Below, piece by piece: positions 1 to 64,000 of a DNA stretch of 64,000 nucleotides. Position numbers and translations under genes: made by a program. Origin of the DNA: an uncultured Bacteroidia bacterium (lineage in GTDB: Bacteria > Bacteroidota > Bacteroidia > NS11-12g > UBA9320); assembly GCA_943787465.1 (NCBI GenBank), contig CALSMN010000001.1, forward strand, positions 62,001 through 126,000, read 5' to 3'. The notes beneath the pieces are model-generated. The model searched no databases. It saw only the letters and a list, made by a program, of their open reading frames with translations, and was not told the DNA's origin. Each line of letters opens with the position of its first letter. Position 1 is the stretch's first letter.

Positions 1-1
1 C

Positions 2-793
2 ATCGCTTTTTTGTGGTGCTTGGGTGTTTTGTTAAAACCTGTTTTGTTACCATCCTTAGTGGTTTGGCCTTTGGTGTTTTTTTATTACAGATACCGAAAA
101 GGTAAATGGTTACCTGTGGTTTTAGTGCCTGTTTTTGTGGTGTTAATGGTGGGTGCGAGGAACCATCAAAAAACCTCACAATTTGAATATAGCTCTATTT
201 CAACTATAAATCTTGGCAGATACAACGCCAAACTTTTGATAGCTCATATTCATGGATATAAGGCTGCTCAAAATTATGTTTCTCATCCCATTTTCGCCAT
301 TCCTACAAATAAAAGAGAATATAAAAAATATGCATCAGGGGTTAAAAGTATGGCAATTCAAACCATATCTAAAGATTGGGTTGGGTATATAAAAGTCCAC
401 AGTCTTGGTGTTTTTAAAATGGTGCTTGACCCCGGCCGGTTTGAACTGTTTTCCATACAAAACAAGTCCCCTCTGGAGGTTAGTTTAACTGAAGTTTTGT
501 TGGCCAAGGATTGGATCAAATTAAAGAGTTATATTTTTGAGCATCCTGCTGTATGGGTTCTTTTTTTAGGGTTGTTTTTTTTAAGCGTATTGAAAGTGAT
601 ACTCTTTTTTTTCTCAACAAAACAAGTGCTAAACAACCCAGCGATACTTGTCGTTTTGTTATATTTTATAGGTATTGCTGGTCCAGTTGGTGCGGCAAGG
701 TTTCTTCTACCTGTAGGTGTGTTGTTTTTGGTTTGTTGTTCTTTAGGTGGATTGCGTATTTTAGATTTTTTCCAAAAAAGTTCTAAATGCTAG
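2..793 (+). CDS. Membrane protein, C-terminal part (5' end outside window)
   Basis: The reading frame is open from the first codon of the window, so the true start lies upstream and only about 263 residues are visible. They form hydrophobic segments near the left edge, a soluble loop of roughly 120 residues, then two or three membrane helices and a short basic tail. This resembles the C-terminal part of a polytopic glycosyltransferase (family 39 type), but no diagnostic motif is visible, so the function is left open. It converges on the DUF4286 gene and overlaps its end by 33 bp. Confidence 0.6.
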   Translation: MAFLWCLGVLLKPVLLPSLVVWPLVFFYYRYRKGKWLPVVLVPVFVVLMVGARNHQKTSQFEYSSISTINLGRYNAKLLIAHIHGYKAAQNYVSHPIFAIPTNKREYKKYASGVKSMAIQTISKDWVGYIKVHSLGVFKMVLDPGRFELFSIQNKSPLEVSLTEVLLAKDWIKLKSYIFEHPAVWVLFLGLFFLSVLKVILFFFSTKQVLNNPAILVVLLYFIGIAGPVGAARFLLPVGVLFLVCCSLGGLRILDFFQKSSKC

Positions 794-1066
794 TATGTTT
801 TCTCCGAACTTTTTTCTTGTCTTTTCTTGAAGTGAAAATGCATGATTTTGAGAATATTTTTCAAAATTTAACCAAGACGCCAGCGTATATTGAATCGCAT
901 ATGAATTGTGTGTTCTTTCCATTGGGTTTTCAATGATTTTATATATGTTGTATGATATAAATAGGTTTGTTTGCATTACCTCGGGTATATGTATGTGTGT
1001 TAACCATTCTATTGCTTCTTTTTCTATTTCTGGGTTAATACTCAGTGTAACGTTGTATATAATCAT
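761..1066 (-). CDS. DUF4286 family protein
   Basis: A 101-residue protein without signal peptide or membrane segment. The start (MIIYNVTLSI), the central FISYNIYKII segment and the C-terminal FLEKI match my memory of the DUF4286 family, small alpha-beta proteins of Bacteroidota with no known biochemical role. It begins 2 bp after the xerD stop codon, so it is probably the last gene of the rluB-Omp28-xerD operon. Its 3' end overlaps the convergent membrane-protein gene. Confidence 0.75.
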   Translation of the reverse strand: MIIYNVTLSINPEIEKEAIEWLTHIHIPEVMQTNLFISYNIYKIIENPMERTHNSYAIQYTLASWLNFEKYSQNHAFSLQEKTRKKFGENILAFRTFLEKI

Positions 1067-1068
1067 TA

Positions 1069-1980
1069 TTAGGCTCGCGGATGATATTGTTGAATTACTG
1101 TTTTTAAATATGCTTTATCCAGGTGGGTATAAATTTCTGTGGTAGTAATGCTTTCATGACCTAACATTTGCTGGACAGCACGCAAATCTGCACCGGCTTC
1201 AATCAATGTTGTTGCAAAACTGTGCCTTAGCGTATGTGGGCTGATTGATTTTTGAATGCCTGCTTTGGACGCTAATGCTTTTATTAGTTTAAACACAAAC
1301 ACTCGGCTCAAACTTGTTCCTCTTTGGTTTAAAATAAGAATATTTTTAGATTTGGTTTTTGCTACTTTTTCTCTGTATTGTAGAAGGTAGTGGCCTAGTT
1401 GGTTTATTGTTTTTTCACCGAAGGGCACTAGTCGCTCTTTATTTCCTTTACCTAAAACCTTAACAAAGCCCTCGTCTACATATATGTCGTTTATAGTTAA
1501 AGTCACTAGCTCAGATACTCGAAGACCGCTTCCATACATTAACATAACGATTAGTTTATCTCGCTCCCCAGATCGTTTAGAAAAATCAATTGATTCCATC
1601 ATTGCTCTAATATCCTCATAATCAAGCACATCTGGTAGTTTTTTTGAAAGCTTTGGTGTTTCTATATTTTGCATGGGATTTGAACCCATGACTTCGTCTA
1701 TTATTTGTTTTTTATAAAATGTTTTTAAGCCTGATATAATACGAGCAACCGATCTGGGTGCTAAGCCTGATCTGGTTAGGTGGTTAATGAAATCAAAAAT
1801 TTGATCGTTGTTAATTTTAGTCAAATCTTGGTTGTTGCAAAAGGATGCTAATTTTTTAATATCTAGCTGGTATGCGTCTATGGTGTTTTTGCTTAAAGAT
1901 CTTTCCAGCAACAGTGTTGTGACAAACTCCTCGACCAGGGCGTTGTTTTTTGTTTTTATTTTAGCTTCAACTCCTGGCAC
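1069..1980 (-). CDS. xerD: Tyrosine recombinase XerC/XerD
   Basis: A 303-residue site-specific tyrosine recombinase of the type that resolves chromosome dimers at dif. An N-terminal SAM-like core-binding domain (about 12-100) precedes the catalytic domain, where all active residues are visible: R154 in SGLRVSEL, K178 in GKGNK, H249 and R252 in HTLRH, H275 in LGHES and nucleophile Y284 in EIYTH. The start is a GTG overlapping the end of the Omp28 gene by 25 bp. XerC and XerD cannot be separated reliably by eye. There is no adjacent integrase-associated cargo, so a housekeeping role is inferred. Confidence 0.92.
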   Translation of the reverse strand: MPGVEAKIKTKNNALVEEFVTTLLLERSLSKNTIDAYQLDIKKLASFCNNQDLTKINNDQIFDFINHLTRSGLAPRSVARIISGLKTFYKKQIIDEVMGSNPMQNIETPKLSKKLPDVLDYEDIRAMMESIDFSKRSGERDKLIVMLMYGSGLRVSELVTLTINDIYVDEGFVKVLGKGNKERLVPFGEKTINQLGHYLLQYREKVAKTKSKNILILNQRGTSLSRVFVFKLIKALASKAGIQKSISPHTLRHSFATTLIEAGADLRAVQQMLGHESITTTEIYTHLDKAYLKTVIQQYHPRA

Positions 1981-2846
1981 TGAATAACTTCTTTATTGTT
2001 GCCATCATTATAATTAACCAGAATAACAATGCTTGCATTTTGAGTGTTTACATTCTCTGGGATGACCAACTCCCATCCTTTTTCTATGACGGTTCCTCTT
2101 TCAACAGTTTGACAATTAGAATTGTTGGACAAAAGAGGGGACCCATTGTATGGTGTATATGCTGAACGTAAAACATGTTGATGAACATATGAAGAATCTG
2201 TTCCGTTGGAATTATATTGGGGGTGGTTTAAATTGTCTTCTAACAAAAAAACCGAATAAAATGGTTCTGCTATTGGTGTGTTTGTAAATGTAAATTTAGC
2301 TTGCACGGTATATGTTGTTTCGTCTTTTTTTTCTTTAATCAAATCGATGTTGACAACTGCTTTTTCTCCATTTAACCTGTTTGCTTTACTTAGCCATTTT
2401 TCGAACGGAATATTAATTGTGGTTTCTCCATCAAATAGCGTTCTGTTTACTCCCCCGGCAGGCAAAACATTACTGAAATTAAAAATATTTGTGCCTATCT
2501 GTTGGGCGGTTTCTGTTCTTAAATCTTCATAACCACCGAAAGGAAATGTTAATGATTTGGGGTTTTGGGAGTAAAGACCCAAAACTACCACGTTGTTAGT
2601 GGTCGCATTGTTCTTAATCTCTGCTGCTGCCAATGCTGCGTTTGGACAAGCAACACACCTTACTCCTGTAAGGTCTTCAATCAGTATGCCCCTGAATGCT
2701 GGTGCTGGTATTTCGTTGATGTTTAAAAGATAACAGGTGTCTTTTAGGACAAGAGATTCGTCTTCATTAAAATTGATAGGTGGGGTTGATTCTTTGCATG
2801 CAAAAAAGAAAACCAAAACACTCCACATCAATAAAACTTTATTCAT
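1956..2846 (-). CDS. Omp28-related outer membrane lipoprotein
   Basis: A 296-residue protein with a lipoprotein signal peptide: hydrophobic residues 4-15, then the lipobox FFFAC with C17. Residues about 50-150 resemble the thioredoxin-like region of Omp28 proteins, including a CVAC motif in the context GVRCVACPNA. The remainder looks like a beta-rich C-terminal domain. It is probably exported and lipid-anchored; the family's function is unclear. A TAnnTTTG box ends 4 bases before the ATG. Confidence 0.8.
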   Translation of the reverse strand: MNKVLLMWSVLVFFFACKESTPPINFNEDESLVLKDTCYLLNINEIPAPAFRGILIEDLTGVRCVACPNAALAAAEIKNNATTNNVVVLGLYSQNPKSLTFPFGGYEDLRTETAQQIGTNIFNFSNVLPAGGVNRTLFDGETTINIPFEKWLSKANRLNGEKAVVNIDLIKEKKDETTYTVQAKFTFTNTPIAEPFYSVFLLEDNLNHPQYNSNGTDSSYVHQHVLRSAYTPYNGSPLLSNNSNCQTVERGTVIEKGWELVIPENVNTQNASIVILVNYNDGNNKEVIQCQELKLK

Positions 2847-2850
2847 TTTT

Positions 2851-2858
2851 CAAAGTTA
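2851..2858 (-). promoter_or_regulatory. -7 promoter box (TAACTTTG) of the Omp28 gene
   Basis: On the minus strand this reads TAACTTTG, matching the Bacteroidota -7 consensus TAnnTTTG. Only four bases (AAAA) separate it from the ATG at 2846, so the transcript would be leaderless or nearly so. I see no convincing -33 TTG at the usual 17-23 bp spacing. The box lies across the last codons of the upstream rluB-like gene. Confidence 0.5.
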
Positions 2859-3611
2859 TTTTTTTGTTTTTAAATAGATGCCTAAATTTTTCAATTCCGT
2901 TTTTTTCAATTCTCTAAATTCACCAACAGGTATACCTCTTTTTTCAAATGTATGAAACATAACCCTGTCTAGTTTTACCACTTGATTTCCAATAGATTCG
3001 AACATTCGTCTAATCACTCTGTTTTTTCCGCTATGTATTTCTATTCCGTATCTAGGGGTTTCGTCTTCGTTCAACTCTACAATCTTGTTAAAAGCACTTA
3101 GTCCATCCTCAAGCTCAATCCCAGATACCATTTGGTTGAGCTCTTCTTGCGTAAGATGTTTTTCTACTCTTGCTTTATACACTTTGTTTATTTTTTTTGA
3201 CGGATGTAGCAGATTTTGGGTAAGTGTTCCATCGTTGGTTAACAAAATAATCCCTGTTGTGTTTCTATCCAGTCGACCTACAGGATAAAGGTGGTTATAT
3301 TTTTCTGGCAACAAGTCCATAATAGATCGCCTGCCTTTTTCGTCTGATTTTGTACAAATGATGTTTTTGGGCTTATTAACCAGAACATATAATTTTTCTT
3401 CTAAAGATACTTTTTGATTGTTTACTTCGACAACATCAATGTTGCTAACTTTGGTTCCGAGTGCTTTAACCTGAACACCATTTACTTTAACTCGACCCTC
3501 TAAAATCAAATCATCTGCGGCTCTTCTGCTACATATGCCAGCGTTAGAAATGTACTTATTTAAGCGCAACTGCTGAATATTGTGGCTTATTTGTTTTTCA
3601 TTTACTTTCAT
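2856..3611 (-). CDS. rluB: 23S rRNA pseudouridine synthase, RluB/RsuA family
   Basis: A 251-residue pseudouridine synthase. An S4 RNA-binding domain (about 14-70, with RLNKYISNAGICSRRAAD) is followed by the RluB/RsuA catalytic domain with the signature GRLDRNTTGIILLTNDG, whose Asp is the expected catalytic residue, and the conserved GKNRVIRRMFES near the C-terminus. It is predicted to convert a specific 23S rRNA uridine to pseudouridine. It is the first gene of a four-gene minus-strand operon and is divergent from the T9SS-B protein. The choice between RluB and RsuA or RluF is not proven. Confidence 0.9.
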   Translation of the reverse strand: MKVNEKQISHNIQQLRLNKYISNAGICSRRAADDLILEGRVKVNGVQVKALGTKVSNIDVVEVNNQKVSLEEKLYVLVNKPKNIICTKSDEKGRRSIMDLLPEKYNHLYPVGRLDRNTTGIILLTNDGTLTQNLLHPSKKINKVYKARVEKHLTQEELNQMVSGIELEDGLSAFNKIVELNEDETPRYGIEIHSGKNRVIRRMFESIGNQVVKLDRVMFHTFEKRGIPVGEFRELKKTELKNLGIYLKTKK

Positions 3612-3673
3612 ACTCCGTTCTTTGTGGTAATTTTTGCAAAATAATACCGTTAATAACGATAATAGCAGTTTAA

Positions 3674-5341
3674 TTGAGACTTATCACTTTTATACCTATA
3701 ATATGTGCGCTTTTGGGTTCAGCAATTACTGTGCCTGCTAAGCTACTGAGGGCTTGTTTGGATTATGACAACAGTATTGTTACTGTAGAGTGGGTACAGC
3801 CCGCCGACTTGTGTGGGTCGTTTACCAAATATTCACTTTATGCCAGCGAGAACGGGGGAGCTTTTACAAAGATTGTAGATATACCTAGTCTGAGTATAGA
3901 AAACTACCCTCACGATATTAGTAATCAGGGTGATCAGTGGCGCTATTACATTACAACACACACAACATGTAATGGAGATGATAGCTTAATCAGCAACATT
4001 ATAGCGATAGACAAAACATATCCTACAAATATTGAGCTTGATTCTGTTAGTTACGATTTAGTGTCGCAAGAATTGGTTGCGGGGTGGTCAAAGAACCCGT
4101 CTATCGACACCAAACACTACGAGCTTTACGACTATAGTTCGGGAAGCGGGGACTACCTTGGTAAAACAACTGATTTAACATTTAATGTTTCAAAAAGCCG
4201 GAACGGCTTCTTTCCTGTCGTATTAGCAACACTTGACAGCTGTAATTTATCTTCTTTATTGTCAAAGCCTCACAGGGCAATACGCTTAAACTCATCAATA
4301 GACACGTGCTTAGGAGAGATATACTTAAACTGGAATCTATATGTGGGTTGGGACAACATAAGCCGTCATGAAATATTTGTTTCTGTTAATAACGGACCGT
4401 ATTCCTTATTTAAAGCCGTTTCTGAGCAAAACAAGAATTTTGTTTATGATAAATTTATGCTGGGTGACACAATAACTGCGTTTGTTAGAGCTTGGAGCCA
4501 AAATGGAACAAAAAGCAGCAGCTCGAATATTGTTAAGCTAGAAACAAGAGCACAAAACAAACCTAGTGAATTTAAAATAGATGTGGTTGATGTGGTTGAC
4601 AATTCTCTGATTATTAGGTTTATATCTAAAAACAACAATGATGTTTCAAAGTTTTTTGTCTGGGAGTTAAGTGAAGCCGAACCCATAGCATCCGTGTTGT
4701 CAAATTCTGACAAAACAGAATTTATTGTTGAGGATAACATAAACAATCCTAATGATGCTATCTTTCATTACAGCGTGAAAGCAATTAACCTGTGCGGAGA
4801 CAGCTTAACGTCAACGGGTTTTGCAAGCAATATTTATTTTGATCCAGAGAAAACTCCCCTTCACAACCCATATGATGGTTGGCTGAGTGGGGCAGAAAGC
4901 TATCGGTTAGAAAAGTACAATGGTTTCACGTGGAACGTTGTTGAGGAGAACACAGGACCTATTGAGAAAGGTGAGTTAACTTTAGAAAGCGGGTGTTATC
5001 GGGTTGTTGCTAGGGAAAAAAACAACGAGACGAACATAAGTCACTCAAACGAAGTCTGTATAAATAAACCGCTAAATGTTTATATAACCACTGCACTTAA
5101 CCCACAGGGGTTGAACAAAAACTTCAGTATTAAGGGAGAGGGCATCGATCACAATCAATCATTTTATACCATCTATAATCGCTGGGGAGAAATTATAAAA
5201 AAATCTAAAACCAACGAGCCCTGGGATGGTTACTATAATGGTAATTTGGTTGCCCCTGGTGTCTATTTGTATATCGTTGACATACAGGGTTATTTGGGTG
5301 AAAAATTACAAGATAAAGGGGTTGTTAATGTTGTTAGATAA
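3674..5341 (+). CDS. Secreted protein with T9SS type-B C-terminal domain
   Basis: A 555-residue exported protein. It starts at a TTG followed by a signal peptide (LITFIPIICALLGSA), which supports this start because no ATG lies close by. The middle (about 25-470) is made of beta-sandwich, fibronectin-III-like repeats of roughly 90-100 residues. The last 75 residues carry the gliding-motility-associated C-terminal domain: YNRWGEII, then PWDGYYNG, then APGVYLYIVD. This is a type IX secretion sorting signal of type B. The specific role is unknown. The gene contains one of the two parS-like sites and overlaps ybeY by 14 bp. Confidence 0.82.
   Translation: MRLITFIPIICALLGSAITVPAKLLRACLDYDNSIVTVEWVQPADLCGSFTKYSLYASENGGAFTKIVDIPSLSIENYPHDISNQGDQWRYYITTHTTCNGDDSLISNIIAIDKTYPTNIELDSVSYDLVSQELVAGWSKNPSIDTKHYELYDYSSGSGDYLGKTTDLTFNVSKSRNGFFPVVLATLDSCNLSSLLSKPHRAIRLNSSIDTCLGEIYLNWNLYVGWDNISRHEIFVSVNNGPYSLFKAVSEQNKNFVYDKFMLGDTITAFVRAWSQNGTKSSSSNIVKLETRAQNKPSEFKIDVVDVVDNSLIIRFISKNNNDVSKFFVWELSEAEPIASVLSNSDKTEFIVEDNINNPNDAIFHYSVKAINLCGDSLTSTGFASNIYFDPEKTPLHNPYDGWLSGAESYRLEKYNGFTWNVVEENTGPIEKGELTLESGCYRVVAREKNNETNISHSNEVCINKPLNVYITTALNPQGLNKNFSIKGEGIDHNQSFYTIYNRWGEIIKKSKTNEPWDGYYNGNLVAPGVYLYIVDIQGYLGEKLQDKGVVNVVR
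4922..4937 (-). promoter_or_regulatory. parS-like ParB binding site, copy 1
   Basis: The plus strand reads GGTTTCACGTGGAACG. On the minus strand the 14-bp core is GTTCCACGTGAAAC, identical to the core of the site at 5733-5748. Compared with the general parS consensus TGTTNCACGTGAAACA, all 14 core positions fit and the two outer bases differ. It lies inside the T9SS-B gene, so it is also coding. It is inferred to nucleate ParB for chromosome segregation. Confidence 0.72.
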
Positions 5342-5744
5342 TATACAAGTACAAACTCGCGGTGAACTTGAAAAACTTATGGATATTGTTGCTTTAAATC
5401 AAATTCACGCCGCACTAAATCTTGAAAAACCTGTAATTTATTGCTTTGTTAATGATGAAGAGCTGCTTAAAGTAAACATAAACATGTTGGGTCACGACTA
5501 TTACACAGACATTATCACATTTGATTATAAGGATGACGATATCGAAGAGGATGAAATTTTGATCAGTTACGAACGTGTAATTGAAAATTCCAAAACGTAT
5601 AACGTGGAGCTGTCAGAAGAGTTACACCGAGTATGTATTCATGGTTTGTTACATATTGCGGGCTTTGGTGATAAAACCAATGAAGAAAAGAAAGAAATGA
5701 GAATGAAAGAGAATTATTACTTAAAAAATTACTGTTCCACGTGA
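5328..5744 (+). CDS. ybeY: Endoribonuclease YbeY (rRNA maturation)
   Basis: A 138-residue single-domain metal-dependent endoribonuclease acting in 16S rRNA 3' end maturation and ribosome quality control. The metal-binding signature is HRVCIHGLLHIAGFGD (H105, H109). The family's third His is Asp/Gly here (GFGDKT), which I recall as usual in Bacteroidota. The frame is open upstream to 5226, but the ATG at 5328 gives the normal length and avoids a long overlap. The stop codon TGA lies inside the parS site and overlaps the mnmG start. Confidence 0.9.
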   Translation: MLLDNIQVQTRGELEKLMDIVALNQIHAALNLEKPVIYCFVNDEELLKVNINMLGHDYYTDIITFDYKDDDIEEDEILISYERVIENSKTYNVELSEELHRVCIHGLLHIAGFGDKTNEEKKEMRMKENYYLKNYCST

Positions 5745-5748
5745 AACC
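5733..5748 (+). promoter_or_regulatory. parS ParB binding site, copy 2
   Basis: The sequence is TGTTCCACGTGAAACC, matching the parS consensus TGTTNCACGTGAAACA at every position but the last. The central GTG is the mnmG start codon and the following TGA is the ybeY stop, so the site is fixed by two genes as well as by its symmetry. The family knowledge used is that ParB (Spo0J) parS sites are 16-bp palindromes clustered near bacterial origins. No parA or parB gene lies in the window. Confidence 0.83.
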
Positions 5749-7606
5749 CAACAATACATATGATTTGATTGTTGTAGGTGCTGGTCACGCTGGTTGTGAG
5801 GCGGCAAACATTGCTGGAAAATTAGGTTCTAAGGTTTTAATGGTAACCATGAACATGGAAACCATCGCCAAAATGTCTTGTAATCCTGCAATTGGGGGGG
5901 TTGCTAAAGGTCAAATTGTGCGAGAAATTGATTGTCTAGGGGGGTTAACAGGGATTGTGTCAGACTACAGCACTATGCAATTTAGAATGTTAAACAAGTC
6001 TAAGGGACCAGCTATGTGGAGTCCAAGGACGCAAAATGACAGAAATCAGTTTTCACTAAAATGGCGTGAGCTTTTGGAGAACAATTTTAATATTGATTTT
6101 TTGCAATCGTCTGTTGGTCAATTAATTATAGAAAAAAACAGGGTTGTTGGTGTTGAAACGACAGATGGAAGTAAAATATTGTCTAAGACTGTGATTTTGA
6201 CAAGCGGGACTTTTATGAATGGGGTTATACATGTTGGTCAAAAACAAAGCAGTGGCGGAAGAATGGGAGACAGTGCTTCTTTTGGAATTACGGAGCAACT
6301 TGTTTCTATTGGTTTTGAAGCGGGGCGTATGAAAACAGGAACGCCGCCAAGAGTTGATGGACGAACCATTAATTATAGTGTATTGGAGGAACAAAAAGGA
6401 GACGATATTCCAGGATGTTTTTCTTTTGTAAAGCCTAACCGAGTAAAAAAACAACATAGTTGTCACATTACTTACACCAACGAAAAGGTGCATGATATTT
6501 TACGCTCAGCTTTTAATAAGAGTCCGCTGTTTAATGGAGCAATAAAGGGGGTTGGCCCTAGGTATTGTCCATCCGTTGAAGATAAGGTAAATCGTTTTGC
6601 TGAACGAACAAGACACCAAATCTTTGTTGAACCCGAAGGGTGGAATACCTATGAAACATACATCAATGGGTTTAGCACCTCTTTGCCTCAAAACATTCAA
6701 TATGAAGCAATGAGACAAATTAAAGGTTTTGAAAATGCTAAAATGTTTAGACCGGGCTATGCTATTGAGTATGATTTTTTTTATCCAACTCAACTTAAAT
6801 TGAGTTTAGAGACAAAAGCTATTGAGGGTTTGTTTTTTGCAGGACAGATCAACGGAACAACAGGATACGAAGAGGCTGCCTGTCAGGGATTGATGGCGGG
6901 CATAAACGCTCACCATCGTATAAACGAAAAGAAACCTTTTGTTTTGAACAGAGGAGAGGCTTATATCGGTGTTTTGATTGACGATCTGGTTAATAAAGGG
7001 ACAAAGGAGCCGTACCGGATGTTTACAAGCAGGGCAGAGTATAGAATTCTTCTAAGGCAAGACAACGCAGATACAAGGCTAATTCCTTTGTCTCATAAAA
7101 TAGGAACGATTTCTGACGAGGAGTATGAAAAGGTTTTGACAAAGTCAAATAATATAAAAAAAATCACTAAAATTTTTGATTCTAAAACTGTTAAGCCTGC
7201 AGAAATAAATGAAATTCTTGAAGAGCGTGGATCTAACCCAATTCCTCAAAATTATATAATTGCTAAAGTTTTAGCTAGGCCGCAAATTTCTCACAATGAT
7301 CTTTTAAGAGTTGATTCTATTAACAAATTGGTTAACGAGTATAGTCAGGAAGAGATTGAACAAGTGGAAATCTTGGTGAAATACAAAAGTTATATTGAAA
7401 CAGAAAAAGAAAATGTAGATCGGCTGAGGAAAATGGAAAATAAGAAAATTTCTGCCGATTTTGATTACAGTTTAATACACTCTTTGTCATTAGAGGCTAT
7501 TGACAAATTGAACAAAATTAAACCAGAGAGCATTGGTCAAGCTTCTAGGATAAGTGGTGTTAGTCCTGCTGACATTTCTGCTTTATTGATTTACTTAAAT
7601 AAATGA
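5741..7606 (+). CDS. mnmG: tRNA uridine 5-carboxymethylaminomethyl modification enzyme MnmG
   Basis: A 621-residue FAD protein that, with MnmE, makes the cmnm5 modification of wobble uridine in tRNA. The N-terminal dinucleotide-binding motif GAGHAGCEAA starts at residue 13. The MnmG signatures GPRYCPSVEDK and GYEEAACQGLMAGINA are present, as is the C-terminal helical domain that binds MnmE. The start codon is GTG at 5741; its position fits the family N-terminus (YDLIVVGAGHAG). The end overlaps the next gene by ATGA. In many bacteria this gene (gidA) is close to oriC. Confidence 0.97.
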   Translation: MKPNNTYDLIVVGAGHAGCEAANIAGKLGSKVLMVTMNMETIAKMSCNPAIGGVAKGQIVREIDCLGGLTGIVSDYSTMQFRMLNKSKGPAMWSPRTQNDRNQFSLKWRELLENNFNIDFLQSSVGQLIIEKNRVVGVETTDGSKILSKTVILTSGTFMNGVIHVGQKQSSGGRMGDSASFGITEQLVSIGFEAGRMKTGTPPRVDGRTINYSVLEEQKGDDIPGCFSFVKPNRVKKQHSCHITYTNEKVHDILRSAFNKSPLFNGAIKGVGPRYCPSVEDKVNRFAERTRHQIFVEPEGWNTYETYINGFSTSLPQNIQYEAMRQIKGFENAKMFRPGYAIEYDFFYPTQLKLSLETKAIEGLFFAGQINGTTGYEEAACQGLMAGINAHHRINEKKPFVLNRGEAYIGVLIDDLVNKGTKEPYRMFTSRAEYRILLRQDNADTRLIPLSHKIGTISDEEYEKVLTKSNNIKKITKIFDSKTVKPAEINEILEERGSNPIPQNYIIAKVLARPQISHNDLLRVDSINKLVNEYSQEEIEQVEILVKYKSYIETEKENVDRLRKMENKKISADFDYSLIHSLSLEAIDKLNKIKPESIGQASRISGVSPADISALLIYLNK

Positions 7607-9108
7607 AATTTTTATATCCTTTTGCTTTGTTGTTCCTATCCTGTGCTTCTATTCAGTCCCTAGAAGGCGGGCCTAAGGATAGTAACGGACCTAGTATAAG
7701 CCGTATTGTTCCAGCATATGGAGAAAAGCACGTTACTGATCCAGTAATTGTTATTGATTTTGATGAATATATTAAATCAGATAAACTCGATGAGGTAATT
7801 ATTATATCACCAAATCAAATAGTAAAACCCACCATTAAAATAAAAAATAAAAGACTAACGATTCGATTAAACGACTCATTACTTTTAGATAAAACATATA
7901 CTATCCAATTAAATAATGGCATTGTTGATGTTAACGAAGGGAACCCTGTAGGTAATATACAACATGTGTTTTCAACAGGAGACTATGTAGACTCCTTTTC
8001 TTATAAAGGTGTGGTGTTTTCAAATTTAAATCAAAACGTTTTAAAAAATTACAATGTTCATCTATATGAAAATCAAAACGATAGTTGTATTCTTAACGTG
8101 AAACCTAATTATTTAATTAAAACAAATAAAAATGGAGAATTCCAGTTTGATAATCTTCCTAATCAAAAATTTATGGTTCTTGTGTTAAACGATGAAAATA
8201 AAAACCTATTGTATGATTATAATGAAGAATCCTCTGTTCTTTCATATATAGAAAGTAATAAAACTAAAGGGGATACTTTTTACACATTTTTAAGTAAAAA
8301 AGAAAAATATATACCGTCTTTAATAAAACCTAGATTTCCTGGTGTGGTAAATTTTAAAATGAATCAACCATTGTATATAGATACCGTGGATGTAATAATT
8401 AATGATACGAAAACTAAATATTTTATAAATAATACAAGAGATACCATTACTGCTTATTGTGATTCAATGATTGAATCAATAAAAATATATATAGGTGCAG
8501 ATAGTTTTGATTTTAATTATAATATAGATAGTAGCAGTTATAAAATGATACCAAGATTAACCTATACGTTACTATACAATAAAATTAAAATTAAATCTAC
8601 AATTCCAGGAAAATTTGACTCAGAATTTTTAAATATACACGTTGATGATAAAGATGTTAATTTTCAATTGTCTAAATTAAATCCTCAAGAAATAGAAATA
8701 GATTTAGAAGCTAACGATAAAATACAATTAAATATTAAAGAAGGATTTATAACAACATATTTTCATCAAACAAATAAGTTAGATACTATTATAATAAATA
8801 AAAAACATGATTATAAAAATCAGTTAATTATTAATTTAAAAACCACAAAAACAGAAAAATATATAATAGAATTAATCCGGGAAAAGCAAATAATTGAATG
8901 TCGGTATTTGAGTGATATAAATAAGCAAGTATTTAAAAATATTGAGCCGGGATTATATGATATAAGAATAATAAAAGATTTAAATAAAAATAAAATATGG
9001 GATCCTGGCTCAATATTTTTAAAAGTACATTCAGAACCAGTAAAAATATATACCAATATTAATATTAGAGAAAATTGGATTAACAACTTAGATATTAACC
9101 AATTATAA
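7603..9108 (+). CDS. Lipoprotein with N-terminal Ig-like (SbsA-type) domain
   Basis: A 501-residue lipoprotein. The signal peptide ends in the lipobox LFLSC (C14). Residues about 30-125 look like a bacterial Ig-like domain of the SbsA/Big_5 type (ISRIVPAYGEKHVTDPVIVIDFDEYI, then LDKTYTIQLNNGIVDVNEGNPV). The rest is low-complexity, rich in Asn, Lys and Ile, and beta-rich. The family is common in Bacteroidota without known function. It is translationally coupled to mnmG (ATGA overlap). Base composition falls to roughly 20% G+C over the last kilobase. Confidence 0.75.
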   Translation: MKFLYPFALLFLSCASIQSLEGGPKDSNGPSISRIVPAYGEKHVTDPVIVIDFDEYIKSDKLDEVIIISPNQIVKPTIKIKNKRLTIRLNDSLLLDKTYTIQLNNGIVDVNEGNPVGNIQHVFSTGDYVDSFSYKGVVFSNLNQNVLKNYNVHLYENQNDSCILNVKPNYLIKTNKNGEFQFDNLPNQKFMVLVLNDENKNLLYDYNEESSVLSYIESNKTKGDTFYTFLSKKEKYIPSLIKPRFPGVVNFKMNQPLYIDTVDVIINDTKTKYFINNTRDTITAYCDSMIESIKIYIGADSFDFNYNIDSSSYKMIPRLTYTLLYNKIKIKSTIPGKFDSEFLNIHVDDKDVNFQLSKLNPQEIEIDLEANDKIQLNIKEGFITTYFHQTNKLDTIIINKKHDYKNQLIINLKTTKTEKYIIELIREKQIIECRYLSDINKQVFKNIEPGLYDIRIIKDLNKNKIWDPGSIFLKVHSEPVKIYTNINIRENWINNLDINQL

Positions 9109-9461
9109 AATTATACACATACTTAATAACAAAATATGTTTAAATAATAAGTACAAAATAATTTAGATGAATTAATATATTTTATCTTCAATATAAAATA
9201 TATATATACGTGATATTAACATTAAAAACTGCTCTTTTTAACATGTTAATTATTAACAGAATTGTGTTAAAATAATAATAATTAAAGTGTTATTAAATTA
9301 TTATTAATTAATAATCAGTATTTTATAAAAATAGATATGTTAAAAATATGTTATTTTAATTTTTAAAAAAAATATTATAACCATATCAACATACACTTAT
9401 ATAATTACTATAATTATTTAAATTTATATATAAAACTATATAAATAATAGAAGAATGGAAA
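9109..9461. other. Extremely AT-rich gene-free region with a DnaA box; candidate replication origin
   Basis: No reading frame or RNA gene is recognisable here. By direct count, bases 9121-9460 contain 42 G or C out of 340, about 12%. At its left edge, 9111-9119 is TTATACACA, a perfect match to the DnaA box TTATNCACA. Inside are a near-palindrome GTTAATTATTAAC (9245-9257) and repeated ATATGTTA motifs around 9336-9355. The stretch could serve as a DNA-unwinding element, or could simply be a degenerate promoter region for pheS. Only one perfect DnaA box is present, so the origin call is an inference resting mainly on context. Confidence 0.4.
9111..9119 (+). promoter_or_regulatory. DnaA box (TTATACACA)
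   Basis: Exact match to TTATNCACA, three bases after the stop codon of the Ig-like lipoprotein gene and at the edge of the AT-rich stretch. Single boxes occur by chance in AT-rich DNA, so its value depends on its position beside the two parS sites and mnmG. Confidence 0.4.
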
Positions 9462-9506
9462 ATGGATATTGTTCCTTTTTTAATATTCGCTTTATTTGTT
9501 AAAAAT

Positions 9507-10514
9507 ATGAAGGAAAAACTAAATAAAATAGATGAAAGTGCACAAAATTTTATAATTAAATCAAAAAATGATTTAGAAAATTTTAGGTTAAAATTTTTAG
9601 TTAAAAAAGGTATTTTAAATACACTTTTCCTGGAATTTAAAGAACTTCCTTCTGAAGAAAAGAAAGAGATTGGTCAGCTGTTAAATAATTTAAAAAAATC
9701 GATAGAGGGTATTTATCAATCAGAAAATTCAAAACTCAATAAAGAAGAAAATATTAATAATCAAAACAATGAATTGCCAGGATATTTTTCTGAGTTAGGA
9801 AGTAGACATATTATTAGTCAAGTTTTAGATGATATGATAGAAATTTTCGAACGTTTAGGTTTTTCTGTTTCCACAGGCCCAGAAATAGAAGATGACTGGC
9901 ATAATTTCTCTGCATTAAATTTTCCTAAAAATCATCCTGCAAGAGACATGCAAGACACATTTTTTGTTGAAGAAGAGCTTGCATTAAGGACACACACCTC
10001 TTCTGTACAAGTAAGACTTATGGAAAAAGGAGATTTACCTATTCGAAGCATTATGCCCGGACGTGTTTATAGAAATGAAGCTATATCAGCTCGCTCAAAC
10101 TGTTTTTTTCATCAAGTTGAGGGTTTATATATAGATAAAGGTGTTTCTTTCTCAGATCTAAAACAAACGCTATATAATTTTGTGAAAGAATTTTTTGGAC
10201 CCGAAACTAAGGTAAGATTTAGAGCCTCTTATTTTCCTTTTACAGAACCAAGTGCAGAAATGGATATCTTTTTAGGTACAAAAACAGAATCAGATAACAG
10301 GTTAACCAAAGGTACAGGTTGGTTAGAAATTTTAGGTTGTGGAATGGTAGATCCTAATGTATTGGTTAATTGTAATATAGACCCAAAAACATATACTGGG
10401 TTTGCATTTGGATTAGGTGTAGATCGAATTGCGATGTTAAAATATGGAGTAAAAGATTTACGAACTTTTTTTAATAACGATCAACGTTTTTTAGGCCAGT
10501 TTCAGAGTTTATAA
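9507..10514 (+). CDS. pheS: Phenylalanyl-tRNA synthetase alpha subunit
   Basis: A 335-residue class II synthetase subunit that charges tRNA-Phe as an alpha2-beta2 enzyme with PheT, which is not in the window. The N-terminal helical coiled region (1-90) is followed by the catalytic core: motif 2 region GRVYRNEAISARSNCFFHQVEG, FPFTEPSAEMD, and motif 3 GFAFGLGVDRIAMLKYG. The frame is open from 9462, but the ATG at 9507 (MKEKLNKIDE) starts where the family normally begins, and the extra residues are hydrophobic and atypical. The first 250 bp are strikingly AT-rich. Confidence 0.95.
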   Translation: MKEKLNKIDESAQNFIIKSKNDLENFRLKFLVKKGILNTLFLEFKELPSEEKKEIGQLLNNLKKSIEGIYQSENSKLNKEENINNQNNELPGYFSELGSRHIISQVLDDMIEIFERLGFSVSTGPEIEDDWHNFSALNFPKNHPARDMQDTFFVEEELALRTHTSSVQVRLMEKGDLPIRSIMPGRVYRNEAISARSNCFFHQVEGLYIDKGVSFSDLKQTLYNFVKEFFGPETKVRFRASYFPFTEPSAEMDIFLGTKTESDNRLTKGTGWLEILGCGMVDPNVLVNCNIDPKTYTGFAFGLGVDRIAMLKYGVKDLRTFFNNDQRFLGQFQSL

Positions 10515-10530
10515 TTCAAAAAAAGGAAAT

Positions 10531-10565
10531 AAAAAAAGGGTTGTGATTTCACAACCCTTTTTAGT
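10531..10565. terminator. Bidirectional intrinsic terminator between pheS and lipoprotein
   Basis: A perfect 8-bp stem GGGTTGTG / CACAACCC (10538-10545 and 10550-10557) with loop ATTT is preceded by seven A and followed by five T. It can terminate both the plus-strand pheS transcript and the convergent minus-strand lipoprotein transcript. Confidence 0.88.
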
Positions 10566-10584
10566 TAAATAACTAAGCTCTTAT

Positions 10585-10776
10585 TCAGCTGTAGTGAGTA
10601 TCAACTGGAGTTGTTTCAGCTGGAGTTGTTTCAGCCGGAGTGTTGTCAGCTGGTGCTGTAGAATCTACAGCTGTAGAATCAGCGTTTGCTCCTTCACCTT
10701 CTCCTGTAGTAGCGTCGCCACAAGCAACAAAACCAAATACAGATACGATAGCTAATAATGCGATAATTTTTTTCAT
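10585..10776 (-). CDS. Small low-complexity lipoprotein
   Basis: A 63-residue protein. The signal peptide (KKIIALLAIVSVFGFVAC) ends in the lipobox GFVAC. The mature part is a short acidic, Thr/Ala/Pro/Asp-rich tail with PAETT repeated in tandem, encoded by a near-perfect 15-bp DNA repeat at about 10606-10640. Similar small acidic lipoproteins are frequent in Flavobacteriia, with no known function. A good promoter upstream and a terminator downstream support a real, separately transcribed gene. Confidence 0.75.
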   Translation of the reverse strand: MKKIIALLAIVSVFGFVACGDATTGEGEGANADSTAVDSTAPADNTPAETTPAETTPVDTHYS

Positions 10777-10816
10777 TTTGGTGTAATTTTAATGGTTAAA
10801 TAAATTTATTAAGTTG

Positions 10817-10844
10817 CAAATATAAGTGTTTTTTAAAAATACAA
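10817..10844 (-). promoter_or_regulatory. Promoter of the small lipoprotein gene
   Basis: On the minus strand, TTG (10844-10842) is followed after 17 bp by TATATTTG (10824-10817), matching the Bacteroidota -33/-7 pattern TTTG-N17-23-TAnnTTTG. The predicted leader before the ATG at 10776 is about 35 bases. The -33 part abuts the stop codon of der. Confidence 0.7.
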
Positions 10845-12149
10845 TTATTTTTTTCTGAAAAACAGCCGTATAGGTATACCCGATAAGTTAAAGTTTGCTC
10901 GAAGTTTGTTTTCTAAAAACCGCTTATAACTGTCAGGAATATATTGTGGTAGATTACAAAAAAAAGCAAAAGACGGACACGGTGTTGGTAACTGCGTAAT
11001 GTATTTAATTTTAATATATTTTCCTTTTATAGAAGGTGGTGGTGTTTTTTCAATAATAGGAAGAAAGAAATCGTTCAATTTGGAAGTGCTAATTTTTAGG
11101 TTCATAGAATCATAAACAGAAATTAAACTTTCTAGAGCTTTAAGTACTCTTTGTTTCTTAATAGCGGAAACAAACAATATGGGCACATCCACAAACGGAG
11201 CAATCTTTTCTTTAATTAGCGCTTCATATTCTTTAGTGCTATTGGTGTTTTTTTCAACTAGGTCCCATTTATTTACAACAACCACAATACCCTTTCCGTT
11301 TTTCTGAGCCAACCCAAATAAATTCATGTCTTGTGCCTCTATTCCTCGAGTAGCATCTATAACTAAAGCAACAACATCCACATTTTCTATAGCTCGAACA
11401 GAGCGCATAACAGAATAAAACTCAATATCCTCTGACACTTTACTTTTTTTTCTAACACCAGCAGTATCAACCAAAAACACATCATGGTTAAAAGCCTTAT
11501 ATCTTACAAACAACGTGTCTCTTGTTGTACCAGGTATATCTGTTACAATGTTTCTGTCTTCTCCAAGAAGCGTGTTGCAAATTGTAGACTTTCCAACGTT
11601 TGGTCTGCCAATGAATGCTATTTTAGGTATATTGTCTTCTAATGATACATCTCCTTCGGGTAGCAAACCAACCAAATCATCCAACAATTCACCAGTTCCG
11701 CTGCCAGACAAGGAGGATATCGGATAAAGCGTTTCAATACCTAAAGCATAGTAAGAGTTGGCCATAAATACCCTTTCGTCATTGTCTGCTTTGTTGGCAA
11801 CAACTAGAAACGGCTTGTTGCTTTGTCGTATGATCTGATAGAAAGCGATATCTAGATCGTTGGGGTCTAAAACAGCATCTACCACAAAAAGCAATACATC
11901 TGCTTCGTTTATTGCGAGCTCAACCTGTTCGCGGATACTACTTTCAAAAATATCGTTACTATTTACAACATATCCTCCCGTGTCTATGACTGTAAATTCT
12001 TTACCAATCCAGTCGCTTTTACCATAATGACGATCCCTGGTTACCCCGCTTATATTATCAACAATTGCTTTTCTTTCTCCAATTAGTCGATTAAAAAGAG
12101 TAGATTTTCCAACATTTGGTCTTCCTACGATTGCTACTATTCCTGCCAT
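10845..12149 (-). CDS. der: Ribosome biogenesis GTPase Der (EngA)
   Basis: A 434-residue GTPase required for 50S subunit assembly. Two tandem G domains are visible: GRPNVGKSTLFN near residue 8 and GRPNVGKSTICN near residue 180, each with its DTxG (VIDTGG, LVDTAG) and NKxD (NKAD, NKWD) motifs. The C-terminal KH-like domain ends in the basic GIPIRLFFRKK. Length and order match the family. It lies 29 bp downstream of era in the same orientation, and the gap holds its own TACCTTTG box. Confidence 0.97.
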   Translation of the reverse strand: MAGIVAIVGRPNVGKSTLFNRLIGERKAIVDNISGVTRDRHYGKSDWIGKEFTVIDTGGYVVNSNDIFESSIREQVELAINEADVLLFVVDAVLDPNDLDIAFYQIIRQSNKPFLVVANKADNDERVFMANSYYALGIETLYPISSLSGSGTGELLDDLVGLLPEGDVSLEDNIPKIAFIGRPNVGKSTICNTLLGEDRNIVTDIPGTTRDTLFVRYKAFNHDVFLVDTAGVRKKSKVSEDIEFYSVMRSVRAIENVDVVALVIDATRGIEAQDMNLFGLAQKNGKGIVVVVNKWDLVEKNTNSTKEYEALIKEKIAPFVDVPILFVSAIKKQRVLKALESLISVYDSMNLKISTSKLNDFFLPIIEKTPPPSIKGKYIKIKYITQLPTPCPSFAFFCNLPQYIPDSYKRFLENKLRANFNLSGIPIRLFFRKK

Positions 12150-12161
12150 TTTCTATTCGTT

Positions 12162-12169
12162 CAAAGGTA
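12162..12169 (-). promoter_or_regulatory. -7 promoter box (TACCTTTG) of der
   Basis: Minus-strand TACCTTTG matches TAnnTTTG and lies 12 bases before the der ATG at 12149, in the short era-der gap. It suggests der can be transcribed separately from era. No clear -33 element was found. Confidence 0.45.
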
Positions 12170-12178
12170 CGCGCATAT

Positions 12179-13060
12179 TTATTTCTTCAAGTAACCAAAA
12201 TATCTCAACTGTTGTTCATCTGAACGCCAATCCTTTTTAACCTTTACAGTCAATGATAAAAACACCTTTTTATGAACAAAAGCTTCAATTCTTTTTCTAG
12301 AAGCAATCCCGAGCGCTTTAATAGCCGAACCCCCTTTTCCTAAAAGTATTCCTTTTTGCGATTCTCTTTCAACAAATACGGTAGCGTAAATTTCATCGAT
12401 TGTTTCTTTTTCATTGTAGTTGGTCACACTTACCTCAACACTGTATGGTATTTCTTTTTTGAACAAGTTTAAAATTTGTTCTCGAATCATTTCGCTTACC
12501 AAAAAACGAACACTTTCGTCACTTATAGTTTCTTTATCATAAAAAGCAGGGTGCTCGGGAGAAAGTAAAACCAAAGAAGCAACAACCGTTTCTATGTTAA
12601 AACCTTCCTTTGCGCTGGCTAAAAAAACATGATCCGTGTTAAATGTATTTTTAATGGATTCCATATGAGCTTCTATGGAATCCTGATTTTCTACCAAGTC
12701 TGCCTTATTTAAAACAACCACCAATGGACAGGTTGTTTTTTTCATGCGCTCCACAAATAGGTCAAACTTTGGATACTGGCCATCTAAAACAAGCAGCACA
12801 ACATCCGCATCTTCAAGAGATTCATTAACACTACCCATCATAGCCTCTTGAAGCTTGTATGCTGATTCTTCAATAATGCCAGGTGTGTCTGAGAAGATAA
12901 GTTGGTGGTTTTCACCATTTAATATGCCTTTAATTCGATGTCGGGTTGTTTGAGCTTTTGGGTTGGTGATAACCAAGTCTTCTTTTAAAATAGCATTTAA
13001 TAAGGTCGACTTACCCGCATTAGGCAAACCCACAATGGCAATAAATCCAGATTTAAACAC
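12179..13060 (-). CDS. era: GTPase Era
   Basis: A 293-residue GTPase that binds the 3' end of 16S rRNA and monitors 30S maturation. The N-terminal G domain has GLPNAGKSTLLN (P-loop), SDTPGI and NKAD. The C-terminal KH domain includes GILLGKGGSAIKALG, the GxxG RNA-binding loop, at about 235-250. The start is GTG at 13060 (MFKSGFIAIVG). The promoter box ends four bases before it. Confidence 0.96.
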   Translation of the reverse strand: MFKSGFIAIVGLPNAGKSTLLNAILKEDLVITNPKAQTTRHRIKGILNGENHQLIFSDTPGIIEESAYKLQEAMMGSVNESLEDADVVLLVLDGQYPKFDLFVERMKKTTCPLVVVLNKADLVENQDSIEAHMESIKNTFNTDHVFLASAKEGFNIETVVASLVLLSPEHPAFYDKETISDESVRFLVSEMIREQILNLFKKEIPYSVEVSVTNYNEKETIDEIYATVFVERESQKGILLGKGGSAIKALGIASRKRIEAFVHKKVFLSLTVKVKKDWRSDEQQLRYFGYLKK

Positions 13061-13064
13061 GCTA

Positions 13065-13098
13065 CAAAAGTAACCCGTTGTATTTCAATATATTCCAA
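13065..13098 (-). promoter_or_regulatory. Promoter of era
   Basis: Minus strand: TTG (13098-13096), 23 bp, then TACTTTTG (13072-13065), within the Bacteroidota spacing range. Only TAGC separates the -7 box from the GTG start codon, so the predicted mRNA is leaderless. Confidence 0.6.
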
Positions 13099-13211
13099 TC
13101 CACAATAAAGTGTCTGTAAACTAATTTAATTTATTTTGTAACGAGCAACCATTAAGTGTTGTCTTACATATGAAATTAACTCAAACATTAAAAATCTAAA
13201 AAAACATCATT

Positions 13212-13520
13212 ATGAAAAAATTACATTTATTAGTTGTATTGGTTGCTGGAACCATGGCATTTTATTCTTGTCAAAAATTAATTGACCTTGTTCCAAAAAA
13301 AGACGGAGATTGTGAAAAAGGCAACACAGAACAGTGTGAGGGAAAAGGTTCAATTACAATGAACCATAAAGGCAAAGTAGAAATAGCGAGGTGTGGAGTT
13401 TTAATTCACACACAAGATAAATCTGGAAACCCCATCACCGTTCTAGAGCCTGAAGAAAACAGACAGTATTGTTTCATAAAGAACAAAGAATTTGGGTTTA
13501 AGATCCAAGAGCTCTACTGA
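13212..13520 (+). CDS. Small hypothetical lipoprotein
   Basis: A 102-residue protein with a clear signal peptide and lipobox (MAFYSC, C20). The mature part has four further cysteines (positions about 34, 42, 61 and 87) that could form disulfides, and no domain I recognise. A short AT-rich leader precedes the ATG. Immediately after its stop codon lies a fragment of a different coding sequence (13502-13699), so this gene may sit at a deletion junction. Confidence 0.65.
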   Translation: MKKLHLLVVLVAGTMAFYSCQKLIDLVPKKDGDCEKGNTEQCEGKGSITMNHKGKVEIARCGVLIHTQDKSGNPITVLEPEENRQYCFIKNKEFGFKIQELY

Positions 13521-13699
13521 AATTTGGTGTAGATTTAGAACAAGGGTTAATGTACCAAAAAAAGTGGAATAGAAACGCATTAGTTTTTGAACTTTTGAGT
13601 CAATTTTCTTTGACACAAGTATCTAAAAATGCGGACTATGTGGCGTTTCAAAATAAGTTTAGATTTTCTTTAGGATTAGGATACTTGTTTGGGGAATAG
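13502..13699 (+). pseudogene. Remnant of an outer-membrane beta-barrel protein gene (C-terminal end)
   Basis: A frame free of stops runs from 13502 to a TAG at 13697-13699 without a plausible start. Its translation contains FGVDLEQGLMYQKKWN and ends in FRFSLGLGYLFGE, an alternating hydrophobic/aromatic pattern typical of the last strands of a beta-barrel outer membrane protein. The rest of that gene is absent; upstream in this frame there is a stop at 13499. It is interpreted as the 3' remnant of a deleted gene. A very short genuine ORF from the internal ATG at about 13550 is a weaker alternative. Confidence 0.45.
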
Positions 13700-13710
13700 A
13701 TATCAAAAAA

Positions 13711-15180
13711 TCAGTCCTTCAAAACAATTAGTTTGGTGTGAAGATATGAGCTATCCAATACTTCAACACGATATTTTACTTTAAGAGCATTGTAGGTACT
13801 CAGGTGCGAAATCAACAACGTATCTCCAGTTTTAACCTGGTTTAACCATAAACGAGGCACAAAAAACCCTTTTTCTAATTCTAATTTTTTTAAATAGAAA
13901 AGATGCGGTTCAAATCCATGGGCGGTATCTAATAAGATTCGAGTATTGGAAGTTAAGTTGCTTTTGTGTTCTGGGTTTTTTAAGTAATGAGAAATACCAT
14001 TGGTTTCCCATTCATAGTATTTTTCAGAAGGGTTTAAAGCATAACCATAGGCCCTCTTGTAGGGTACCCACAACAATAGCAACAAGCTAAGCACCATCCA
14101 CCCTTTTTTTAATTTAAAAAAACAAACAAAATCAAACAGAACGAGCGCCACAGACACAGCAAACAAAGGAATAACAGGAGCGATATACCAAAAATTTTGA
14201 GATCCCACGGAGAGAACAAAAAACAAAACAAAACCTTGCACAAACCAAAAAAAGTGATTTTGAGAATTTAGTTTTTTAATAAGCACATAAACAGTGGCAG
14301 GTAACACAACCCAAAACCAGTAGCTCATTTTTTCCTTCAGCAATAAATTAAAGTAGTAAAAAAAACCCTCTTGTTTAAAAACGGATGTTTTAGAGGTGTT
14401 GAAGTATCTTGGAAACAACTCATTTTCCCAAACCAAACCGATATACCCGGGCTGCCTATTTTCTCTGAGCAGGTAGTAGGTAACAATTGGTAGAACAAAA
14501 ATCAACAAAGACCAATAAAAATGTGGGTTCTTTAGGGTAGACAACACCAGTTTGTTTTTTAACACCACCACAAGTGTGCCGGGTAACACCATCAAAATAG
14601 CAACGCTTTTAGTTAAAACGCCAAGCGACAAAATAAACCCACATAGATATAAATATTTGTTTTTTTGAGTTGCGCAATAGCCATATAGTAGGAACAAAAA
14701 CAACAAAAACTCAAAAACCAACAGAGCGTCATGATCTCCAAATCGACCAACATGGTCCCCATAAAACCCAGAAGAAGTGACCGTAATACCAGAAGCCAAA
14801 ATACCTATCCAGGTATTTTTGGTTGACACATACGCAGCAAAATAGACCAAAACCAACGACCCAATAGTAAACAGAACAGAGGGTAAACGTATCGCTAACT
14901 CATTAAGCCCCAGTGTGTGCAAAAACCCAACCTGTATCCAAGTGAGTAAAGGCGGCTTTAATTCATAGGTTTCGGGTTGAAAATTCCATGTTCTAACTAA
15001 CCAATTGTGCGACTGGTACATTTCGATTGCATTAATTGCGTTTCTAGACTCATCCCACATTCGAAACGGCAACAAATCTACTTTCAACCAAAGAGGAACA
15101 CTAAAAACAATCAAAAATAAGAACGGAACGAAGTATTTTTCGATCACATCGGCACCGTATTGTAGCTTCGTTTTATTCAT
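13711..15180 (-). CDS. Family-39 (PMT/ArnT-like) membrane glycosyltransferase
   Basis: A 489-residue polytopic membrane protein with about 10-12 hydrophobic segments. Features typical of GT39/GT-C enzymes are the Asp-Glu in the first periplasmic loop (RMWDESRNA), the ELKPPLLTWIQ segment and the HVGRFGDHD loop. It probably transfers a sugar from a polyprenyl-phosphate donor onto a lipid or protein in the periplasm; the acceptor is unknown. It overlaps the end of the TPR gene by 8 bp and is likely co-transcribed with it. Confidence 0.82.
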   Translation of the reverse strand: MNKTKLQYGADVIEKYFVPFLFLIVFSVPLWLKVDLLPFRMWDESRNAINAIEMYQSHNWLVRTWNFQPETYELKPPLLTWIQVGFLHTLGLNELAIRLPSVLFTIGSLVLVYFAAYVSTKNTWIGILASGITVTSSGFYGDHVGRFGDHDALLVFEFLLFLFLLYGYCATQKNKYLYLCGFILSLGVLTKSVAILMVLPGTLVVVLKNKLVLSTLKNPHFYWSLLIFVLPIVTYYLLRENRQPGYIGLVWENELFPRYFNTSKTSVFKQEGFFYYFNLLLKEKMSYWFWVVLPATVYVLIKKLNSQNHFFWFVQGFVLFFVLSVGSQNFWYIAPVIPLFAVSVALVLFDFVCFFKLKKGWMVLSLLLLLWVPYKRAYGYALNPSEKYYEWETNGISHYLKNPEHKSNLTSNTRILLDTAHGFEPHLFYLKKLELEKGFFVPRLWLNQVKTGDTLLISHLSTYNALKVKYRVEVLDSSYLHTKLIVLKD

Positions 15181-16966
15181 TTTTAAGTTTAAGGTACTGC
15201 TTGCGGGCCTCGGTCACATATAAACTACCACTATAATTAAAGACTAACTGCTCAAACAATTGTTTTGCTTCTTTTTGGTCTTTCAATATCTGAATTGAGA
15301 TAACCCCAGCACGAAACAAAGCATTATCGGCAAGGATATCGTTAGGATATTTTTGATACACAACAGTATATAGGGATTTTGCTTTTTGAAAATCCCCTAA
15401 TTGCTCTTGAACCCGAGCTTTTAAAAAATAGATTTCGTCATTTAGTGAATGATTTGGGTATTTAAACGGCAATAAGTTTAACACCTCGTTGCAAGCATTA
15501 ACTTTATTTTGAAACAATAAAAAATCCGCTTTTGCATAGTCGGTTAGCGCCTGATTTGTGCTATCTAACCCTATATTATCTTGAATTAAAAGCGACAATT
15601 CCATCGCATTATTACTTATAAGTTGGGTGGTTGCCATTTTTAAAACGTCTAATTGACTTTGTGCCCATTCAAAATCACCCATGTAGTAACTCAGTTTTGC
15701 ACTCTTAAAACGAGCTTCTTGACCCAAAGCATCCTCTTTAAATTGTTTCTCCACCTGACCATAAAGCAAGCGAGCCTCCCACTCAAGACCTTGAACGAGG
15801 CTAGCATCACCCAATAACAACTTACATTTTGCCACAAAACCAGGCTGTAATCGCGGGGTTTCAATTATTTTTTTAAGAAGAATACAAGTTTCTTCAGGTT
15901 TTTTCAGATAAAACAGATTTATTTCTGCCAAATGATAAATACTGGATACGGTCTTATATGTTAATCCTTCCTGATTTATAAGTTCCTGTATTTTTAACGT
16001 CAAGGTAGATAACTCTGAAGAGTCTGGTTGAATAGATAGCGATATTTGCTGATACAGGGCTCGGATAAGACCGTTTTGCCCATCCAAATAATAGGGGTTA
16101 TTTTTTCCTAAATCAATAATGTAATAGTATGCGTCAATCGCTTCTTTAAACACATGGTTTTGTAAACAGAGATCACCTAAATCAAGCACTCTTTTGCCTT
16201 GGGCGTTTGACAAACGATCAATATATTTTACCTGTTTAAAAGCAGACGCGTATTTTTTTTGATGAATAAAACATTCCAACAACAGCTCGTTTAGCATTAC
16301 GTTGTCGGGTTTTTTCTGGATGATTTTAAGTATTATTTGTCTTAGGTGTTCAACAGCCTCAGGTTCTTCAAAAACAGTAATTAAACTCCTATTTACATAG
16401 GTATACGTGCTGGGTTCTTGTTGTATTAAGTTAATGGAAAAATCAGCAAGTTCTTTTGTTTTCAATGTTGATCGGTATACATAAATAAGTTCAACATAAA
16501 AAGGAAGATGGCCATGTTTTTTAATTCCAAGTTGATATAGTTCAATCGCTTTTTCAGGATACCCCCTACGTTGAAACCCATTGGCTAAGACCTTTACCTC
16601 GTATATATTTTCTGTGGAGGATTTAGAAATTTTATCAAAAAACCGGTTAGCTTTCTCGGTTTCACCAAAACGGTCAAGCACAAAACCCAAATCTACTTGC
16701 AGGGCAATATCGGAAGGATACTTTTTTATGCGATATTCAACCACCTTTTCAGCCTCTCTTTGTTTTTTTAAGGCAATTAATGTGTTTAAATAATACTCAT
16801 AAACATAAATAGACGGCGTATTTTGGTGATATATTTTTTTAAAAATCGCTTCAGCTTTTTCATATTCGTTGTTTTCGAAAAATTGTATTCCGAGTCGCTC
16901 TTGTGTGGTTTGTGAAAAACTACACACCCATGTAAACGCCACAAAAACAATTATAATTATCCTCAT
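15173..16966 (-). CDS. Exported tetratricopeptide-repeat protein
   Basis: A 597-residue protein with an N-terminal signal peptide (MRIIIIVFVAFTWVCSFSQ). The rest is almost all helical TPR-like repeats, for example NNEYEKAEAIFKKIY near the start and GDFQKAKSLYTVVYQKYP near the end. The ATG at 16966 is chosen over the TTG at 16978 because it directly precedes the signal peptide. It is probably a periplasmic or outer-membrane-associated scaffold. The specific role is unknown. Confidence 0.85.
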   Translation of the reverse strand: MRIIIIVFVAFTWVCSFSQTTQERLGIQFFENNEYEKAEAIFKKIYHQNTPSIYVYEYYLNTLIALKKQREAEKVVEYRIKKYPSDIALQVDLGFVLDRFGETEKANRFFDKISKSSTENIYEVKVLANGFQRRGYPEKAIELYQLGIKKHGHLPFYVELIYVYRSTLKTKELADFSINLIQQEPSTYTYVNRSLITVFEEPEAVEHLRQIILKIIQKKPDNVMLNELLLECFIHQKKYASAFKQVKYIDRLSNAQGKRVLDLGDLCLQNHVFKEAIDAYYYIIDLGKNNPYYLDGQNGLIRALYQQISLSIQPDSSELSTLTLKIQELINQEGLTYKTVSSIYHLAEINLFYLKKPEETCILLKKIIETPRLQPGFVAKCKLLLGDASLVQGLEWEARLLYGQVEKQFKEDALGQEARFKSAKLSYYMGDFEWAQSQLDVLKMATTQLISNNAMELSLLIQDNIGLDSTNQALTDYAKADFLLFQNKVNACNEVLNLLPFKYPNHSLNDEIYFLKARVQEQLGDFQKAKSLYTVVYQKYPNDILADNALFRAGVISIQILKDQKEAKQLFEQLVFNYSGSLYVTEARKQYLKLKNE

Positions 16967-16975
16967 TGTGTAAAG

Positions 16976-16983
16976 CAAAGATA
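16976..16983 (-). promoter_or_regulatory. -7 promoter box (TATCTTTG) of the TPR gene
   Basis: Minus-strand TATCTTTG matches TAnnTTTG and ends 9 bases before the ATG at 16966. No -33 element is obvious. Confidence 0.45.
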
Positions 16984-17072
16984 GAGTTAACTTCTTTCAC
17001 CACATAGAACGGAACAAATAAGCGTATTGTTGTTACAAATTACTTTTATAACCAGTTAATTAATATATGTAT

Positions 17073-17080
17073 TACCTTTG
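17073..17080 (+). promoter_or_regulatory. -7 promoter box (TACCTTTG) of guaB
   Basis: TACCTTTG matches the Bacteroidota -7 consensus, 30 bases before the guaB ATG at 17111. A clean -33 TTTG at the expected distance is not visible. Confidence 0.5.
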
Positions 17081-17110
17081 TTCGGCAAATAACTATATCA
17101 TTATTTGCAA

Positions 17111-18583
17111 ATGTCCCAGACTACACACCCAAAAATCTTAAACAGAGGATTAACCTTTGATGATGTTTTGGTTTTGCCCCAGTATTCAGAGGTTCTACCT
17201 AGAGATACTGTGACTAGAACAAAACTTACAAAAAACCTGTTCATTAATATTCCTATTGTGAGTGCAGCGATGGATACTGTTACAGAGGCAAGACTCGCTA
17301 TTGCTATTTCAAGAGAAGGCGGCATCGGAATCATTCACAAAAACATGAGCATAGCTGACCAAGCCAAACAGGTTAAAAAGGTAAAAAGATCGGAAAGCGG
17401 TATGATCAAAGATCCAATCACCCTGAGCGAAACAAATACTTTAAGTGACGCCCTAGGCGTAATGAAAGAGAATAAAATAGGAGGAATCCCAATAACAGAC
17501 GAACTAAACACACTTGTAGGTATTATTACCAATCGAGATCTTCGATTTCAACGTGACTTAAATACATCAATTGGCGATGTGATGACCAAAAAGGGCTTAA
17601 TCACAGCAAAATATGGAACCGATTTAAAAGAAGCAGAGCAAATCCTTCAACAATACAAAATAGAAAAGCTGCCCGTAGTTGATACATCTCAAAAACTACT
17701 AGGTTTAATTACATTTAAAGACATACAGAAGGTCAAAAACCACCCCCAAGCTTGCAAAGATGGTTTTGGTCGTTTAATGGTGGGTGCCGCAGTTGGTGTG
17801 ACCGAAGATACCATGGAAAGGGTAGCAGCCCTGGTTAAAGAAGATGTTGATGTTATAGCCATTGATACAGCGCACGGCCACTCTATGGGTGTGGTCAAAG
17901 AACTAAAAAAAGTAAAAGCAAAATATCCTAATTTACAGGTTATTGTTGGAAATGTTGCTACTGGAGAGGCGGCAAAATATCTAGCTGACAATGGGGCTGA
18001 TGCTGTAAAAGTAGGTGTTGGTCCAGGATCTATTTGTACCACAAGAATAATTGCGGGAATTGGCGCACCCCAACTTAGTGCAATCATGGACTGTGCTCAA
18101 GCTTTAGAAGGAACAGGTGTTCCTGTTATTGCGGATGGCGGGATACGTTATAGCGGTGATTTAGTAAAAGCTATCGTTGCAGGAGCAGATACCATTATGG
18201 CGGGCTCTCTTTTTGCAGGAACAGAAGAGGCACCTGGAGAGGTTTCGTTTTACGACGGAAGAAAAGTTAAATCATATCGAGGAATGGGAAGCATAGAGGC
18301 TATGAAAAAAGGCTCAACCGATCGTTATTTTCAGGATGCAGAAGCGGAAATAGGTAAACTTGTTCCGGAGGGAATCGTTGGAACAGTAGCCTATAAAGGC
18401 AGCTTATCTGAAGTGGTTTATCAATATATTGGTGGCTTAAGAGCTGGAATGGGATATACAGGATCTTCAAGTATTGAAGACCTGAAAAAAGCAAAATTCA
18501 CCCAAATCACAGGTTCTGGAATTCGAGAAAGTCATCCTCACGACATCACAATAACGAAGGAGGCACCCAATTACAGCAGATAA
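17111..18583 (+). CDS. guaB: Inosine-5'-monophosphate dehydrogenase
   Basis: A 490-residue enzyme that oxidises IMP to XMP with NAD, the committed step of GMP synthesis. The (beta/alpha)8 barrel is interrupted by two CBS domains (about 95-210, with MTKKGLITA). The catalytic cysteine loop GPGSICTTR, the phosphate-binding GGIRYSGD and the flap YRGMGS are all present. The ATG at 17111 is preferred to a TTG two codons earlier. The downstream neighbour is convergent, with only 2 bp between the genes. Confidence 0.97.
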
Positions 18584-18585
18584 AA

Positions 18586-19233
18586 CTAATCGGTACTTTC
18601 TATGATGGCCAATAACCCAGTTTTATAAATAATATTTATCTCGCCAGTAGATACTGATTCGTTGCTTGTTCCACTTCTATCGCCCAGTTTTAGCGATTCG
18701 TTTTTTAAGGAAAATTTCAAATTACTAGTGGTTATTCCGTCACAATAAGGTAATGGAATCAACGATATAAAAGCTCCCTGATTAAACACTTTAGAAAAAA
18801 TTTTGGGTATTACGTATGCTTTTGAAAAATCATCATACAAAACGATTCTAATTTTGGGGTATGTAGCCAAAAGCATCAAGTTGTTTATAGTGTGATCCAA
18901 ACGTTTACCCGTTGCCCAGATTACATGGATGGTATCATAACCTTTGTCAATTAAAAAAAGAATAGCTTTCTCTAAATCCCCCTTTTCTTGACTATTTTTT
19001 TGAATAAAGCGTATTTCTTTCGAGGGCTCATAAGAACCGATACTATCCAAATCTCCAATGACTACATCGGGCGCAATCTGTTTGTTTTTTAATCGATGGT
19101 ATGCACCATCTAAAGCTACAATAAAAGGACACCATTCCATGAGCTGCACTACCAAATCATGCGAACATTCTTGTCCATTTGCGAATACAAGCGCTGGCTC
19201 TTGTCCCTCTTTTACAAAATGATGCGATGACAT
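18586..19233 (-). CDS. Thiamine pyrophosphokinase
   Basis: A 215-residue enzyme predicted to transfer pyrophosphate from ATP to thiamine. The catalytic-domain motifs FIVALDGAYHRL and PDVVIGDLDSIG (metal-binding Asp residues), QEKGDLEKAI and ATGKRLDHTINNL are in the family order. The C-terminal beta-rich thiamine-binding domain follows. The ATG at 19233 (MSSHHFVKEG) is preferred to a GTG six codons upstream because related Bacteroidota proteins, as I recall them, begin MSSHH. Confidence 0.9.
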   Translation of the reverse strand: MSSHHFVKEGQEPALVFANGQECSHDLVVQLMEWCPFIVALDGAYHRLKNKQIAPDVVIGDLDSIGSYEPSKEIRFIQKNSQEKGDLEKAILFLIDKGYDTIHVIWATGKRLDHTINNLMLLATYPKIRIVLYDDFSKAYVIPKIFSKVFNQGAFISLIPLPYCDGITTSNLKFSLKNESLKLGDRSGTSNESVSTGEINIIYKTGLLAIIESTD

Positions 19234-19250
19234 ATTTGTGTAATACTTCA

Positions 19251-19258
19251 CAAACCTA
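19251..19258 (-). promoter_or_regulatory. -7 promoter box (TAGGTTTG) of thiamine pyrophosphokinase
   Basis: Minus-strand TAGGTTTG fits TAnnTTTG, 17 bases before the ATG at 19233. Its position across the alternative upstream GTG supports the downstream ATG start. Confidence 0.42.
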
Positions 19259-19293
19259 ACAAATTCAACAGAAGATATTACGTTATTTGTGGA

Positions 19294-21339
19294 ATGAGAA
19301 AATATCTTTTTTTCGTTTTAATTGGACTTGTCTTTTGGGGTTGCAGAAAAGAAAAGTTTGTTTCGGAGAGTAATTGGGTGGTGCCCATTTTTGAATCAGA
19401 ACTAAATTTAGGCAACGCTATTGCGGACTCGTTAACAGAAAATAATGTAGACGGCTCTATAAATGTTGTTTTTGAATCCGAATATGGCGTAAGTGATATC
19501 GATGATATTGTTCAGATACCAGATACTGTAGAGGTTTCTGAGGTTACACTTTCTAGCCTAGTTTTGGATGACCGTTCGTTTAAAGACACACTAACCCTTT
19601 TAGAAATATACCCAGCGAGTGCATTACTTCACAACCAAACAACCATACTTCCCGGTCAGGACATACAAACCAACGAGGGTACTGTAATTGATGTTACTGA
19701 AGATTTTTTTACAACAGCAACTTTTGTTTCGGGTTTTATTGACATTACAATTTCTAACGATCTTCCTGTTGTTGCAGAAATATTAGAGTTTGAACTACAG
19801 AACAATGATGATAAAAGTGTCATAGTTTCGGGCATTTTTAACAACCTTTTACCCAACAGTAGTATATCAAAATCATACTCTTTAGCCAATAAAAAAGTAA
19901 ACGGGATTTTAGAATTAATCGTAAAGCGCGTGAAAACAGCCAACAGCAGCGACCCTGTCCTTGTTGATGTTTACAAGGGGATTCGAACAGAAATAGCGAT
20001 ACGTGACCTCAAACCCAGCATAGCTACCGCTGTTTTTCCAGCTCAAAACTTAGTAGAAAAAAAAGATGAGTTAAAATACTATTTCGGAGGAGCTGAGTTT
20101 ACACAAGTAAAATTAAAATCAGGTTTTATAAAGCTAAAGATTCTATCTACCATTGAAGAGTCTATTGTGTTGGATTACAAAATCCCCAACAGTTTCAAAA
20201 CAGGTCAATCGGGCTCACTCCAAAAAACATGGAAAGTAGACCCAGCTAAAAAAGGAGAGACGGTTAGAGTTGAGGAATATTTCCCAATTGATGGATATAC
20301 CATTTATTTTTGGGGGAAAAGCAATTTGGTAGAACCGGTATTTAACCATGTTTATACAGAATTAATTGCAAGCATAGAATATTCTGGGATAAAAAGAACA
20401 CTGTCTTTAGAAGACAAAATCTATATTGAACTTGGCTTGGTAGATCTTGTTCCAGAACTGATTATAGGTGACCCAGGCAAACATATTTTACAAAGCAAAG
20501 ACACGCTAAGTCTAAAAATATTTGATAATATAAAAGGAAATCTCAGCCTAGAAGACGCCTCCATGAATCTTAATTTTTACAATAGCTTTGGAATAGAAAC
20601 ATTAATTGACATTAAAGAAATCAAAGGGGAAAACACCAACAATCAAAAAAGCATAAAATTGGTTTCCCAAGACCTGTTAAACCCTTTTCTCTTGAAAAAA
20701 GCGGTGAATAACCCACCCCTAGTAGCCTCAGAATACGACATCACTCTTGATAAATCAAACTCAAATTTAAAACAGTTTTTAGAGCTAGTGCCCAACAAAT
20801 TAATGCCAGATTTAGAGGCTACGGTTAGACCTTACGGCACTATTAATCAAGAAGATTTTGCTTTTGATGTCAGTGAGCTCTTGGTTAATGTTAGATTTGA
20901 AATGCCGTTAAAAATAGGGTTTGAAAACTTAGAATTGCTCACCAAACAACCGGTAGAGTTTTATAAAAATGAGAAAATCTCAAATGTTAAAGAAGGATCT
21001 TTGCTCTTGAAATTAGCTAATAATTTTCCAATAAGCGGTGGTGTTGTTATGACTTTTTTTGATGAAAACGACAAGCAACTATTCGAGTTGTTTAATGATC
21101 CAGCAAATATCATGAAGGCAGCCGAGGTCAATCCAGTCACTAATAAAACGGAAGGCTCTGTTGATAGCGAATTGTATACCCAATTGTCACGATTAGAGTG
21201 CTCACTCCTTCCTCAGGTAAGGAAAGTAGAGTTAAAAATAACACTAAATTCAAAGGACGCAAAAAGGCACCCTATGTTTGATGATTACACCATTAATGCT
21301 CAACTTATCACCGATTTTATATATGAAAACCAGCTATAA
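19294..21339 (+). CDS. Large hypothetical lipoprotein
   Basis: A 681-residue lipoprotein: signal peptide with lipobox VFWGC (C17) followed by a charged KEK. The body is beta-rich, with repeats of segments like IELGLVDLVPELIIGDPGK and no recognised catalytic motif. It overlaps the DUF5723 outer-membrane gene by 17 bp, so the two are co-expressed and may form an outer-membrane unit. I do not recognise the family with confidence. Confidence 0.7.
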   Translation: MRKYLFFVLIGLVFWGCRKEKFVSESNWVVPIFESELNLGNAIADSLTENNVDGSINVVFESEYGVSDIDDIVQIPDTVEVSEVTLSSLVLDDRSFKDTLTLLEIYPASALLHNQTTILPGQDIQTNEGTVIDVTEDFFTTATFVSGFIDITISNDLPVVAEILEFELQNNDDKSVIVSGIFNNLLPNSSISKSYSLANKKVNGILELIVKRVKTANSSDPVLVDVYKGIRTEIAIRDLKPSIATAVFPAQNLVEKKDELKYYFGGAEFTQVKLKSGFIKLKILSTIEESIVLDYKIPNSFKTGQSGSLQKTWKVDPAKKGETVRVEEYFPIDGYTIYFWGKSNLVEPVFNHVYTELIASIEYSGIKRTLSLEDKIYIELGLVDLVPELIIGDPGKHILQSKDTLSLKIFDNIKGNLSLEDASMNLNFYNSFGIETLIDIKEIKGENTNNQKSIKLVSQDLLNPFLLKKAVNNPPLVASEYDITLDKSNSNLKQFLELVPNKLMPDLEATVRPYGTINQEDFAFDVSELLVNVRFEMPLKIGFENLELLTKQPVEFYKNEKISNVKEGSLLLKLANNFPISGGVVMTFFDENDKQLFELFNDPANIMKAAEVNPVTNKTEGSVDSELYTQLSRLECSLLPQVRKVELKITLNSKDAKRHPMFDDYTINAQLITDFIYENQL

Positions 21340-22528
21340 GTTTTATACCTTTTTTTTATTGTTCTTTTGTCAAAAAGGGATAGCTCAAAACGATAGTTTT
21401 TGGTTTATTCAAAATCCTACCCAAGCAACAATTCAGAAGCAGGGCATAAAATTTAATGGAACGGCTTTTATCGGATCCAATGTGTTAAATACGAGTATGT
21501 ATTCCGAACGCATGTTTAAGTCCACATTTTCAAATCAAAGCAAAAATGCATTTTTGGAGGGCAAAAGCAGCAAAACATCAATATTTTCAGATCAAAGTAT
21601 GGGCGCTAGTTATTTTAATGACTCGATATCTGGCTTTTTCATTTCCAATCAATCCATACTAGCCTATCGATCGAACAAGGACTTTTCCGAATTATTGCTT
21701 TTTGGCAATGCTCCTTTTCGTGACAAAAAAGTGACCTCTAACCCTACAAACTTTATTCAAAGCTCTACTTTAGCTTTGGGATATTCTAGAATTAGCCGCT
21801 GGAAAAACAAAATCAATGTTACTTCTTCTATAGCAGTCTCTTACCTCTATGATTTTATGGAGATCAAAGCAGATCAAATTTCAATCTATACGGCAGATGA
21901 TGGTTCGTATATTGATGCCGAATTCAAAGGGGTAGAGATTGCAGATAAAAAAAACGAAAATCAAGGGTTTGGTTTGGTTGCCAACATAGAATGTGATTAT
22001 TTTATAACCCCATCTAACACGATTTCGTTCTCTGCAACAAACATTAATAGCTATTACTTACCCAACAGCAAGAAGACACTCATTGACACAGTTTTCAGGT
22101 TCACAGGTGCCCCAATTGACGTTTTTAATTCTGAGTCCTCAATTTCAAACTTTATAGATTCAGCATACAAGCAAACTATTAACAACAAATCAAAAAACAT
22201 ACTAACTTCTCTCCCGTCTTCACTAAATCTTAAATGGAACCATCAATTTAACAAAACCACTGCTTTTATTTCGAACGTGAGAGTCAGGTCACTTGGAAAG
22301 TATGGATTTGCGGCAAGCGTAGGTATGTCCCACGTTTTTAATAAAAGATTAAAAGCAATTTCAAGTCTAGGGTATGGAAGTTTTTCTGGTATTGTTTGGA
22401 ATAAAGCAATAGAATATAAAGGACAATCCTTCAGTTATTTTTTGAATATAAACAATATTCAATCGTTAGCGCTACCTCTAAAAACAAAAAGCTATGGTGC
22501 TTCGATTGGGTTGTTTAAGCTTTTATAA
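21323..22528 (+). CDS. DUF5723 family outer membrane protein
   Basis: A 401-residue exported protein. The ATG at 21323 precedes a signal peptide (TFFLLFFCQKGIAQ) and is preferred to the longer upstream extension, which lies inside the previous gene. Alternating hydrophobic beta strands over the full length and the sequence order match my memory of DUF5723 proteins, predicted beta-barrels in Bacteroidota. Its 3' end overlaps the convergent SulP gene by 37 bp. Confidence 0.72.
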   Translation: MKTSYKFYTFFLLFFCQKGIAQNDSFWFIQNPTQATIQKQGIKFNGTAFIGSNVLNTSMYSERMFKSTFSNQSKNAFLEGKSSKTSIFSDQSMGASYFNDSISGFFISNQSILAYRSNKDFSELLLFGNAPFRDKKVTSNPTNFIQSSTLALGYSRISRWKNKINVTSSIAVSYLYDFMEIKADQISIYTADDGSYIDAEFKGVEIADKKNENQGFGLVANIECDYFITPSNTISFSATNINSYYLPNSKKTLIDTVFRFTGAPIDVFNSESSISNFIDSAYKQTINNKSKNILTSLPSSLNLKWNHQFNKTTAFISNVRVRSLGKYGFAASVGMSHVFNKRLKAISSLGYGSFSGIVWNKAIEYKGQSFSYFLNINNIQSLALPLKTKSYGASIGLFKLL

Positions 22529-24753
22529 AAAGCATCAACCAAGTCTTTTCCAAATTCAATTAGATCATTCACCTCCCCAACACTCAAGACTCTAAAGTAT
22601 CTAAAGACAAGGATTGTATTTTTATTACTCTCAATATGATATTTATCGTTTTGACTTATGAAACTTCTCAGATCTTTATTAAAAAAGTGCTTGATTTTGT
22701 TTTTATCTTTTCCTTTTACAGAAAATTTGGTGCTAAAATCTTGATCTATATCAATGTCTTCTTTAGTTGCAAAATCTAAAAGCCTATTAAATAAACGCTC
22801 TTTGTCTAACTCAAAGTCAGGAATGGAATCATTAAAACTAATAGTAAGCATGGTCATATTATGAACTTCTGCTGCCATTAATGCGCCCTCATCAAAAGTA
22901 ATATCTACAACCTCCCAAGCGGTTTGGTCTGGATATTGGCCAGTAATTTTGTTTTTTAGATATTCAATAGGTCGGGTTTCAAAAAACTTATTAAACGTAA
23001 GATAGTCCGTATTCCAATTAATTTTAAACTCATATTGCCAATTATTTTTTATAGCCAACTCTTTAAGTTGTGATTGTCTTTTAGAAAGTGGTTTGCCAAC
23101 GGTCTGAGGCAAAGCATGAATGCTGAACGGATGATCGCTTGTGGTTAAATGCTCATCTAATCCAATTAACTCATAAGTGCCGTTTCGTTCTATCTGGTAC
23201 TCCTTCCCCCAACTGTTAATATATTCTAGCATCGAAAAGTCAATGAGTCGTGTTCTTGAAAAATCAAAAATGATTCGTTCGCCATTTGGAACAGAAAGTA
23301 AAACATTTCGAAGCTTCATTATGCTCGTAAAGTTTGCAACCCCCTTCATCCTCATGTGATAATGGTCTTCAATTTTAGCTAAGTTAAAGTAAGGTTTGGT
23401 TAGATATTTAAAAAACAGTTTTGCTGTTAAGTGAGATCGAACAAGGTGAATGGTTAAGGTAAACAATATGCCCAATAAAATCCCTTTGTTTAAGTCAGTA
23501 AAAAGGGTAGAAACAAGGGTAACGGTTAAAATTAAAAACTGTTCATATCCCTTTAGTCCAGCATCTCTAAACACTTTAGGTGAGGCTAGTTTATATCCAG
23601 TAAAAACCAATATTGCCATTAATGCAGCTTTTGGCACCATCATAATGAAGTCAGACAAAAGAAATACAAATATTAAAATCAACAACCCATGTATAAAATT
23701 AGATAGACGAGTCATTGCTCCGTGATTAATATTAACAGAGCTTCGAGCTATAACAGCAATAATGGGAAGACCACCAATGCAACCTGACAATATCGTACTA
23801 ATACCCATAGACGCCACTTCATTGTTTAGATTGGTTTTTCGTTTTAGAGGGTCTATTTTGTCAATCGCCTTAGCGGATCCTAATGTTTCTATTGTGGAAA
23901 CTAAAAACACAGAAAGCACAATTATCCAAAAACTAAACTGTTTGATCTTTGAAAAATTAGGAAACGATAGAACATCGTTAATGCTAAATGGCGATTTTAG
24001 TGGGAGGCGAATAAGATCTTGTTGCGGATTTAGCGAATGACTGCCGCCAAATAGTTCTAACTGACCAGTGGACAGGTATTGAAATAAAAGATACAAGGGT
24101 ACTGAAATAACAATTAACCAGATAGGAGCAGGAAGGTATTTGATAAACTTGTTAGTAACCATTGGGTGAACTGCCAAAATAAATAGACTATTAAAAAAAA
24201 TAATAGCTATTAATGGATTCATGTTTGCCAAACTTTTGGGAATAGCCATTAGTTTGGCAAAATCGTTCATTTTCCCAATCTCAACCCCCAATCCCGGATG
24301 AATTTGACCTGCCAAAATTATTACACCAATAGCGGCCATCATTCCCTGAACAACAGAAGACGGAATAAAATCAGCTAACTTACCCAACCGTAAAGCACCA
24401 AAAAGTGTCTGCAATATTCCAGCACAAACAAATGCTGCTAACATATACTCCCAACCACCCAATGTGCTCATTCCGGTTACAACAATGCCAATAAGAGCTG
24501 GTGATGGACCGTTAATAGAAACATTACCACTTCGAATAATTGAAGTAAACAGGCCACCCACAATGGCTGCAATAACTCCAGCAAGCAATGCCTGGGGTGG
24601 CAAATCCATAGCTATGGCAATACCTAAAGATAGCGGCATCGCTACTAAAGAAACACTAAATCCAGCAAGCACATCTTTTCGCCAATGCTCGCCGATGGAA
24701 TCTATACTTTTTCGGAAAAGGTCAGCATTAAAAGAGGTATTGCGCAAAACCAA
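22492..24753 (-). CDS. SulP (SLC26) anion transporter with STAS-like domain and C-terminal extension
   Basis: A 753-residue inner-membrane anion transporter, likely for sulfate or bicarbonate. Residues about 15-430 hold the transport core (DVLAGFSVSLVAMPLSLGIA, then NINHGAMTRLSN). A STAS-like domain follows at about 460-540 (ERIIFDFSRTRLIDFSMLEYI). A further 190 or so residues at the C-terminus are soluble and not part of the usual architecture. The gene starts exactly after the glyA stop codon and is the last of the operon. Confidence 0.87.
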   Translation of the reverse strand: MVLRNTSFNADLFRKSIDSIGEHWRKDVLAGFSVSLVAMPLSLGIAIAMDLPPQALLAGVIAAIVGGLFTSIIRSGNVSINGPSPALIGIVVTGMSTLGGWEYMLAAFVCAGILQTLFGALRLGKLADFIPSSVVQGMMAAIGVIILAGQIHPGLGVEIGKMNDFAKLMAIPKSLANMNPLIAIIFFNSLFILAVHPMVTNKFIKYLPAPIWLIVISVPLYLLFQYLSTGQLELFGGSHSLNPQQDLIRLPLKSPFSINDVLSFPNFSKIKQFSFWIIVLSVFLVSTIETLGSAKAIDKIDPLKRKTNLNNEVASMGISTILSGCIGGLPIIAVIARSSVNINHGAMTRLSNFIHGLLILIFVFLLSDFIMMVPKAALMAILVFTGYKLASPKVFRDAGLKGYEQFLILTVTLVSTLFTDLNKGILLGILFTLTIHLVRSHLTAKLFFKYLTKPYFNLAKIEDHYHMRMKGVANFTSIMKLRNVLLSVPNGERIIFDFSRTRLIDFSMLEYINSWGKEYQIERNGTYELIGLDEHLTTSDHPFSIHALPQTVGKPLSKRQSQLKELAIKNNWQYEFKINWNTDYLTFNKFFETRPIEYLKNKITGQYPDQTAWEVVDITFDEGALMAAEVHNMTMLTISFNDSIPDFELDKERLFNRLLDFATKEDIDIDQDFSTKFSVKGKDKNKIKHFFNKDLRSFISQNDKYHIESNKNTILVFRYFRVLSVGEVNDLIEFGKDLVDAFYKSLNNPIEAP

Positions 24754-26022
24754 TTAATACAAAGGGAACGAAGATGCCAAGGAGTTAACCTCAGCCTTTA
24801 CGCTTGACAAGGATGTTTCGTCATCAACACTAGTCAACGCTCGATCAATTAAGTTTGCAATTGTCAGCATTTCTTTTTCTTTCATTCCTCGTGTTGTTAC
24901 GGCTGGTGTTCCTATTCGTATACCTGAAGTGATAAACGGTGACCTGGTCTCAAATGGTACCGCATTTTTATTAACGGTAATATCTGCCTTTACTAATGTA
25001 TTTTCAGCCACCTTCCCAGTAAGCTCTGAGTTTTTAGCCCTTAGATCAATTAACATTAAATGATTGTCTGTTCCACCAGAAATAATTTGATATCCTTTTT
25101 CTACCATAGCCCCCGCTAAAACTTGAGCATTTTTCATCACTTGTTTACAATACTCTATATAGCTTGAGTCTAGTGCTTCTCCGTATGCAACAGCTTTTGC
25201 TGCGATAATGTGCTCTAAAGGTCCACCTTGTGTACCAGGAAACACGGCACCATCCAATATGGCACTCATTTTTTTAATGTTTCCTTTTGGCGTTTTGAGT
25301 CCCCACGGATTTTCAAAATCATATCCCATCATTATCATACCACCTCGTGGTCCTCGGAGTGTTTTATGTGTAGTCGAGGTGACAATATGACAATGGGGTA
25401 GTGGGTTATTCAATAATCCTGCAGCGATGAGCCCTGAGGGGTGAGAAATGTCAGCAAGAAGTAAAGCTCCTACTTGATCAGCAATGGATCTAAATCTTTG
25501 ATAATCCCAATCTCTTGAATAAGATGAAGCTCCACAAATAATTAGTTTTGGCATCACTTCACGAGCAATAGCTTCAACTTTATTCATATCAATTCTGCCC
25601 GTTTCTTTTTCTACACCATAAAATGCTGGTTTGTATAGTTTACCGGAGAAATTCACCGATGACCCATGGGTGAGATGACCACCGTGAGAAAGATCAAACC
25701 CTAGAATTTGATCACCAGCACTCAAGACACCGAGCATTACTGCTGCATTGGCTTGGGCGCCACTGTGTGGTTGAACATTGACCCATTCGGCACCAAACAG
25801 CTGTTTAGCCCTATCTATGGCAAGTTGCTCTACTTGGTCAACGATTTCACAACCGCCGTAATATCGTTTATGGGGCAATCCTTCAGCATATTTGTTTGTA
25901 AGAACACTGCCAGAAGCCTGCATAACTTGCTTGGAGGTAAAGTTTTCTGAAGCTATGAGTTCCAACCCGGTTTGTTGACGGTGTAGCTCTTTGTTTATGA
26001 GATCAAATACTATATCAGCCAT
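24754..26022 (-). CDS. glyA: Serine hydroxymethyltransferase
   Basis: A 422-residue PLP enzyme that interconverts serine and glycine with tetrahydrofolate and supplies one-carbon units. Conserved segments are [24 protein letters not shown], and the PLP-lysine motif [14 protein letters not shown]. The ATG at 26022, one base after the purS stop, is chosen over an upstream TTG that overlaps purS. The linkage with purS fits joint use of one-carbon units in purine synthesis. Confidence 0.97.
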
Positions 26023-26023
26023 G

Positions 26024-26278
26024 TTATGCAAGTTTTAGTATTGAAATATCGGCTGTCTCCATGACAGCGTTGACTAACACTTTTGTACAAGACTCTTGCG
26101 CAATAGCTAGCGCTTCTTTTTCGTCGGACGCGTCAATATGCAGAACAATTTTTTTCCCAATGCGTACATCTGAAACCTGAGCCAAACCAATTTTATTTAA
26201 CCCTTGATGAACAGCTTTTCCTTGTGGATCTAAAAGACCCTGGTGCGGCATAATGTTTACCGATACTTCGTAAGTCAT
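26024..26278 (-). CDS. purS: Phosphoribosylformylglycinamidine synthase subunit PurS
   Basis: An 84-residue small subunit of the PurSQL complex in purine synthesis. The sequence order [21 protein letters not shown], then [14 protein letters not shown] and the C-terminal [13 protein letters not shown] fits the family. PurL and PurQ are not in the window, so purS is separated from its partners here. It directly abuts pssA upstream and glyA downstream. Confidence 0.9.
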
Positions 26279-26968
26279 TTAATATATTTTATTTTGAAAA
26301 GTCAAAGAAAGCCCCAGATATATCAGTAAACAAAGAAAAACACCAAAAAAATGTAGCCACACTATCAACATTACTGAGCTAATCACTAAAATTATCCTAA
26401 GAATATTGAGTGTCCTATGAGAAGAACCAATTTTTAGAGAAAACAATTTGAAATTGCTTACTAAAAGTAAACCTCCCAAAAAGGAGAAAATAACAATAAA
26501 TAAAGGATGGTTAATTATGGAACTTACCCATTCAAAATCATCGCCTATTTGCGGTATAGCAAAGCAAGCCAAAGCCAAAGCGGGTGTTGGTAAGCCTGTA
26601 AAGTAGTTGTTATTTTGAGTTGTTGAGTTAAATTTAGCTAATCGATATGCGGCAAACACAGCAATAATTAATGGCGAAAAATGAATAACGCCATCCCCCT
26701 GTTCGGATTTCCAAAAATAATACAAAACTAAGGCAGGTGCTGCACCAAAACTTACGGCATCTGCTAGAGAATCCAACTCTTTACCAAGGCTAGAAGTTAC
26801 TTTTAAAATCCGTGCAGCGGTACCATCTAAAAAATCAAAAAGAAGCGCCGCTGCTGCCCAATATATCACGCAATTAAAATCTTGAATAGCAGCAGCTATT
26901 ATGATATTTAATCCACAAAATAGATTGCATAAGGTGAGCAGGTTAGGTATTTGTTTTTTTATATCCAT
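26279..26968 (-). CDS. pssA: CDP-diacylglycerol-serine O-phosphatidyltransferase
   Basis: A 229-residue inner-membrane enzyme making phosphatidylserine, the precursor of phosphatidylethanolamine. The CDP-alcohol phosphotransferase signature is complete: FDFLDGTAAR followed by GKELDSLADAVSFG (the DG, AR, G and two D positions). About six membrane helices are visible. No phosphatidylserine decarboxylase gene is nearby. Confidence 0.92.
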   Translation of the reverse strand: MDIKKQIPNLLTLCNLFCGLNIIIAAAIQDFNCVIYWAAAALLFDFLDGTAARILKVTSSLGKELDSLADAVSFGAAPALVLYYFWKSEQGDGVIHFSPLIIAVFAAYRLAKFNSTTQNNNYFTGLPTPALALACFAIPQIGDDFEWVSSIINHPLFIVIFSFLGGLLLVSNFKLFSLKIGSSHRTLNILRIILVISSVMLIVWLHFFGVFLCLLIYLGLSLTFQNKIY

Positions 26969-26982
26969 TCTTAGGGATTGAA

Positions 26983-27750
26983 CTATTTAATTTTCAAATG
27001 GGTTATTTTTCGTATGATATTTCGAGGGAAAAAGCGCACAGCAGTTGCTTGAATAGAATTAAAAAATCCATGAATGGCAATGAGCTTTCCTTGCATCATT
27101 TTATCATATCCAAACTCTGCTACCTCTTGTGATGAGGGAAATTTATTTTTTTGGGGATTAAGGAGTAATTTAAAACCAGAAACCTTTCCAAAATCACTTT
27201 CTGTTGGTCCAGGACACAATGCGGTAACGGTTATATTATACGGTTTTAGTTCTTCGGCAATGGCTTCAGAAAAACTCAAAACATAGCTTTTTGTGGCAAA
27301 GTACACACTCATAGATGGGCCGGGTTGAAAAGCTGCGGTAGAGGCTACATTTAGTATTTTTCCTGAGCACTTTTCTTTCATATTTTGAACAAATAAATGG
27401 GTAAGTTGGGTTAATGTAATGATATTTAAATTAATCATTTCTGTTTGTTTTTGCCGATTAGAATCGGCAAAATAGCCATGATCCCCAAAACCAGCATTAT
27501 TTACTAAAAAATCTACCGTAAGGCCCAAATCATTAACAGATCTGTATACATCTTCTGCTGAACTCTGGATTGAAAGATCTATCGCAATGGGGTATGCTTT
27601 AATAGAATATTTTGAACGTATTTTTTTTGCTAATTCATCTAATAAAGATTGGCTTCTTGCAATAAGAATTACATCTATGCCGTTTTTTGCAAATTCAGTT
27701 GCAAATGCTCTTCCAATACCTTTCGAAGCACCCGTGATTAAAGCAATCAT
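26983..27750 (-). CDS. Short-chain dehydrogenase/reductase
   Basis: A 255-residue SDR oxidoreductase. The NAD(P)-binding motif TGASKGIGRA is at residue 6, NNAG at about 86, and the catalytic Ser and YFATK (Tyr-x-x-x-Lys) near 155. The C-terminal region resembles DltE/YqjQ-type classical SDRs acting on lipophilic substrates, but the substrate cannot be read from the sequence. Its place beside pssA leaves a lipid-related role possible. Confidence 0.85.
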   Translation of the reverse strand: MIALITGASKGIGRAFATEFAKNGIDVILIARSQSLLDELAKKIRSKYSIKAYPIAIDLSIQSSAEDVYRSVNDLGLTVDFLVNNAGFGDHGYFADSNRQKQTEMINLNIITLTQLTHLFVQNMKEKCSGKILNVASTAAFQPGPSMSVYFATKSYVLSFSEAIAEELKPYNITVTALCPGPTESDFGKVSGFKLLLNPQKNKFPSSQEVAEFGYDKMMQGKLIAIHGFFNSIQATAVRFFPRNIIRKITHLKIK

Positions 27751-27762
27751 ATGGGATATGTT

Positions 27763-28290
27763 TTAAACAAAACGACTGTCTGCTTCCATAACTGTTCCAC
27801 ATTTATCGCAAGCTCTTAATGTTGTAGAAGCATAAAACTCTTTAAAACGAGGTAAGAAATCTTTTTCAATGTCGGTTAAAGGAAATTTATATTCGTGAAG
27901 TTTATGGTTGCAATGTTCACAAAACCACATTAATCCATCCTGCTCATTATGGGAGCGTTTACACTCAATAACCAACCCAATACTTCCCTCACTTCTCATA
28001 GGGGAGTGCGGTATTCCAGCAGGAAGTAAGAACATATCTCCAGCTTTGAGGGGGATGTCAACAGCTTTTCCGTTTTCTTGTATGCGGACATTAATATCCC
28101 CTTCTAGTTGATAAAAAAGTTCTTCTGTTTCATTATAATGGTAGTCTTTTCTTGCATTAGGCCCCGCCACAATCATTACAATATAATCTCCTGCATCTTT
28201 GTATAAGTTTCTGTTTCCAACTGGGGGCTTCAATTCGTGACGATGCTCGTCAATCCATTGATTTAAGTTAAAGGGTCGTCTTAGGGTCAT
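27763..28290 (-). CDS. nbaC: 3-hydroxyanthranilate 3,4-dioxygenase
   Basis: A 175-residue cupin dioxygenase of the kynurenine pathway, opening the ring of 3-hydroxyanthranilate on the way to quinolinate and NAD. Metal and substrate residues appear in KDYHYNETEELFYQLEG and LLPAGIPHSPMR. The C-terminal rubredoxin-like CEHC and CDKC pairs are typical of the bacterial form. The ATG at 28290 (MTLRRPFNLN) gives the family length; an upstream extension is spurious. It is the first gene of a six-gene operon; other kynurenine genes are not here. Confidence 0.93.
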   Translation of the reverse strand: MTLRRPFNLNQWIDEHRHELKPPVGNRNLYKDAGDYIVMIVAGPNARKDYHYNETEELFYQLEGDINVRIQENGKAVDIPLKAGDMFLLPAGIPHSPMRSEGSIGLVIECKRSHNEQDGLMWFCEHCNHKLHEYKFPLTDIEKDFLPRFKEFYASTTLRACDKCGTVMEADSRFV

Positions 28291-28355
28291 AAAGCGATAG
28301 TTTATTGCGAAATTAATGAATCCATTAGACATCCCAATATTCGAAGATTTTGTAG

Positions 28356-28363
28356 TACGTTTG
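28356..28363 (+). promoter_or_regulatory. -7 promoter box (TACGTTTG) of the tatA operon
   Basis: TACGTTTG matches TAnnTTTG, 25 bases before the tatA ATG at 28389, in the divergent nbaC-tatA gap. The -33 element is weak. Confidence 0.5.
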
Positions 28364-28388
28364 CATAAGTAACATTTAATCAAAAATT

Positions 28389-28607
28389 ATGGTATTATTT
28401 TTAAATATGGGAGGCATGGAATGGGTGGTTATTGTTTTTGCCATTCTTTTACTCTTTGGCGGCAGAAAAATTCCTGAATTAATGAAAGGTTTGGGCTCAG
28501 GTATTCGCGAGTTTAACAAAGCCAAAAATGATGTTTCGGAACAGATAAAAGAGGGAATGAAAGAACCTCAAAAATCAGAAAAAAAAGACGACAAACAAGG
28601 TGAATGA
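28389..28607 (+). CDS. tatA: Sec-independent translocase component TatA/TatE
   Basis: A 72-residue Tat protein: one N-terminal membrane helix (about 8-23), the [20 protein letters not shown] amphipathic helix that defines TatA, and a charged Lys/Glu tail. It forms the pore-type oligomer of the Tat pathway. The related genes with tatC are not here. Its stop overlaps the gatA start by ATGA. Confidence 0.93.
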
Positions 28608-30028
28608 ACACCAAAAAGTACACATCTCTTAGTCAAATTCAATCATTAATTAACCAAAACAAACTGTCTTGTGTTGATTTAGCTCATTACTATCTTAATC
28701 AAATCCAAGACAATAAGCACCTAAATGCTATTTTAGAGGTTTTTGATAAAGAATTACTCGCCAAAGCATCAGCAGTTGACAGTAAACTTAAAAATGGAAC
28801 AGCTGGAAGATTAGCTGGGATGTTTTTGGCAATAAAAGACAACATATGTTATAAAGGTCACAAAGTATCTGCTTCTTCAAAAATAATTGAAAACTACGAA
28901 GCGATATATACCGCAACGGCATTGCAACGCTTGTTAGATGAAGACGTGATTATTATTGGTCGTTGTAATTGTGATGAATTTGCCATGGGAGCTAGTAACG
29001 AAAATTCTGCCTTTGGTCCGGTTAAAAATGCAGCTGATCAAACTAAAGTACCCGGTGGAAGTTCTGGAGGTAGCGCAGTAGCTGTTCAGGCAGATCTTTG
29101 TTTGGCCGCACTTGGATCAGATACAGGTGGGTCTATTCGTCAACCAGCAGCATTTACAGGAACTATCGGTTTAAAACCAACTTATGGAAGGATATCTAGG
29201 AATGGATTGTTGGCTTACGCATCTAGTTTTGACCAAATAGGTCCAATTACTTCAAGTGTAGAAGATGCTGCACTGTTAACGGAAATAATGGCAGGAAAGG
29301 ATGACCATGATGCCACATCTTCCGCTGAGCCTGTAACAAAATACGTATTTAATAACTCAGTAAAATACAAAGTAGCTTTCTCAAAAGAAGCAATGGAAAG
29401 CAAAGGATTAGAGCCTGAAATTAGATCAGCGTATTTATCTGTAATAAATCGATTAAAAAAAGAAGGTCATGAGGTTGTTGAGGTTTCGTTTCCATATTTG
29501 GACTACATGGTGCCATGCTATTATGTTTTGACTACAGCAGAAGCTTCTTCCAACCTTTCAAGATACAGCGGCATACTTTATGGTCAACGAAGCAAAGATG
29601 CCGTAGATATAGATTCTACGTTCAAAAAATCTAGAAGCGAAGGATTTGGAGACGAGGTAAAGCGTAGAATTATGACGGGCACATTCGTGCTAAGTGCAGA
29701 TTTTTATGAAGCATATTATTCCAAAGCCCAACGAGTAAGACGTTTGATTCAAAATGAAAGTAAAAAAATAGTGAATACTTACGATTTCTTTCTTTGTCCA
29801 ACAACTCCAAGTGTTGCTTTCGACATAGGTGGCGAAAAGTCAAAAGATCCAATTCAAATGTACCTGGCAGATATTTTTACAGTTCAGGCTTCGTTGGCAG
29901 GGCTTCCAGCTATTTCTGTTCCAGTAAAACATCAAAATAAAATGCCTATTGGAATGCACCTTATGGGTTCAGCTTTTCAAGAAGATAAATTGCTCAATAT
30001 TGCTCAGATGATAGCGAACTATGCATAA
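28604..30028 (+). CDS. gatA: Asp-tRNA(Asn)/Glu-tRNA(Gln) amidotransferase subunit A
   Basis: A 474-residue amidase subunit of GatCAB, which amidates Glu-tRNA(Gln) and/or Asp-tRNA(Asn). The amidase signature triad is visible: catalytic Lys in [11 protein letters not shown], then [11 protein letters not shown] and [11 protein letters not shown]. It is translationally coupled to tatA. GatB and GatC must be elsewhere. Confidence 0.95.
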
Positions 30029-31175
30029 ATTTTTTTTTGGTTTATGGTTTGCTATTTCAGTGACAACAGCTGTTGCTCAAACTTCATCTATTCAATCAAC
30101 ACTAGACAAACTCGAGGAGATAGTACCTCTTGAATATTCAGAAACCGTAAATCAAATAATTGCACAAAAAATAGAAACGGATAAATATAACACCATACAA
30201 ACGCTAAAAACATTTTTTCAACGGGAGGAAGAGTTGATTGCGGTGTTTGATGAGTATAATTTACCTAAAGAATTACGATTTTCATGTATTTCTTTATCTA
30301 ACTGTCAACAAAGTTCGAAGGAAGATCCGACCAAAGCAGGATGGTTTCAGGTGTCTTATCAAACAGCAAAAAAAAACGGATTATTCATAAGTAATTATGT
30401 CGATGAACGCTTGGATATTATTCAATCAGCTCGCGTATTTTGTGAAGAGATTTCAAAAATATACACGATTCATAACGATTGGAGAAAAGCACTTACAATT
30501 TATGCTTGTGGAGATGCACTGTGGCAAAAAGCTCGCATATTAAGCAAAGATAGCCTGGATGATTTTAATCTAATTAATTTGAAACTAGAGCACCCTTATT
30601 TTAAGACTTATCCAAACTTTGTAGCTGCGGTATATATTGCCGAATTGTACAAATATGTAAAAAATGAACTACCTGCTATCGATTCAACAACGGATGTTCC
30701 GATTGATCATTATGTCACATTTAAACGAATATCTGAGCAATTAACCATAGATATTGACCGGTTAAAAAAACTCAATCCTATTTATAAAAATGAAATCATC
30801 CCCACGATGAATCGATTGCATTTTTTAAAAATACCTATATCAAAAGACAGCCTATTTTATGAGAGAAGGGATTCTTTTTACACGGAGCAAAATGCCGATA
30901 CTGTAAAGCAAACTAATGTCATTAATCAATCCAGAAGCACCAACGATTTGGTTACTATAATTTATACCGTGCGAAGTGGTGACGTCCTTTCACGAATTGC
31001 AGATTTATACGACTGTTCAATATCAGAAATCAGAAATTGGAACCACATTCGTGGCGACATTATTCAAATTAACCAACGCATAGTGATCAAAAAGCCATTG
31101 AGTAAAAAATCATATTATCAGAGCATTAACAGAATGTCGCAGGCTCAAAAAAATAATGTTATTCAAAAAGATTAA
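30021..31175 (+). CDS. Transglycosylase-like protein with LysM domain, catalytic Glu absent
   Basis: A 384-residue exported protein. The signal peptide (FFFGLWFAISVTTAVAQ) is followed by an SLT/MltD-like domain: LPKELRF at 81-87 and AGWFQVSYQTAKKNGL at about 106-121. A LysM domain is at about 314-360 (YTVRSGDVLSRIADLY). In MltD-type enzymes LPKELKY is followed by xxxxES, with Glu catalytic; here position 92 is Leu (CISLSN). It is therefore probably a non-catalytic cell-wall-binding protein. It overlaps gatA by 8 bp. Confidence 0.75.
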   Translation: MHKFFFGLWFAISVTTAVAQTSSIQSTLDKLEEIVPLEYSETVNQIIAQKIETDKYNTIQTLKTFFQREEELIAVFDEYNLPKELRFSCISLSNCQQSSKEDPTKAGWFQVSYQTAKKNGLFISNYVDERLDIIQSARVFCEEISKIYTIHNDWRKALTIYACGDALWQKARILSKDSLDDFNLINLKLEHPYFKTYPNFVAAVYIAELYKYVKNELPAIDSTTDVPIDHYVTFKRISEQLTIDIDRLKKLNPIYKNEIIPTMNRLHFLKIPISKDSLFYERRDSFYTEQNADTVKQTNVINQSRSTNDLVTIIYTVRSGDVLSRIADLYDCSISEIRNWNHIRGDIIQINQRIVIKKPLSKKSYYQSINRMSQAQKNNVIQKD

Positions 31176-31198
31176 TTAGCTGTTTTATAATCAGAAAA

Positions 31199-32614
31199 AT
31201 GCAACCTTGGAGAATTTTCACAGCTCTTGTTTTGCTAAATATACTTTTAGGTGTGATGGTTTGGATTTTTCCAGATAATGGCTTAATAATCTCTAAAGAT
31301 ATCACCTTGCGTTTTGTTTCAAAACAAGAATTATGGGACAACCAATCAGATACAACAGTAAATATAGAATCGGTATTAAAGGGGTTAGCTTTATCAAACG
31401 AGAATGAGGAGATAGAGCAGAAAACGTTTAATTCAGACAGAATATCCCCTGTTATCAAAACAAAAACGACAACTAGAAATGGAAGATTTAGTCGGTTTTT
31501 TACTTTTCCTAAAAATAACCAACACATGATTTCTTTGCTTTTAGAAAAAATAAACCATGAAAGTAAAAATAAAGTAGTTCGAATTCTCCATTATGGCGAC
31601 TCTCAATTAGAGGGCGACAGAATTACAAGCTATATACGAAATCGTTTTCAGAATAAATTTGGTGGCATAGGTCCTGGTATTCTGTTACCGCTTGAGCCAG
31701 CAGCCACGTACAGAGAAAACTACCTTGTTACCCAAAGTAAAAATTTCATTAAACATGCTTTTTATAAGAGAAACAGCGATACCAAGCACATAGGAATCAG
31801 TGGTTCTGCTTATTTATATAATCATGACAGCACTGAAAGAGAACCACAAAGCACATACATCCAAATCAATAAAAAGAATAGAGGATATTTAAGTTCACGA
31901 TCCTATAGCAGAGCATCTTTGTTATATAGCAGCAATCGTTCCAATCGAATCAATATACTTATAAATGACACCCCTCTCTTGCACACCCTTCCATCAACAG
32001 GGTCATTTGGTGTAAAAAAATGGAATGTTAATAGCCCTCAAAAACTCAAGTTTGATTTTCTTTCAAAGGAGAGGCCGACCATTTATGGTATTGCATTAGA
32101 TGGCGACTGCGGAATTGCTGTAGACAATTTCCCTATGAGAGGTAGTAACGGAATTGGTTTTCAAGCGATTAATCAAAATTTATATGTCAATCAATTAAAA
32201 GAACTTAACGTTGTTGCTGTGGTATTACAATATGGTGTAAATATTATTCCCAATGAAAGTAAGAGTTATCACTACTATTATAAAAAACTATCTCAACAGT
32301 TAAAGGTCATTAAAGCTGCTGATCCATCGATGGTAGTTATTGTAATTGGCCCAAGCGATATGAGTAAAAATATAAATGGCAACATGGTTTCTTATGATAA
32401 TATCCCATTAGTTGTCGATGCAATGAAGAAAGCAGCTATTGAAAATGATTGCTGTTTCTGGGATTTATATCGAGCGATGGGCGGAAAAAATGCAATGGTT
32501 GCGTGGGTAAATGATGGTTTAGCACAAAAAGATTTTACGCATTTTTCGTATAAAGGAGCTAAATATGTTGGAGAAATGTTTTGTCAGGCACTCTTAGAAT
32601 TAGAATATAAATAA
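31199..32614 (+). CDS. SGNH/GDSL-type hydrolase, membrane-anchored
   Basis: A 471-residue protein with one N-terminal membrane anchor (about 5-24) and a periplasmic hydrolase domain. The nucleophile block is RILHYGDSQLEGDR, with Ser135; the C-terminal catalytic pair is DFTH with D445 and H448. The family acts as esterases or deacetylases on cell-wall or exopolysaccharide acetyl groups. The gene lies in a row with the LysM protein, so a cell-wall substrate is plausible but inferred. Confidence 0.82.
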   Translation: MQPWRIFTALVLLNILLGVMVWIFPDNGLIISKDITLRFVSKQELWDNQSDTTVNIESVLKGLALSNENEEIEQKTFNSDRISPVIKTKTTTRNGRFSRFFTFPKNNQHMISLLLEKINHESKNKVVRILHYGDSQLEGDRITSYIRNRFQNKFGGIGPGILLPLEPAATYRENYLVTQSKNFIKHAFYKRNSDTKHIGISGSAYLYNHDSTEREPQSTYIQINKKNRGYLSSRSYSRASLLYSSNRSNRINILINDTPLLHTLPSTGSFGVKKWNVNSPQKLKFDFLSKERPTIYGIALDGDCGIAVDNFPMRGSNGIGFQAINQNLYVNQLKELNVVAVVLQYGVNIIPNESKSYHYYYKKLSQQLKVIKAADPSMVVIVIGPSDMSKNINGNMVSYDNIPLVVDAMKKAAIENDCCFWDLYRAMGGKNAMVAWVNDGLAQKDFTHFSYKGAKYVGEMFCQALLELEYK

Positions 32615-33076
32615 ATGGAACTTACACCAGAATATTTTATGAATAAAGCACTGCAACAAGCAGAAATAGCATTTTCAGAGGACGAGGTTCCTGTTGGTGC
32701 TGTTGTTGTAGCAAACAATCAAATTATAGGCAAAGGGTATAATCAAGTAGAAAGGTTAGGTGATCCTACAGCACATGCTGAAATGATAGCTATTACAGCT
32801 GCTTGTTCGTTTTTAAACGCTAAATTTTTAAACGAGTGTACATTGTATGTTACCTTAGAACCATGCTTGATGTGTTATGGAGCTATCAAAAACGCCAGAA
32901 TAAAAGAGATAGTTTTAGGTTGTATGGAGCCTAAACACGGATTTTCAAATTGGATACCCCTAACAGATAGTATTTCAATAACGAAAGATGTTTTGGGCAA
33001 TCAGAGTGCTGAATTAATGAGAACATTTTTCAGTCAAAAAAGAAAACAAACCGTCAAAACCGGATTACGGCATTAA
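32615..33076 (+). CDS. tadA: tRNA-specific adenosine deaminase TadA
   Basis: A 153-residue deaminase that makes inosine at the wobble position of tRNA-Arg(ACG). The zinc site is complete: H54-A-E56 in DPTAHAEM and C84, C87 in EPCLMC. It starts on the base after the SGNH gene stop. Its end overlaps the convergent DUF5686 gene by 23 bp. A guanine deaminase-like role is less likely given the EPCLMCYGAI context. Confidence 0.92.
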   Translation: MELTPEYFMNKALQQAEIAFSEDEVPVGAVVVANNQIIGKGYNQVERLGDPTAHAEMIAITAACSFLNAKFLNECTLYVTLEPCLMCYGAIKNARIKEIVLGCMEPKHGFSNWIPLTDSISITKDVLGNQSAELMRTFFSQKRKQTVKTGLRH

Positions 33077-35546
33077 ATTTTACGCCAAAGGGTCGAGCGT
33101 TGGAATGATTTTCATCGATGTATGTTATTCGGTGAATAAAGTCAATTCGTATAAACCTAAAAATATTTTCTATACCATAACCAACCTCTACATAAGGCTT
33201 ATTACCCTCAAAAAAACGAGGTACGGTGTAGTTTTCTTGATTAAGTGGCATTAATAATTTATTCGCATCAGACATTGTTCCTAAAACACCTTTGGTATTT
33301 ATGAAGCTACGCCATTTGAGTTTTTTTGCCAACGGTATTCTATTCATTATCAACCCATTAAATTGATGCTCGTAATCAAATGATAGGTATTGATCAGCTG
33401 CAAATTCAAAAAAGTCCATAAGGTTATATGCCTGCCGATTACTAAAGAAAGACGGATTGCCTTGCATAATAAACAGTGAGGGGTAAGGTGCTTCGCCAAA
33501 TGTTCGATAGGCTTTTATGGTATATTCAAAGGTTCCCCAATTCCCAAAACTATTGAATTGCCATAATTCAAAACCAATCTTATCAAATTTGAAATCACCT
33601 CCTAGAACGTTATCAAAACTGTGAGTATAATCAATAGTCAGCACAGGCGCTTTTAAATTACCCATACTGTATCGGTTAGTTCTTCGATATACAAATTGTT
33701 CTTTATTTGACAGACGACCTTTCAGTCGGATAGATGTGATATCAAAGTTTGATTTAATGGATGAGCGATCATCTGGCGACGAATAAAAACCAAAATTAAA
33801 GTCCCCTATTTCTTCAAATGCAAAAGACTTATGCCTGACATCAAAGTATTGGGTATACCCCTTCATTAGTTCTTTTTCTAGCCACAGGCTTTTTGTTAAA
33901 CTTCGATTTATTTGGTTTGTGCCAAATAATGCAAATGCATCGTATAAGGCAGAGGTGTTGTTTTCCTCATCGGTTAAACCAATTAACTCAACATCATTTT
34001 TAATAAAAGCACCAACTTTACTCCATTTTTTTCTATCAATAACATATTCACCAAACGCTCCATATTTGAATTTTTCATCTTTAAAACCATAAGCGCCATA
34101 TGCTTTAAGTTGTAAATTTTTATGAAACTTGGGAGACGTCCTGAACCCAACACGGGTTCGGACACCCTCTAATGCATTGTATCCTAGCAAATAATACCAC
34201 GGACCTAAATCTATTTTTTCTGCAGGTATATGACCCTCTACAGCCATTTCCACAATATCAATATAAGATTTAATTAGTGGTTGGTTTTTTAATGAGTCAA
34301 CCATGGTGTATATCCTTTTATCATCATCAGATATTCGCTCGTGGCGTGCGGTATCCCAGTAATTTTCTACACGATTAAATGAACTATCAATTACGGTAAT
34401 TTTATCTTCATAAAAAGGGAGTTCGTTCACTTTATTTATGACAATATTTTTAGCAGAGTTGTAGTATAAACCAATCATTCCCAGAGTATTGCTGGTTAAC
34501 TCAGCAATATCTATTAATACGCGAGTTTTTTTAGGCAACCAATATTGGGGCTCAACTTCTTCAAATTCTTGTTGAATTTTTAATTTTTCTATAAAGTTAA
34601 TGTTTGCCTTGCTCGTTATTTCTAAACTTAATTGTTTTATGGCATACGATTTTGCTTCTATCCATAGCGTTCCTGAAAAAACCAAATCATTTATATTTTT
34701 AGGGTCTACCCGGATTTGATAACAAGATTTACCGTCAACGACAACACTATCTTTTAAGGTAAAAAAATAGTAGGCGTTAGCAGTTGAACTTAGTGGCGAT
34801 ATAAAATCTTTGTCCAGGATATATAAATTGTTTTCATAGAAATTATATTGTTGAAATGTAGATCCCAATATTTGTGAGATATAACTCTCCTCACCAACGC
34901 CCACACCAAGTATTTTTGTAGCCTTAATGACCTCTTTCGTTCTTCTTGGAAATTTTCTAAAATAATAATCACTTAATGTTTCAGACACAAAAACAGGTAA
35001 GACCTTTTGGGCACTACTATCACTGAAACTTGCTATAGTATCAAAAAGAGGTTCCATAGCTGAAAATATTTTTCTTTTTTTAAATTTATTGGAAACATTG
35101 TCTACAGCAAGTTGGACTTTGCTGTATGATTCATATTGATAAAATTCGATTTTTTCAGGATTATACTCTTTTTTTCTTTTTTGAGCTCTTTTCATAATTA
35201 CTGAGGCTGGGTTAATACTGCCAGGCCTAACAATAAACTCTTGTAAGGAACTTGCTTCTTCTAAAAGGCTAAAATTTATTTCTTGTTTTTGTTGATACGC
35301 GACTTTTTTTTGAACAGGAGAATACCCCAAGAAAGTGGCGATAATTGAGTCTACTTTTTCATCCGTTTTGATCGTGTAGAAACCATCAAAGTCTGTAATA
35401 GCACCAACTTTAATTCCAATTCCTCTTACAGCAACATATGGAAGTGGTTCACCAGTAGTAGCATCCGTAACTTTTCCGGTAATTACAGTTTGAGCTTTTA
35501 AAGTAAACCCCCAAAGCAGAATAAATATAAAATTTAAACTTTTCAC
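33054..35546 (-). CDS. DUF5686 outer membrane protein with carboxypeptidase-like regulatory domain
   Basis: An 830-residue exported protein. The GTG start is followed by a signal peptide (LNFIFILLWGFTLKAQ). Residues about 20-95 form the carboxypeptidase-regulatory-like (CarbopepD_reg_2) domain (ITGKVTDATTGEPLPYVAV). The rest matches DUF5686, a predicted TonB-receptor-like or OmpA-like beta-barrel with a terminal aromatic (FNAVIRF). No SusD partner is adjacent. The function is unknown. Confidence 0.85.
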   Translation of the reverse strand: MKSLNFIFILLWGFTLKAQTVITGKVTDATTGEPLPYVAVRGIGIKVGAITDFDGFYTIKTDEKVDSIIATFLGYSPVQKKVAYQQKQEINFSLLEEASSLQEFIVRPGSINPASVIMKRAQKRKKEYNPEKIEFYQYESYSKVQLAVDNVSNKFKKRKIFSAMEPLFDTIASFSDSSAQKVLPVFVSETLSDYYFRKFPRRTKEVIKATKILGVGVGEESYISQILGSTFQQYNFYENNLYILDKDFISPLSSTANAYYFFTLKDSVVVDGKSCYQIRVDPKNINDLVFSGTLWIEAKSYAIKQLSLEITSKANINFIEKLKIQQEFEEVEPQYWLPKKTRVLIDIAELTSNTLGMIGLYYNSAKNIVINKVNELPFYEDKITVIDSSFNRVENYWDTARHERISDDDKRIYTMVDSLKNQPLIKSYIDIVEMAVEGHIPAEKIDLGPWYYLLGYNALEGVRTRVGFRTSPKFHKNLQLKAYGAYGFKDEKFKYGAFGEYVIDRKKWSKVGAFIKNDVELIGLTDEENNTSALYDAFALFGTNQINRSLTKSLWLEKELMKGYTQYFDVRHKSFAFEEIGDFNFGFYSSPDDRSSIKSNFDITSIRLKGRLSNKEQFVYRRTNRYSMGNLKAPVLTIDYTHSFDNVLGGDFKFDKIGFELWQFNSFGNWGTFEYTIKAYRTFGEAPYPSLFIMQGNPSFFSNRQAYNLMDFFEFAADQYLSFDYEHQFNGLIMNRIPLAKKLKWRSFINTKGVLGTMSDANKLLMPLNQENYTVPRFFEGNKPYVEVGYGIENIFRFIRIDFIHRITYIDENHSNARPFGVKFNAVIRF

Positions 35547-35557
35547 TTATATCATAG

Positions 35558-35565
35558 CAAAATTA
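35558..35565 (-). promoter_or_regulatory. -7 promoter box (TAATTTTG) of the DUF5686 gene
   Basis: Minus-strand TAATTTTG fits TAnnTTTG, 11 bases before the GTG at 35546. A second match, TAGATTTG, lies just upstream at 35570-35577, so the exact start is ambiguous. Confidence 0.45.
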
Positions 35566-35583
35566 CACCAAATCTATAGCTCA

Positions 35584-36360
35584 TCAATCAAGAAAACGGA
35601 TAATTGATTCAAGCGTTTCATTTGGCTTCTCTGCATGAATCCAATGGCCAGCGTTTTCTATTTCATGGAACAAAACGGTTTTAAATTGCGCTTTTATGGT
35701 TTCAATGTCTAAAGCATTTATGTAATTGGATTGGCCACCAAACAAAAACATTGTAGGCGTGATTATAGTGTTTTTAAAACGAATTGCATCAATCATTTTT
35801 GGATAAAAATCTTCAATAGCCGATAGGTTTATTTTCAATGAATACCCAGAATGAGACTTAGTAATATTTTTTAATAAAAATTGGCGAACACCTATGTTTT
35901 TTTCGACTAGACCTAATGCATCATCTGCTTCTTTTCGAGAATTAAATTTTGAAAAATCAAGGTTCTTAAGGGCATTAAAATAAGGTGTATGAACCGGTGT
36001 ATAAGCTCTAGGTGCAATGTCAACAACGATAAGTTTAGAAACCTTTTCAGGGAATAGGTCTACGAGTTTCATGACCATTTTCCCCCCCATGGAGTGACCT
36101 AGATGGTGTGCCTTTTCAATACCTAAACTATCCATTAACGCAATAACATTTTCTGTCATTGACTCATAGGTCATTTTGGTGTAATGAGGACTTTGACCAT
36201 GGTTTGGAAGATCTACTGTGACAACATTGTAATAAACCGAAAGCTTATTTGCTATTTGATGCCAATTATCAAGCATGCCAAATAAACCATGATAAATTAA
36301 TAAATATGTTTGAGTATGGTTGTTTGGATATAATTTATAATTAAGCAAATTGGCCATCAA
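35584..36360 (-). CDS. Alpha/beta hydrolase (YbfF-like)
   Basis: A 258-residue serine hydrolase fold. The oxyanion region LLIYHGLFGMLDNW, the nucleophile elbow GHSMGG (Ser near 94) and the C-terminal His in IENAGHWIHAEKP are visible. It resembles YbfF-type esterases. The substrate is unknown. Its start overlaps the ald stop by 4 bp. The second codon is also ATG and may be the real start. Confidence 0.85.
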   Translation of the reverse strand: MMANLLNYKLYPNNHTQTYLLIYHGLFGMLDNWHQIANKLSVYYNVVTVDLPNHGQSPHYTKMTYESMTENVIALMDSLGIEKAHHLGHSMGGKMVMKLVDLFPEKVSKLIVVDIAPRAYTPVHTPYFNALKNLDFSKFNSRKEADDALGLVEKNIGVRQFLLKNITKSHSGYSLKINLSAIEDFYPKMIDAIRFKNTIITPTMFLFGGQSNYINALDIETIKAQFKTVLFHEIENAGHWIHAEKPNETLESIIRFLD

Positions 36361-37472
36361 CCCAAAAAGTCTTCAACAGGCGTGTATTCGAGGTCAAAGG
36401 CTTCAGATACAGCCTTATAACAAACACTTCCATTGATAACATTTAGTCCTAATTTCAGTTCATGATTTTCATTGCAAGCTTGTTTCCAGCCTTTGTTGGC
36501 CAACTGAATTGCATATGGCAAGGTCGCATTAGTGAGCGCTACAGTAGACGTATATGGCACCGCTCCTGGCATATTTGCAACACAATAATGTACAATATCG
36601 TCAATGATGAATATAGGATCTTCATGAGTTGTAGGCTTACATGTTTCTATACAACCACCCTGATCTACAGCAACATCTACCAAGACGGTACCAGGGTGCA
36701 TCATTTTAAGCATATCTTTGGTAATTAGGTTTGGTGCCTTTGCACCTGGAATAAGAACAGCACCTACAATTAGATCCATTTGTGGTATAAGATCTCTAAT
36801 ATTCATTTCGTTTGAAAAACGAGTCACAACATTGGCAGGCATTACATCATTTAAATACCGAAGTCTAGCCAAACTAACATCTAATATGGTAACTTGTGCT
36901 CCCAGACCTGCAGCCATTTTAGCAGCTTGTGTCCCAACAACACCTCCACCAATAATCAGAACTTTTCCAGGAGATACACCAGGAACACCACCTAATAAGA
37001 CTCCTTTACCTTTTACGGGTTTTTCTAAATATTTCGCTCCTTCTTGTATAGCCATTCTACCGGCCACTTCACTCATAGGAACAAGCAATGGTAAACTTCT
37101 ATCCGATGCTTCTACTGTTTCGTATGCTAAACAAATAGCCTCACTATTAATCATAGCGTGAGTTAGAGGTTCATAACTTGCAAAATGGAAGTAAGTGAAT
37201 ACAAGCTGATCTTTTTTTATAAGCGAATATTCTTTTTCTATAGGTTCTTTAACTTTCATAATCATTTCGGCAATAGCATATACTTCCTCAATGGTGTCTA
37301 AAATGCTGGCCCCACAGTCTGTGTACATAGTGTCGCTAAACCCACTACCTAAACCCCCTCCTTTTTGAATATAAACAGTATGCCCACGTTTAGTCAGTTC
37401 TAATGCACCTCCAGGTGTTAATGCGATACGGTTTTCATTATTTTTTATTTCTTTTGGTACGCCAATTATCAT
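36357..37472 (-). CDS. ald: Alanine dehydrogenase
   Basis: A 371-residue NAD-dependent enzyme interconverting L-alanine and pyruvate with ammonia. The family N-terminus MIIGVPKEIKNNENRIALTP fixes the ATG at 37472; an upstream TTG is rejected. The nucleotide-binding motif VLIIGGGVVGTQAAKMA and the KVKEP segment are conserved. It is 80 bp downstream of meaB and near murF-alr, giving a small alanine-centred cluster. Confidence 0.95.
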   Translation of the reverse strand: MIIGVPKEIKNNENRIALTPGGALELTKRGHTVYIQKGGGLGSGFSDTMYTDCGASILDTIEEVYAIAEMIMKVKEPIEKEYSLIKKDQLVFTYFHFASYEPLTHAMINSEAICLAYETVEASDRSLPLLVPMSEVAGRMAIQEGAKYLEKPVKGKGVLLGGVPGVSPGKVLIIGGGVVGTQAAKMAAGLGAQVTILDVSLARLRYLNDVMPANVVTRFSNEMNIRDLIPQMDLIVGAVLIPGAKAPNLITKDMLKMMHPGTVLVDVAVDQGGCIETCKPTTHEDPIFIIDDIVHYCVANMPGAVPYTSTVALTNATLPYAIQLANKGWKQACNENHELKLGLNVINGSVCYKAVSEAFDLEYTPVEDFLG

Positions 37473-37493
37473 TACGTTAAATTTTTTGTAGAG

Positions 37494-37501
37494 CAAATGT
37501 A
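37494..37501 (-). promoter_or_regulatory. -7 promoter box (TACATTTG) of ald
   Basis: Minus-strand TACATTTG fits TAnnTTTG, 21 bases before the ATG at 37472 and downstream of the meaB stop, so ald and the hydrolase can be transcribed separately from murF-alr and meaB. Confidence 0.5.
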
Positions 37502-37552
37502 GGTTTTGAATTTTAAAAAAATGCGAATATTCTTCTTCCCTGTTATTGGGAA

Positions 37553-38488
37553 TTATTCTAAAATATTTCTTGCAGATCTCTCGGGCAATATACCGGAGTC
37601 TATATCTTGGTTAATTTGCTCCTCATACCCGTCTATTTTAGACATTAATAGATACTCAATATTTTTTTTAGTCCAATATTTCATCTGCTCTTTTCTGACT
37701 ACTTTTTTCCATTGATCATGAATGTGATTATTAAAATCAGAGCATTTTTCCAAAAATGAATCAATTCCGGTCAAGTATAGACTTGATGAAACTAACACTT
37801 TAGGTGTCCATGAATTTTTATTTTTTAATTTTAGATGAAGCGCCAAACTATACTCTTTAGCTGTAATTTCGGCTAGTCGTTTCTGATCACCGTCATGCTT
37901 ATTGACTACAACAATGTCAGCCATTTCCATAATACCTCGTTTTATTCCTTGTAATTCATCCCCCCCTCCAGGGTTAAGCAAGAGCACAAATAAATCGGTA
38001 AGTTTTGATATTTCCGTCTCACTTTGTCCAACACCTACACTTTCTATGATAATAGTAGTATACCCAGCAGCCTCACAAAGCAACATGGCCATACGTGTAT
38101 TTTTAGCAATACCTCCCAACTGATTACCGGATGCACTCGGGCGTATATACACATTTTCTAATGAGCTTAACTGGTTCATTCTCGTTTTATCACCTAGAAT
38201 ACTTCCTTGAGAAATGGCACTACTTGGATCGATACTAAGCACGGCTATTTTTTCTTTTTTATTTCCTGCCATTCGACTTCCAACAGCTTCAATAAAAGTA
38301 CTTTTACCAACCCCTGGACTGCCTGTAATTCCTATTCTAAATGTATTTTTTTGTGGACCAAAATGCTCAATAATTTGAAGGGCCAATTCTTGTTTCGACG
38401 CAATGGAACTTTCAGCTAAAGTTATAGCCTTACTTAAAGTTTTAATATCTCCATTTGATATCCCCTGTATGAATTGTTCTTTGGTCAT
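37553..38488 (-). CDS. meaB: Methylmalonyl-CoA mutase-associated GTPase MeaB
   Basis: A 311-residue G3E-family GTPase that loads and protects the adenosylcobalamin of methylmalonyl-CoA mutase. The P-loop GITGSPGVGKST, the switch region VLSIDPSSAISQGSILGDKTRM and the NKHD motif are present. Its client enzyme is probably the fused mutase at 43702, 5 kb away. It overlaps murF-alr by 4 bp. Confidence 0.94.
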   Translation of the reverse strand: MTKEQFIQGISNGDIKTLSKAITLAESSIASKQELALQIIEHFGPQKNTFRIGITGSPGVGKSTFIEAVGSRMAGNKKEKIAVLSIDPSSAISQGSILGDKTRMNQLSSLENVYIRPSASGNQLGGIAKNTRMAMLLCEAAGYTTIIIESVGVGQSETEISKLTDLFVLLLNPGGGDELQGIKRGIMEMADIVVVNKHDGDQKRLAEITAKEYSLALHLKLKNKNSWTPKVLVSSSLYLTGIDSFLEKCSDFNNHIHDQWKKVVRKEQMKYWTKKNIEYLLMSKIDGYEEQINQDIDSGILPERSARNILE

Positions 38489-40890
38489 TCTTGAAAAAAA
38501 ACACGATTTACTCTTTGACTAATATTGGTTAGAATTTCATACGGAATGGTGCCAATTTTTTTTGAAAGACTTTCTACTGTAGGTGAGTCTCCAAACAATA
38601 CTACAGTGTCTCCTTCTAGACATTCAACACCTGTCACATCACAAAAAGCCATATCCATACACACATTTCCAACAACTTTTACTTCTTTTTCTCGAATAAG
38701 CACAGAACCCACCCCGTTTCCAAAGAATCGTGAAAAGCCATCGGCATATCCAACAGCAATCACAGCAATTTTTCTAGGATAATTAACCTTATCAATTTGT
38801 CCATATCCAATTCCTTCTCCAGCAGGTATGCTGTGAATTTGAGATATATAAGTAACAAAACTACTGACCGGAAGCAGTTTAGATTTTCTTTCAATTGGGG
38901 ATATGCCATATAGACCAATTCCTAGTCGAACCATATCGAATGATGCTTCAGAAAAACGTTCAATCCCAGCTGTATTCAAAATATGTTTTATTAGTTTTAA
39001 TTGTAGTTGATTCTCCAATTTTTGAGCTATTTCACGAAATAGCTTAATCTGTTGTTCTGTAAATGTATCCTGAGTAGAATCATCTGCCGATGATAAATGA
39101 CTAAAAACTGAAACTACACTAATATTAGGTTGGTTTTTAAGGAAATCAACAATTTTTGGGATGTCTTCTTTTTGAAAACCTAGTCGATGCATTCCAGTAT
39201 CAAATTCAATATGAACACTAATGGATTGATTTTTAATTTTTAGCAGACTAGAATAATTGTAAATAACAGGCTGAATAGTATGATTAGTGTATGGAGAAAC
39301 ATCAGTTAAATCAGGATTTAATACCATGATGGGGGTATTTATGCCCGATTCTTTTAGCTGTGTAGCTTCATCGGTGTAGGCAACACCTAAAAAATCAATC
39401 GCATTAAATTCCAAAAGCTTTGCTATTTGATACCCTCCAGATCCATAGGCGAGTGCTTTTACCATAGCCATTATCTTGGTAGGTGGCTTTATGGAGCTTT
39501 TTATGATATTAATGTTATGTTGCAATCGTGTTAGATTCACATATAATGCCGTTTGATGAGTTTTTAATTTTAGTTTTTCTGCAATGCGTTCAAACCTATA
39601 TTTACGAGCACCTTTTAGTAGTATCATTTGATTTTTGAAAGTATGCATCTGATATTTAGTCAAAAAAAGTTCAGTAGTCAAATAAAAGTGAGACGGTAAT
39701 GAAAAACTGTTTTCATGTAAAGTAATATGTTCACCAATACCAATAACCTCATCAATATTATTGCCGACGAGTAGTGAATTTATTTTTTTGTAAAGTGATT
39801 TTCCTTTGTATTGACTTTCTATTATATCAGACAGAATGATTGTACACTTTTGATCTTCTATTCGCTGTTGATTTAAAAAGTCAATAGCCATAACAAGAGA
39901 CTGATAATCGGCATTGTAGTAATCCAAAATAAGCTGATTATTATATATTCCATCAGTCTGTTGCAATCGCATATCAATGGTAGGAAGTACTATTATTTTT
40001 CGAATAATCTCTTCTAAATCAACTCCCAGATATAGGGCTATTGACAACGTGGTAAAAGCATTATGAACGGATGATTTGTCTGAGAATGGGAGTTTAAGTA
40101 TACAATCTTTTTTTTGGTATTTTACCGAAAAATGATTATTAGCAATTTTGGTAATAGAAACATCAGATGCGGAATCATACCCCCATACAAACGAGGAAAT
40201 ATTTGAACCCCTAATTGCGCTTACAACTTCGGGTTGTGTGTTAGAACAAATAACAACTTCACATTTTTCAAAAAGCTTTATTTTTTCGTTTAACTTATCT
40301 TTTTGGGTATTAAAATTAACGCCATGAGCATCACCTAGATAGGTAAATACCCCAATGTTTGGTTGAATAATACGAGCCAACTGATCCATTTCTGAGTAGG
40401 CGGAGATGCCTGCCTCAAAAACACCTAACGTATGAGATGAGTTTAGTTGCCAAATAGATAACGGAACACCAATCTGAGAATTATAGCTCTTGGGATTTTT
40501 ACAAATATTAAATGAGCTTGAAAGTACATGGCTGATCCATTCTTTTACAATAGTTTTCCCGTTACTTCCTGTTATTCCAATTACTGGTTTATTAAAACTT
40601 TTTCTATGTGCAATGGCCAAATCCTGTAATGCTTTTATGCTATTTTTAACTAAAATATAAGCACAATCAACGTTGGGTTTCTCAGTTACTATAACGGCAG
40701 AAATGCCAAGATTAATCGCTTGCTTTACAAATCGATGTCCATTAGTTTTTGTAGTATTAATCGCAATAAAAATAGAATGATCTCTTTCGTGAATTTTTCG
40801 TGTGTCGGTGTACAAATGATTTATTATAATTGAATCATTTCCAAAGGTTTTTCCTTGAACGATGTGCGCTATTTCTTTTAAAGAATACAA
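38485..40890 (-). CDS. murF-alr: Bifunctional MurF / alanine racemase
   Basis: An 801-residue fusion known from Bacteroidota. Residues 1 to about 435 are MurF, which adds D-Ala-D-Ala to UDP-MurNAc-tripeptide (ATP-binding GITGSNGKT at 105-113, EAGISAYSEMDQL). Residues about 445-801 are alanine racemase, with PLP lysine K478 in MVKALAYG and catalytic Tyr in GIGYGQIDKV. The start is a TTG at 40890, seven bases after a TACTTTTG promoter box. The enzyme makes and uses D-alanine for peptidoglycan. Confidence 0.95.
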   Translation of the reverse strand: MYSLKEIAHIVQGKTFGNDSIIINHLYTDTRKIHERDHSIFIAINTTKTNGHRFVKQAINLGISAVIVTEKPNVDCAYILVKNSIKALQDLAIAHRKSFNKPVIGITGSNGKTIVKEWISHVLSSSFNICKNPKSYNSQIGVPLSIWQLNSSHTLGVFEAGISAYSEMDQLARIIQPNIGVFTYLGDAHGVNFNTQKDKLNEKIKLFEKCEVVICSNTQPEVVSAIRGSNISSFVWGYDSASDVSITKIANNHFSVKYQKKDCILKLPFSDKSSVHNAFTTLSIALYLGVDLEEIIRKIIVLPTIDMRLQQTDGIYNNQLILDYYNADYQSLVMAIDFLNQQRIEDQKCTIILSDIIESQYKGKSLYKKINSLLVGNNIDEVIGIGEHITLHENSFSLPSHFYLTTELFLTKYQMHTFKNQMILLKGARKYRFERIAEKLKLKTHQTALYVNLTRLQHNINIIKSSIKPPTKIMAMVKALAYGSGGYQIAKLLEFNAIDFLGVAYTDEATQLKESGINTPIMVLNPDLTDVSPYTNHTIQPVIYNYSSLLKIKNQSISVHIEFDTGMHRLGFQKEDIPKIVDFLKNQPNISVVSVFSHLSSADDSTQDTFTEQQIKLFREIAQKLENQLQLKLIKHILNTAGIERFSEASFDMVRLGIGLYGISPIERKSKLLPVSSFVTYISQIHSIPAGEGIGYGQIDKVNYPRKIAVIAVGYADGFSRFFGNGVGSVLIREKEVKVVGNVCMDMAFCDVTGVECLEGDTVVLFGDSPTVESLSKKIGTIPYEILTNISQRVNRVFFQE

Positions 40891-40897
40891 CTCTATG

Positions 40898-40905
40898 CAA
40901 AAGTA
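40898..40905 (-). promoter_or_regulatory. -7 promoter box (TACTTTTG) of murF-alr
   Basis: Minus-strand TACTTTTG fits TAnnTTTG and ends seven bases before the TTG start at 40890, implying a very short or absent leader. Confidence 0.45.
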
Positions 40906-40937
40906 AGTTTTATTGTTACTAATTTAGCTGCCGCAAG

Positions 40938-41417
40938 ATGCAATCACCAAGAAACAAATCCTATACCCCACGAGAAGCTAGAGTGAAGATTGCTAAATAT
41001 TGTGTATACCAAGAGCGATGTCATCAAGAGGTTCGAGACAAACTGTATAGTTTTGGTTTAATATCGGAGGATGTTGAAGAAATCATTTTTGACCTTATTC
41101 AACAGGACTTCATCAATGAGGAGCGATTCACCATAGCATTTGTAAGAGGGAAGTTCAATTACAAAAAGTGGGGTAGGAACAAAATAACTCAAGAATTAAA
41201 GCAAAGAAAAATATCAGAATATTGCATCAAAAAAGGGTTAGCAGAAATCAATGAAAACACATATGTAGATACTCTAGAAAATTTGCTTCATAAAAAACTA
41301 AAGTCTCTTTCGGGAATAAAGTCGTATCAAAAAAATTACAAGGCTGTCCAGTTTGTCATAGCAAAAGGGTTTGAGTCTGAGATTGCTTGGAGTGTCATAA
41401 AAAATAAATGGAGCTGA
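40938..41417 (+). CDS. recX: Regulatory protein RecX
   Basis: A 159-residue helical protein of the RecX family, which modulates RecA filaments. It shows the repeated three-helix pattern with CHQEVRDKLYSFG, IQQDFINEERFTIAFVRGKF and KWGRNKITQELKQRKIS. recA is not in the window. It is divergent from murF-alr and overlaps the next gene by 10 bp. Confidence 0.88.
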   Translation: MQSPRNKSYTPREARVKIAKYCVYQERCHQEVRDKLYSFGLISEDVEEIIFDLIQQDFINEERFTIAFVRGKFNYKKWGRNKITQELKQRKISEYCIKKGLAEINENTYVDTLENLLHKKLKSLSGIKSYQKNYKAVQFVIAKGFESEIAWSVIKNKWS

Positions 41418-42334
41418 AAAATCACTTACATATACCTAGTCCCGTTTCTGAGATAAATACTTCTTGGAGCAAAGACCACAATGTAAGAATACAATTAAAG
41501 AGAGACGATTTAATTCATCCGTTGATATCGGGTAATAAATGGAGAAAGTTATCAGGAATTTTTTCAAAATTCAATGCTGAACATTTTGATAAAATAGTCA
41601 CATACGGTGGGGCATATTCAAATCATTTAGTTGCTACAGCGGTTGTGTGTGCTATTCAAAAAATACCATGTAAAGGAATTGTTCGCGGAGAAGAACCCAA
41701 AGAGAGAAATGCTTTGTTGCAATTATGCCGTTTGTATGGAATGCAAATCGAATTTATTTCTCGAGCAAAGTATATGAAAACTAATAGATTGTATGGTGTT
41801 TTTGATAGAGAACTTTTTATTCCAGAGGGTGGGGCTTGCCATGAGGGAACACTTGGATGTACACATATTTTATCAGAAACAAATCTTTCTAACGTGGATC
41901 AAATTTATGTATCATGTGGAACAGGTACAACTATAGCGGGAATGCATAGTTATCTTCAAGCTCAGAATCTTAAAATCCCCTTAATTGGCATACAAGTGTT
42001 GAAGGGTAGTAAATATATTGAGGCAGAACTTCTTCACCGTTTTAATATTGGGAATTGTATAATATATGACCAGTTTCATGAAGGAGGTTATGCTAAAACA
42101 AATGCCCAACTGATTGATTTTATTCACGATTTCACGGTAGAAACGGGAATACTGCTAGATCCCATATATACGGGTAAAATGATGTTTGCAATAAAGCAGC
42201 TTATTGAACAAAACGCAATAGAATCTGGAAAAAAAATTCTAGCCATTCATACAGGAGGAATGACAGGTTGGTTGGGTAAAGGAGAGGAGTTAAATTATCT
42301 CAAAAAAACCCCTCATAACATAAAAGATGTATGA
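41408..42334 (+). CDS. PLP-dependent ACC deaminase / D-cysteine desulfhydrase-like protein
   Basis: A 308-residue fold-type II PLP enzyme. The PLP-binding Lys lies in LISGNKWRKL, with the preceding RDDLIHP. The glycine-rich phosphate loop is in YVSCGTGTTIAG. The family includes 1-aminocyclopropane-1-carboxylate deaminase and D-cysteine desulfhydrase; in Bacteroidota the second is more likely. Its last codons form one arm of a terminator hairpin. Confidence 0.82.
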   Translation: MELKNHLHIPSPVSEINTSWSKDHNVRIQLKRDDLIHPLISGNKWRKLSGIFSKFNAEHFDKIVTYGGAYSNHLVATAVVCAIQKIPCKGIVRGEEPKERNALLQLCRLYGMQIEFISRAKYMKTNRLYGVFDRELFIPEGGACHEGTLGCTHILSETNLSNVDQIYVSCGTGTTIAGMHSYLQAQNLKIPLIGIQVLKGSKYIEAELLHRFNIGNCIIYDQFHEGGYAKTNAQLIDFIHDFTVETGILLDPIYTGKMMFAIKQLIEQNAIESGKKILAIHTGGMTGWLGKGEELNYLKKTPHNIKDV

Positions 42335-42340
42335 GGGGTT
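42302..42340 (-). terminator. Intrinsic terminator of the DUF1573 gene, inside the end of the convergent gene
   Basis: An 11-bp perfect stem (42307-42317 AACCCCTCATA with 42330-42340 TATGAGGGGTT) encloses a 12-base loop. On the minus strand it is followed by a T run (complement of the seven A at 42302-42308), so it terminates the DUF1573 transcript. One arm and the loop are codons of the plus-strand gene, whose stop is at 42332-42334. Confidence 0.75.
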
Positions 42341-42361
42341 AGATATTTTATAAAAAAGTAA

Positions 42362-42802
42362 TTAAGGGGCGACAACCGTTGGTGTTACTTCTGTTGCTGC
42401 TTTATTGACTATACCACGAATAGTTAAAAATTCGGTACCACCCTCACCATTGTGCTTGATAGTGATAGTCTTAGTAAAATTTCCTGGACGTCCTTTTGAG
42501 TTATAAATTGCAGTAACAACACCCTCAGCTCCTGGGGCTACAGGTTCTTTGGTCCATTTGGGTGTTGTGCAACCACATGAAGCTTTAACACTGTTCAATA
42601 CAAGAGGTGCATTACCCGTATTTTTAAATGTAAATGTAACAGTCGCTTGAACGCCCTCTTCAATTGTTCCAAAATCGTGTGATTTCTTTTCGATACTCAT
42701 TTTAGCTTGAGCTTCACTAGATAGGGTTACGGTTTCTGTTTGGGCAAAACTAGTTGATGTTAATCCCCAAAGGACAGCAGTAAGTATAATTAAATTTTTC
42801 AT
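42362..42802 (-). CDS. DUF1573 domain exported protein
   Basis: A 146-residue protein with a cleavable signal peptide (LIILTAVLWGLTSTSFAQ) and a single DUF1573 domain, an ASPM-SPD2-Hydin-like beta sandwich with the hallmark SHDFGTIEEG, FTFKNTGNAPLVL and SCGCTTP. These small periplasmic proteins are abundant in Bacteroidota; the function is unknown. It has one of the best promoters in the window. Confidence 0.88.
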   Translation of the reverse strand: MKNLIILTAVLWGLTSTSFAQTETVTLSSEAQAKMSIEKKSHDFGTIEEGVQATVTFTFKNTGNAPLVLNSVKASCGCTTPKWTKEPVAPGAEGVVTAIYNSKGRPGNFTKTITIKHNGEGGTEFLTIRGIVNKAATEVTPTVVAP

Positions 42803-42823
42803 GTTTATTAATTTTTAATATTT

Positions 42824-42854
42824 CAAATGTAATGTTCCGTGTGCAAAGTACAAA
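42824..42854 (-). promoter_or_regulatory. Promoter of the DUF1573 gene
   Basis: Minus strand: TTTG (42854-42851), 19 bp, TACATTTG (42831-42824), a full match to the Bacteroidota TTTG-N19-TAnnTTTG pattern. The predicted leader is about 15-20 bases. Confidence 0.78.
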
Positions 42855-42877
42855 TAGAATGCCAAATTACGACTATT

Positions 42878-43642
42878 TTAAAAGTGAGGTTTTCTTTTTT
42901 CAATAAAGGCAACGGTACCCTCTTTAAAATCCCGCAGTTGAAAACAATCAGAAAAACGATCAACTTCAAACTTTAAGCCTTCCGTATTTTCAAATAGCTT
43001 ATTCGTACAACTTATAACTTCAGCAATAGCAACGGGAGACTTGTGAATGAGTTTTTCGATATAAGTTTTACACGTATTTAGGAGCTCTTCAATAGTAACT
43101 ACAGATGTAACTAATCCATAGTGAAGTGCCGTTTGGGCGTCTATTATTTTTGCTGAAATTAGCATGTCTAAGGCCCTACCTTTACCTATTATTTGAGCTA
43201 ATCGTTGGGTACCACCGTATCCAGGAGGGAGTCCAAGGTTAACTTCAGGTTGACCAAACTTTGCATTTTCACTAGCTATTCTTATGTGACAAGCCATGGT
43301 TAATTCACAGCCACCCCCTAAAGCAAAACCATTAACAGCAGCTATAACGGGTATTCTACTTTGTTCAATTTTTTGGAATACAATGCCTCCATTTGTACTC
43401 ATTTTTTCAGCTTCGATTTTATTAAAACCAGCAAACTCAGTAATATCTGCTCCGGCAGCAAAGGCCTTGTTTCCTTTTCCAGTGATAATTATTCCACGAA
43501 CAGTATTTTCATGATTTAAGCGGTCTATTTCTTTTCCTATTTCTTGTATTAGTTCAATATTAAGGGCATTGAGCTTGTCTTCTCTGTTCAGTGTAATGAG
43601 TTGAACAATTCCTTGGTTTTCTGTGGTTATGAGGTTATACAT
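42878..43642 (-). CDS. Enoyl-CoA hydratase/isomerase family protein
   Basis: A 254-residue crotonase-fold protein. The oxyanion-hole segments KAFAAGADITEFAG and NGFALGGGCELTMACHIRIAS, and the catalytic Glu region FGQPEVNLGLPPGYGGTQRL, are intact, so an active hydratase is likely. The exact acyl-CoA is unknown. It is divergent from the methylmalonyl-CoA mutase, with 59 bp between them holding a -7 box for each. Confidence 0.92.
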   Translation of the reverse strand: MYNLITTENQGIVQLITLNREDKLNALNIELIQEIGKEIDRLNHENTVRGIIITGKGNKAFAAGADITEFAGFNKIEAEKMSTNGGIVFQKIEQSRIPVIAAVNGFALGGGCELTMACHIRIASENAKFGQPEVNLGLPPGYGGTQRLAQIIGKGRALDMLISAKIIDAQTALHYGLVTSVVTIEELLNTCKTYIEKLIHKSPVAIAEVISCTNKLFENTEGLKFEVDRFSDCFQLRDFKEGTVAFIEKRKPHF

Positions 43643-43647
43643 AATTG

Positions 43648-43655
43648 CAAATTTA
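43648..43655 (-). promoter_or_regulatory. -7 promoter box (TAAATTTG) of the enoyl-CoA hydratase gene
   Basis: Minus-strand TAAATTTG fits TAnnTTTG. Five bases (CAATT) separate it from the ATG at 43642, predicting a leaderless transcript. Confidence 0.5.
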
Positions 43656-43689
43656 TAGGACTCTTGGTTAGCACCATCAATGGAAAAGT

Positions 43690-43697
43690 TAAATTTG
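43690..43697 (+). promoter_or_regulatory. -7 promoter box (TAAATTTG) of the methylmalonyl-CoA mutase gene
   Basis: TAAATTTG fits TAnnTTTG and is followed by CCCC and the ATG at 43702. The same box is used on the other strand for the divergent hydratase gene. Confidence 0.5.
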
Positions 43698-43701
43698 CCC
43701 C

Positions 43702-46407
43702 ATGCTCAAGGACAATAAGGTGTCTTTTGATGAATTTCCAAAGCTGAGTTTTATTGATTGGCAGCAAAAGGCAATTCATGATTTGAAAGGCAAAACTATA
43801 GATGATGTTTTTTATACTTCATCAGATGGTATTAAAATATCTTCCTACGGATGCTCGGAAAATTCAAAAAAATGCTACAAATTACCCAGTGTTGAATGGA
43901 TTATTACTGCCTTAACAGATTTTGTCCAGCCTGATGAATTTTCAGGAAGGAAAATCAAAAATATTGAGGAATTAGGTGAAAACTTGGGAGATTTATCCCT
44001 TGAAAACATGCATTTCACTCAAGAAACCCCCGTTTTTTTTCATTTGGGTATATCGTTTTATGACAACATTGCTCGTTTACGTGCTTTAAGACACGTTCAC
44101 CCTCAACAAGAAATAAATGTTGTAATACCATCTCAAGAGGATGATTTCGAATACAATAATTTAATAAGACAAACCATAGCAGCAGCTTCAGCGATTATTG
44201 GCGGCGCTAAACATATATGTATTCTTCCGTTTGATAATCAACCATCTAAGAGAAGTTCTCGTTTAGCAAGTAACATCCTATATCTTTTAAAACATGAAAG
44301 CCATATGGATCAAATTTCTGATGCCGCATATGGAAGTTGGTTTTTTGAAAAATTAACACAATGCTATATTGATGCTATTTCAAATAAAAATGGAGGAGAA
44401 TTAACAAATAACAAAGCAGAATTTTCTTTTGCACCAGGTATTCCTCCGTTTTTAAGAGGTCCATATTCTACAATGTACGTTATTCGTCCATGGACAATCA
44501 GACAATATGCGGGATTTAGTACTGCTGAGAAAAGTAATGCATTTTATAAAAGAAATCTTGAAGCTGGACAAAAAGGGTTGTCTGTTGCTTTTGATTTAGC
44601 AACCCATCGTGGGTACGATAGTGATCATCCACGAGTATTTGGAGATGTTGGTATGGCAGGTGTTGCTATTGATAGCATCGAAGACATGAAGCTGCTGTTT
44701 GATAAAATACCGTTAGATAAAATATCTGTTAGCATGACAATGAACGGAGCAGTTTTACCTATTATGGCGTTCTACATTGCCGCAGCCAAGGAACAAGGCG
44801 TTGATTCGCATCAACTAGCAGGCACCATTCAGAATGATATTTTGAAAGAATTTATGGTACGTAACACGTACATTTATCCTCCTGAACCAAGCATGCGCAT
44901 AGTGTCTGATATTTTCAAATACACGGCGAAGCATATGCCTAAGTTTAACAGCATAAGTATTAGCGGATATCATATGCAAGAAGCAGGGGCAAGCCCTGAG
45001 CTGGAACTCGCTTATACTTTATCAGACGGATTGGAGTATGTAAGAACGGGGATAAATGCAGGATTGGCCATTGATGAATTTGCACCCAGACTTTCATTTT
45101 TTTGGGGAGTTGGGATGAACTTTTATAAGGAGATAGCTAAGTTAAGAGCTGGCAGGTTGTTATGGGCTAAACTCATCAAAAAATATAACCCTAATAATAA
45201 GAAATCAATGGCACTTCGTGCTCATTGTCAAACCAGTGGCTGGAGTTTAACAGAGCAAGACCCATATAACAATATTGCAAGAACAACCATTGAAGCGTTA
45301 TCCGCTATATTTGGTGGGACACAAAGTTTACACACCAATAGCTTTGATGAGGCTATTGCATTGCCAACAGAATTCAGTGCTAAAATTGCCCGTAACACTC
45401 AAAAAATAATTCAGACAGAAACAGGAATTACACAAGCCATTGATCCGTGGGGTGGAAGTAAAATAATTGAACAACATACACAAGACCTTGTTCTTAGTGC
45501 TTGGACATTTATAGAAGAAATAGAAGAATTAGGTGGAATGACTAAAGCTATCGAAAAAGGTATTCCAAAAATGCGAATAGAAGAATGTGCTGCAATTAAG
45601 CAAGCTAATATTGATTCAGGAAAAGAATACATCATTGGCGTTAATTCCTTTAAAGCAAATGAAGAAAAAACTGATTTTGAAATACTTGAGGTAGATAATA
45701 AGGCGGTTCGAGAGAGCCAAATCCAACGATTAACTCAATTAAAAAATACCCGAAATGAAGAAGAAGTAATGACTCATCTTCAAAAGATTGAAAATGCTGC
45801 CGTTAATAATCATAACTTATTAGAAATATGTGTTGAAGCAGCATTAGCTAGAGTAACTTTAGGTGAAATGTCTTCTGCACTAGAAAACGTTTATGGCAGG
45901 TATCAGGCAACTAATACAACAATTTCTGGTGTATATTTGAAAGAGGTGCAAAATGACACTAAAGTAATTTATGCTCGTAAAAAAGCAGACGAATTTGCTC
46001 TTAAAGAGGGTAGACGTCCCAGAATACTGGTGGCTAAAATGGGGCAAGATGGGCACGATAGAGGGGCTAAAATTATAGCTACAGCCTTCGCCGATTTAGG
46101 CTTTGATGTAGATGTTGGTCCTCTTTTTCAAACCCCTGCTGAAGTGGCTAAACAAGCCATGGAAAATGATGTACATGTTTTAGGCGTCTCATCTTTAGCG
46201 GCAGGACATAAAACATTGATGCCTGAGGTGGTTAATGAATTAAAAAAACAAGGTCTAGAGGATATTGTGGTAGTTGCAGGAGGAGTTATTCCTGAAAAAG
46301 ACCATAATTTTCTGTTTAAAAAAGGAGTGGATTTTGTATTTGGGCCAGGAACAGTAATTGCTGAGGCTGCCACTGATATACTAAAGAAATTAGAATCTAA
46401 AATTTAA
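43702..46407 (+). CDS. Methylmalonyl-CoA mutase, small-subunit remnant fused to large subunit
   Basis: A 901-residue adenosylcobalamin enzyme interconverting methylmalonyl-CoA and succinyl-CoA. Residues about 240-770 are the large-subunit barrel ([39 protein letters not shown]) and 772-901 the B12 domain with D783-G-H785-D-R-G788. The first 235 residues are extra: 12-50 resemble the small-subunit N-terminus ([19 protein letters not shown]) and 127-222 its late barrel part ([37 protein letters not shown]). No separate small subunit is adjacent. MeaB is 5 kb away. Confidence 0.93.
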
Positions 46408-47198
46408 ACAGCAACAGGAGCCTGTATTCTTGGATGAGGATTGTATCCAATCAATTCTATGTCATTATATTCAATATCAAATATTGATGTTTTGTCTGGG
46501 TTTATATTAACTGTTGGATATTTTCTGGGTTTACGCTTCAGTTGTTCATTAACTTGTTCAAAATGGTTACTGTAAATGTGAGCATCGCCAAATGTATGCA
46601 CAAATTCTCCTGGCATTAATCCAACCTCTTGAGCAACCATTAGTGTTAGTAAAGCATAACTGGCAATATTGAAAGGTACTCCCAAAAACATATCAGCACT
46701 ACGTTGATACAATTGACAACTTAGTTTTCCATTGGCAACATAAAATTGAAACAAACAATGACAGGGTGTTAATGCCATTTGTCCAAGCTCTCCAACGTTC
46801 CAAGCATTTACAAGTATTCTTCTACTATCAGGATTACTTTTTAATGTATCTAAAACGGATTGTATTTGATCGATTTTTTCACCGTTTGGACCCTCCCAAT
46901 TTCGCCATTGTTTTCCATAAACTGGACCTAAATCACCGTTTTTATCCGCCCACGCATCCCATATTTTAACACCATGTTCTTTAAGATATTGAATGTTTGT
47001 ATCACCCTTTAAAAACCAAAGCAATTCATGAACTACAGATTTCCAATGAATTTTTTTTGTTGTGATTAATGGAAAAGAATGAGACAGGTCAAAACGTAGC
47101 TGTCCCCCTAGCACGCTTACCGTTCCTGTACCAGTCCGATCCGTTTTAATTGCACCATTTTCAAGTACATATTTTAAAAAATCTTCGTATTGCCTCAT
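46404..47198 (-). CDS. thyA: Thymidylate synthase ThyA
   Basis: A 264-residue enzyme that methylates dUMP to dTMP with methylenetetrahydrofolate. The catalytic cysteine is C146 in LTPCHC; RTGTGT near the N-terminus, [15 protein letters not shown] and the terminal [11 protein letters not shown] are conserved. Length matches E. coli ThyA. The stop overlaps the mutase stop by 4 bp (convergent). No dihydrofolate reductase gene follows. Confidence 0.97.
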
Positions 47199-47280
47199 CT
47201 TTAGTACAAAACAAGTACATAATGTTAGAAATATATCAATGTTTATTTGTCGTTCTCAACAATATTTAAACTTGTATGTT

Positions 47281-47288
47281 TAGATTTG
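47281..47288 (+). promoter_or_regulatory. -7 promoter box (TAGATTTG) of the E2 gene
   Basis: TAGATTTG fits TAnnTTTG, 20 bases before the ATG at 47309. It also supports that ATG against the upstream in-frame start at 47276, which would lie before the transcription start. Confidence 0.45.
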
Positions 47289-47308
47289 CGAAGCTTTACA
47301 ATAATATA

Positions 47309-47626
47309 ATGGCAGTAGCAATAAAATTACCTAGAATGAGCGATACAATGGAAGAGGGAACGATTGTGTCTTGGTTTGTAAAAGTGGGTGACACCGTCAA
47401 GTCCAGCGAAATGATTGCTGACGTAGAGACGGATAAAGCCACCATGGAATTAGAAAATTTCGAAAAAGGGGAGGTTCTTCATTTGAATGTTGAAGAAGGC
47501 GAAACGGTTCCAGTTGAAACGGTAATTGCCATTATTGGAAAAAAAGGTGAAGATTTCCAGCATTTATTATCCTCAGATAGCTCGGCCGAAACCATTCAGA
47601 ATGACCCTGTAGTTTCTGCAAGATAA
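47309..47626 (+). CDS. Pyruvate dehydrogenase E2, 5' part: lipoyl domain (frameshifted)
   Basis: A 105-residue product holding one lipoyl domain (about 1-80), with the lipoylation lysine in DVETDKATMELE. The start ATG (MAVAIKLPRMSDTM) matches the family N-terminus. The frame ends at a TAA (47624-47626) within the linker that should lead to the E1/E3-binding domain, which follows in the next frame. Whole length with the second part would be about 405 residues, normal for a one-lipoyl E2. Confidence 0.85.
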   Translation: MAVAIKLPRMSDTMEEGTIVSWFVKVGDTVKSSEMIADVETDKATMELENFEKGEVLHLNVEEGETVPVETVIAIIGKKGEDFQHLLSSDSSAETIQNDPVVSAR

Positions 47627-48530
47627 TAAAAAAGAATCCCTGTCTTCTTCACCAGAAGAAGTAACTAGTCCTATTGTTAGCAATGACGGAAGAGTTTTTG
47701 CATCACCCCTCGCCAAAAAAATGGCTCAAGATAAAGGTATCAATTTATCTCAAGTTCATGGTAGTGGAGATAATGGTCGAATTATAAAAAAAGACATTGA
47801 AAATTTCCAAGCACCAGCAGTAGTCAATACTACGGAATCTATTGGAGTGGAGAGTTACGATGACGTACCCATAACACAAATGCGAAAGACGATTGCTAAG
47901 CGTCTTGCCGAAAGTAAATTTACAGCTCCCCATTTCTACCTAACCAAAGAAATAAAAATGAACGCTGTAATAGAGGCTCGCAAAAGAATGAACGAGTATG
48001 GCGATACTAAAATATCTGTCAATGACTTGGTTATCAAAGCGGCAGCAGTGGCATTAAAAAAACACCCCAATGTAAACTCTGCTTGGTTAGGCGATAAAAT
48101 TCGTCGCAACCACCATGTTCATATTGGCGTAGCTGTTGCAGTCGAAGACGGTTTATTAGTTCCGGTTGTGAGGTTTGCCGATAGCAAACCACTTTCTCAA
48201 ATAGGAACAGAAGTAAGAGCGTATGCAGAAAAAGCCAAGAACAAGGAACTTCAACCCAAAGACTGGGAGGGCAATACTTTTACCATATCAAATTTAGGAA
48301 TGTTTGGTATAGATGAATTTACAGCTATAGTGAACCCTCCTGACGCTTGTATTCTAGCTATAGGTAGCTCTAAAGAAACAGTAATTGTAGAAAATGGTGA
48401 AATGAAGCCAGGGCACGTAATGAAAGTTACTTTGAGTTGTGATCACAGAGTTGTTGATGGCGTTACTGGAGCCAAGTTCCTTCAAACTTTTCAGGAACTA
48501 TTGGAAGAGCCAGTTAGGCTTTTGGTTTAA
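47613..48530 (+). CDS. Pyruvate dehydrogenase E2, 3' part: binding domain and acetyltransferase core (frameshifted)
   Basis: This frame is open from 47613; its first ATG is 47721. It encodes the peripheral subunit-binding domain (FASPLAKKMAQDKGINLSQV, then GSGDNGRIIKKDIENF) and the catalytic acyltransferase core with the active-site HRVVDGVTGAKFL motif. The upstream lipoyl part is in the frame one base back. If translated only from 47721 the product would lack part of the binding domain. It should assemble with the E1 and E3 subunits, which are not in the window. Confidence 0.87.
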   Translation, partial: FLQDNKKESLSSSPEEVTSPIVSNDGRVFASPLAKKMAQDKGINLSQVHGSGDNGRIIKKDIENFQAPAVVNTTESIGVESYDDVPITQMRKTIAKRLAESKFTAPHFYLTKEIKMNAVIEARKRMNEYGDTKISVNDLVIKAAAVALKKHPNVNSAWLGDKIRRNHHVHIGVAVAVEDGLLVPVVRFADSKPLSQIGTEVRAYAEKAKNKELQPKDWEGNTFTISNLGMFGIDEFTAIVNPPDACILAIGSSKETVIVENGEMKPGHVMKVTLSCDHRVVDGVTGAKFLQTFQELLEEPVRLLV

Positions 48531-48659
48531 TAATCCTGTCGCTTTTATTTGTATAAACTTGTCTATATTTAAAGTTTTATTTATCCTTGCCATGCCTTTC
48601 AGGCTACTCTATAAATTAATTCTTTTTAGATAGTAAAAACAAAACTTACTTACAAAATA

Positions 48660-50255
48660 ATGTACGATATTCTTTCACTAGGAGACATGCTCCTACCTGA
48701 ACTTAAAAAAATTGCAGACCAATATGAAATACCTCATAAAGGATTTAAAAAGCAAGATTTGATATATAAAATTCTTGATTTTCAAGCGGTTAATCCCTCT
48801 AAGTTTAAATCAGTTGACAATCCTAAATCAAGTGAACCAATTTCTAATCCTCCAATTGACGAAAAAAAGAACGAAAGGGATAGAAAACCGATTCAAAGGA
48901 AAAAAATATCTAGACCCTCGGATGTAAAATCAATGAATTCCAATAAACCCAAATCAGAAGTTACGGAAGATTTAACGGTAAAAGATAAAGAAGAAAAAGT
49001 TGCTTCACCTGAGCATAATCAGGAAAAGAATCTTGCAAGACATCAAGAGCGAGAACAAAGAGATGCTGAACGAAAATTGCGAGAGGAAGAAAAGAGAAAA
49101 AAGCGTGAAGCTGAAGAAAAACTTATCAATTATTTGGAGTTGGAAGGGGTCGTTACTACGCAAGGTGTTTTGGAAGTTATTTCCGATGGATATGGGTTTC
49201 TTAGATCAGCAGATTACAGTTATCAACCATCACCCGATGACGTATATATTGCGCCTAATCAAATTCGTCAAAATGGATTAAAAACGGGAGATGTTGTTAA
49301 AGGTAATATTCGACCACCCAAAGAAGGAGAAAAATACTTTGCACTGATTAATATCATTACCATTAATGGAAGATCTATTGAGTTTGTGAAGGATCGTGTA
49401 GCATTTCATCATTTGACTCCTTTGTTTCCTGACCAAAAATTCAACTTAGAATATAAGTCAGATAATTATTCGACACGTATAATGGATTTTATTTCTCCTA
49501 TTGGTAAAGGACAGCGTGGACTCATTGTTGCTCAACCTAAGACGGGTAAAACTAACCTTTTGAAAGATGTAGCTAACGCAATCGCTCACAACCATCCAGA
49601 GGTTTATATGATTATCTTATTAATAGATGAGCGACCTGAAGAGGTGACTGATATGGCTAGAAATGTGAATGCTGAAGTGGTTGCATCTACTTTTGATGAG
49701 CCAGCAGATAAACATGTAAAGTTAGCCAATATTGTTCTTGAAAAAGCTAAACGTCTCACAGAATGTGGGCATGATGTTGTTATTTTATTAGATTCCATTA
49801 CTAGACTTGCCAGAGCATACAATACGGTACAACCAGCTAGTGGTAAGATATTATCAGGAGGGGTAGATGCCAATGCGCTTCAAAAACCAAAACGTTTTTT
49901 TGGTGCCGCTAGAAATATTGAAAATGGGGGTTCATTAACCATCATCGCTACGGCTCTTACAGAAACAGGGTCTAAAATGGATGAAGTGATCTTTGAAGAA
50001 TTCAAAGGTACAGGTAATATGGAGCTACAGTTGGACAGAAAACTTTCCAACAAAAGAATTTATCCTGCTATCGACATTGTTTCATCCAGTACAAGAAGAG
50101 AAGATTTATTGCTCGATAAAACTGTTCTTCAAAAAATGTGGGTAATGAGAAACCACCTTGCAGACATGAATAGTGAGGAAGCCATGAACACCATGCTCAA
50201 TTATATGAAAGGTACTAAAAATAACGACGAGTTTTTAGTGTCTATGAATGGGTAG
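48660..50255 (+). CDS. rho: Transcription termination factor Rho
   Basis: A 531-residue hexameric RNA helicase. An N-terminal SAP-like helical domain (5-42) is followed by a highly charged Lys/Glu insertion (about 50-155), longer than in E. coli and typical of Bacteroidota. Then come the RNA-binding cold-shock-like domain (165-240) and the ATPase core: Walker A AQPKTGKT at 291-298, [13 protein letters not shown], and [16 protein letters not shown] transcription terminator for rho itself is not obvious. Confidence 0.96.
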
Positions 50256-50277
50256 TTATTCAGAAGAGTTAGTCTAT

Positions 50278-50779
50278 TTATTCCAATTTAAAATTCACAC
50301 TAGGGTATCTTTTTCTAGTTTGGTCGTAGGGGTCCATTTCATCTAGTCGTTCGATTAAAATGAAATCTCCTTTTTTAAGTGTGAGTATTTTATTCATCAT
50401 TTCTTCGGAGATTATTCCTCCTGTTGAAGAGTGCATGGATGTGCTGCCATTTTGAGAAGATATCGCACGAGTGTACAGGCGTACTCGTTTTCCTCGGTTA
50501 GTTTGTTAAGTACTAATGGGTGCATCGTTCTTATATCTTCCAGTTGAAGTACTATACGATTGGTTCATGCTCCTCCGTTTTCACAGGCTAATACGCGTCT
50601 AAAGTCCCGATACCATGTTAGGGTGATTTGCAAGCCTTAAGGGAGACATCTTCAACGGTACGTAAGTTATACCTTTGGCTAACCCATACATATGCGCCGT
50701 GGCTTTTTCATAAGAAAGCCGGTTGGAAATATAACCGACTATTAAAATAAAAGTAGTAATGTATTAGTGTATTCTTCAT
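50278..50779 (-). pseudogene. Decayed gene with GldM-like C-terminal domain
   Basis: No intact frame exists, but minus-strand pieces are clearly coding-like. From about 50505 to the TAA at 50278-50280 the frame reads through SSTGGIISEEMM, KKGDFILIERLDEMDPYDQ and TRKRYPSVNFKLE. This fits the last beta-domain of gliding protein GldM (GG..T.EM...L..GD.I..E.I...DG..R..P.ISFK). Upstream pieces lie in other frames with stops (TAA near 50508, TAG near 50600). An ATG at 50779 with a promoter may be the original start. Confidence 0.6.
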
Positions 50780-50787
50780 AGTTTGTA

Positions 50788-50819
50788 CAAAATTATGTTT
50801 AAAAATTACAAATTACAAA
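50788..50819 (-). promoter_or_regulatory. Intact promoter upstream of the decayed GldM-like gene
   Basis: Minus strand: TTTG (50819-50816), 20 bp, TAATTTTG (50795-50788), a full match to the Bacteroidota pattern, ending 8 bases before the ATG at 50779. The promoter seems intact although the gene it served is broken. Confidence 0.65.
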
Positions 50820-50915
50820 ATGATTACTATTGAGTACAGTCCATTACATCTACTAAAAACTGTAAAATGCTGATTTTAAGATTACTACACGAAACAAAGT
50901 TTGTGACTCAATTTA

Positions 50916-52229
50916 CTAAAATGACACAGAGAAAACAAAAAAACCATCTCTAACCCGTACAATATCTGAAATTTGATATCCAACTACCCATAAAATTGTA
51001 TCATTACTACATAGAAGAGGTATCGTTTTTTTATCGATATTGTTAATTTTATGATTAATAAAAAAATCACTCAACAATGGGTTACCTTTTATTCCTAGTG
51101 GAGAAAAACGATCACCCTTTTTCCAATATCTCAAGGTCAAAGGGAAAAATGACGGTGGAATTTCAAGGTACTCTATATTTTTGTGGGATGAGAAAGTCCA
51201 CTTTTTGACCTTTTTAAGAGTAAGGGTATATTTATCAAAAGCGTATCTACCATCAGTATAAATATCTAAAACAGTTGTACTTAAATCTTCAATGAGCGAA
51301 ATAATTATTTGCGTTCTGTCTATTAATAATTGATGTGTTTTTGAGAAATATTGTTTTCCTGTTTTCCCATTTAAACCAACGGATATTTGTTGACATTGAG
51401 AGAAATTAAAACCATATTTGTATAGTATTCGATACAATAAAACTTCGGGTTGTGGAAAAATAGTGATTTTGGATTTTGGAATGAAAATACCTTGTTTAGA
51501 GACAGTTATTTCACTAGTAATAAATTGTTTAATGAAAAAATCAAGTAACTCGTATTCTGAATTGAGTAAGGCAATACTCTTTGAAGTATGATTTACAAAA
51601 TCAGGCAATCGATCTTGAATTACAGGCAAAATCTGATGACGAATAACATTTCTAAGGTAATTTGTACTTTGATTAGATTTATCTTCCCGATATTCAATCT
51701 TTTTTTGTGCAACGTACAGTTTAATTTCATCAGAATTAAAAGCTAAAAGCGGCCGGACTATGTAACTTCTTCTGACTGGAATACTTTTGAGTCCTTTGAT
51801 TCCAGAAATACGATTAAGATTTATAAAAAATGTTTCGACTTGATCATCCTGATGATGCGCAGTAATAATTATATCCAATTGATTGCTCAACTTCAACTTT
51901 TCAAAGTAATCATATCGAATATTTCTGGCTGCTTCTTGAATAGATACATGATGTTTTTTAGCATATTTTCGAGCATCAACAGATATACATTTAATTCCTT
52001 TACAATTTTCTGTATTTTTTGATAGATGCTTTACAAACTTTTCGTCAAAATCGCTTTCTTTACCTCTTAATTTATAGTTTACATGAATCATTGTAAATGA
52101 AATTTTCAAGTCATTTAACAGGTGTGCAGCAGACACAGAATCCTTTCCACCACTTATTGCAAGACCAATACGGTCTGATTTATTAAACAGTTGATTTTTT
52201 TCTATGAATGATTTTAACTTAACGAGCAC
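50916..52229 (-). CDS. tilS: tRNA(Ile)-lysidine synthase TilS
   Basis: A 437-residue N-type ATP pyrophosphatase that converts the wobble C of tRNA-Ile(CAU) to lysidine. The PP-loop SGGKDS lies in IGLAISGGKDSVSAAHLL; ITAHHQDDQVETFF and YREDKSNQSTNYLRNVIRHQILP are conserved, and the C-terminal domain has RYWKKGDRFSPLGIKG. I prefer the GTG at 52229 (MLVKLKSFIEKNQLF) because the family starts this way and a TATGTTTG box lies 23 bases upstream of it; the open frame extends to an ATG at 52271. Confidence 0.9.
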   Translation of the reverse strand: MLVKLKSFIEKNQLFNKSDRIGLAISGGKDSVSAAHLLNDLKISFTMIHVNYKLRGKESDFDEKFVKHLSKNTENCKGIKCISVDARKYAKKHHVSIQEAARNIRYDYFEKLKLSNQLDIIITAHHQDDQVETFFINLNRISGIKGLKSIPVRRSYIVRPLLAFNSDEIKLYVAQKKIEYREDKSNQSTNYLRNVIRHQILPVIQDRLPDFVNHTSKSIALLNSEYELLDFFIKQFITSEITVSKQGIFIPKSKITIFPQPEVLLYRILYKYGFNFSQCQQISVGLNGKTGKQYFSKTHQLLIDRTQIIISLIEDLSTTVLDIYTDGRYAFDKYTLTLKKVKKWTFSSHKNIEYLEIPPSFFPLTLRYWKKGDRFSPLGIKGNPLLSDFFINHKINNIDKKTIPLLCSNDTILWVVGYQISDIVRVRDGFFVFSVSF

Positions 52230-52252
52230 GATGTTTGCATTAAATATTGAAA

Positions 52253-52260
52253 CAAACATA
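52253..52260 (-). promoter_or_regulatory. -7 promoter box (TATGTTTG) of tilS
   Basis: Minus-strand TATGTTTG fits TAnnTTTG. It lies inside the longer possible tilS frame and upstream of the GTG at 52229, which favours the shorter start. No good -33 element. Confidence 0.4.
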
Positions 52261-52289
52261 ATAGCATCCATTAATTAATTCCTAAAATT

Positions 52290-53771
52290 TTGAAAAGGTA
52301 CATTTTCAATATCATCGTATCATTTTTTACTGTGTATAGTTTTGGACAAACTCCCATTGAAATTTTGAGTGCCCAAGAGCTAATCTACAATCAAACTCAG
52401 GGAGATTACCAGTTGTGCAAAGGCAATGTAAAATTCAAACAAGGAACAGTGTTTATGGACTGTGATAGCGCTAAGTTTTATGATAAAGAAAACAAAATTG
52501 AGGCATTTGGCTCAATTCGTATTCTTCAGCGAGATACGCTTGATTTGCGCGGTGAGTTTTTGACGTATGATGGCGATAATCGTTTGGCAACAATTTCTAA
52601 AAATGTAACCTTATCTGACGGTAAGATGATCCTATCAACGGAAAGTCTTTTGTATAATTTAATTGATAAAAAGGGGAATTATTCATCCGGTGGGCACATT
52701 GTTAATGGGGATGATAATCTATATAGTAGGAGGGGAACGTATCTGTCAAGAACTAAAGATTTATTTTTTCGAGACACAGTTCGTCTTATAAATCCAGACT
52801 ATACGATGGAGTCGGATACGCTTCAATATAATATTTTATCCAAAACAGCAACTTTTTTGGGACCTACTTATATTTTTAGTGATGAAAACACTATATTTTG
52901 TAATTATGGTTGGTATAATACACAAACAGAAACTTCACAATTTAGCCAAGGAGCTTATATAGAAAGCAATAATAGCCGATTGGATGCAGATAGTATGGTA
53001 TATTTTAGGATTTCAGGTTTAGGTGAAGCCTTTGGAGATATTCAATTTGAAGATTCTGTTGAAAAAATATCCATTTTTGGTCAATATGCTAGTTATCAGC
53101 GATTAAGCAATAAAACATTAATCTCCGGCGAACCAATGGCCATAAAAAAGATGAGTGGGGATACACTTTTTTTAAAAGCAGATACATTTATTGATTATAT
53201 AGATTCAATGCAACACAGGTTGTTATCTGCATTTTCTAATGTCCGATTGTATAAATCAGATATTCAATCATACTCAGATTCATTATGTTATAATTTTTCT
53301 GATAGTTCCATTGGATTTTATGAAAAACCGATATTATGGTCCGGAAACAATCAATTAACCGGGGATACTATCTTTATTTTTACCAATGATTCTGTTGTAG
53401 AATTCATGGATATTAGAGGGTCAGCCTTTACAATTGAAGAGGATATAAATGGTTTGTATAATCAAGTATCAGGCAGACATATGAAAGTATACTTTAAAGC
53501 TGGAGAATTAAAAACAATTGATGTGCAAGGCAATGCTCAAAGCATTTATTTTGCCTTAGAAGATAGCACACAATATACAGGGGTTAATGATGTATATTGT
53601 GGGGATATGCGAATTTCCATGAATAAAAAAAACGTGAGAACAATAAAATTTATGACCCAACCTAAATCTATTTTTTATCCATTAGAGAAGTTTCCTAAAA
53701 CTAAGTATCGAATTCCGGGTTTTAAATGGGAAATAGATTTGAAACCAAAAAAACCAAATTTTATTAATTGA
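52290..53771 (+). CDS. OstA-like protein (LPS transport family)
   Basis: A 493-residue exported protein. The TTG start directly precedes a signal peptide (KRYIFNIIVSFFTVYSFGQ); no nearby ATG fits. The body is made of OstA/LptA-type beta-jellyroll repeats, for example CKGNVKFKQGTVFMDCDSAKFYDKENKIEAFG and LDLRGEFLTYDGDNRLATISKNVTLSDG. Such proteins bridge lipopolysaccharide across the periplasm; this length fits the Bacteroidota OstA-like form. It overlaps the TTG-extended frame of the desaturase. Confidence 0.85.
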   Translation: MKRYIFNIIVSFFTVYSFGQTPIEILSAQELIYNQTQGDYQLCKGNVKFKQGTVFMDCDSAKFYDKENKIEAFGSIRILQRDTLDLRGEFLTYDGDNRLATISKNVTLSDGKMILSTESLLYNLIDKKGNYSSGGHIVNGDDNLYSRRGTYLSRTKDLFFRDTVRLINPDYTMESDTLQYNILSKTATFLGPTYIFSDENTIFCNYGWYNTQTETSQFSQGAYIESNNSRLDADSMVYFRISGLGEAFGDIQFEDSVEKISIFGQYASYQRLSNKTLISGEPMAIKKMSGDTLFLKADTFIDYIDSMQHRLLSAFSNVRLYKSDIQSYSDSLCYNFSDSSIGFYEKPILWSGNNQLTGDTIFIFTNDSVVEFMDIRGSAFTIEEDINGLYNQVSGRHMKVYFKAGELKTIDVQGNAQSIYFALEDSTQYTGVNDVYCGDMRISMNKKNVRTIKFMTQPKSIFYPLEKFPKTKYRIPGFKWEIDLKPKKPNFIN

Positions 53772-53772
53772 T

Positions 53773-53780
53773 TACATTTG
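53773..53780 (+). promoter_or_regulatory. -7 promoter box (TACATTTG) of the desaturase gene
   Basis: TACATTTG fits TAnnTTTG and ends 8 bases before the ATG at 53789, right after the OstA-like stop codon. It suggests independent transcription and a very short leader, and disfavours the TTG start at 53768. Confidence 0.45.
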
Positions 53781-53788
53781 CAAATTAT

Positions 53789-54886
53789 ATGAAAAGTACT
53801 ACGCTACCCAAGTTCAAATCAGCTGCTGGAAGTAATTTCAGTAGAGAATTAAGAGCAAACGTTGAAAATTACTTCAAAAGTTATGATATTTCAAAGTTTG
53901 CAAATGGAGCACTCAAATTTAAAGCTACTCTTTTATTGATTAGTTTTTTGGGAGCTTATGCACTCATTTTATTTACTGGTTGGCCTATATGGATATTATG
54001 GTTGCTCTGCATGTTTTTAGGTGTTATTAAGGCAGGTATAGGTATGGGTTTAATGCATGATGCAAATCATGGTTCTTTTTCGAAAAACAAATGGGTAAAT
54101 AAAATATTTGGGTATACCGCAGACTTTTTAGGTGTTAGTTCAAGTAACTGGATTAATCAACACAATAAATTACACCACACCTACACCAATATATATGAAC
54201 ACGATGAAGATGTAAATGGTAAAGGCTTATTCCGGTTTACTATGGATGCACCAAGAAAAAAAATACATCAATTTCAGCATATTTATTGGATGTTATTTTA
54301 TGGTTTTCTTACTTTAGGTTGGTTTTTTGCTGATTTATTTGCTTATGGTAAGTACAGAAAAAAAGGACTAAATACAAAACAAGGAACAGATCAATACAAA
54401 GAGATTGCTACTATTCTGTCATTCAAATTATTTTATATATTTTATATGATTGTGTTGCCTTACATGATATTAGATGTATCATTCATACAGGTTATTGTTG
54501 GCGTTCTTTCTTTAGAATATGTAGCAGGTATGATTTTATCTGTAATTTTCCAAATGGCCCATGTCGTAGATAAATTTGATTTATCAAATCATGACAAGTT
54601 CGATGGAACAACTAAAGATGAATGGACGGTACATCAAATTCATAATACATTCGATTTTGCAGTAAAAAATAAATTTTTAACTTGGTACTGTGGCGGGTTA
54701 AATTTTCAAGTTATTCATCACTTGTTTCCAACTATATCTCACGCACATTATCCAAAACTATATGAGATAGTCAAAGAAACAGCAAAAAAACATGGCATCA
54801 ACTATCAAGAATTTAAAACATTCCGTGAAGCATTTTTGTCGCATTTAATTTTTCTCAAAAAATTAGGGAGTACCCAATTCGCCTAA
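53789..54886 (+). CDS. Membrane fatty acid desaturase
   Basis: A 365-residue di-iron acyl desaturase. Three histidine boxes are present: HDANH, HNKLHH and, near the C-terminus, QVIHHLFP, with HQIHNTFDF before it. Two pairs of membrane helices surround the first box. It likely introduces a double bond into acyl-CoA or membrane lipid chains (cold adaptation or unsaturated lipid synthesis). The ATG at 53789 (MKSTTLPKFKS) is chosen over an upstream TTG. Confidence 0.92.
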   Translation: MKSTTLPKFKSAAGSNFSRELRANVENYFKSYDISKFANGALKFKATLLLISFLGAYALILFTGWPIWILWLLCMFLGVIKAGIGMGLMHDANHGSFSKNKWVNKIFGYTADFLGVSSSNWINQHNKLHHTYTNIYEHDEDVNGKGLFRFTMDAPRKKIHQFQHIYWMLFYGFLTLGWFFADLFAYGKYRKKGLNTKQGTDQYKEIATILSFKLFYIFYMIVLPYMILDVSFIQVIVGVLSLEYVAGMILSVIFQMAHVVDKFDLSNHDKFDGTTKDEWTVHQIHNTFDFAVKNKFLTWYCGGLNFQVIHHLFPTISHAHYPKLYEIVKETAKKHGINYQEFKTFREAFLSHLIFLKKLGSTQFA

Positions 54887-54983
54887 TTTAATTGTACTAA
54901 TTATCAAACACACACGTTTATAAGTTAGGGTATTTTCTATACGACTATTCAGTATTTGTGTCCTCTTTTGTAGGATACACATT

Positions 54984-57905
54984 ATGCGATTAATATCCAT
55001 CTTTTCATTAAAATTCATTTCAATTCTTTTTTTGGTACTAGGGTATTTTTTTTCCTACGCCCCCCCTCTTACCTTACATTATGAAAATTCAAATGCATGG
55101 GTAAATCATGTTTTTGACTCTATGACAGTAGATGAGCGATTAGCTCAATTATTTATGATAGAGGTAAGACCTACCAACGGGACTCAGCACTTGGCTCAGG
55201 TAGAAAAGACAATCCAAGAACATCAAGTAGGTGGAATTATTTTTTTCAAAGGAGATCCAAAACAACAGGTAAGGTTAACCAACAAGTTCCAAGAACTATC
55301 AAAAACTAAAATGTTGGTTGCCATAGATGGAGAGTGGGGCTTGTCAATGCGATTATCAAACACGATTTCATATCCTTATCAATTGGGTTTAGGAGGTATA
55401 AAAGATGATCAAGTGATTTACTCCATGGGACGTGAAATTGGACGACAGTGTAAACGAATGGGCATACATGTCAATTTTGCACCTGTAATAGATGTAAATA
55501 ATAATCCCAATAACCCAGTCATAAATTATAGGTCGTTTGGAGAGGATCCTGACAATGTAGGTAAAAAAGGGTGGGCCTATGCACGAGGCATGCAAGATGC
55601 AGGTATAATTGCATGCGCTAAGCATTTTCCAGGTCATGGAGACACTGATGTAGATTCCCATAAGGATTTACCTGTTATCAATCATTCTTTAGACAGACTG
55701 CATGAGGTAGAATTCAAACCTTTCAAATATTTAATAGATAATGGTATCATGTCGGTTATGACAGCTCATTTATTTATTCCTGCAATAGATAGTAATAAGA
55801 ACGTTGCCATGAGTATATCCGATAAAGCAATCAATGGTATTTTGAGAAGAGAATTTGGCTTTGATGGGCTTTCGTTCACAGATGCTTTGAACATGCAAGG
55901 GGTTGCAAAGTACCATCCCAATGGAGAACTAGAGCTCAAAGCGCTTATGGCGGGTAATGATATATTATTAGCACCAGGAGATATTTCTAAAGCCAAAAAG
56001 ATGATCAAGGAAGCGATGGCTGATGGTCGATTAAGTGAAGACTACGTATGGGACAAAGTACGTAAAATACTATCATATAAATATTCCATGGGGCTTTATG
56101 ATTTTTCGCCTATACAAGAATATAATTTGATTAGCGATCTAAATAATGTATCCGCAAAACACATAAACTACCAATTGGTTGAGCAGGAATTATGTTTACT
56201 TAATGACACGCATGCTATTATTCCTATTAACCCCCACAAAAAACATAAAATAGTTTCTATAGCTGTAGGAAATGGCTCTTATAATGAATTTCAAAAGGAA
56301 CTAAAAAAGCGAGGAGATGTCACATTCAAGAGCATTAGTAAAAATGCTTCATATAATGAGTTTGAAACGATGAAACAATTGATCGATAAATTCGATATCG
56401 TTATTGTTTCTATGCACAACACCAGCAAATACCCACCAAGTTATGGCATAACTAATCAGATGTCCCATTTTATAAACGATATAGGCCATCATCCTAATGT
56501 GTTACTGGTAGATTTTGGCAATCCATATAATCTTAAAAATATACGGAATCAAAATGCAATTCTTGTTGCCTATGAGGATAAAAATGCGCATCATATAAAA
56601 GCAGCTCAAGCAATTTTTGGTGTTCATGGTATAGACGGAAAATTATCTGTTTCTGTTGGAGATTATAAATCTTGGACGGGTAAAGAAACAACTCCTATTC
56701 TCGAATTATCACCTGGTTTACCTGAAGAAGTGGGTATGTCAAGTGATAAACTAGATGAGATAGATGCTATTGCAAAACAAGCAGTTACTTCTAGAGCTAC
56801 TCCTGGTTGTCAGATTATGGTAGTAAAAAACGGAAGAATAGTATATGATAAAAGTTTTGGCACACATACATTTAGTAATAGTACAACTGTTAAAAAATCG
56901 GACTTATATGATATTGCTTCTATTACTAAAGTAGCAGCAACAACGTTATGTATAATGAAATTAGAAGAAGATGGCTTTCTATCTATCGATGATAAACTAG
57001 TAAAATATATACCGGAACTTGAAGGTACAAACAAATCAAATATGACCATAAGAATGGTCTTGGAGCACAGAGCTGGGCTTAAAAGTTGGATTCCTTTTTA
57101 TACTAGCACAATTTCAAATGTTTATGTCAAAGATTCTATATACTCAACTACACCCACAGATTCTCATACCTATATCGGAAATGATCTGTATATACTCTCC
57201 TCATATAAAAATGAAATATATAAGCAGATATATGACTCAGATATAAGTGAAGTTGGTCAATATCGATATAGTGACTTGGGTATGATATTGATGAAAAATG
57301 TTATTGAACGTGTAACTGGAACCCAAATGGAATATTATGTAGACTCTGTTTTTTATAAACCAATGAACATTCAAAGACTCACATATTTGCCTTTAGATAA
57401 ATTTCCAAAAACATCTATTGTACCAACTTCTATAAGTCCAGACATGAGAACGGGTCTTGTGCATGGCTTTGTTCATGATCCTGGAGCGGCCATGTTAGGT
57501 GGGGTTTCAGGTCATGCAGGATTGTTTAGTAATACAGAATCTTTAGCGAAATTAATGAAAATGTTATTAAATGGAGGCTATTACAATGGCGAACAATATT
57601 TGAAAAAATCGACTATTGAAAAGTTCACTTCTAAACAATCTTCAATATCTAGAAGAGGATTAGGTTGGGACAAACCGGAGCTCAATCCGAGATATACAAA
57701 TTTAGCTTCAGATTATGCTTCGCCAAGTTGTTTTGGTCATACTGGATTTACAGGAACTATGGTATGGGCAGACCCAACCTATGACTTGATTTATGTTTTT
57801 TTGAGTAATCGGGTATATCCCAATCAAGAAAATAAAAAATTACAACGAGAGCATGTCAGAACGCACATTATGGACGTAATTTATCAAAGTTTTTTAACGC
57901 CTTAA
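54984..57905 (+). CDS. GH3 beta-N-acetylhexosaminidase fused to a beta-lactamase-family serine hydrolase
   Basis: A 973-residue exported protein with a signal/anchor (ISILFLVLGYFFSYA). Residues about 40-380 are a GH3 domain of the NagZ type: KHFPGHGDTDVDSH at 213-226 holds the His/Asp pair and GLSFTDALNM the nucleophile Asp. Residues about 385-570 are a GH3 C-terminal-like linker. Residues about 585-973 are a class C beta-lactamase-like serine hydrolase with SITK, YSD and GHTGFTG motifs. Both ends suggest turnover of peptidoglycan. The fusion is known in Bacteroidota. Confidence 0.92.
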   Translation: MRLISIFSLKFISILFLVLGYFFSYAPPLTLHYENSNAWVNHVFDSMTVDERLAQLFMIEVRPTNGTQHLAQVEKTIQEHQVGGIIFFKGDPKQQVRLTNKFQELSKTKMLVAIDGEWGLSMRLSNTISYPYQLGLGGIKDDQVIYSMGREIGRQCKRMGIHVNFAPVIDVNNNPNNPVINYRSFGEDPDNVGKKGWAYARGMQDAGIIACAKHFPGHGDTDVDSHKDLPVINHSLDRLHEVEFKPFKYLIDNGIMSVMTAHLFIPAIDSNKNVAMSISDKAINGILRREFGFDGLSFTDALNMQGVAKYHPNGELELKALMAGNDILLAPGDISKAKKMIKEAMADGRLSEDYVWDKVRKILSYKYSMGLYDFSPIQEYNLISDLNNVSAKHINYQLVEQELCLLNDTHAIIPINPHKKHKIVSIAVGNGSYNEFQKELKKRGDVTFKSISKNASYNEFETMKQLIDKFDIVIVSMHNTSKYPPSYGITNQMSHFINDIGHHPNVLLVDFGNPYNLKNIRNQNAILVAYEDKNAHHIKAAQAIFGVHGIDGKLSVSVGDYKSWTGKETTPILELSPGLPEEVGMSSDKLDEIDAIAKQAVTSRATPGCQIMVVKNGRIVYDKSFGTHTFSNSTTVKKSDLYDIASITKVAATTLCIMKLEEDGFLSIDDKLVKYIPELEGTNKSNMTIRMVLEHRAGLKSWIPFYTSTISNVYVKDSIYSTTPTDSHTYIGNDLYILSSYKNEIYKQIYDSDISEVGQYRYSDLGMILMKNVIERVTGTQMEYYVDSVFYKPMNIQRLTYLPLDKFPKTSIVPTSISPDMRTGLVHGFVHDPGAAMLGGVSGHAGLFSNTESLAKLMKMLLNGGYYNGEQYLKKSTIEKFTSKQSSISRRGLGWDKPELNPRYTNLASDYASPSCFGHTGFTGTMVWADPTYDLIYVFLSNRVYPNQENKKLQREHVRTHIMDVIYQSFLTP

Positions 57906-57918
57906 ATTCTATTATATG

Positions 57919-57926
57919 TACTTTTG
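57919..57926 (+). promoter_or_regulatory. -7 promoter box (TACTTTTG) of the DUF4197 gene
   Basis: TACTTTTG fits TAnnTTTG, 24 bases before the ATG at 57951. Confidence 0.5.
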
Positions 57927-57950
57927 TCGTTTAATATAAAATAGTATACT

Positions 57951-58679
57951 ATGAAAAAAATTATATATTCAGCATTTCTAATCTTATCATTTTCCTCTTG
58001 CGATGAACTATTGGATGTGATTGCTGCATCTTCTGGAACAACTAGTGGAATTAGTCAATCAGAGGCCTCCTCAGGTTTAAAACAAGCATTAGAAGTAGGT
58101 GTCAATACAGGAACATCTTTCTTGGGAAAAACGGATGGATTTTTAAAAAATAGCGCCTATACAATACTTTTACCTCAAGAAATACAATCTGCTGTAAATA
58201 AGATTAAAGGAAATCCTATTACTAATCAATTGGCTGGACCTTATTTGGACAAATTAGTTGTTTCGATGAATCGGGGAGCAGAAAATGCTATGGCAGAGGC
58301 TAAACCCATTTTCATAAATGCTATTACTTCGATGAGTATTAGTGATGCCCTTTCAATTGTTACAGGTGGCGAAGGAGCAGCTACTCAATTTTTACAAAAA
58401 GCCACATCTGCACAGCTTCAACAAAAATTTTATCCTATCATTAAATCATCACTTGATAAAGTGAACGCAAATGAGCCATGGACCAAAGTAAGTAAAGCTT
58501 ACAATACCGTGTCTGGTAAAAATGTACAAACGGATTTAAATGAATATGTATCTAGTAAAGCTATGAATGCTCTTTTTGCACAAATTAGAATTGAAGAAAA
58601 TAAAATCAGAGAAAATCCAATATCAAGAACTACTGATCTTTTGAAAAAAGTATTTTCATACGCAGATAACAATAAATAA
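57951..58679 (+). CDS. DUF4197 family lipoprotein
   Basis: A 242-residue protein with lipobox LSFSSC (C17). The mature part is alpha-helical and matches DUF4197 (SEASSGLKQALEVGVNTG, LLPQEIQSAVNKIK, MNRGAENAMAEAKPIF, TRTTDLLKKVF-like end). These are envelope proteins of unknown function in Gram-negative bacteria. It has its own promoter and stands alone, converging on pgk. Confidence 0.88.
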   Translation: MKKIIYSAFLILSFSSCDELLDVIAASSGTTSGISQSEASSGLKQALEVGVNTGTSFLGKTDGFLKNSAYTILLPQEIQSAVNKIKGNPITNQLAGPYLDKLVVSMNRGAENAMAEAKPIFINAITSMSISDALSIVTGGEGAATQFLQKATSAQLQQKFYPIIKSSLDKVNANEPWTKVSKAYNTVSGKNVQTDLNEYVSSKAMNALFAQIRIEENKIRENPISRTTDLLKKVFSYADNNK

Positions 58680-58681
58680 GT

Positions 58682-59866
58682 TTATTGGATAGCCATGATA
58701 CCAGGCAGTTCTTTACCTTCAAAAAACTCAAGTAACGCACCTCCACCAGTTGATATGTAGCTTACATCTTGTGTAAAACCAAATTTTTTAACGGCAGCAC
58801 TGCTATCTCCTCCACCAATTAATGAAAATGCTCCATGTTGAGTAGCTTGAGCTACGGCACCTGCAATGAATTTTGTTCCATTTTCAAAAGACGACATTTC
58901 AAATACACCCATAGGACCATTCCACAGTATAGTTTTAGAATTAGATATAACATCTGTAAATGATTGAATTGCTTTTTCTCCAATATCTAAACCCATCCAA
59001 CCCTCTGGAATATTGTTACTGTCACAATATTGGGTAGTGGCATTATTATTAAAATCATCAGCAATAACACTATCTTCAGGGAGGTGTATTTTAACATTTT
59101 TTTGCTCAGCCTCTTTTAAAATTTCTAAGCAGGTATTTATCCGATCTTCCTCAAATAGAGAATTTCCGATTGTACCTCCAAGGGCTTGCATAAATGTATA
59201 GGCCATACCACCACCTACTATAATATGGTCTGCAACATTCAATAAGTTTTGAATAATTAATAGTTTATCACTTACTTTAGCTCCACCAACAATGGCAGTG
59301 AGTGGCCTATTTGGGTTTTTCATCAACATGGTGGCATTGGATACTTCCTTTGCCATGAGGTAACCAAAACATTTTTCTTTCATGTAATTGGCAACTATAG
59401 AAGTGCTCGCATGAGCTCTATGTGCGGTCCCAAAAGCATCATTGACATAAATATCACCATGAATTGCAAGCCTTTCAGCAAATGAATTATCTCCAATGGT
59501 TTCTTCTTTATAGAATCGTAAATTTTCCAACAGATGAATAGAACCAATAGGCAAATTATGACTAGTTTTTAAACTATCATCAGAGATGCAATCATTAGAA
59601 AAAGAAACTGAAGCACCTGAGAGTTCTTCTATGTGAGAAGCGAGGTGCTGAAGAGAATATTGGTGTTCAGGTCCTTTTTTAGGTCTTCCCAAATGTGACA
59701 TCAACACAACCGAACCACCATCCTTTAAAATTTTTTTTATAGTTGGCATGGAGGCAACAATTCTGCTATCATCTTGAATGTTCATGTCTACATCTAACGG
59801 GACATTATAATCTACACGAATAAGGGCTCTTTTTCCATCAAAAGAGAAAGAATCAACAGTTTTCAT
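58682..59866 (-). CDS. pgk: Phosphoglycerate kinase
   Basis: A 394-residue glycolytic enzyme transferring phosphate from 1,3-bisphosphoglycerate to ADP. The N-terminal substrate domain has RVDYNVPLD and LMSHLGRPKKG; the C-terminal nucleotide domain ends with IGGGDSSAAVKKFG and STGGGALLEFFEGKELPG. The start overlaps the cyclophilin stop by one base, so both are probably one transcript. Confidence 0.97.
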   Translation of the reverse strand: MKTVDSFSFDGKRALIRVDYNVPLDVDMNIQDDSRIVASMPTIKKILKDGGSVVLMSHLGRPKKGPEHQYSLQHLASHIEELSGASVSFSNDCISDDSLKTSHNLPIGSIHLLENLRFYKEETIGDNSFAERLAIHGDIYVNDAFGTAHRAHASTSIVANYMKEKCFGYLMAKEVSNATMLMKNPNRPLTAIVGGAKVSDKLLIIQNLLNVADHIIVGGGMAYTFMQALGGTIGNSLFEEDRINTCLEILKEAEQKNVKIHLPEDSVIADDFNNNATTQYCDSNNIPEGWMGLDIGEKAIQSFTDVISNSKTILWNGPMGVFEMSSFENGTKFIAGAVAQATQHGAFSLIGGGDSSAAVKKFGFTQDVSYISTGGGALLEFFEGKELPGIMAIQ

Positions 59867-60633
59867 TATCTCAATTCGGTGAATGTTTTGGCAGCGTCAA
59901 ATTTTTCTGCGGCATCACCTACTCGAATTATTTCCATCGATTTTATAATAATAGGTTCCAATGGCATATCTCGTCCGTCACGTGGAGCATTTGCAATATC
60001 TAAAACCACATTCATCCCATCAATAACATGTCCAAAAACAGAATGTCTTCCATCTAAGTGTGGGGTAGGAGCAACGGTAATAAAAAATTGACTTCCATTG
60101 GTTCCTGGTCCAGCATTAGCCATGGACAAAATACCAGGAGTAGCATGTTTTAAATCTTCGTGAAATTCATCACGAAAAGAATATCCAGGACCACCCATTC
60201 CCATACCCATGGGATCACCACCTTGTATCATGAAGTTTGGTATGACACGATGAAAGGTAATTCCATCATAATAGGGTGTATTTGCTGGTCTAGATTCATT
60301 AGGAATGGTTCCTTCTGATAATCCGACAAAATTGGCAACCGTAAGTGGTGTTTTTTCGAATTCTAGACCGATTAAGATCTCACCTTTAGAAGTATTCATT
60401 TTTGCGTATAATCCATTTTCCATTTTTATTTTTTTTGTATTTTGTGTTTTATTTTCTTCAGAGAAATTTGATTTTGAGGAATTTATATTACCTGCTCTAA
60501 CACTCGCTTTATTTTGATTGAGAGATGTATTATTTTTTTGATTTAAGTCACCCTTTTGCTGGTTTCCGTTATTAGCGTTGCAGGCTACTAGACTTAACAC
60601 TATGATTAAAGAAACAAATGTATTGTAAATCAT
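59866..60633 (-). CDS. Cyclophilin-type peptidyl-prolyl isomerase lipoprotein
   Basis: A 255-residue lipoprotein: lipobox SLVAC (C18), a 50-residue Asn/Lys/Ser-rich linker, then a cyclophilin domain (about 75-240) with [31 protein letters not shown] and LDGRHSVFG. The main active-site residues (Arg, Phe, Gln, Phe, His) are present, so it is likely active in the periplasm or at the outer membrane. A TAAATTTG box at 60654-60661 lies 20 bases upstream of the ATG. Confidence 0.92.
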
Positions 60634-60653
60634 TTTTATTAAATATTTGACGG

Positions 60654-60661
60654 CAAATTTA
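60654..60661 (-). promoter_or_regulatory. -7 promoter box (TAAATTTG) of the cyclophilin-pgk operon
   Basis: Minus-strand TAAATTTG fits TAnnTTTG, 20 bases before the ATG at 60633. It is divergent from the promoter of the SRPBCC gene. Confidence 0.5.
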
Positions 60662-60689
60662 AGGCATGTCCTTGTTCATAAAAATTTTT

Positions 60690-60697
60690 TATCTTTG
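60690..60697 (+). promoter_or_regulatory. -7 promoter box (TATCTTTG) of the SRPBCC gene
   Basis: TATCTTTG fits TAnnTTTG and is followed by AGGA and the ATG at 60702. AGGA might instead act as a Shine-Dalgarno-like motif, but at zero spacing that is unlikely. Confidence 0.48.
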
Positions 60698-60701
60698 AGG
60701 A

Positions 60702-61250
60702 ATGAAAATTTTTAAAGGAATACTCTATACTCTCGTTATATTGTTAGCATCTATTCTAATAGCTGCATTTTTGGCTCCTACGGATATAATAATTGAGAGA
60801 TCTGTTTTAATTTGTGCGAACCAGGAACGCGTTTTTGATGAAATAGTAGATTTTAAAAAATGGTATCAATGGGATCCGTGGTATCCAAAAGATACCACAC
60901 AAAAAAGAAATTACGTCGGCAAATTTGGCGATACTTTGTATGGATACAGCTGGTCTTCAAACGAAAAAAATGTAGGAAATGGCTCCATGTTTTTCACAAA
61001 TATTTCAAACAAAGACTCAATATCCTATGCTGTTACTTTTGGTAGAGATGACGATGAGCAAAAGTCATCAGGAAGTTTTTATTTGCAGACATTAGGAGAA
61101 AACACTCAGGTAGTCTGGACATTAAAATCGTCACTTGCTTATCCCTATAAATTTTTAAATTTTTTTTTAGACGACATTGCGGGTAAAGATTTTGAAATAG
61201 GTTTAGAAGGCCTAAAGTCTCACGTTGAAAAAGTTAAAAAAATCCATTAA
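60702..61250 (+). CDS. SRPBCC (START/Bet v 1-like) family protein
   Basis: A 182-residue protein with one N-terminal membrane helix (about 5-25) and a START/Bet v 1-like domain (IIIERSVLICANQERVFDEIVDFKKWYQWDPW), a common polyketide-cyclase-like fold. Such proteins bind hydrophobic ligands; the ligand is unknown. It appears monocistronic. Confidence 0.82.
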   Translation: MKIFKGILYTLVILLASILIAAFLAPTDIIIERSVLICANQERVFDEIVDFKKWYQWDPWYPKDTTQKRNYVGKFGDTLYGYSWSSNEKNVGNGSMFFTNISNKDSISYAVTFGRDDDEQKSSGSFYLQTLGENTQVVWTLKSSLAYPYKFLNFFLDDIAGKDFEIGLEGLKSHVEKVKKIH

Positions 61251-61257
61251 AAATTAT

Positions 61258-61821
61258 TTATGTTGATTCAGTCAAAAGTTTTTTAGACCACTGGTAATAT
61301 CCATAGACAGAGAGTAACGTGTATAAAATCATCTGAATAGCTAAAAAATCCAATTCTTTTAATTCGTACAACCATACGGTATATCCATTGAGGAAAATCC
61401 AAAAAATCCAGGAGATTAGGTATTTGTATAGTTCAAGGAAAGTAGCCACAACACCAAAAACACTACTCAAGGCATCGAAATAAGGTTTTGAAGCGTCTGT
61501 TTTGCTCATTAAGTAACCCAGGCCTAAAGAGGCAACTACTCCGCCAATAAGAACTTTACAAATAGTCAACCAGTTCATTCTTCTTATGGTTAATATAGAA
61601 GAATTAATTCCCCAATATATGTAGGCAAAATAACCAATTACGGCATAAAAGAGATAGAGTAAAGTTTCAGAATAATAAAAATTTTTGTATAAGATCCAAG
61701 CACCCAACAGTGATCCTATAATACCAAATATCCAGCATACTCTGTTTTCTTTGGTAAGTAAAACTAAAAATATCATGTTGAAAATAACACTAACCAGTTC
61801 TATGATTTTTAAATTATCCAA
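61258..61821 (-). CDS. pnuC: Nicotinamide mononucleotide / nicotinamide riboside transporter PnuC
   Basis: A 187-residue inner-membrane protein with about seven helices. The family features VCWIFGIIGSLLGAWILYK, then YAVIGYFAYIYWGI, and WIFWIFLNGYTVWLY are present. It imports nicotinamide riboside or a related vitamin B1/B3 precursor. The start is TTG at 61821. No TPP-type riboswitch is recognisable upstream, so the substrate cannot be assigned from regulation. Confidence 0.87.
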   Translation of the reverse strand: MDNLKIIELVSVIFNMIFLVLLTKENRVCWIFGIIGSLLGAWILYKNFYYSETLLYLFYAVIGYFAYIYWGINSSILTIRRMNWLTICKVLIGGVVASLGLGYLMSKTDASKPYFDALSSVFGVVATFLELYKYLISWIFWIFLNGYTVWLYELKELDFLAIQMILYTLLSVYGYYQWSKKLLTEST

Positions 61822-61877
61822 AGGGCATTTGCTTTTTAATATTTAGCTTCGCAAAGCTAATTAATAAGTCAAAACAT

Positions 61878-63131
61878 ATGCGATACATTCTAGGGGCACT
61901 CATGTTAGTGTCATGTTTTTTTTCTTTCTCTCAAAATATAGATGTAGCATCTCAGACCATTGAAGATTTATGCAGTCGAGAATTTGCAGGTAGAGGATAT
62001 TTAGATAGTGGAGATCGATTCGCGGCAGATTATATAGCTAAAAAATTCAGTTCTTTTAACTTAAAAAAATTTACAAAAAACTATCAACATCCCGTTTCTT
62101 TATCTGTGAATACTATTCCAAAATCTGATGTATTAATTGATGGAAAAGAGCTTATACCAGGCTTAGATTATTTAATTTCCCCTAGTGCTAATTCAATTTC
62201 AGGTGATTATTTGATATTTTATATTTCACCTAAAATATTAAATGCTCCTAAATTGGTTTCTAAGGTAAAAAAAGCCATTAAAAGAGGATATGTGCCCGTG
62301 GTACCTGTATATGATTCAAAAAATGGTGAATTGGAAAAAAAAATTCAGACACTCCGATTAATATCAAAAAATAAACCCATTATTTTCTTGAAGAAACAAT
62401 TGATTTGGAGTGTATCTACTCACCAGTCGAATAGCACAGAAATATGGATGATTGACTCTTCTTTTAATCGATTCTCAAAGCAAATACATATGAATGTAGT
62501 TTCTAAATTCATACCTACGTATACAACCAGTAATGTCATTGGGTATGTTGAAGGAACTATTATCCCAGATAGTTTTATTATTTTATGTGGTCATTATGAT
62601 CACTTAGGTAGAATGGGTGAAGCTGTATTTTACGGAGCCAATGATAATGCCAGCGGCATCGCCATGTTGTTAGATCTCGCTTCTTATTTTTCAAGGAACC
62701 CACAGAAATACAGCATAGCATTTGTAGCGTTTGGAGCGGAAGAAGCAGGATTATTGGGTTCTTTAGCCTATGTAAAACAGCCTCAAATACCGTTAAACCA
62801 AACTAAGTTTGTATTTAACATGGATTTAATGGGATCGGGTCATGAAGGAGCAACGATAGTCAATGGTAAAATTTATACGGAATATTATGAAAAATTAAAC
62901 CAAATAAATACAAAAATGAAATATTTACCATCCCTAAAAGCAAGAGGAAAAGCAGCCAATAGTGATCATTATTTTTTTAGTGAGGCAGGTGTTCCTTCAT
63001 TTTTTATTTATCTGATGGGTGATTATAAATATTATCATGTTCCAGATGATAATCCGACTCATCTTAAGCTAGGTCATTATTATACTCAAAGCTATTTATT
63101 AATTAGTGATTTTATCATGAGTTTAAATTAG
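61878..63131 (+). CDS. M28 family zinc peptidase, exported
   Basis: A 417-residue protein with signal peptide (GALMLVSCFFSFSQ). A protease-associated-like region occupies about 80-210; the M28 catalytic domain follows with the zinc ligands in GHYDHLG, NDNASG, GAEEAGLLGS, NMDLMG and the final His in YYHVPDD. It is probably a periplasmic or outer-membrane aminopeptidase. It is divergent from pnuC; a 7-bp stem hairpin lies between them. Confidence 0.9.
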   Translation: MRYILGALMLVSCFFSFSQNIDVASQTIEDLCSREFAGRGYLDSGDRFAADYIAKKFSSFNLKKFTKNYQHPVSLSVNTIPKSDVLIDGKELIPGLDYLISPSANSISGDYLIFYISPKILNAPKLVSKVKKAIKRGYVPVVPVYDSKNGELEKKIQTLRLISKNKPIIFLKKQLIWSVSTHQSNSTEIWMIDSSFNRFSKQIHMNVVSKFIPTYTTSNVIGYVEGTIIPDSFIILCGHYDHLGRMGEAVFYGANDNASGIAMLLDLASYFSRNPQKYSIAFVAFGAEEAGLLGSLAYVKQPQIPLNQTKFVFNMDLMGSGHEGATIVNGKIYTEYYEKLNQINTKMKYLPSLKARGKAANSDHYFFSEAGVPSFFIYLMGDYKYYHVPDDNPTHLKLGHYYTQSYLLISDFIMSLN

Positions 63132-63206
63132 TGAAAATAGCTTTCAAATAATATAGCTTTATTTATAACTTTTTAAATCTTTGAACGTTTTTAAATAATA
63201 CAAACC

Positions 63207-63935
63207 ATGAATAAAATTAAAATTTCTATCGTTTTTGGATTCTTACTTCTATTATTCGCTTGTGGAGCACAAAACAATAAACCTATAGATGGGAAAGGAG
63301 AAAAAATAGATTCTAAGACCTTTCAAGCGAAAATAGACTCTACTATTAACCATACTGTTATTGATGTAAGAACAGCAGAAGAATTTTCTACAAGTCATAT
63401 TCGAGAAGCCATTAATATTAATATACAGTCTTCTGAATTTGATAATAAGGTAGCCTTACTAGACAAATCAAGTACCTTGTTTGTATATTGTTATTCGGGT
63501 GGAAGAAGTAAAACAGCTAGCAATGCACTTCGATCATTAGGGTTTGAGGTTTATGAGCTTGATGGAGGTCTTTTGAAATGGCAATCAACAGGGCTGCCAT
63601 TAGAGGTTTCCTCAAAAAAACCAATGACAGGATATACTATGGATACGTATAAGACAGCTATAAATGCACACAAATTAACTCTTGTTGATTTTTATGCCCC
63701 GTGGTGCGGTCCTTGTAAAATGATGAGTCCACATATAGAATCATTGCGTTCTAAATATGGACCTAATCTATCCATTGTTAAGGTGGATACAGACAAAAGC
63801 ATTGAAGTGTCTCAATATTTCAAGATTAGTGCCATTCCACTAATCAAAATTTATAATAATGGCAAAGAGGTATACAGCAAAATGGGTTATCATACAGAGG
63901 AAGCCATAGAGCTTGCATTAAAACCCTATTTGTAG
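63207..63935 (+). CDS. Lipoprotein with rhodanese and thioredoxin domains
   Basis: A 242-residue lipoprotein (lipobox LFACG, C19). A rhodanese domain (about 33-132) has the active loop C95-Y-S-G-G-R-S101. A thioredoxin domain (about 143-242) has W166-C167-G-P-C170-K. Both active sites are intact. It is probably membrane-anchored on the periplasmic side and may couple sulfane-sulfur handling to disulfide reduction; this is inferred from the domain pair alone. Confidence 0.9.
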   Translation: MNKIKISIVFGFLLLLFACGAQNNKPIDGKGEKIDSKTFQAKIDSTINHTVIDVRTAEEFSTSHIREAININIQSSEFDNKVALLDKSSTLFVYCYSGGRSKTASNALRSLGFEVYELDGGLLKWQSTGLPLEVSSKKPMTGYTMDTYKTAINAHKLTLVDFYAPWCGPCKMMSPHIESLRSKYGPNLSIVKVDTDKSIEVSQYFKISAIPLIKIYNNGKEVYSKMGYHTEEAIELALKPYL

Positions 63936-64000
63936 AAAGATATTCATTCGAATGACTTAAAATTTTCCCATCCTTGGGCTTCCAAGGGTACAACATTACC

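Follow-up and report, generated by a model that had tools for sequence, protein, structure and literature searches.

A very probable chromosomal replication origin in an AT-rich intergenic region between mnmG and pheS of an uncultured Bacteroidia bacterium

The window analysed here is a stretch of 64,000 nucleotides (positions 62,001 to 126,000 of contig C1) from a genome of ten contigs and 1.97 Mb. Three genes on the plus strand frame the region of interest. The flanking marker gene mnmG (gidA) is located at 5741-7606 (Pfam GIDA, 4e-158) and is followed by a gene for an Ig-like (Big_5) lipoprotein at 7603-9108 with a G+C content of 24.8%, which forms the left border of an intergenic gap; pheS (Pfam tRNA-synt_2d) forms the right border. 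From the stop of the lipoprotein gene (9108) to the longest pheS open reading frame (9462) the gap measures 353 bp with 12.5% G+C, and it lies at 71.1 kb of C1. The pheS genes of relatives align with the window ORF from its Met16 onwards, and 9507 rather than 9462 is, by this alignment, the most likely start of pheS (9507-10514). Since the relatives' pheS begins at the equivalent of Met16, the gap probably ends at 9506 and spans about 398 bp, which is comparable to the gaps of relatives (mostly 338-417 bp, shortest 251 bp). The candidate oriC region is accordingly given here as 9109-9506 on the plus strand (9461 by the longest ORF); it holds the G+C minimum of the genome and its position is kept in relatives.

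A sequence-only reading of the window had described the gap at 9109-9461 as AT-rich with about 12% G+C, and this composition is real. Where that reading gave 42 G or C in 340 bases, a scan of 1,969,127 bases on all ten contigs, leaving out a run of N on C3, found the lowest G+C of any 340-bp stretch inside the gap, with 40 G or C (11.8%). The runner-up on C5 had 51 (15.0%). This second most AT-rich stretch (G000:C5:200112-200451) is far from the candidate origin. An AT-rich unwinding region is among the features expected of an oriC, and the gap (12.5% G+C) provides the lowest G+C content in the genome. The distance of 1.5 kb to mnmG, which ends at 7606, was given correctly. A longer ORF-free gap, the longest of the window, occurs at 50256-50915 (660 bp, 35% G+C). 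Low G+C also extends from the gap into both bordering genes (7603-10514), with a similar trend in relatives. Among 1201 ORFs of at least 200 amino acids only one is more AT-rich than the Ig-like lipoprotein gene (24.8%, GC3 16.5%), and GC3 of pheS is 17%.

Two perfect parS sites matching GTTNCACGTGNAAC are found upstream of the gap, and no other perfect site exists in the 1.97 Mb of the genome. One of them, GTTTCACGTGGAAC at 4923-4936, lies within an upstream gene with a T9SS signal (CHU_C), and the other, GTTCCACGTGAAAC at 5734-5747, at the ybeY/mnmG junction, where it is kept in most relatives, just 5′ of mnmG. They are 4.2 and 3.4 kb from the gap, respectively; the nearer site had been reported before at this distance and the farther one is an addition. 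Genomes with ParB are expected to carry parS close to oriC, and here, with a single ParB gene on C5, both perfect sites are within 4.2 kb. In several relatives at the level of the order, the gap itself holds a parS palindrome or one close to it, exact in L162 and with small changes at the ends in L152, L153, L157, L160 and L173. Such sites inside the gap are a trait of these order-level relatives, unlike the window's genus.

The one perfect DnaA box announced for the gap, TTATACACA at 9111-9119 (plus strand), was recovered and is the sole exact match to TTATNCACA in the window. Genome-wide, however, TTATNCACA has 51 matches versus 82 for a reversed control. Because of this lack of enrichment, exact matches on their own were rejected as a marker of the origin and the box at 9111 by itself carries little weight. 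It is an outlying box, aligned with TTATCAACA/TTATTAACA in relatives, and the core is situated near the opposite, pheS-side end of the gap. A search for weaker boxes, as had been proposed, revealed several degenerate ones at the positions of better boxes in relatives (one box is exact). These comprise a second 5′ box-like site, TTAATAACA at 9123-9131 (plus strand), which is kept across the genus; a central degenerate box, TTATTAACA at 9250-9258 (plus strand), which reads TTATCCACA in the aligned L136 and L138; and two TTAACA-type box-like sites on the minus strand (9338-9357), TGTTAAAAA at 9338-9346 and TGTTATTTT at 9349-9357, again kept across the genus. The core itself consists of an overlapping pair of boxes on the plus strand, TTATAACCA/ATATCAACA at 9375-9391 with an 8-nt offset, identified from an alignment of 23 loci and a leave-one-out profile. 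In relatives the pair reads e.g. TTATCACCATATCCACA or TTTTCCACATATCCACA.

After a gap of 4 nt the box pair is followed on the plus strand by an array resembling DnaA-trios at 9396-9422 (CTT ATA TAA TTA CTA TAA TTA TTT AAA). DnaA-trios have been defined as triplets that follow paired boxes at a short distance and read 3′-NAN-5′ on the partner strand, and a basal unwinding system (BUS) as a DnaA box, single or tandem, followed at most 16 bp on by at least three consecutive NAN triplets on the trio strand (PMC8287927). The conserved middle base is present in six of the nine triplets of the window array; two of the first eight violate the trio rule, and near the box no more than two consecutive triplets conform in the core frame. 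L136, L140 and L142 carry 6-7 consecutive trios after a 4-nt gap, in agreement with the BUS definition. Across the genus, the middle base occurs on average in 6.25 of 9 triplets in the core frame versus about 3.5 in either alternative frame, with a consensus of CTT ATA nTA CTA CTA TTA. The window copy of the core (9375-9422) is more degenerate than those of its genus relatives, and in gaps outside the genus the trios are less clear.

We searched 40 genomes, including the one under study, and compared the surroundings of mnmG, which was found in 34 of them (parS in 32). Two families of the order, one of them that of the organism under study, share the arrangement ybeY - mnmG - Ig-like lipoprotein - gap - pheS. 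Conservation among relatives, as expected of an oriC, was found for both the gap and its core: 22 other genomes of these two families have an AT-rich gap at the equivalent place with the core near the pheS side. The G+C content of the gaps ranges from 12 to 33% and is in every case below the mean of the locus. Alignment of all 23 gaps revealed one strong common block, on the pheS side, made up of the overlapping DnaA boxes, about 4 bp and the trio-like triplets. A weight matrix built from the other 22 sequences ranked the window site first on both strands of the whole genome with 37.7 bits, compared to 18.3 bits for the runner-up. In nhmmer searches with profiles lacking the window sequence the site was likewise the top hit (E = 0.06, or 1.5e-4 when the profile was restricted to the genus), while a profile from other genera alone did not find it in the whole genome. 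Among more distant loci, a profile search was significant for L173 alone, and the loci devoid of pheS gave no significant match (E about 5).

These latter loci, L175 (annotated as Flavobacteriales) and L177 (Crocinitomicaceae), were found by MnmG similarity and have no pheS within the stretch. In both, a similar core, TATACTATATCAACAAGCTAATAATAATAA, occurs in an AT-rich gap that lies 4.4-4.8 kb beyond mnmG. As the profile scores are not significant there, the case for this core rests on pairwise conservation: 74 of 76 positions of the core block are identical between the two (97%), versus about 75% in the remaining gap and 71% in coding sequence. Coding constraint was considered because a MORN-like repeat gene may start within the core, and was rejected, since nucleotide identity is higher in the block than in either the gap or the coding sequence.

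The cumulative GC skew ascends on C2, C3 (after a small initial dip), C8, C9 and C10 and descends on C4, C6 and C7. The only interior maximum is that of C5, at about 75-100 kb, and it likely marks the terminus. An interior minimum is seen on C1 alone of the ten contigs; it is broad, at about 53-101 kb, and spans the gap, so that the far-off minimum named beforehand as an argument against an origin was not observed. The raw curve of C1 drops until about 60 kb, shows a noisy plateau up to about 105 kb and climbs thereafter. With correction for gene strand, in a fit without intercept, the minimum falls at 53 kb (range within 2 lnL units, 38-62 kb), and a second low follows at about 90-100 kb; the gap at 71.1 kb lies between these lows, at a distance of 18 kb from the first. 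When the intercept was left free, a strand-corrected two-level change-point model put the step at C1 207 kb, which marks where the skew becomes strong and not a change of sign, and was discarded. The skew switch expected at an oriC is therefore present at a resolution of tens of kb, and it backs the region rather than the base, as a one-switch model would favour 53 kb. The dnaA gene, noted before as absent from the neighborhood, is encoded on C6, and an origin adjacent to dnaA was rejected, C6 being far from the skew switch. Such a distance is normal, since oriC in Bacteroidetes is commonly far from dnaA, for example in Prevotella intermedia (PMC4755523).

Two other readings of the gap were weighed. 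It might serve pheS as an extended AT-rich 5′ leader or as a regulatory region (an attenuator or promoter region), with the origin elsewhere on C1. The gap does precede pheS in most relatives, many gaps end in a promoter motif of the Bacteroidota type (TAnnTTTG-like), and in genus g9 (L146, L147, L171 and L172) the AT-rich, DnaA-box-bearing gap stayed upstream of pheS after the mnmG/parS block had left, the two being separated by 7.6 kb and, in one genome, by 39 kb. The separation in this genus indicates that the likely origin can lose its proximity to parS. However, an Rfam search of the gap for leader families including the T-box gave nothing near the gathering score, the conserved core consists of DnaA boxes and trios and is well upstream of the promoter, and some relatives have parS-like sites inside the equivalent gap. 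Neither the core nor the parS-like sites are features of leaders, and two genomes without pheS keep a similar core near mnmG. A promoter would also leave the skew and parS pattern unexplained. The leader, which the sequence-only reading had kept as an alternative, is for these reasons highly improbable.

Slightly less credible still is a true oriC nearby, within about 50 kb, with the gap as a secondary, titration-like DnaA-binding locus or a mere AT-rich spacer. It would agree with the skew minimum, which after strand correction is at C1 53 kb instead of 71 kb, and with the degenerate state of the boxes in the gap; yet scanning the genome for the complete core revealed no competing site of comparable score, and synteny, parS and the AT minimum all indicate the gap at 9109-9461. 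Several lines converge (base composition, the parS pair, skew, gene order and a core of boxes and trios kept in relatives), and for this reason the chromosomal replication origin is by far the best reading of the gap and, in our view, a very probable one; what had been put forward as a possible oriC is strongly supported. Points that speak against it are the single exact box, the degenerate core boxes and interrupted trios, the blurred skew minimum, the missed site with the profile from other genera, the non-significant profile hits in the loci devoid of pheS and the separation of the gap from mnmG/parS in genus g9.

Where the locus lies, its base composition, its conservation, the two parS sites and the course of the skew can be read directly from the DNA. 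How the locus would work is suggested by homology, which applies to DnaA binding, unwinding and initiation as well as to ParB binding. DnaA, encoded far away on C6, would bind the outlying boxes and the core pair at 9375-9391, and a DnaA filament may then extend onto one strand of the trio array at 9396-9422 and open the DNA of 12% G+C for helicase loading. ParB would act on the two parS sites 3-4 kb upstream in the segregation of new origins.

The type of origin is already known, given that oriC away from dnaA and beside mnmG is predicted in the literature for this phylum (PMC4755523, PMC11278836, PMC12843772); the earlier suggestion of an unusual or cryptic origin thus does not apply. Ori-Finder placed oriC beside mnmG in the Flavobacteriaceae Mariniflexile litorale (PMC11278836) and Algorimicrobium (PMC12843772), which belong to the same phylum and probably the same order, and in both, as here, the origin is away from dnaA and agrees with GC skew. 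For these organisms an Ori-Finder position is given, whereas a conserved core and a parS pair are described for the window locus, which has more degenerate boxes and a lower G+C content. With Prevotella intermedia (PMC4755523) it shares the distance from dnaA and DnaA boxes at the skew switch; that origin was found by multiple DnaA boxes, compared to one exact box here. The core resembles the BUS of Bacillus subtilis (PMC8287927, PMC6669920) in its box pair, the gap of about 4 nt and triplets with conserved middle base at the expected distance. Unlike the tandem boxes and trios of B. subtilis, however, the window boxes are degenerate and overlap by one base (8-nt offset), the spacer between boxes and trios is not GC-rich and the run of trios is interrupted. 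Three details stand out: the core boxes share one base, most boxes have decayed in this AT-drifted genome, and low G+C extends into the flanking genes.

The locus provides a candidate oriC at base-level resolution for a lineage of flavobacteria represented here by draft assemblies only. The conserved core can be used to place origins in relatives, which would aid depth-based estimates of growth rate and the orientation of assemblies, and its natural DnaA-box/trio variants offer a way of testing how far boxes can decay. It is a rather unlikely, though conceivable, prospect that this origin works with nearly no consensus boxes, by means of the overlapping degenerate pair and a broken trio array. 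If true, such a degenerate-box origin would represent a minimal, relaxed version of the unwinding system that is confined to some of the Flavobacteriales.
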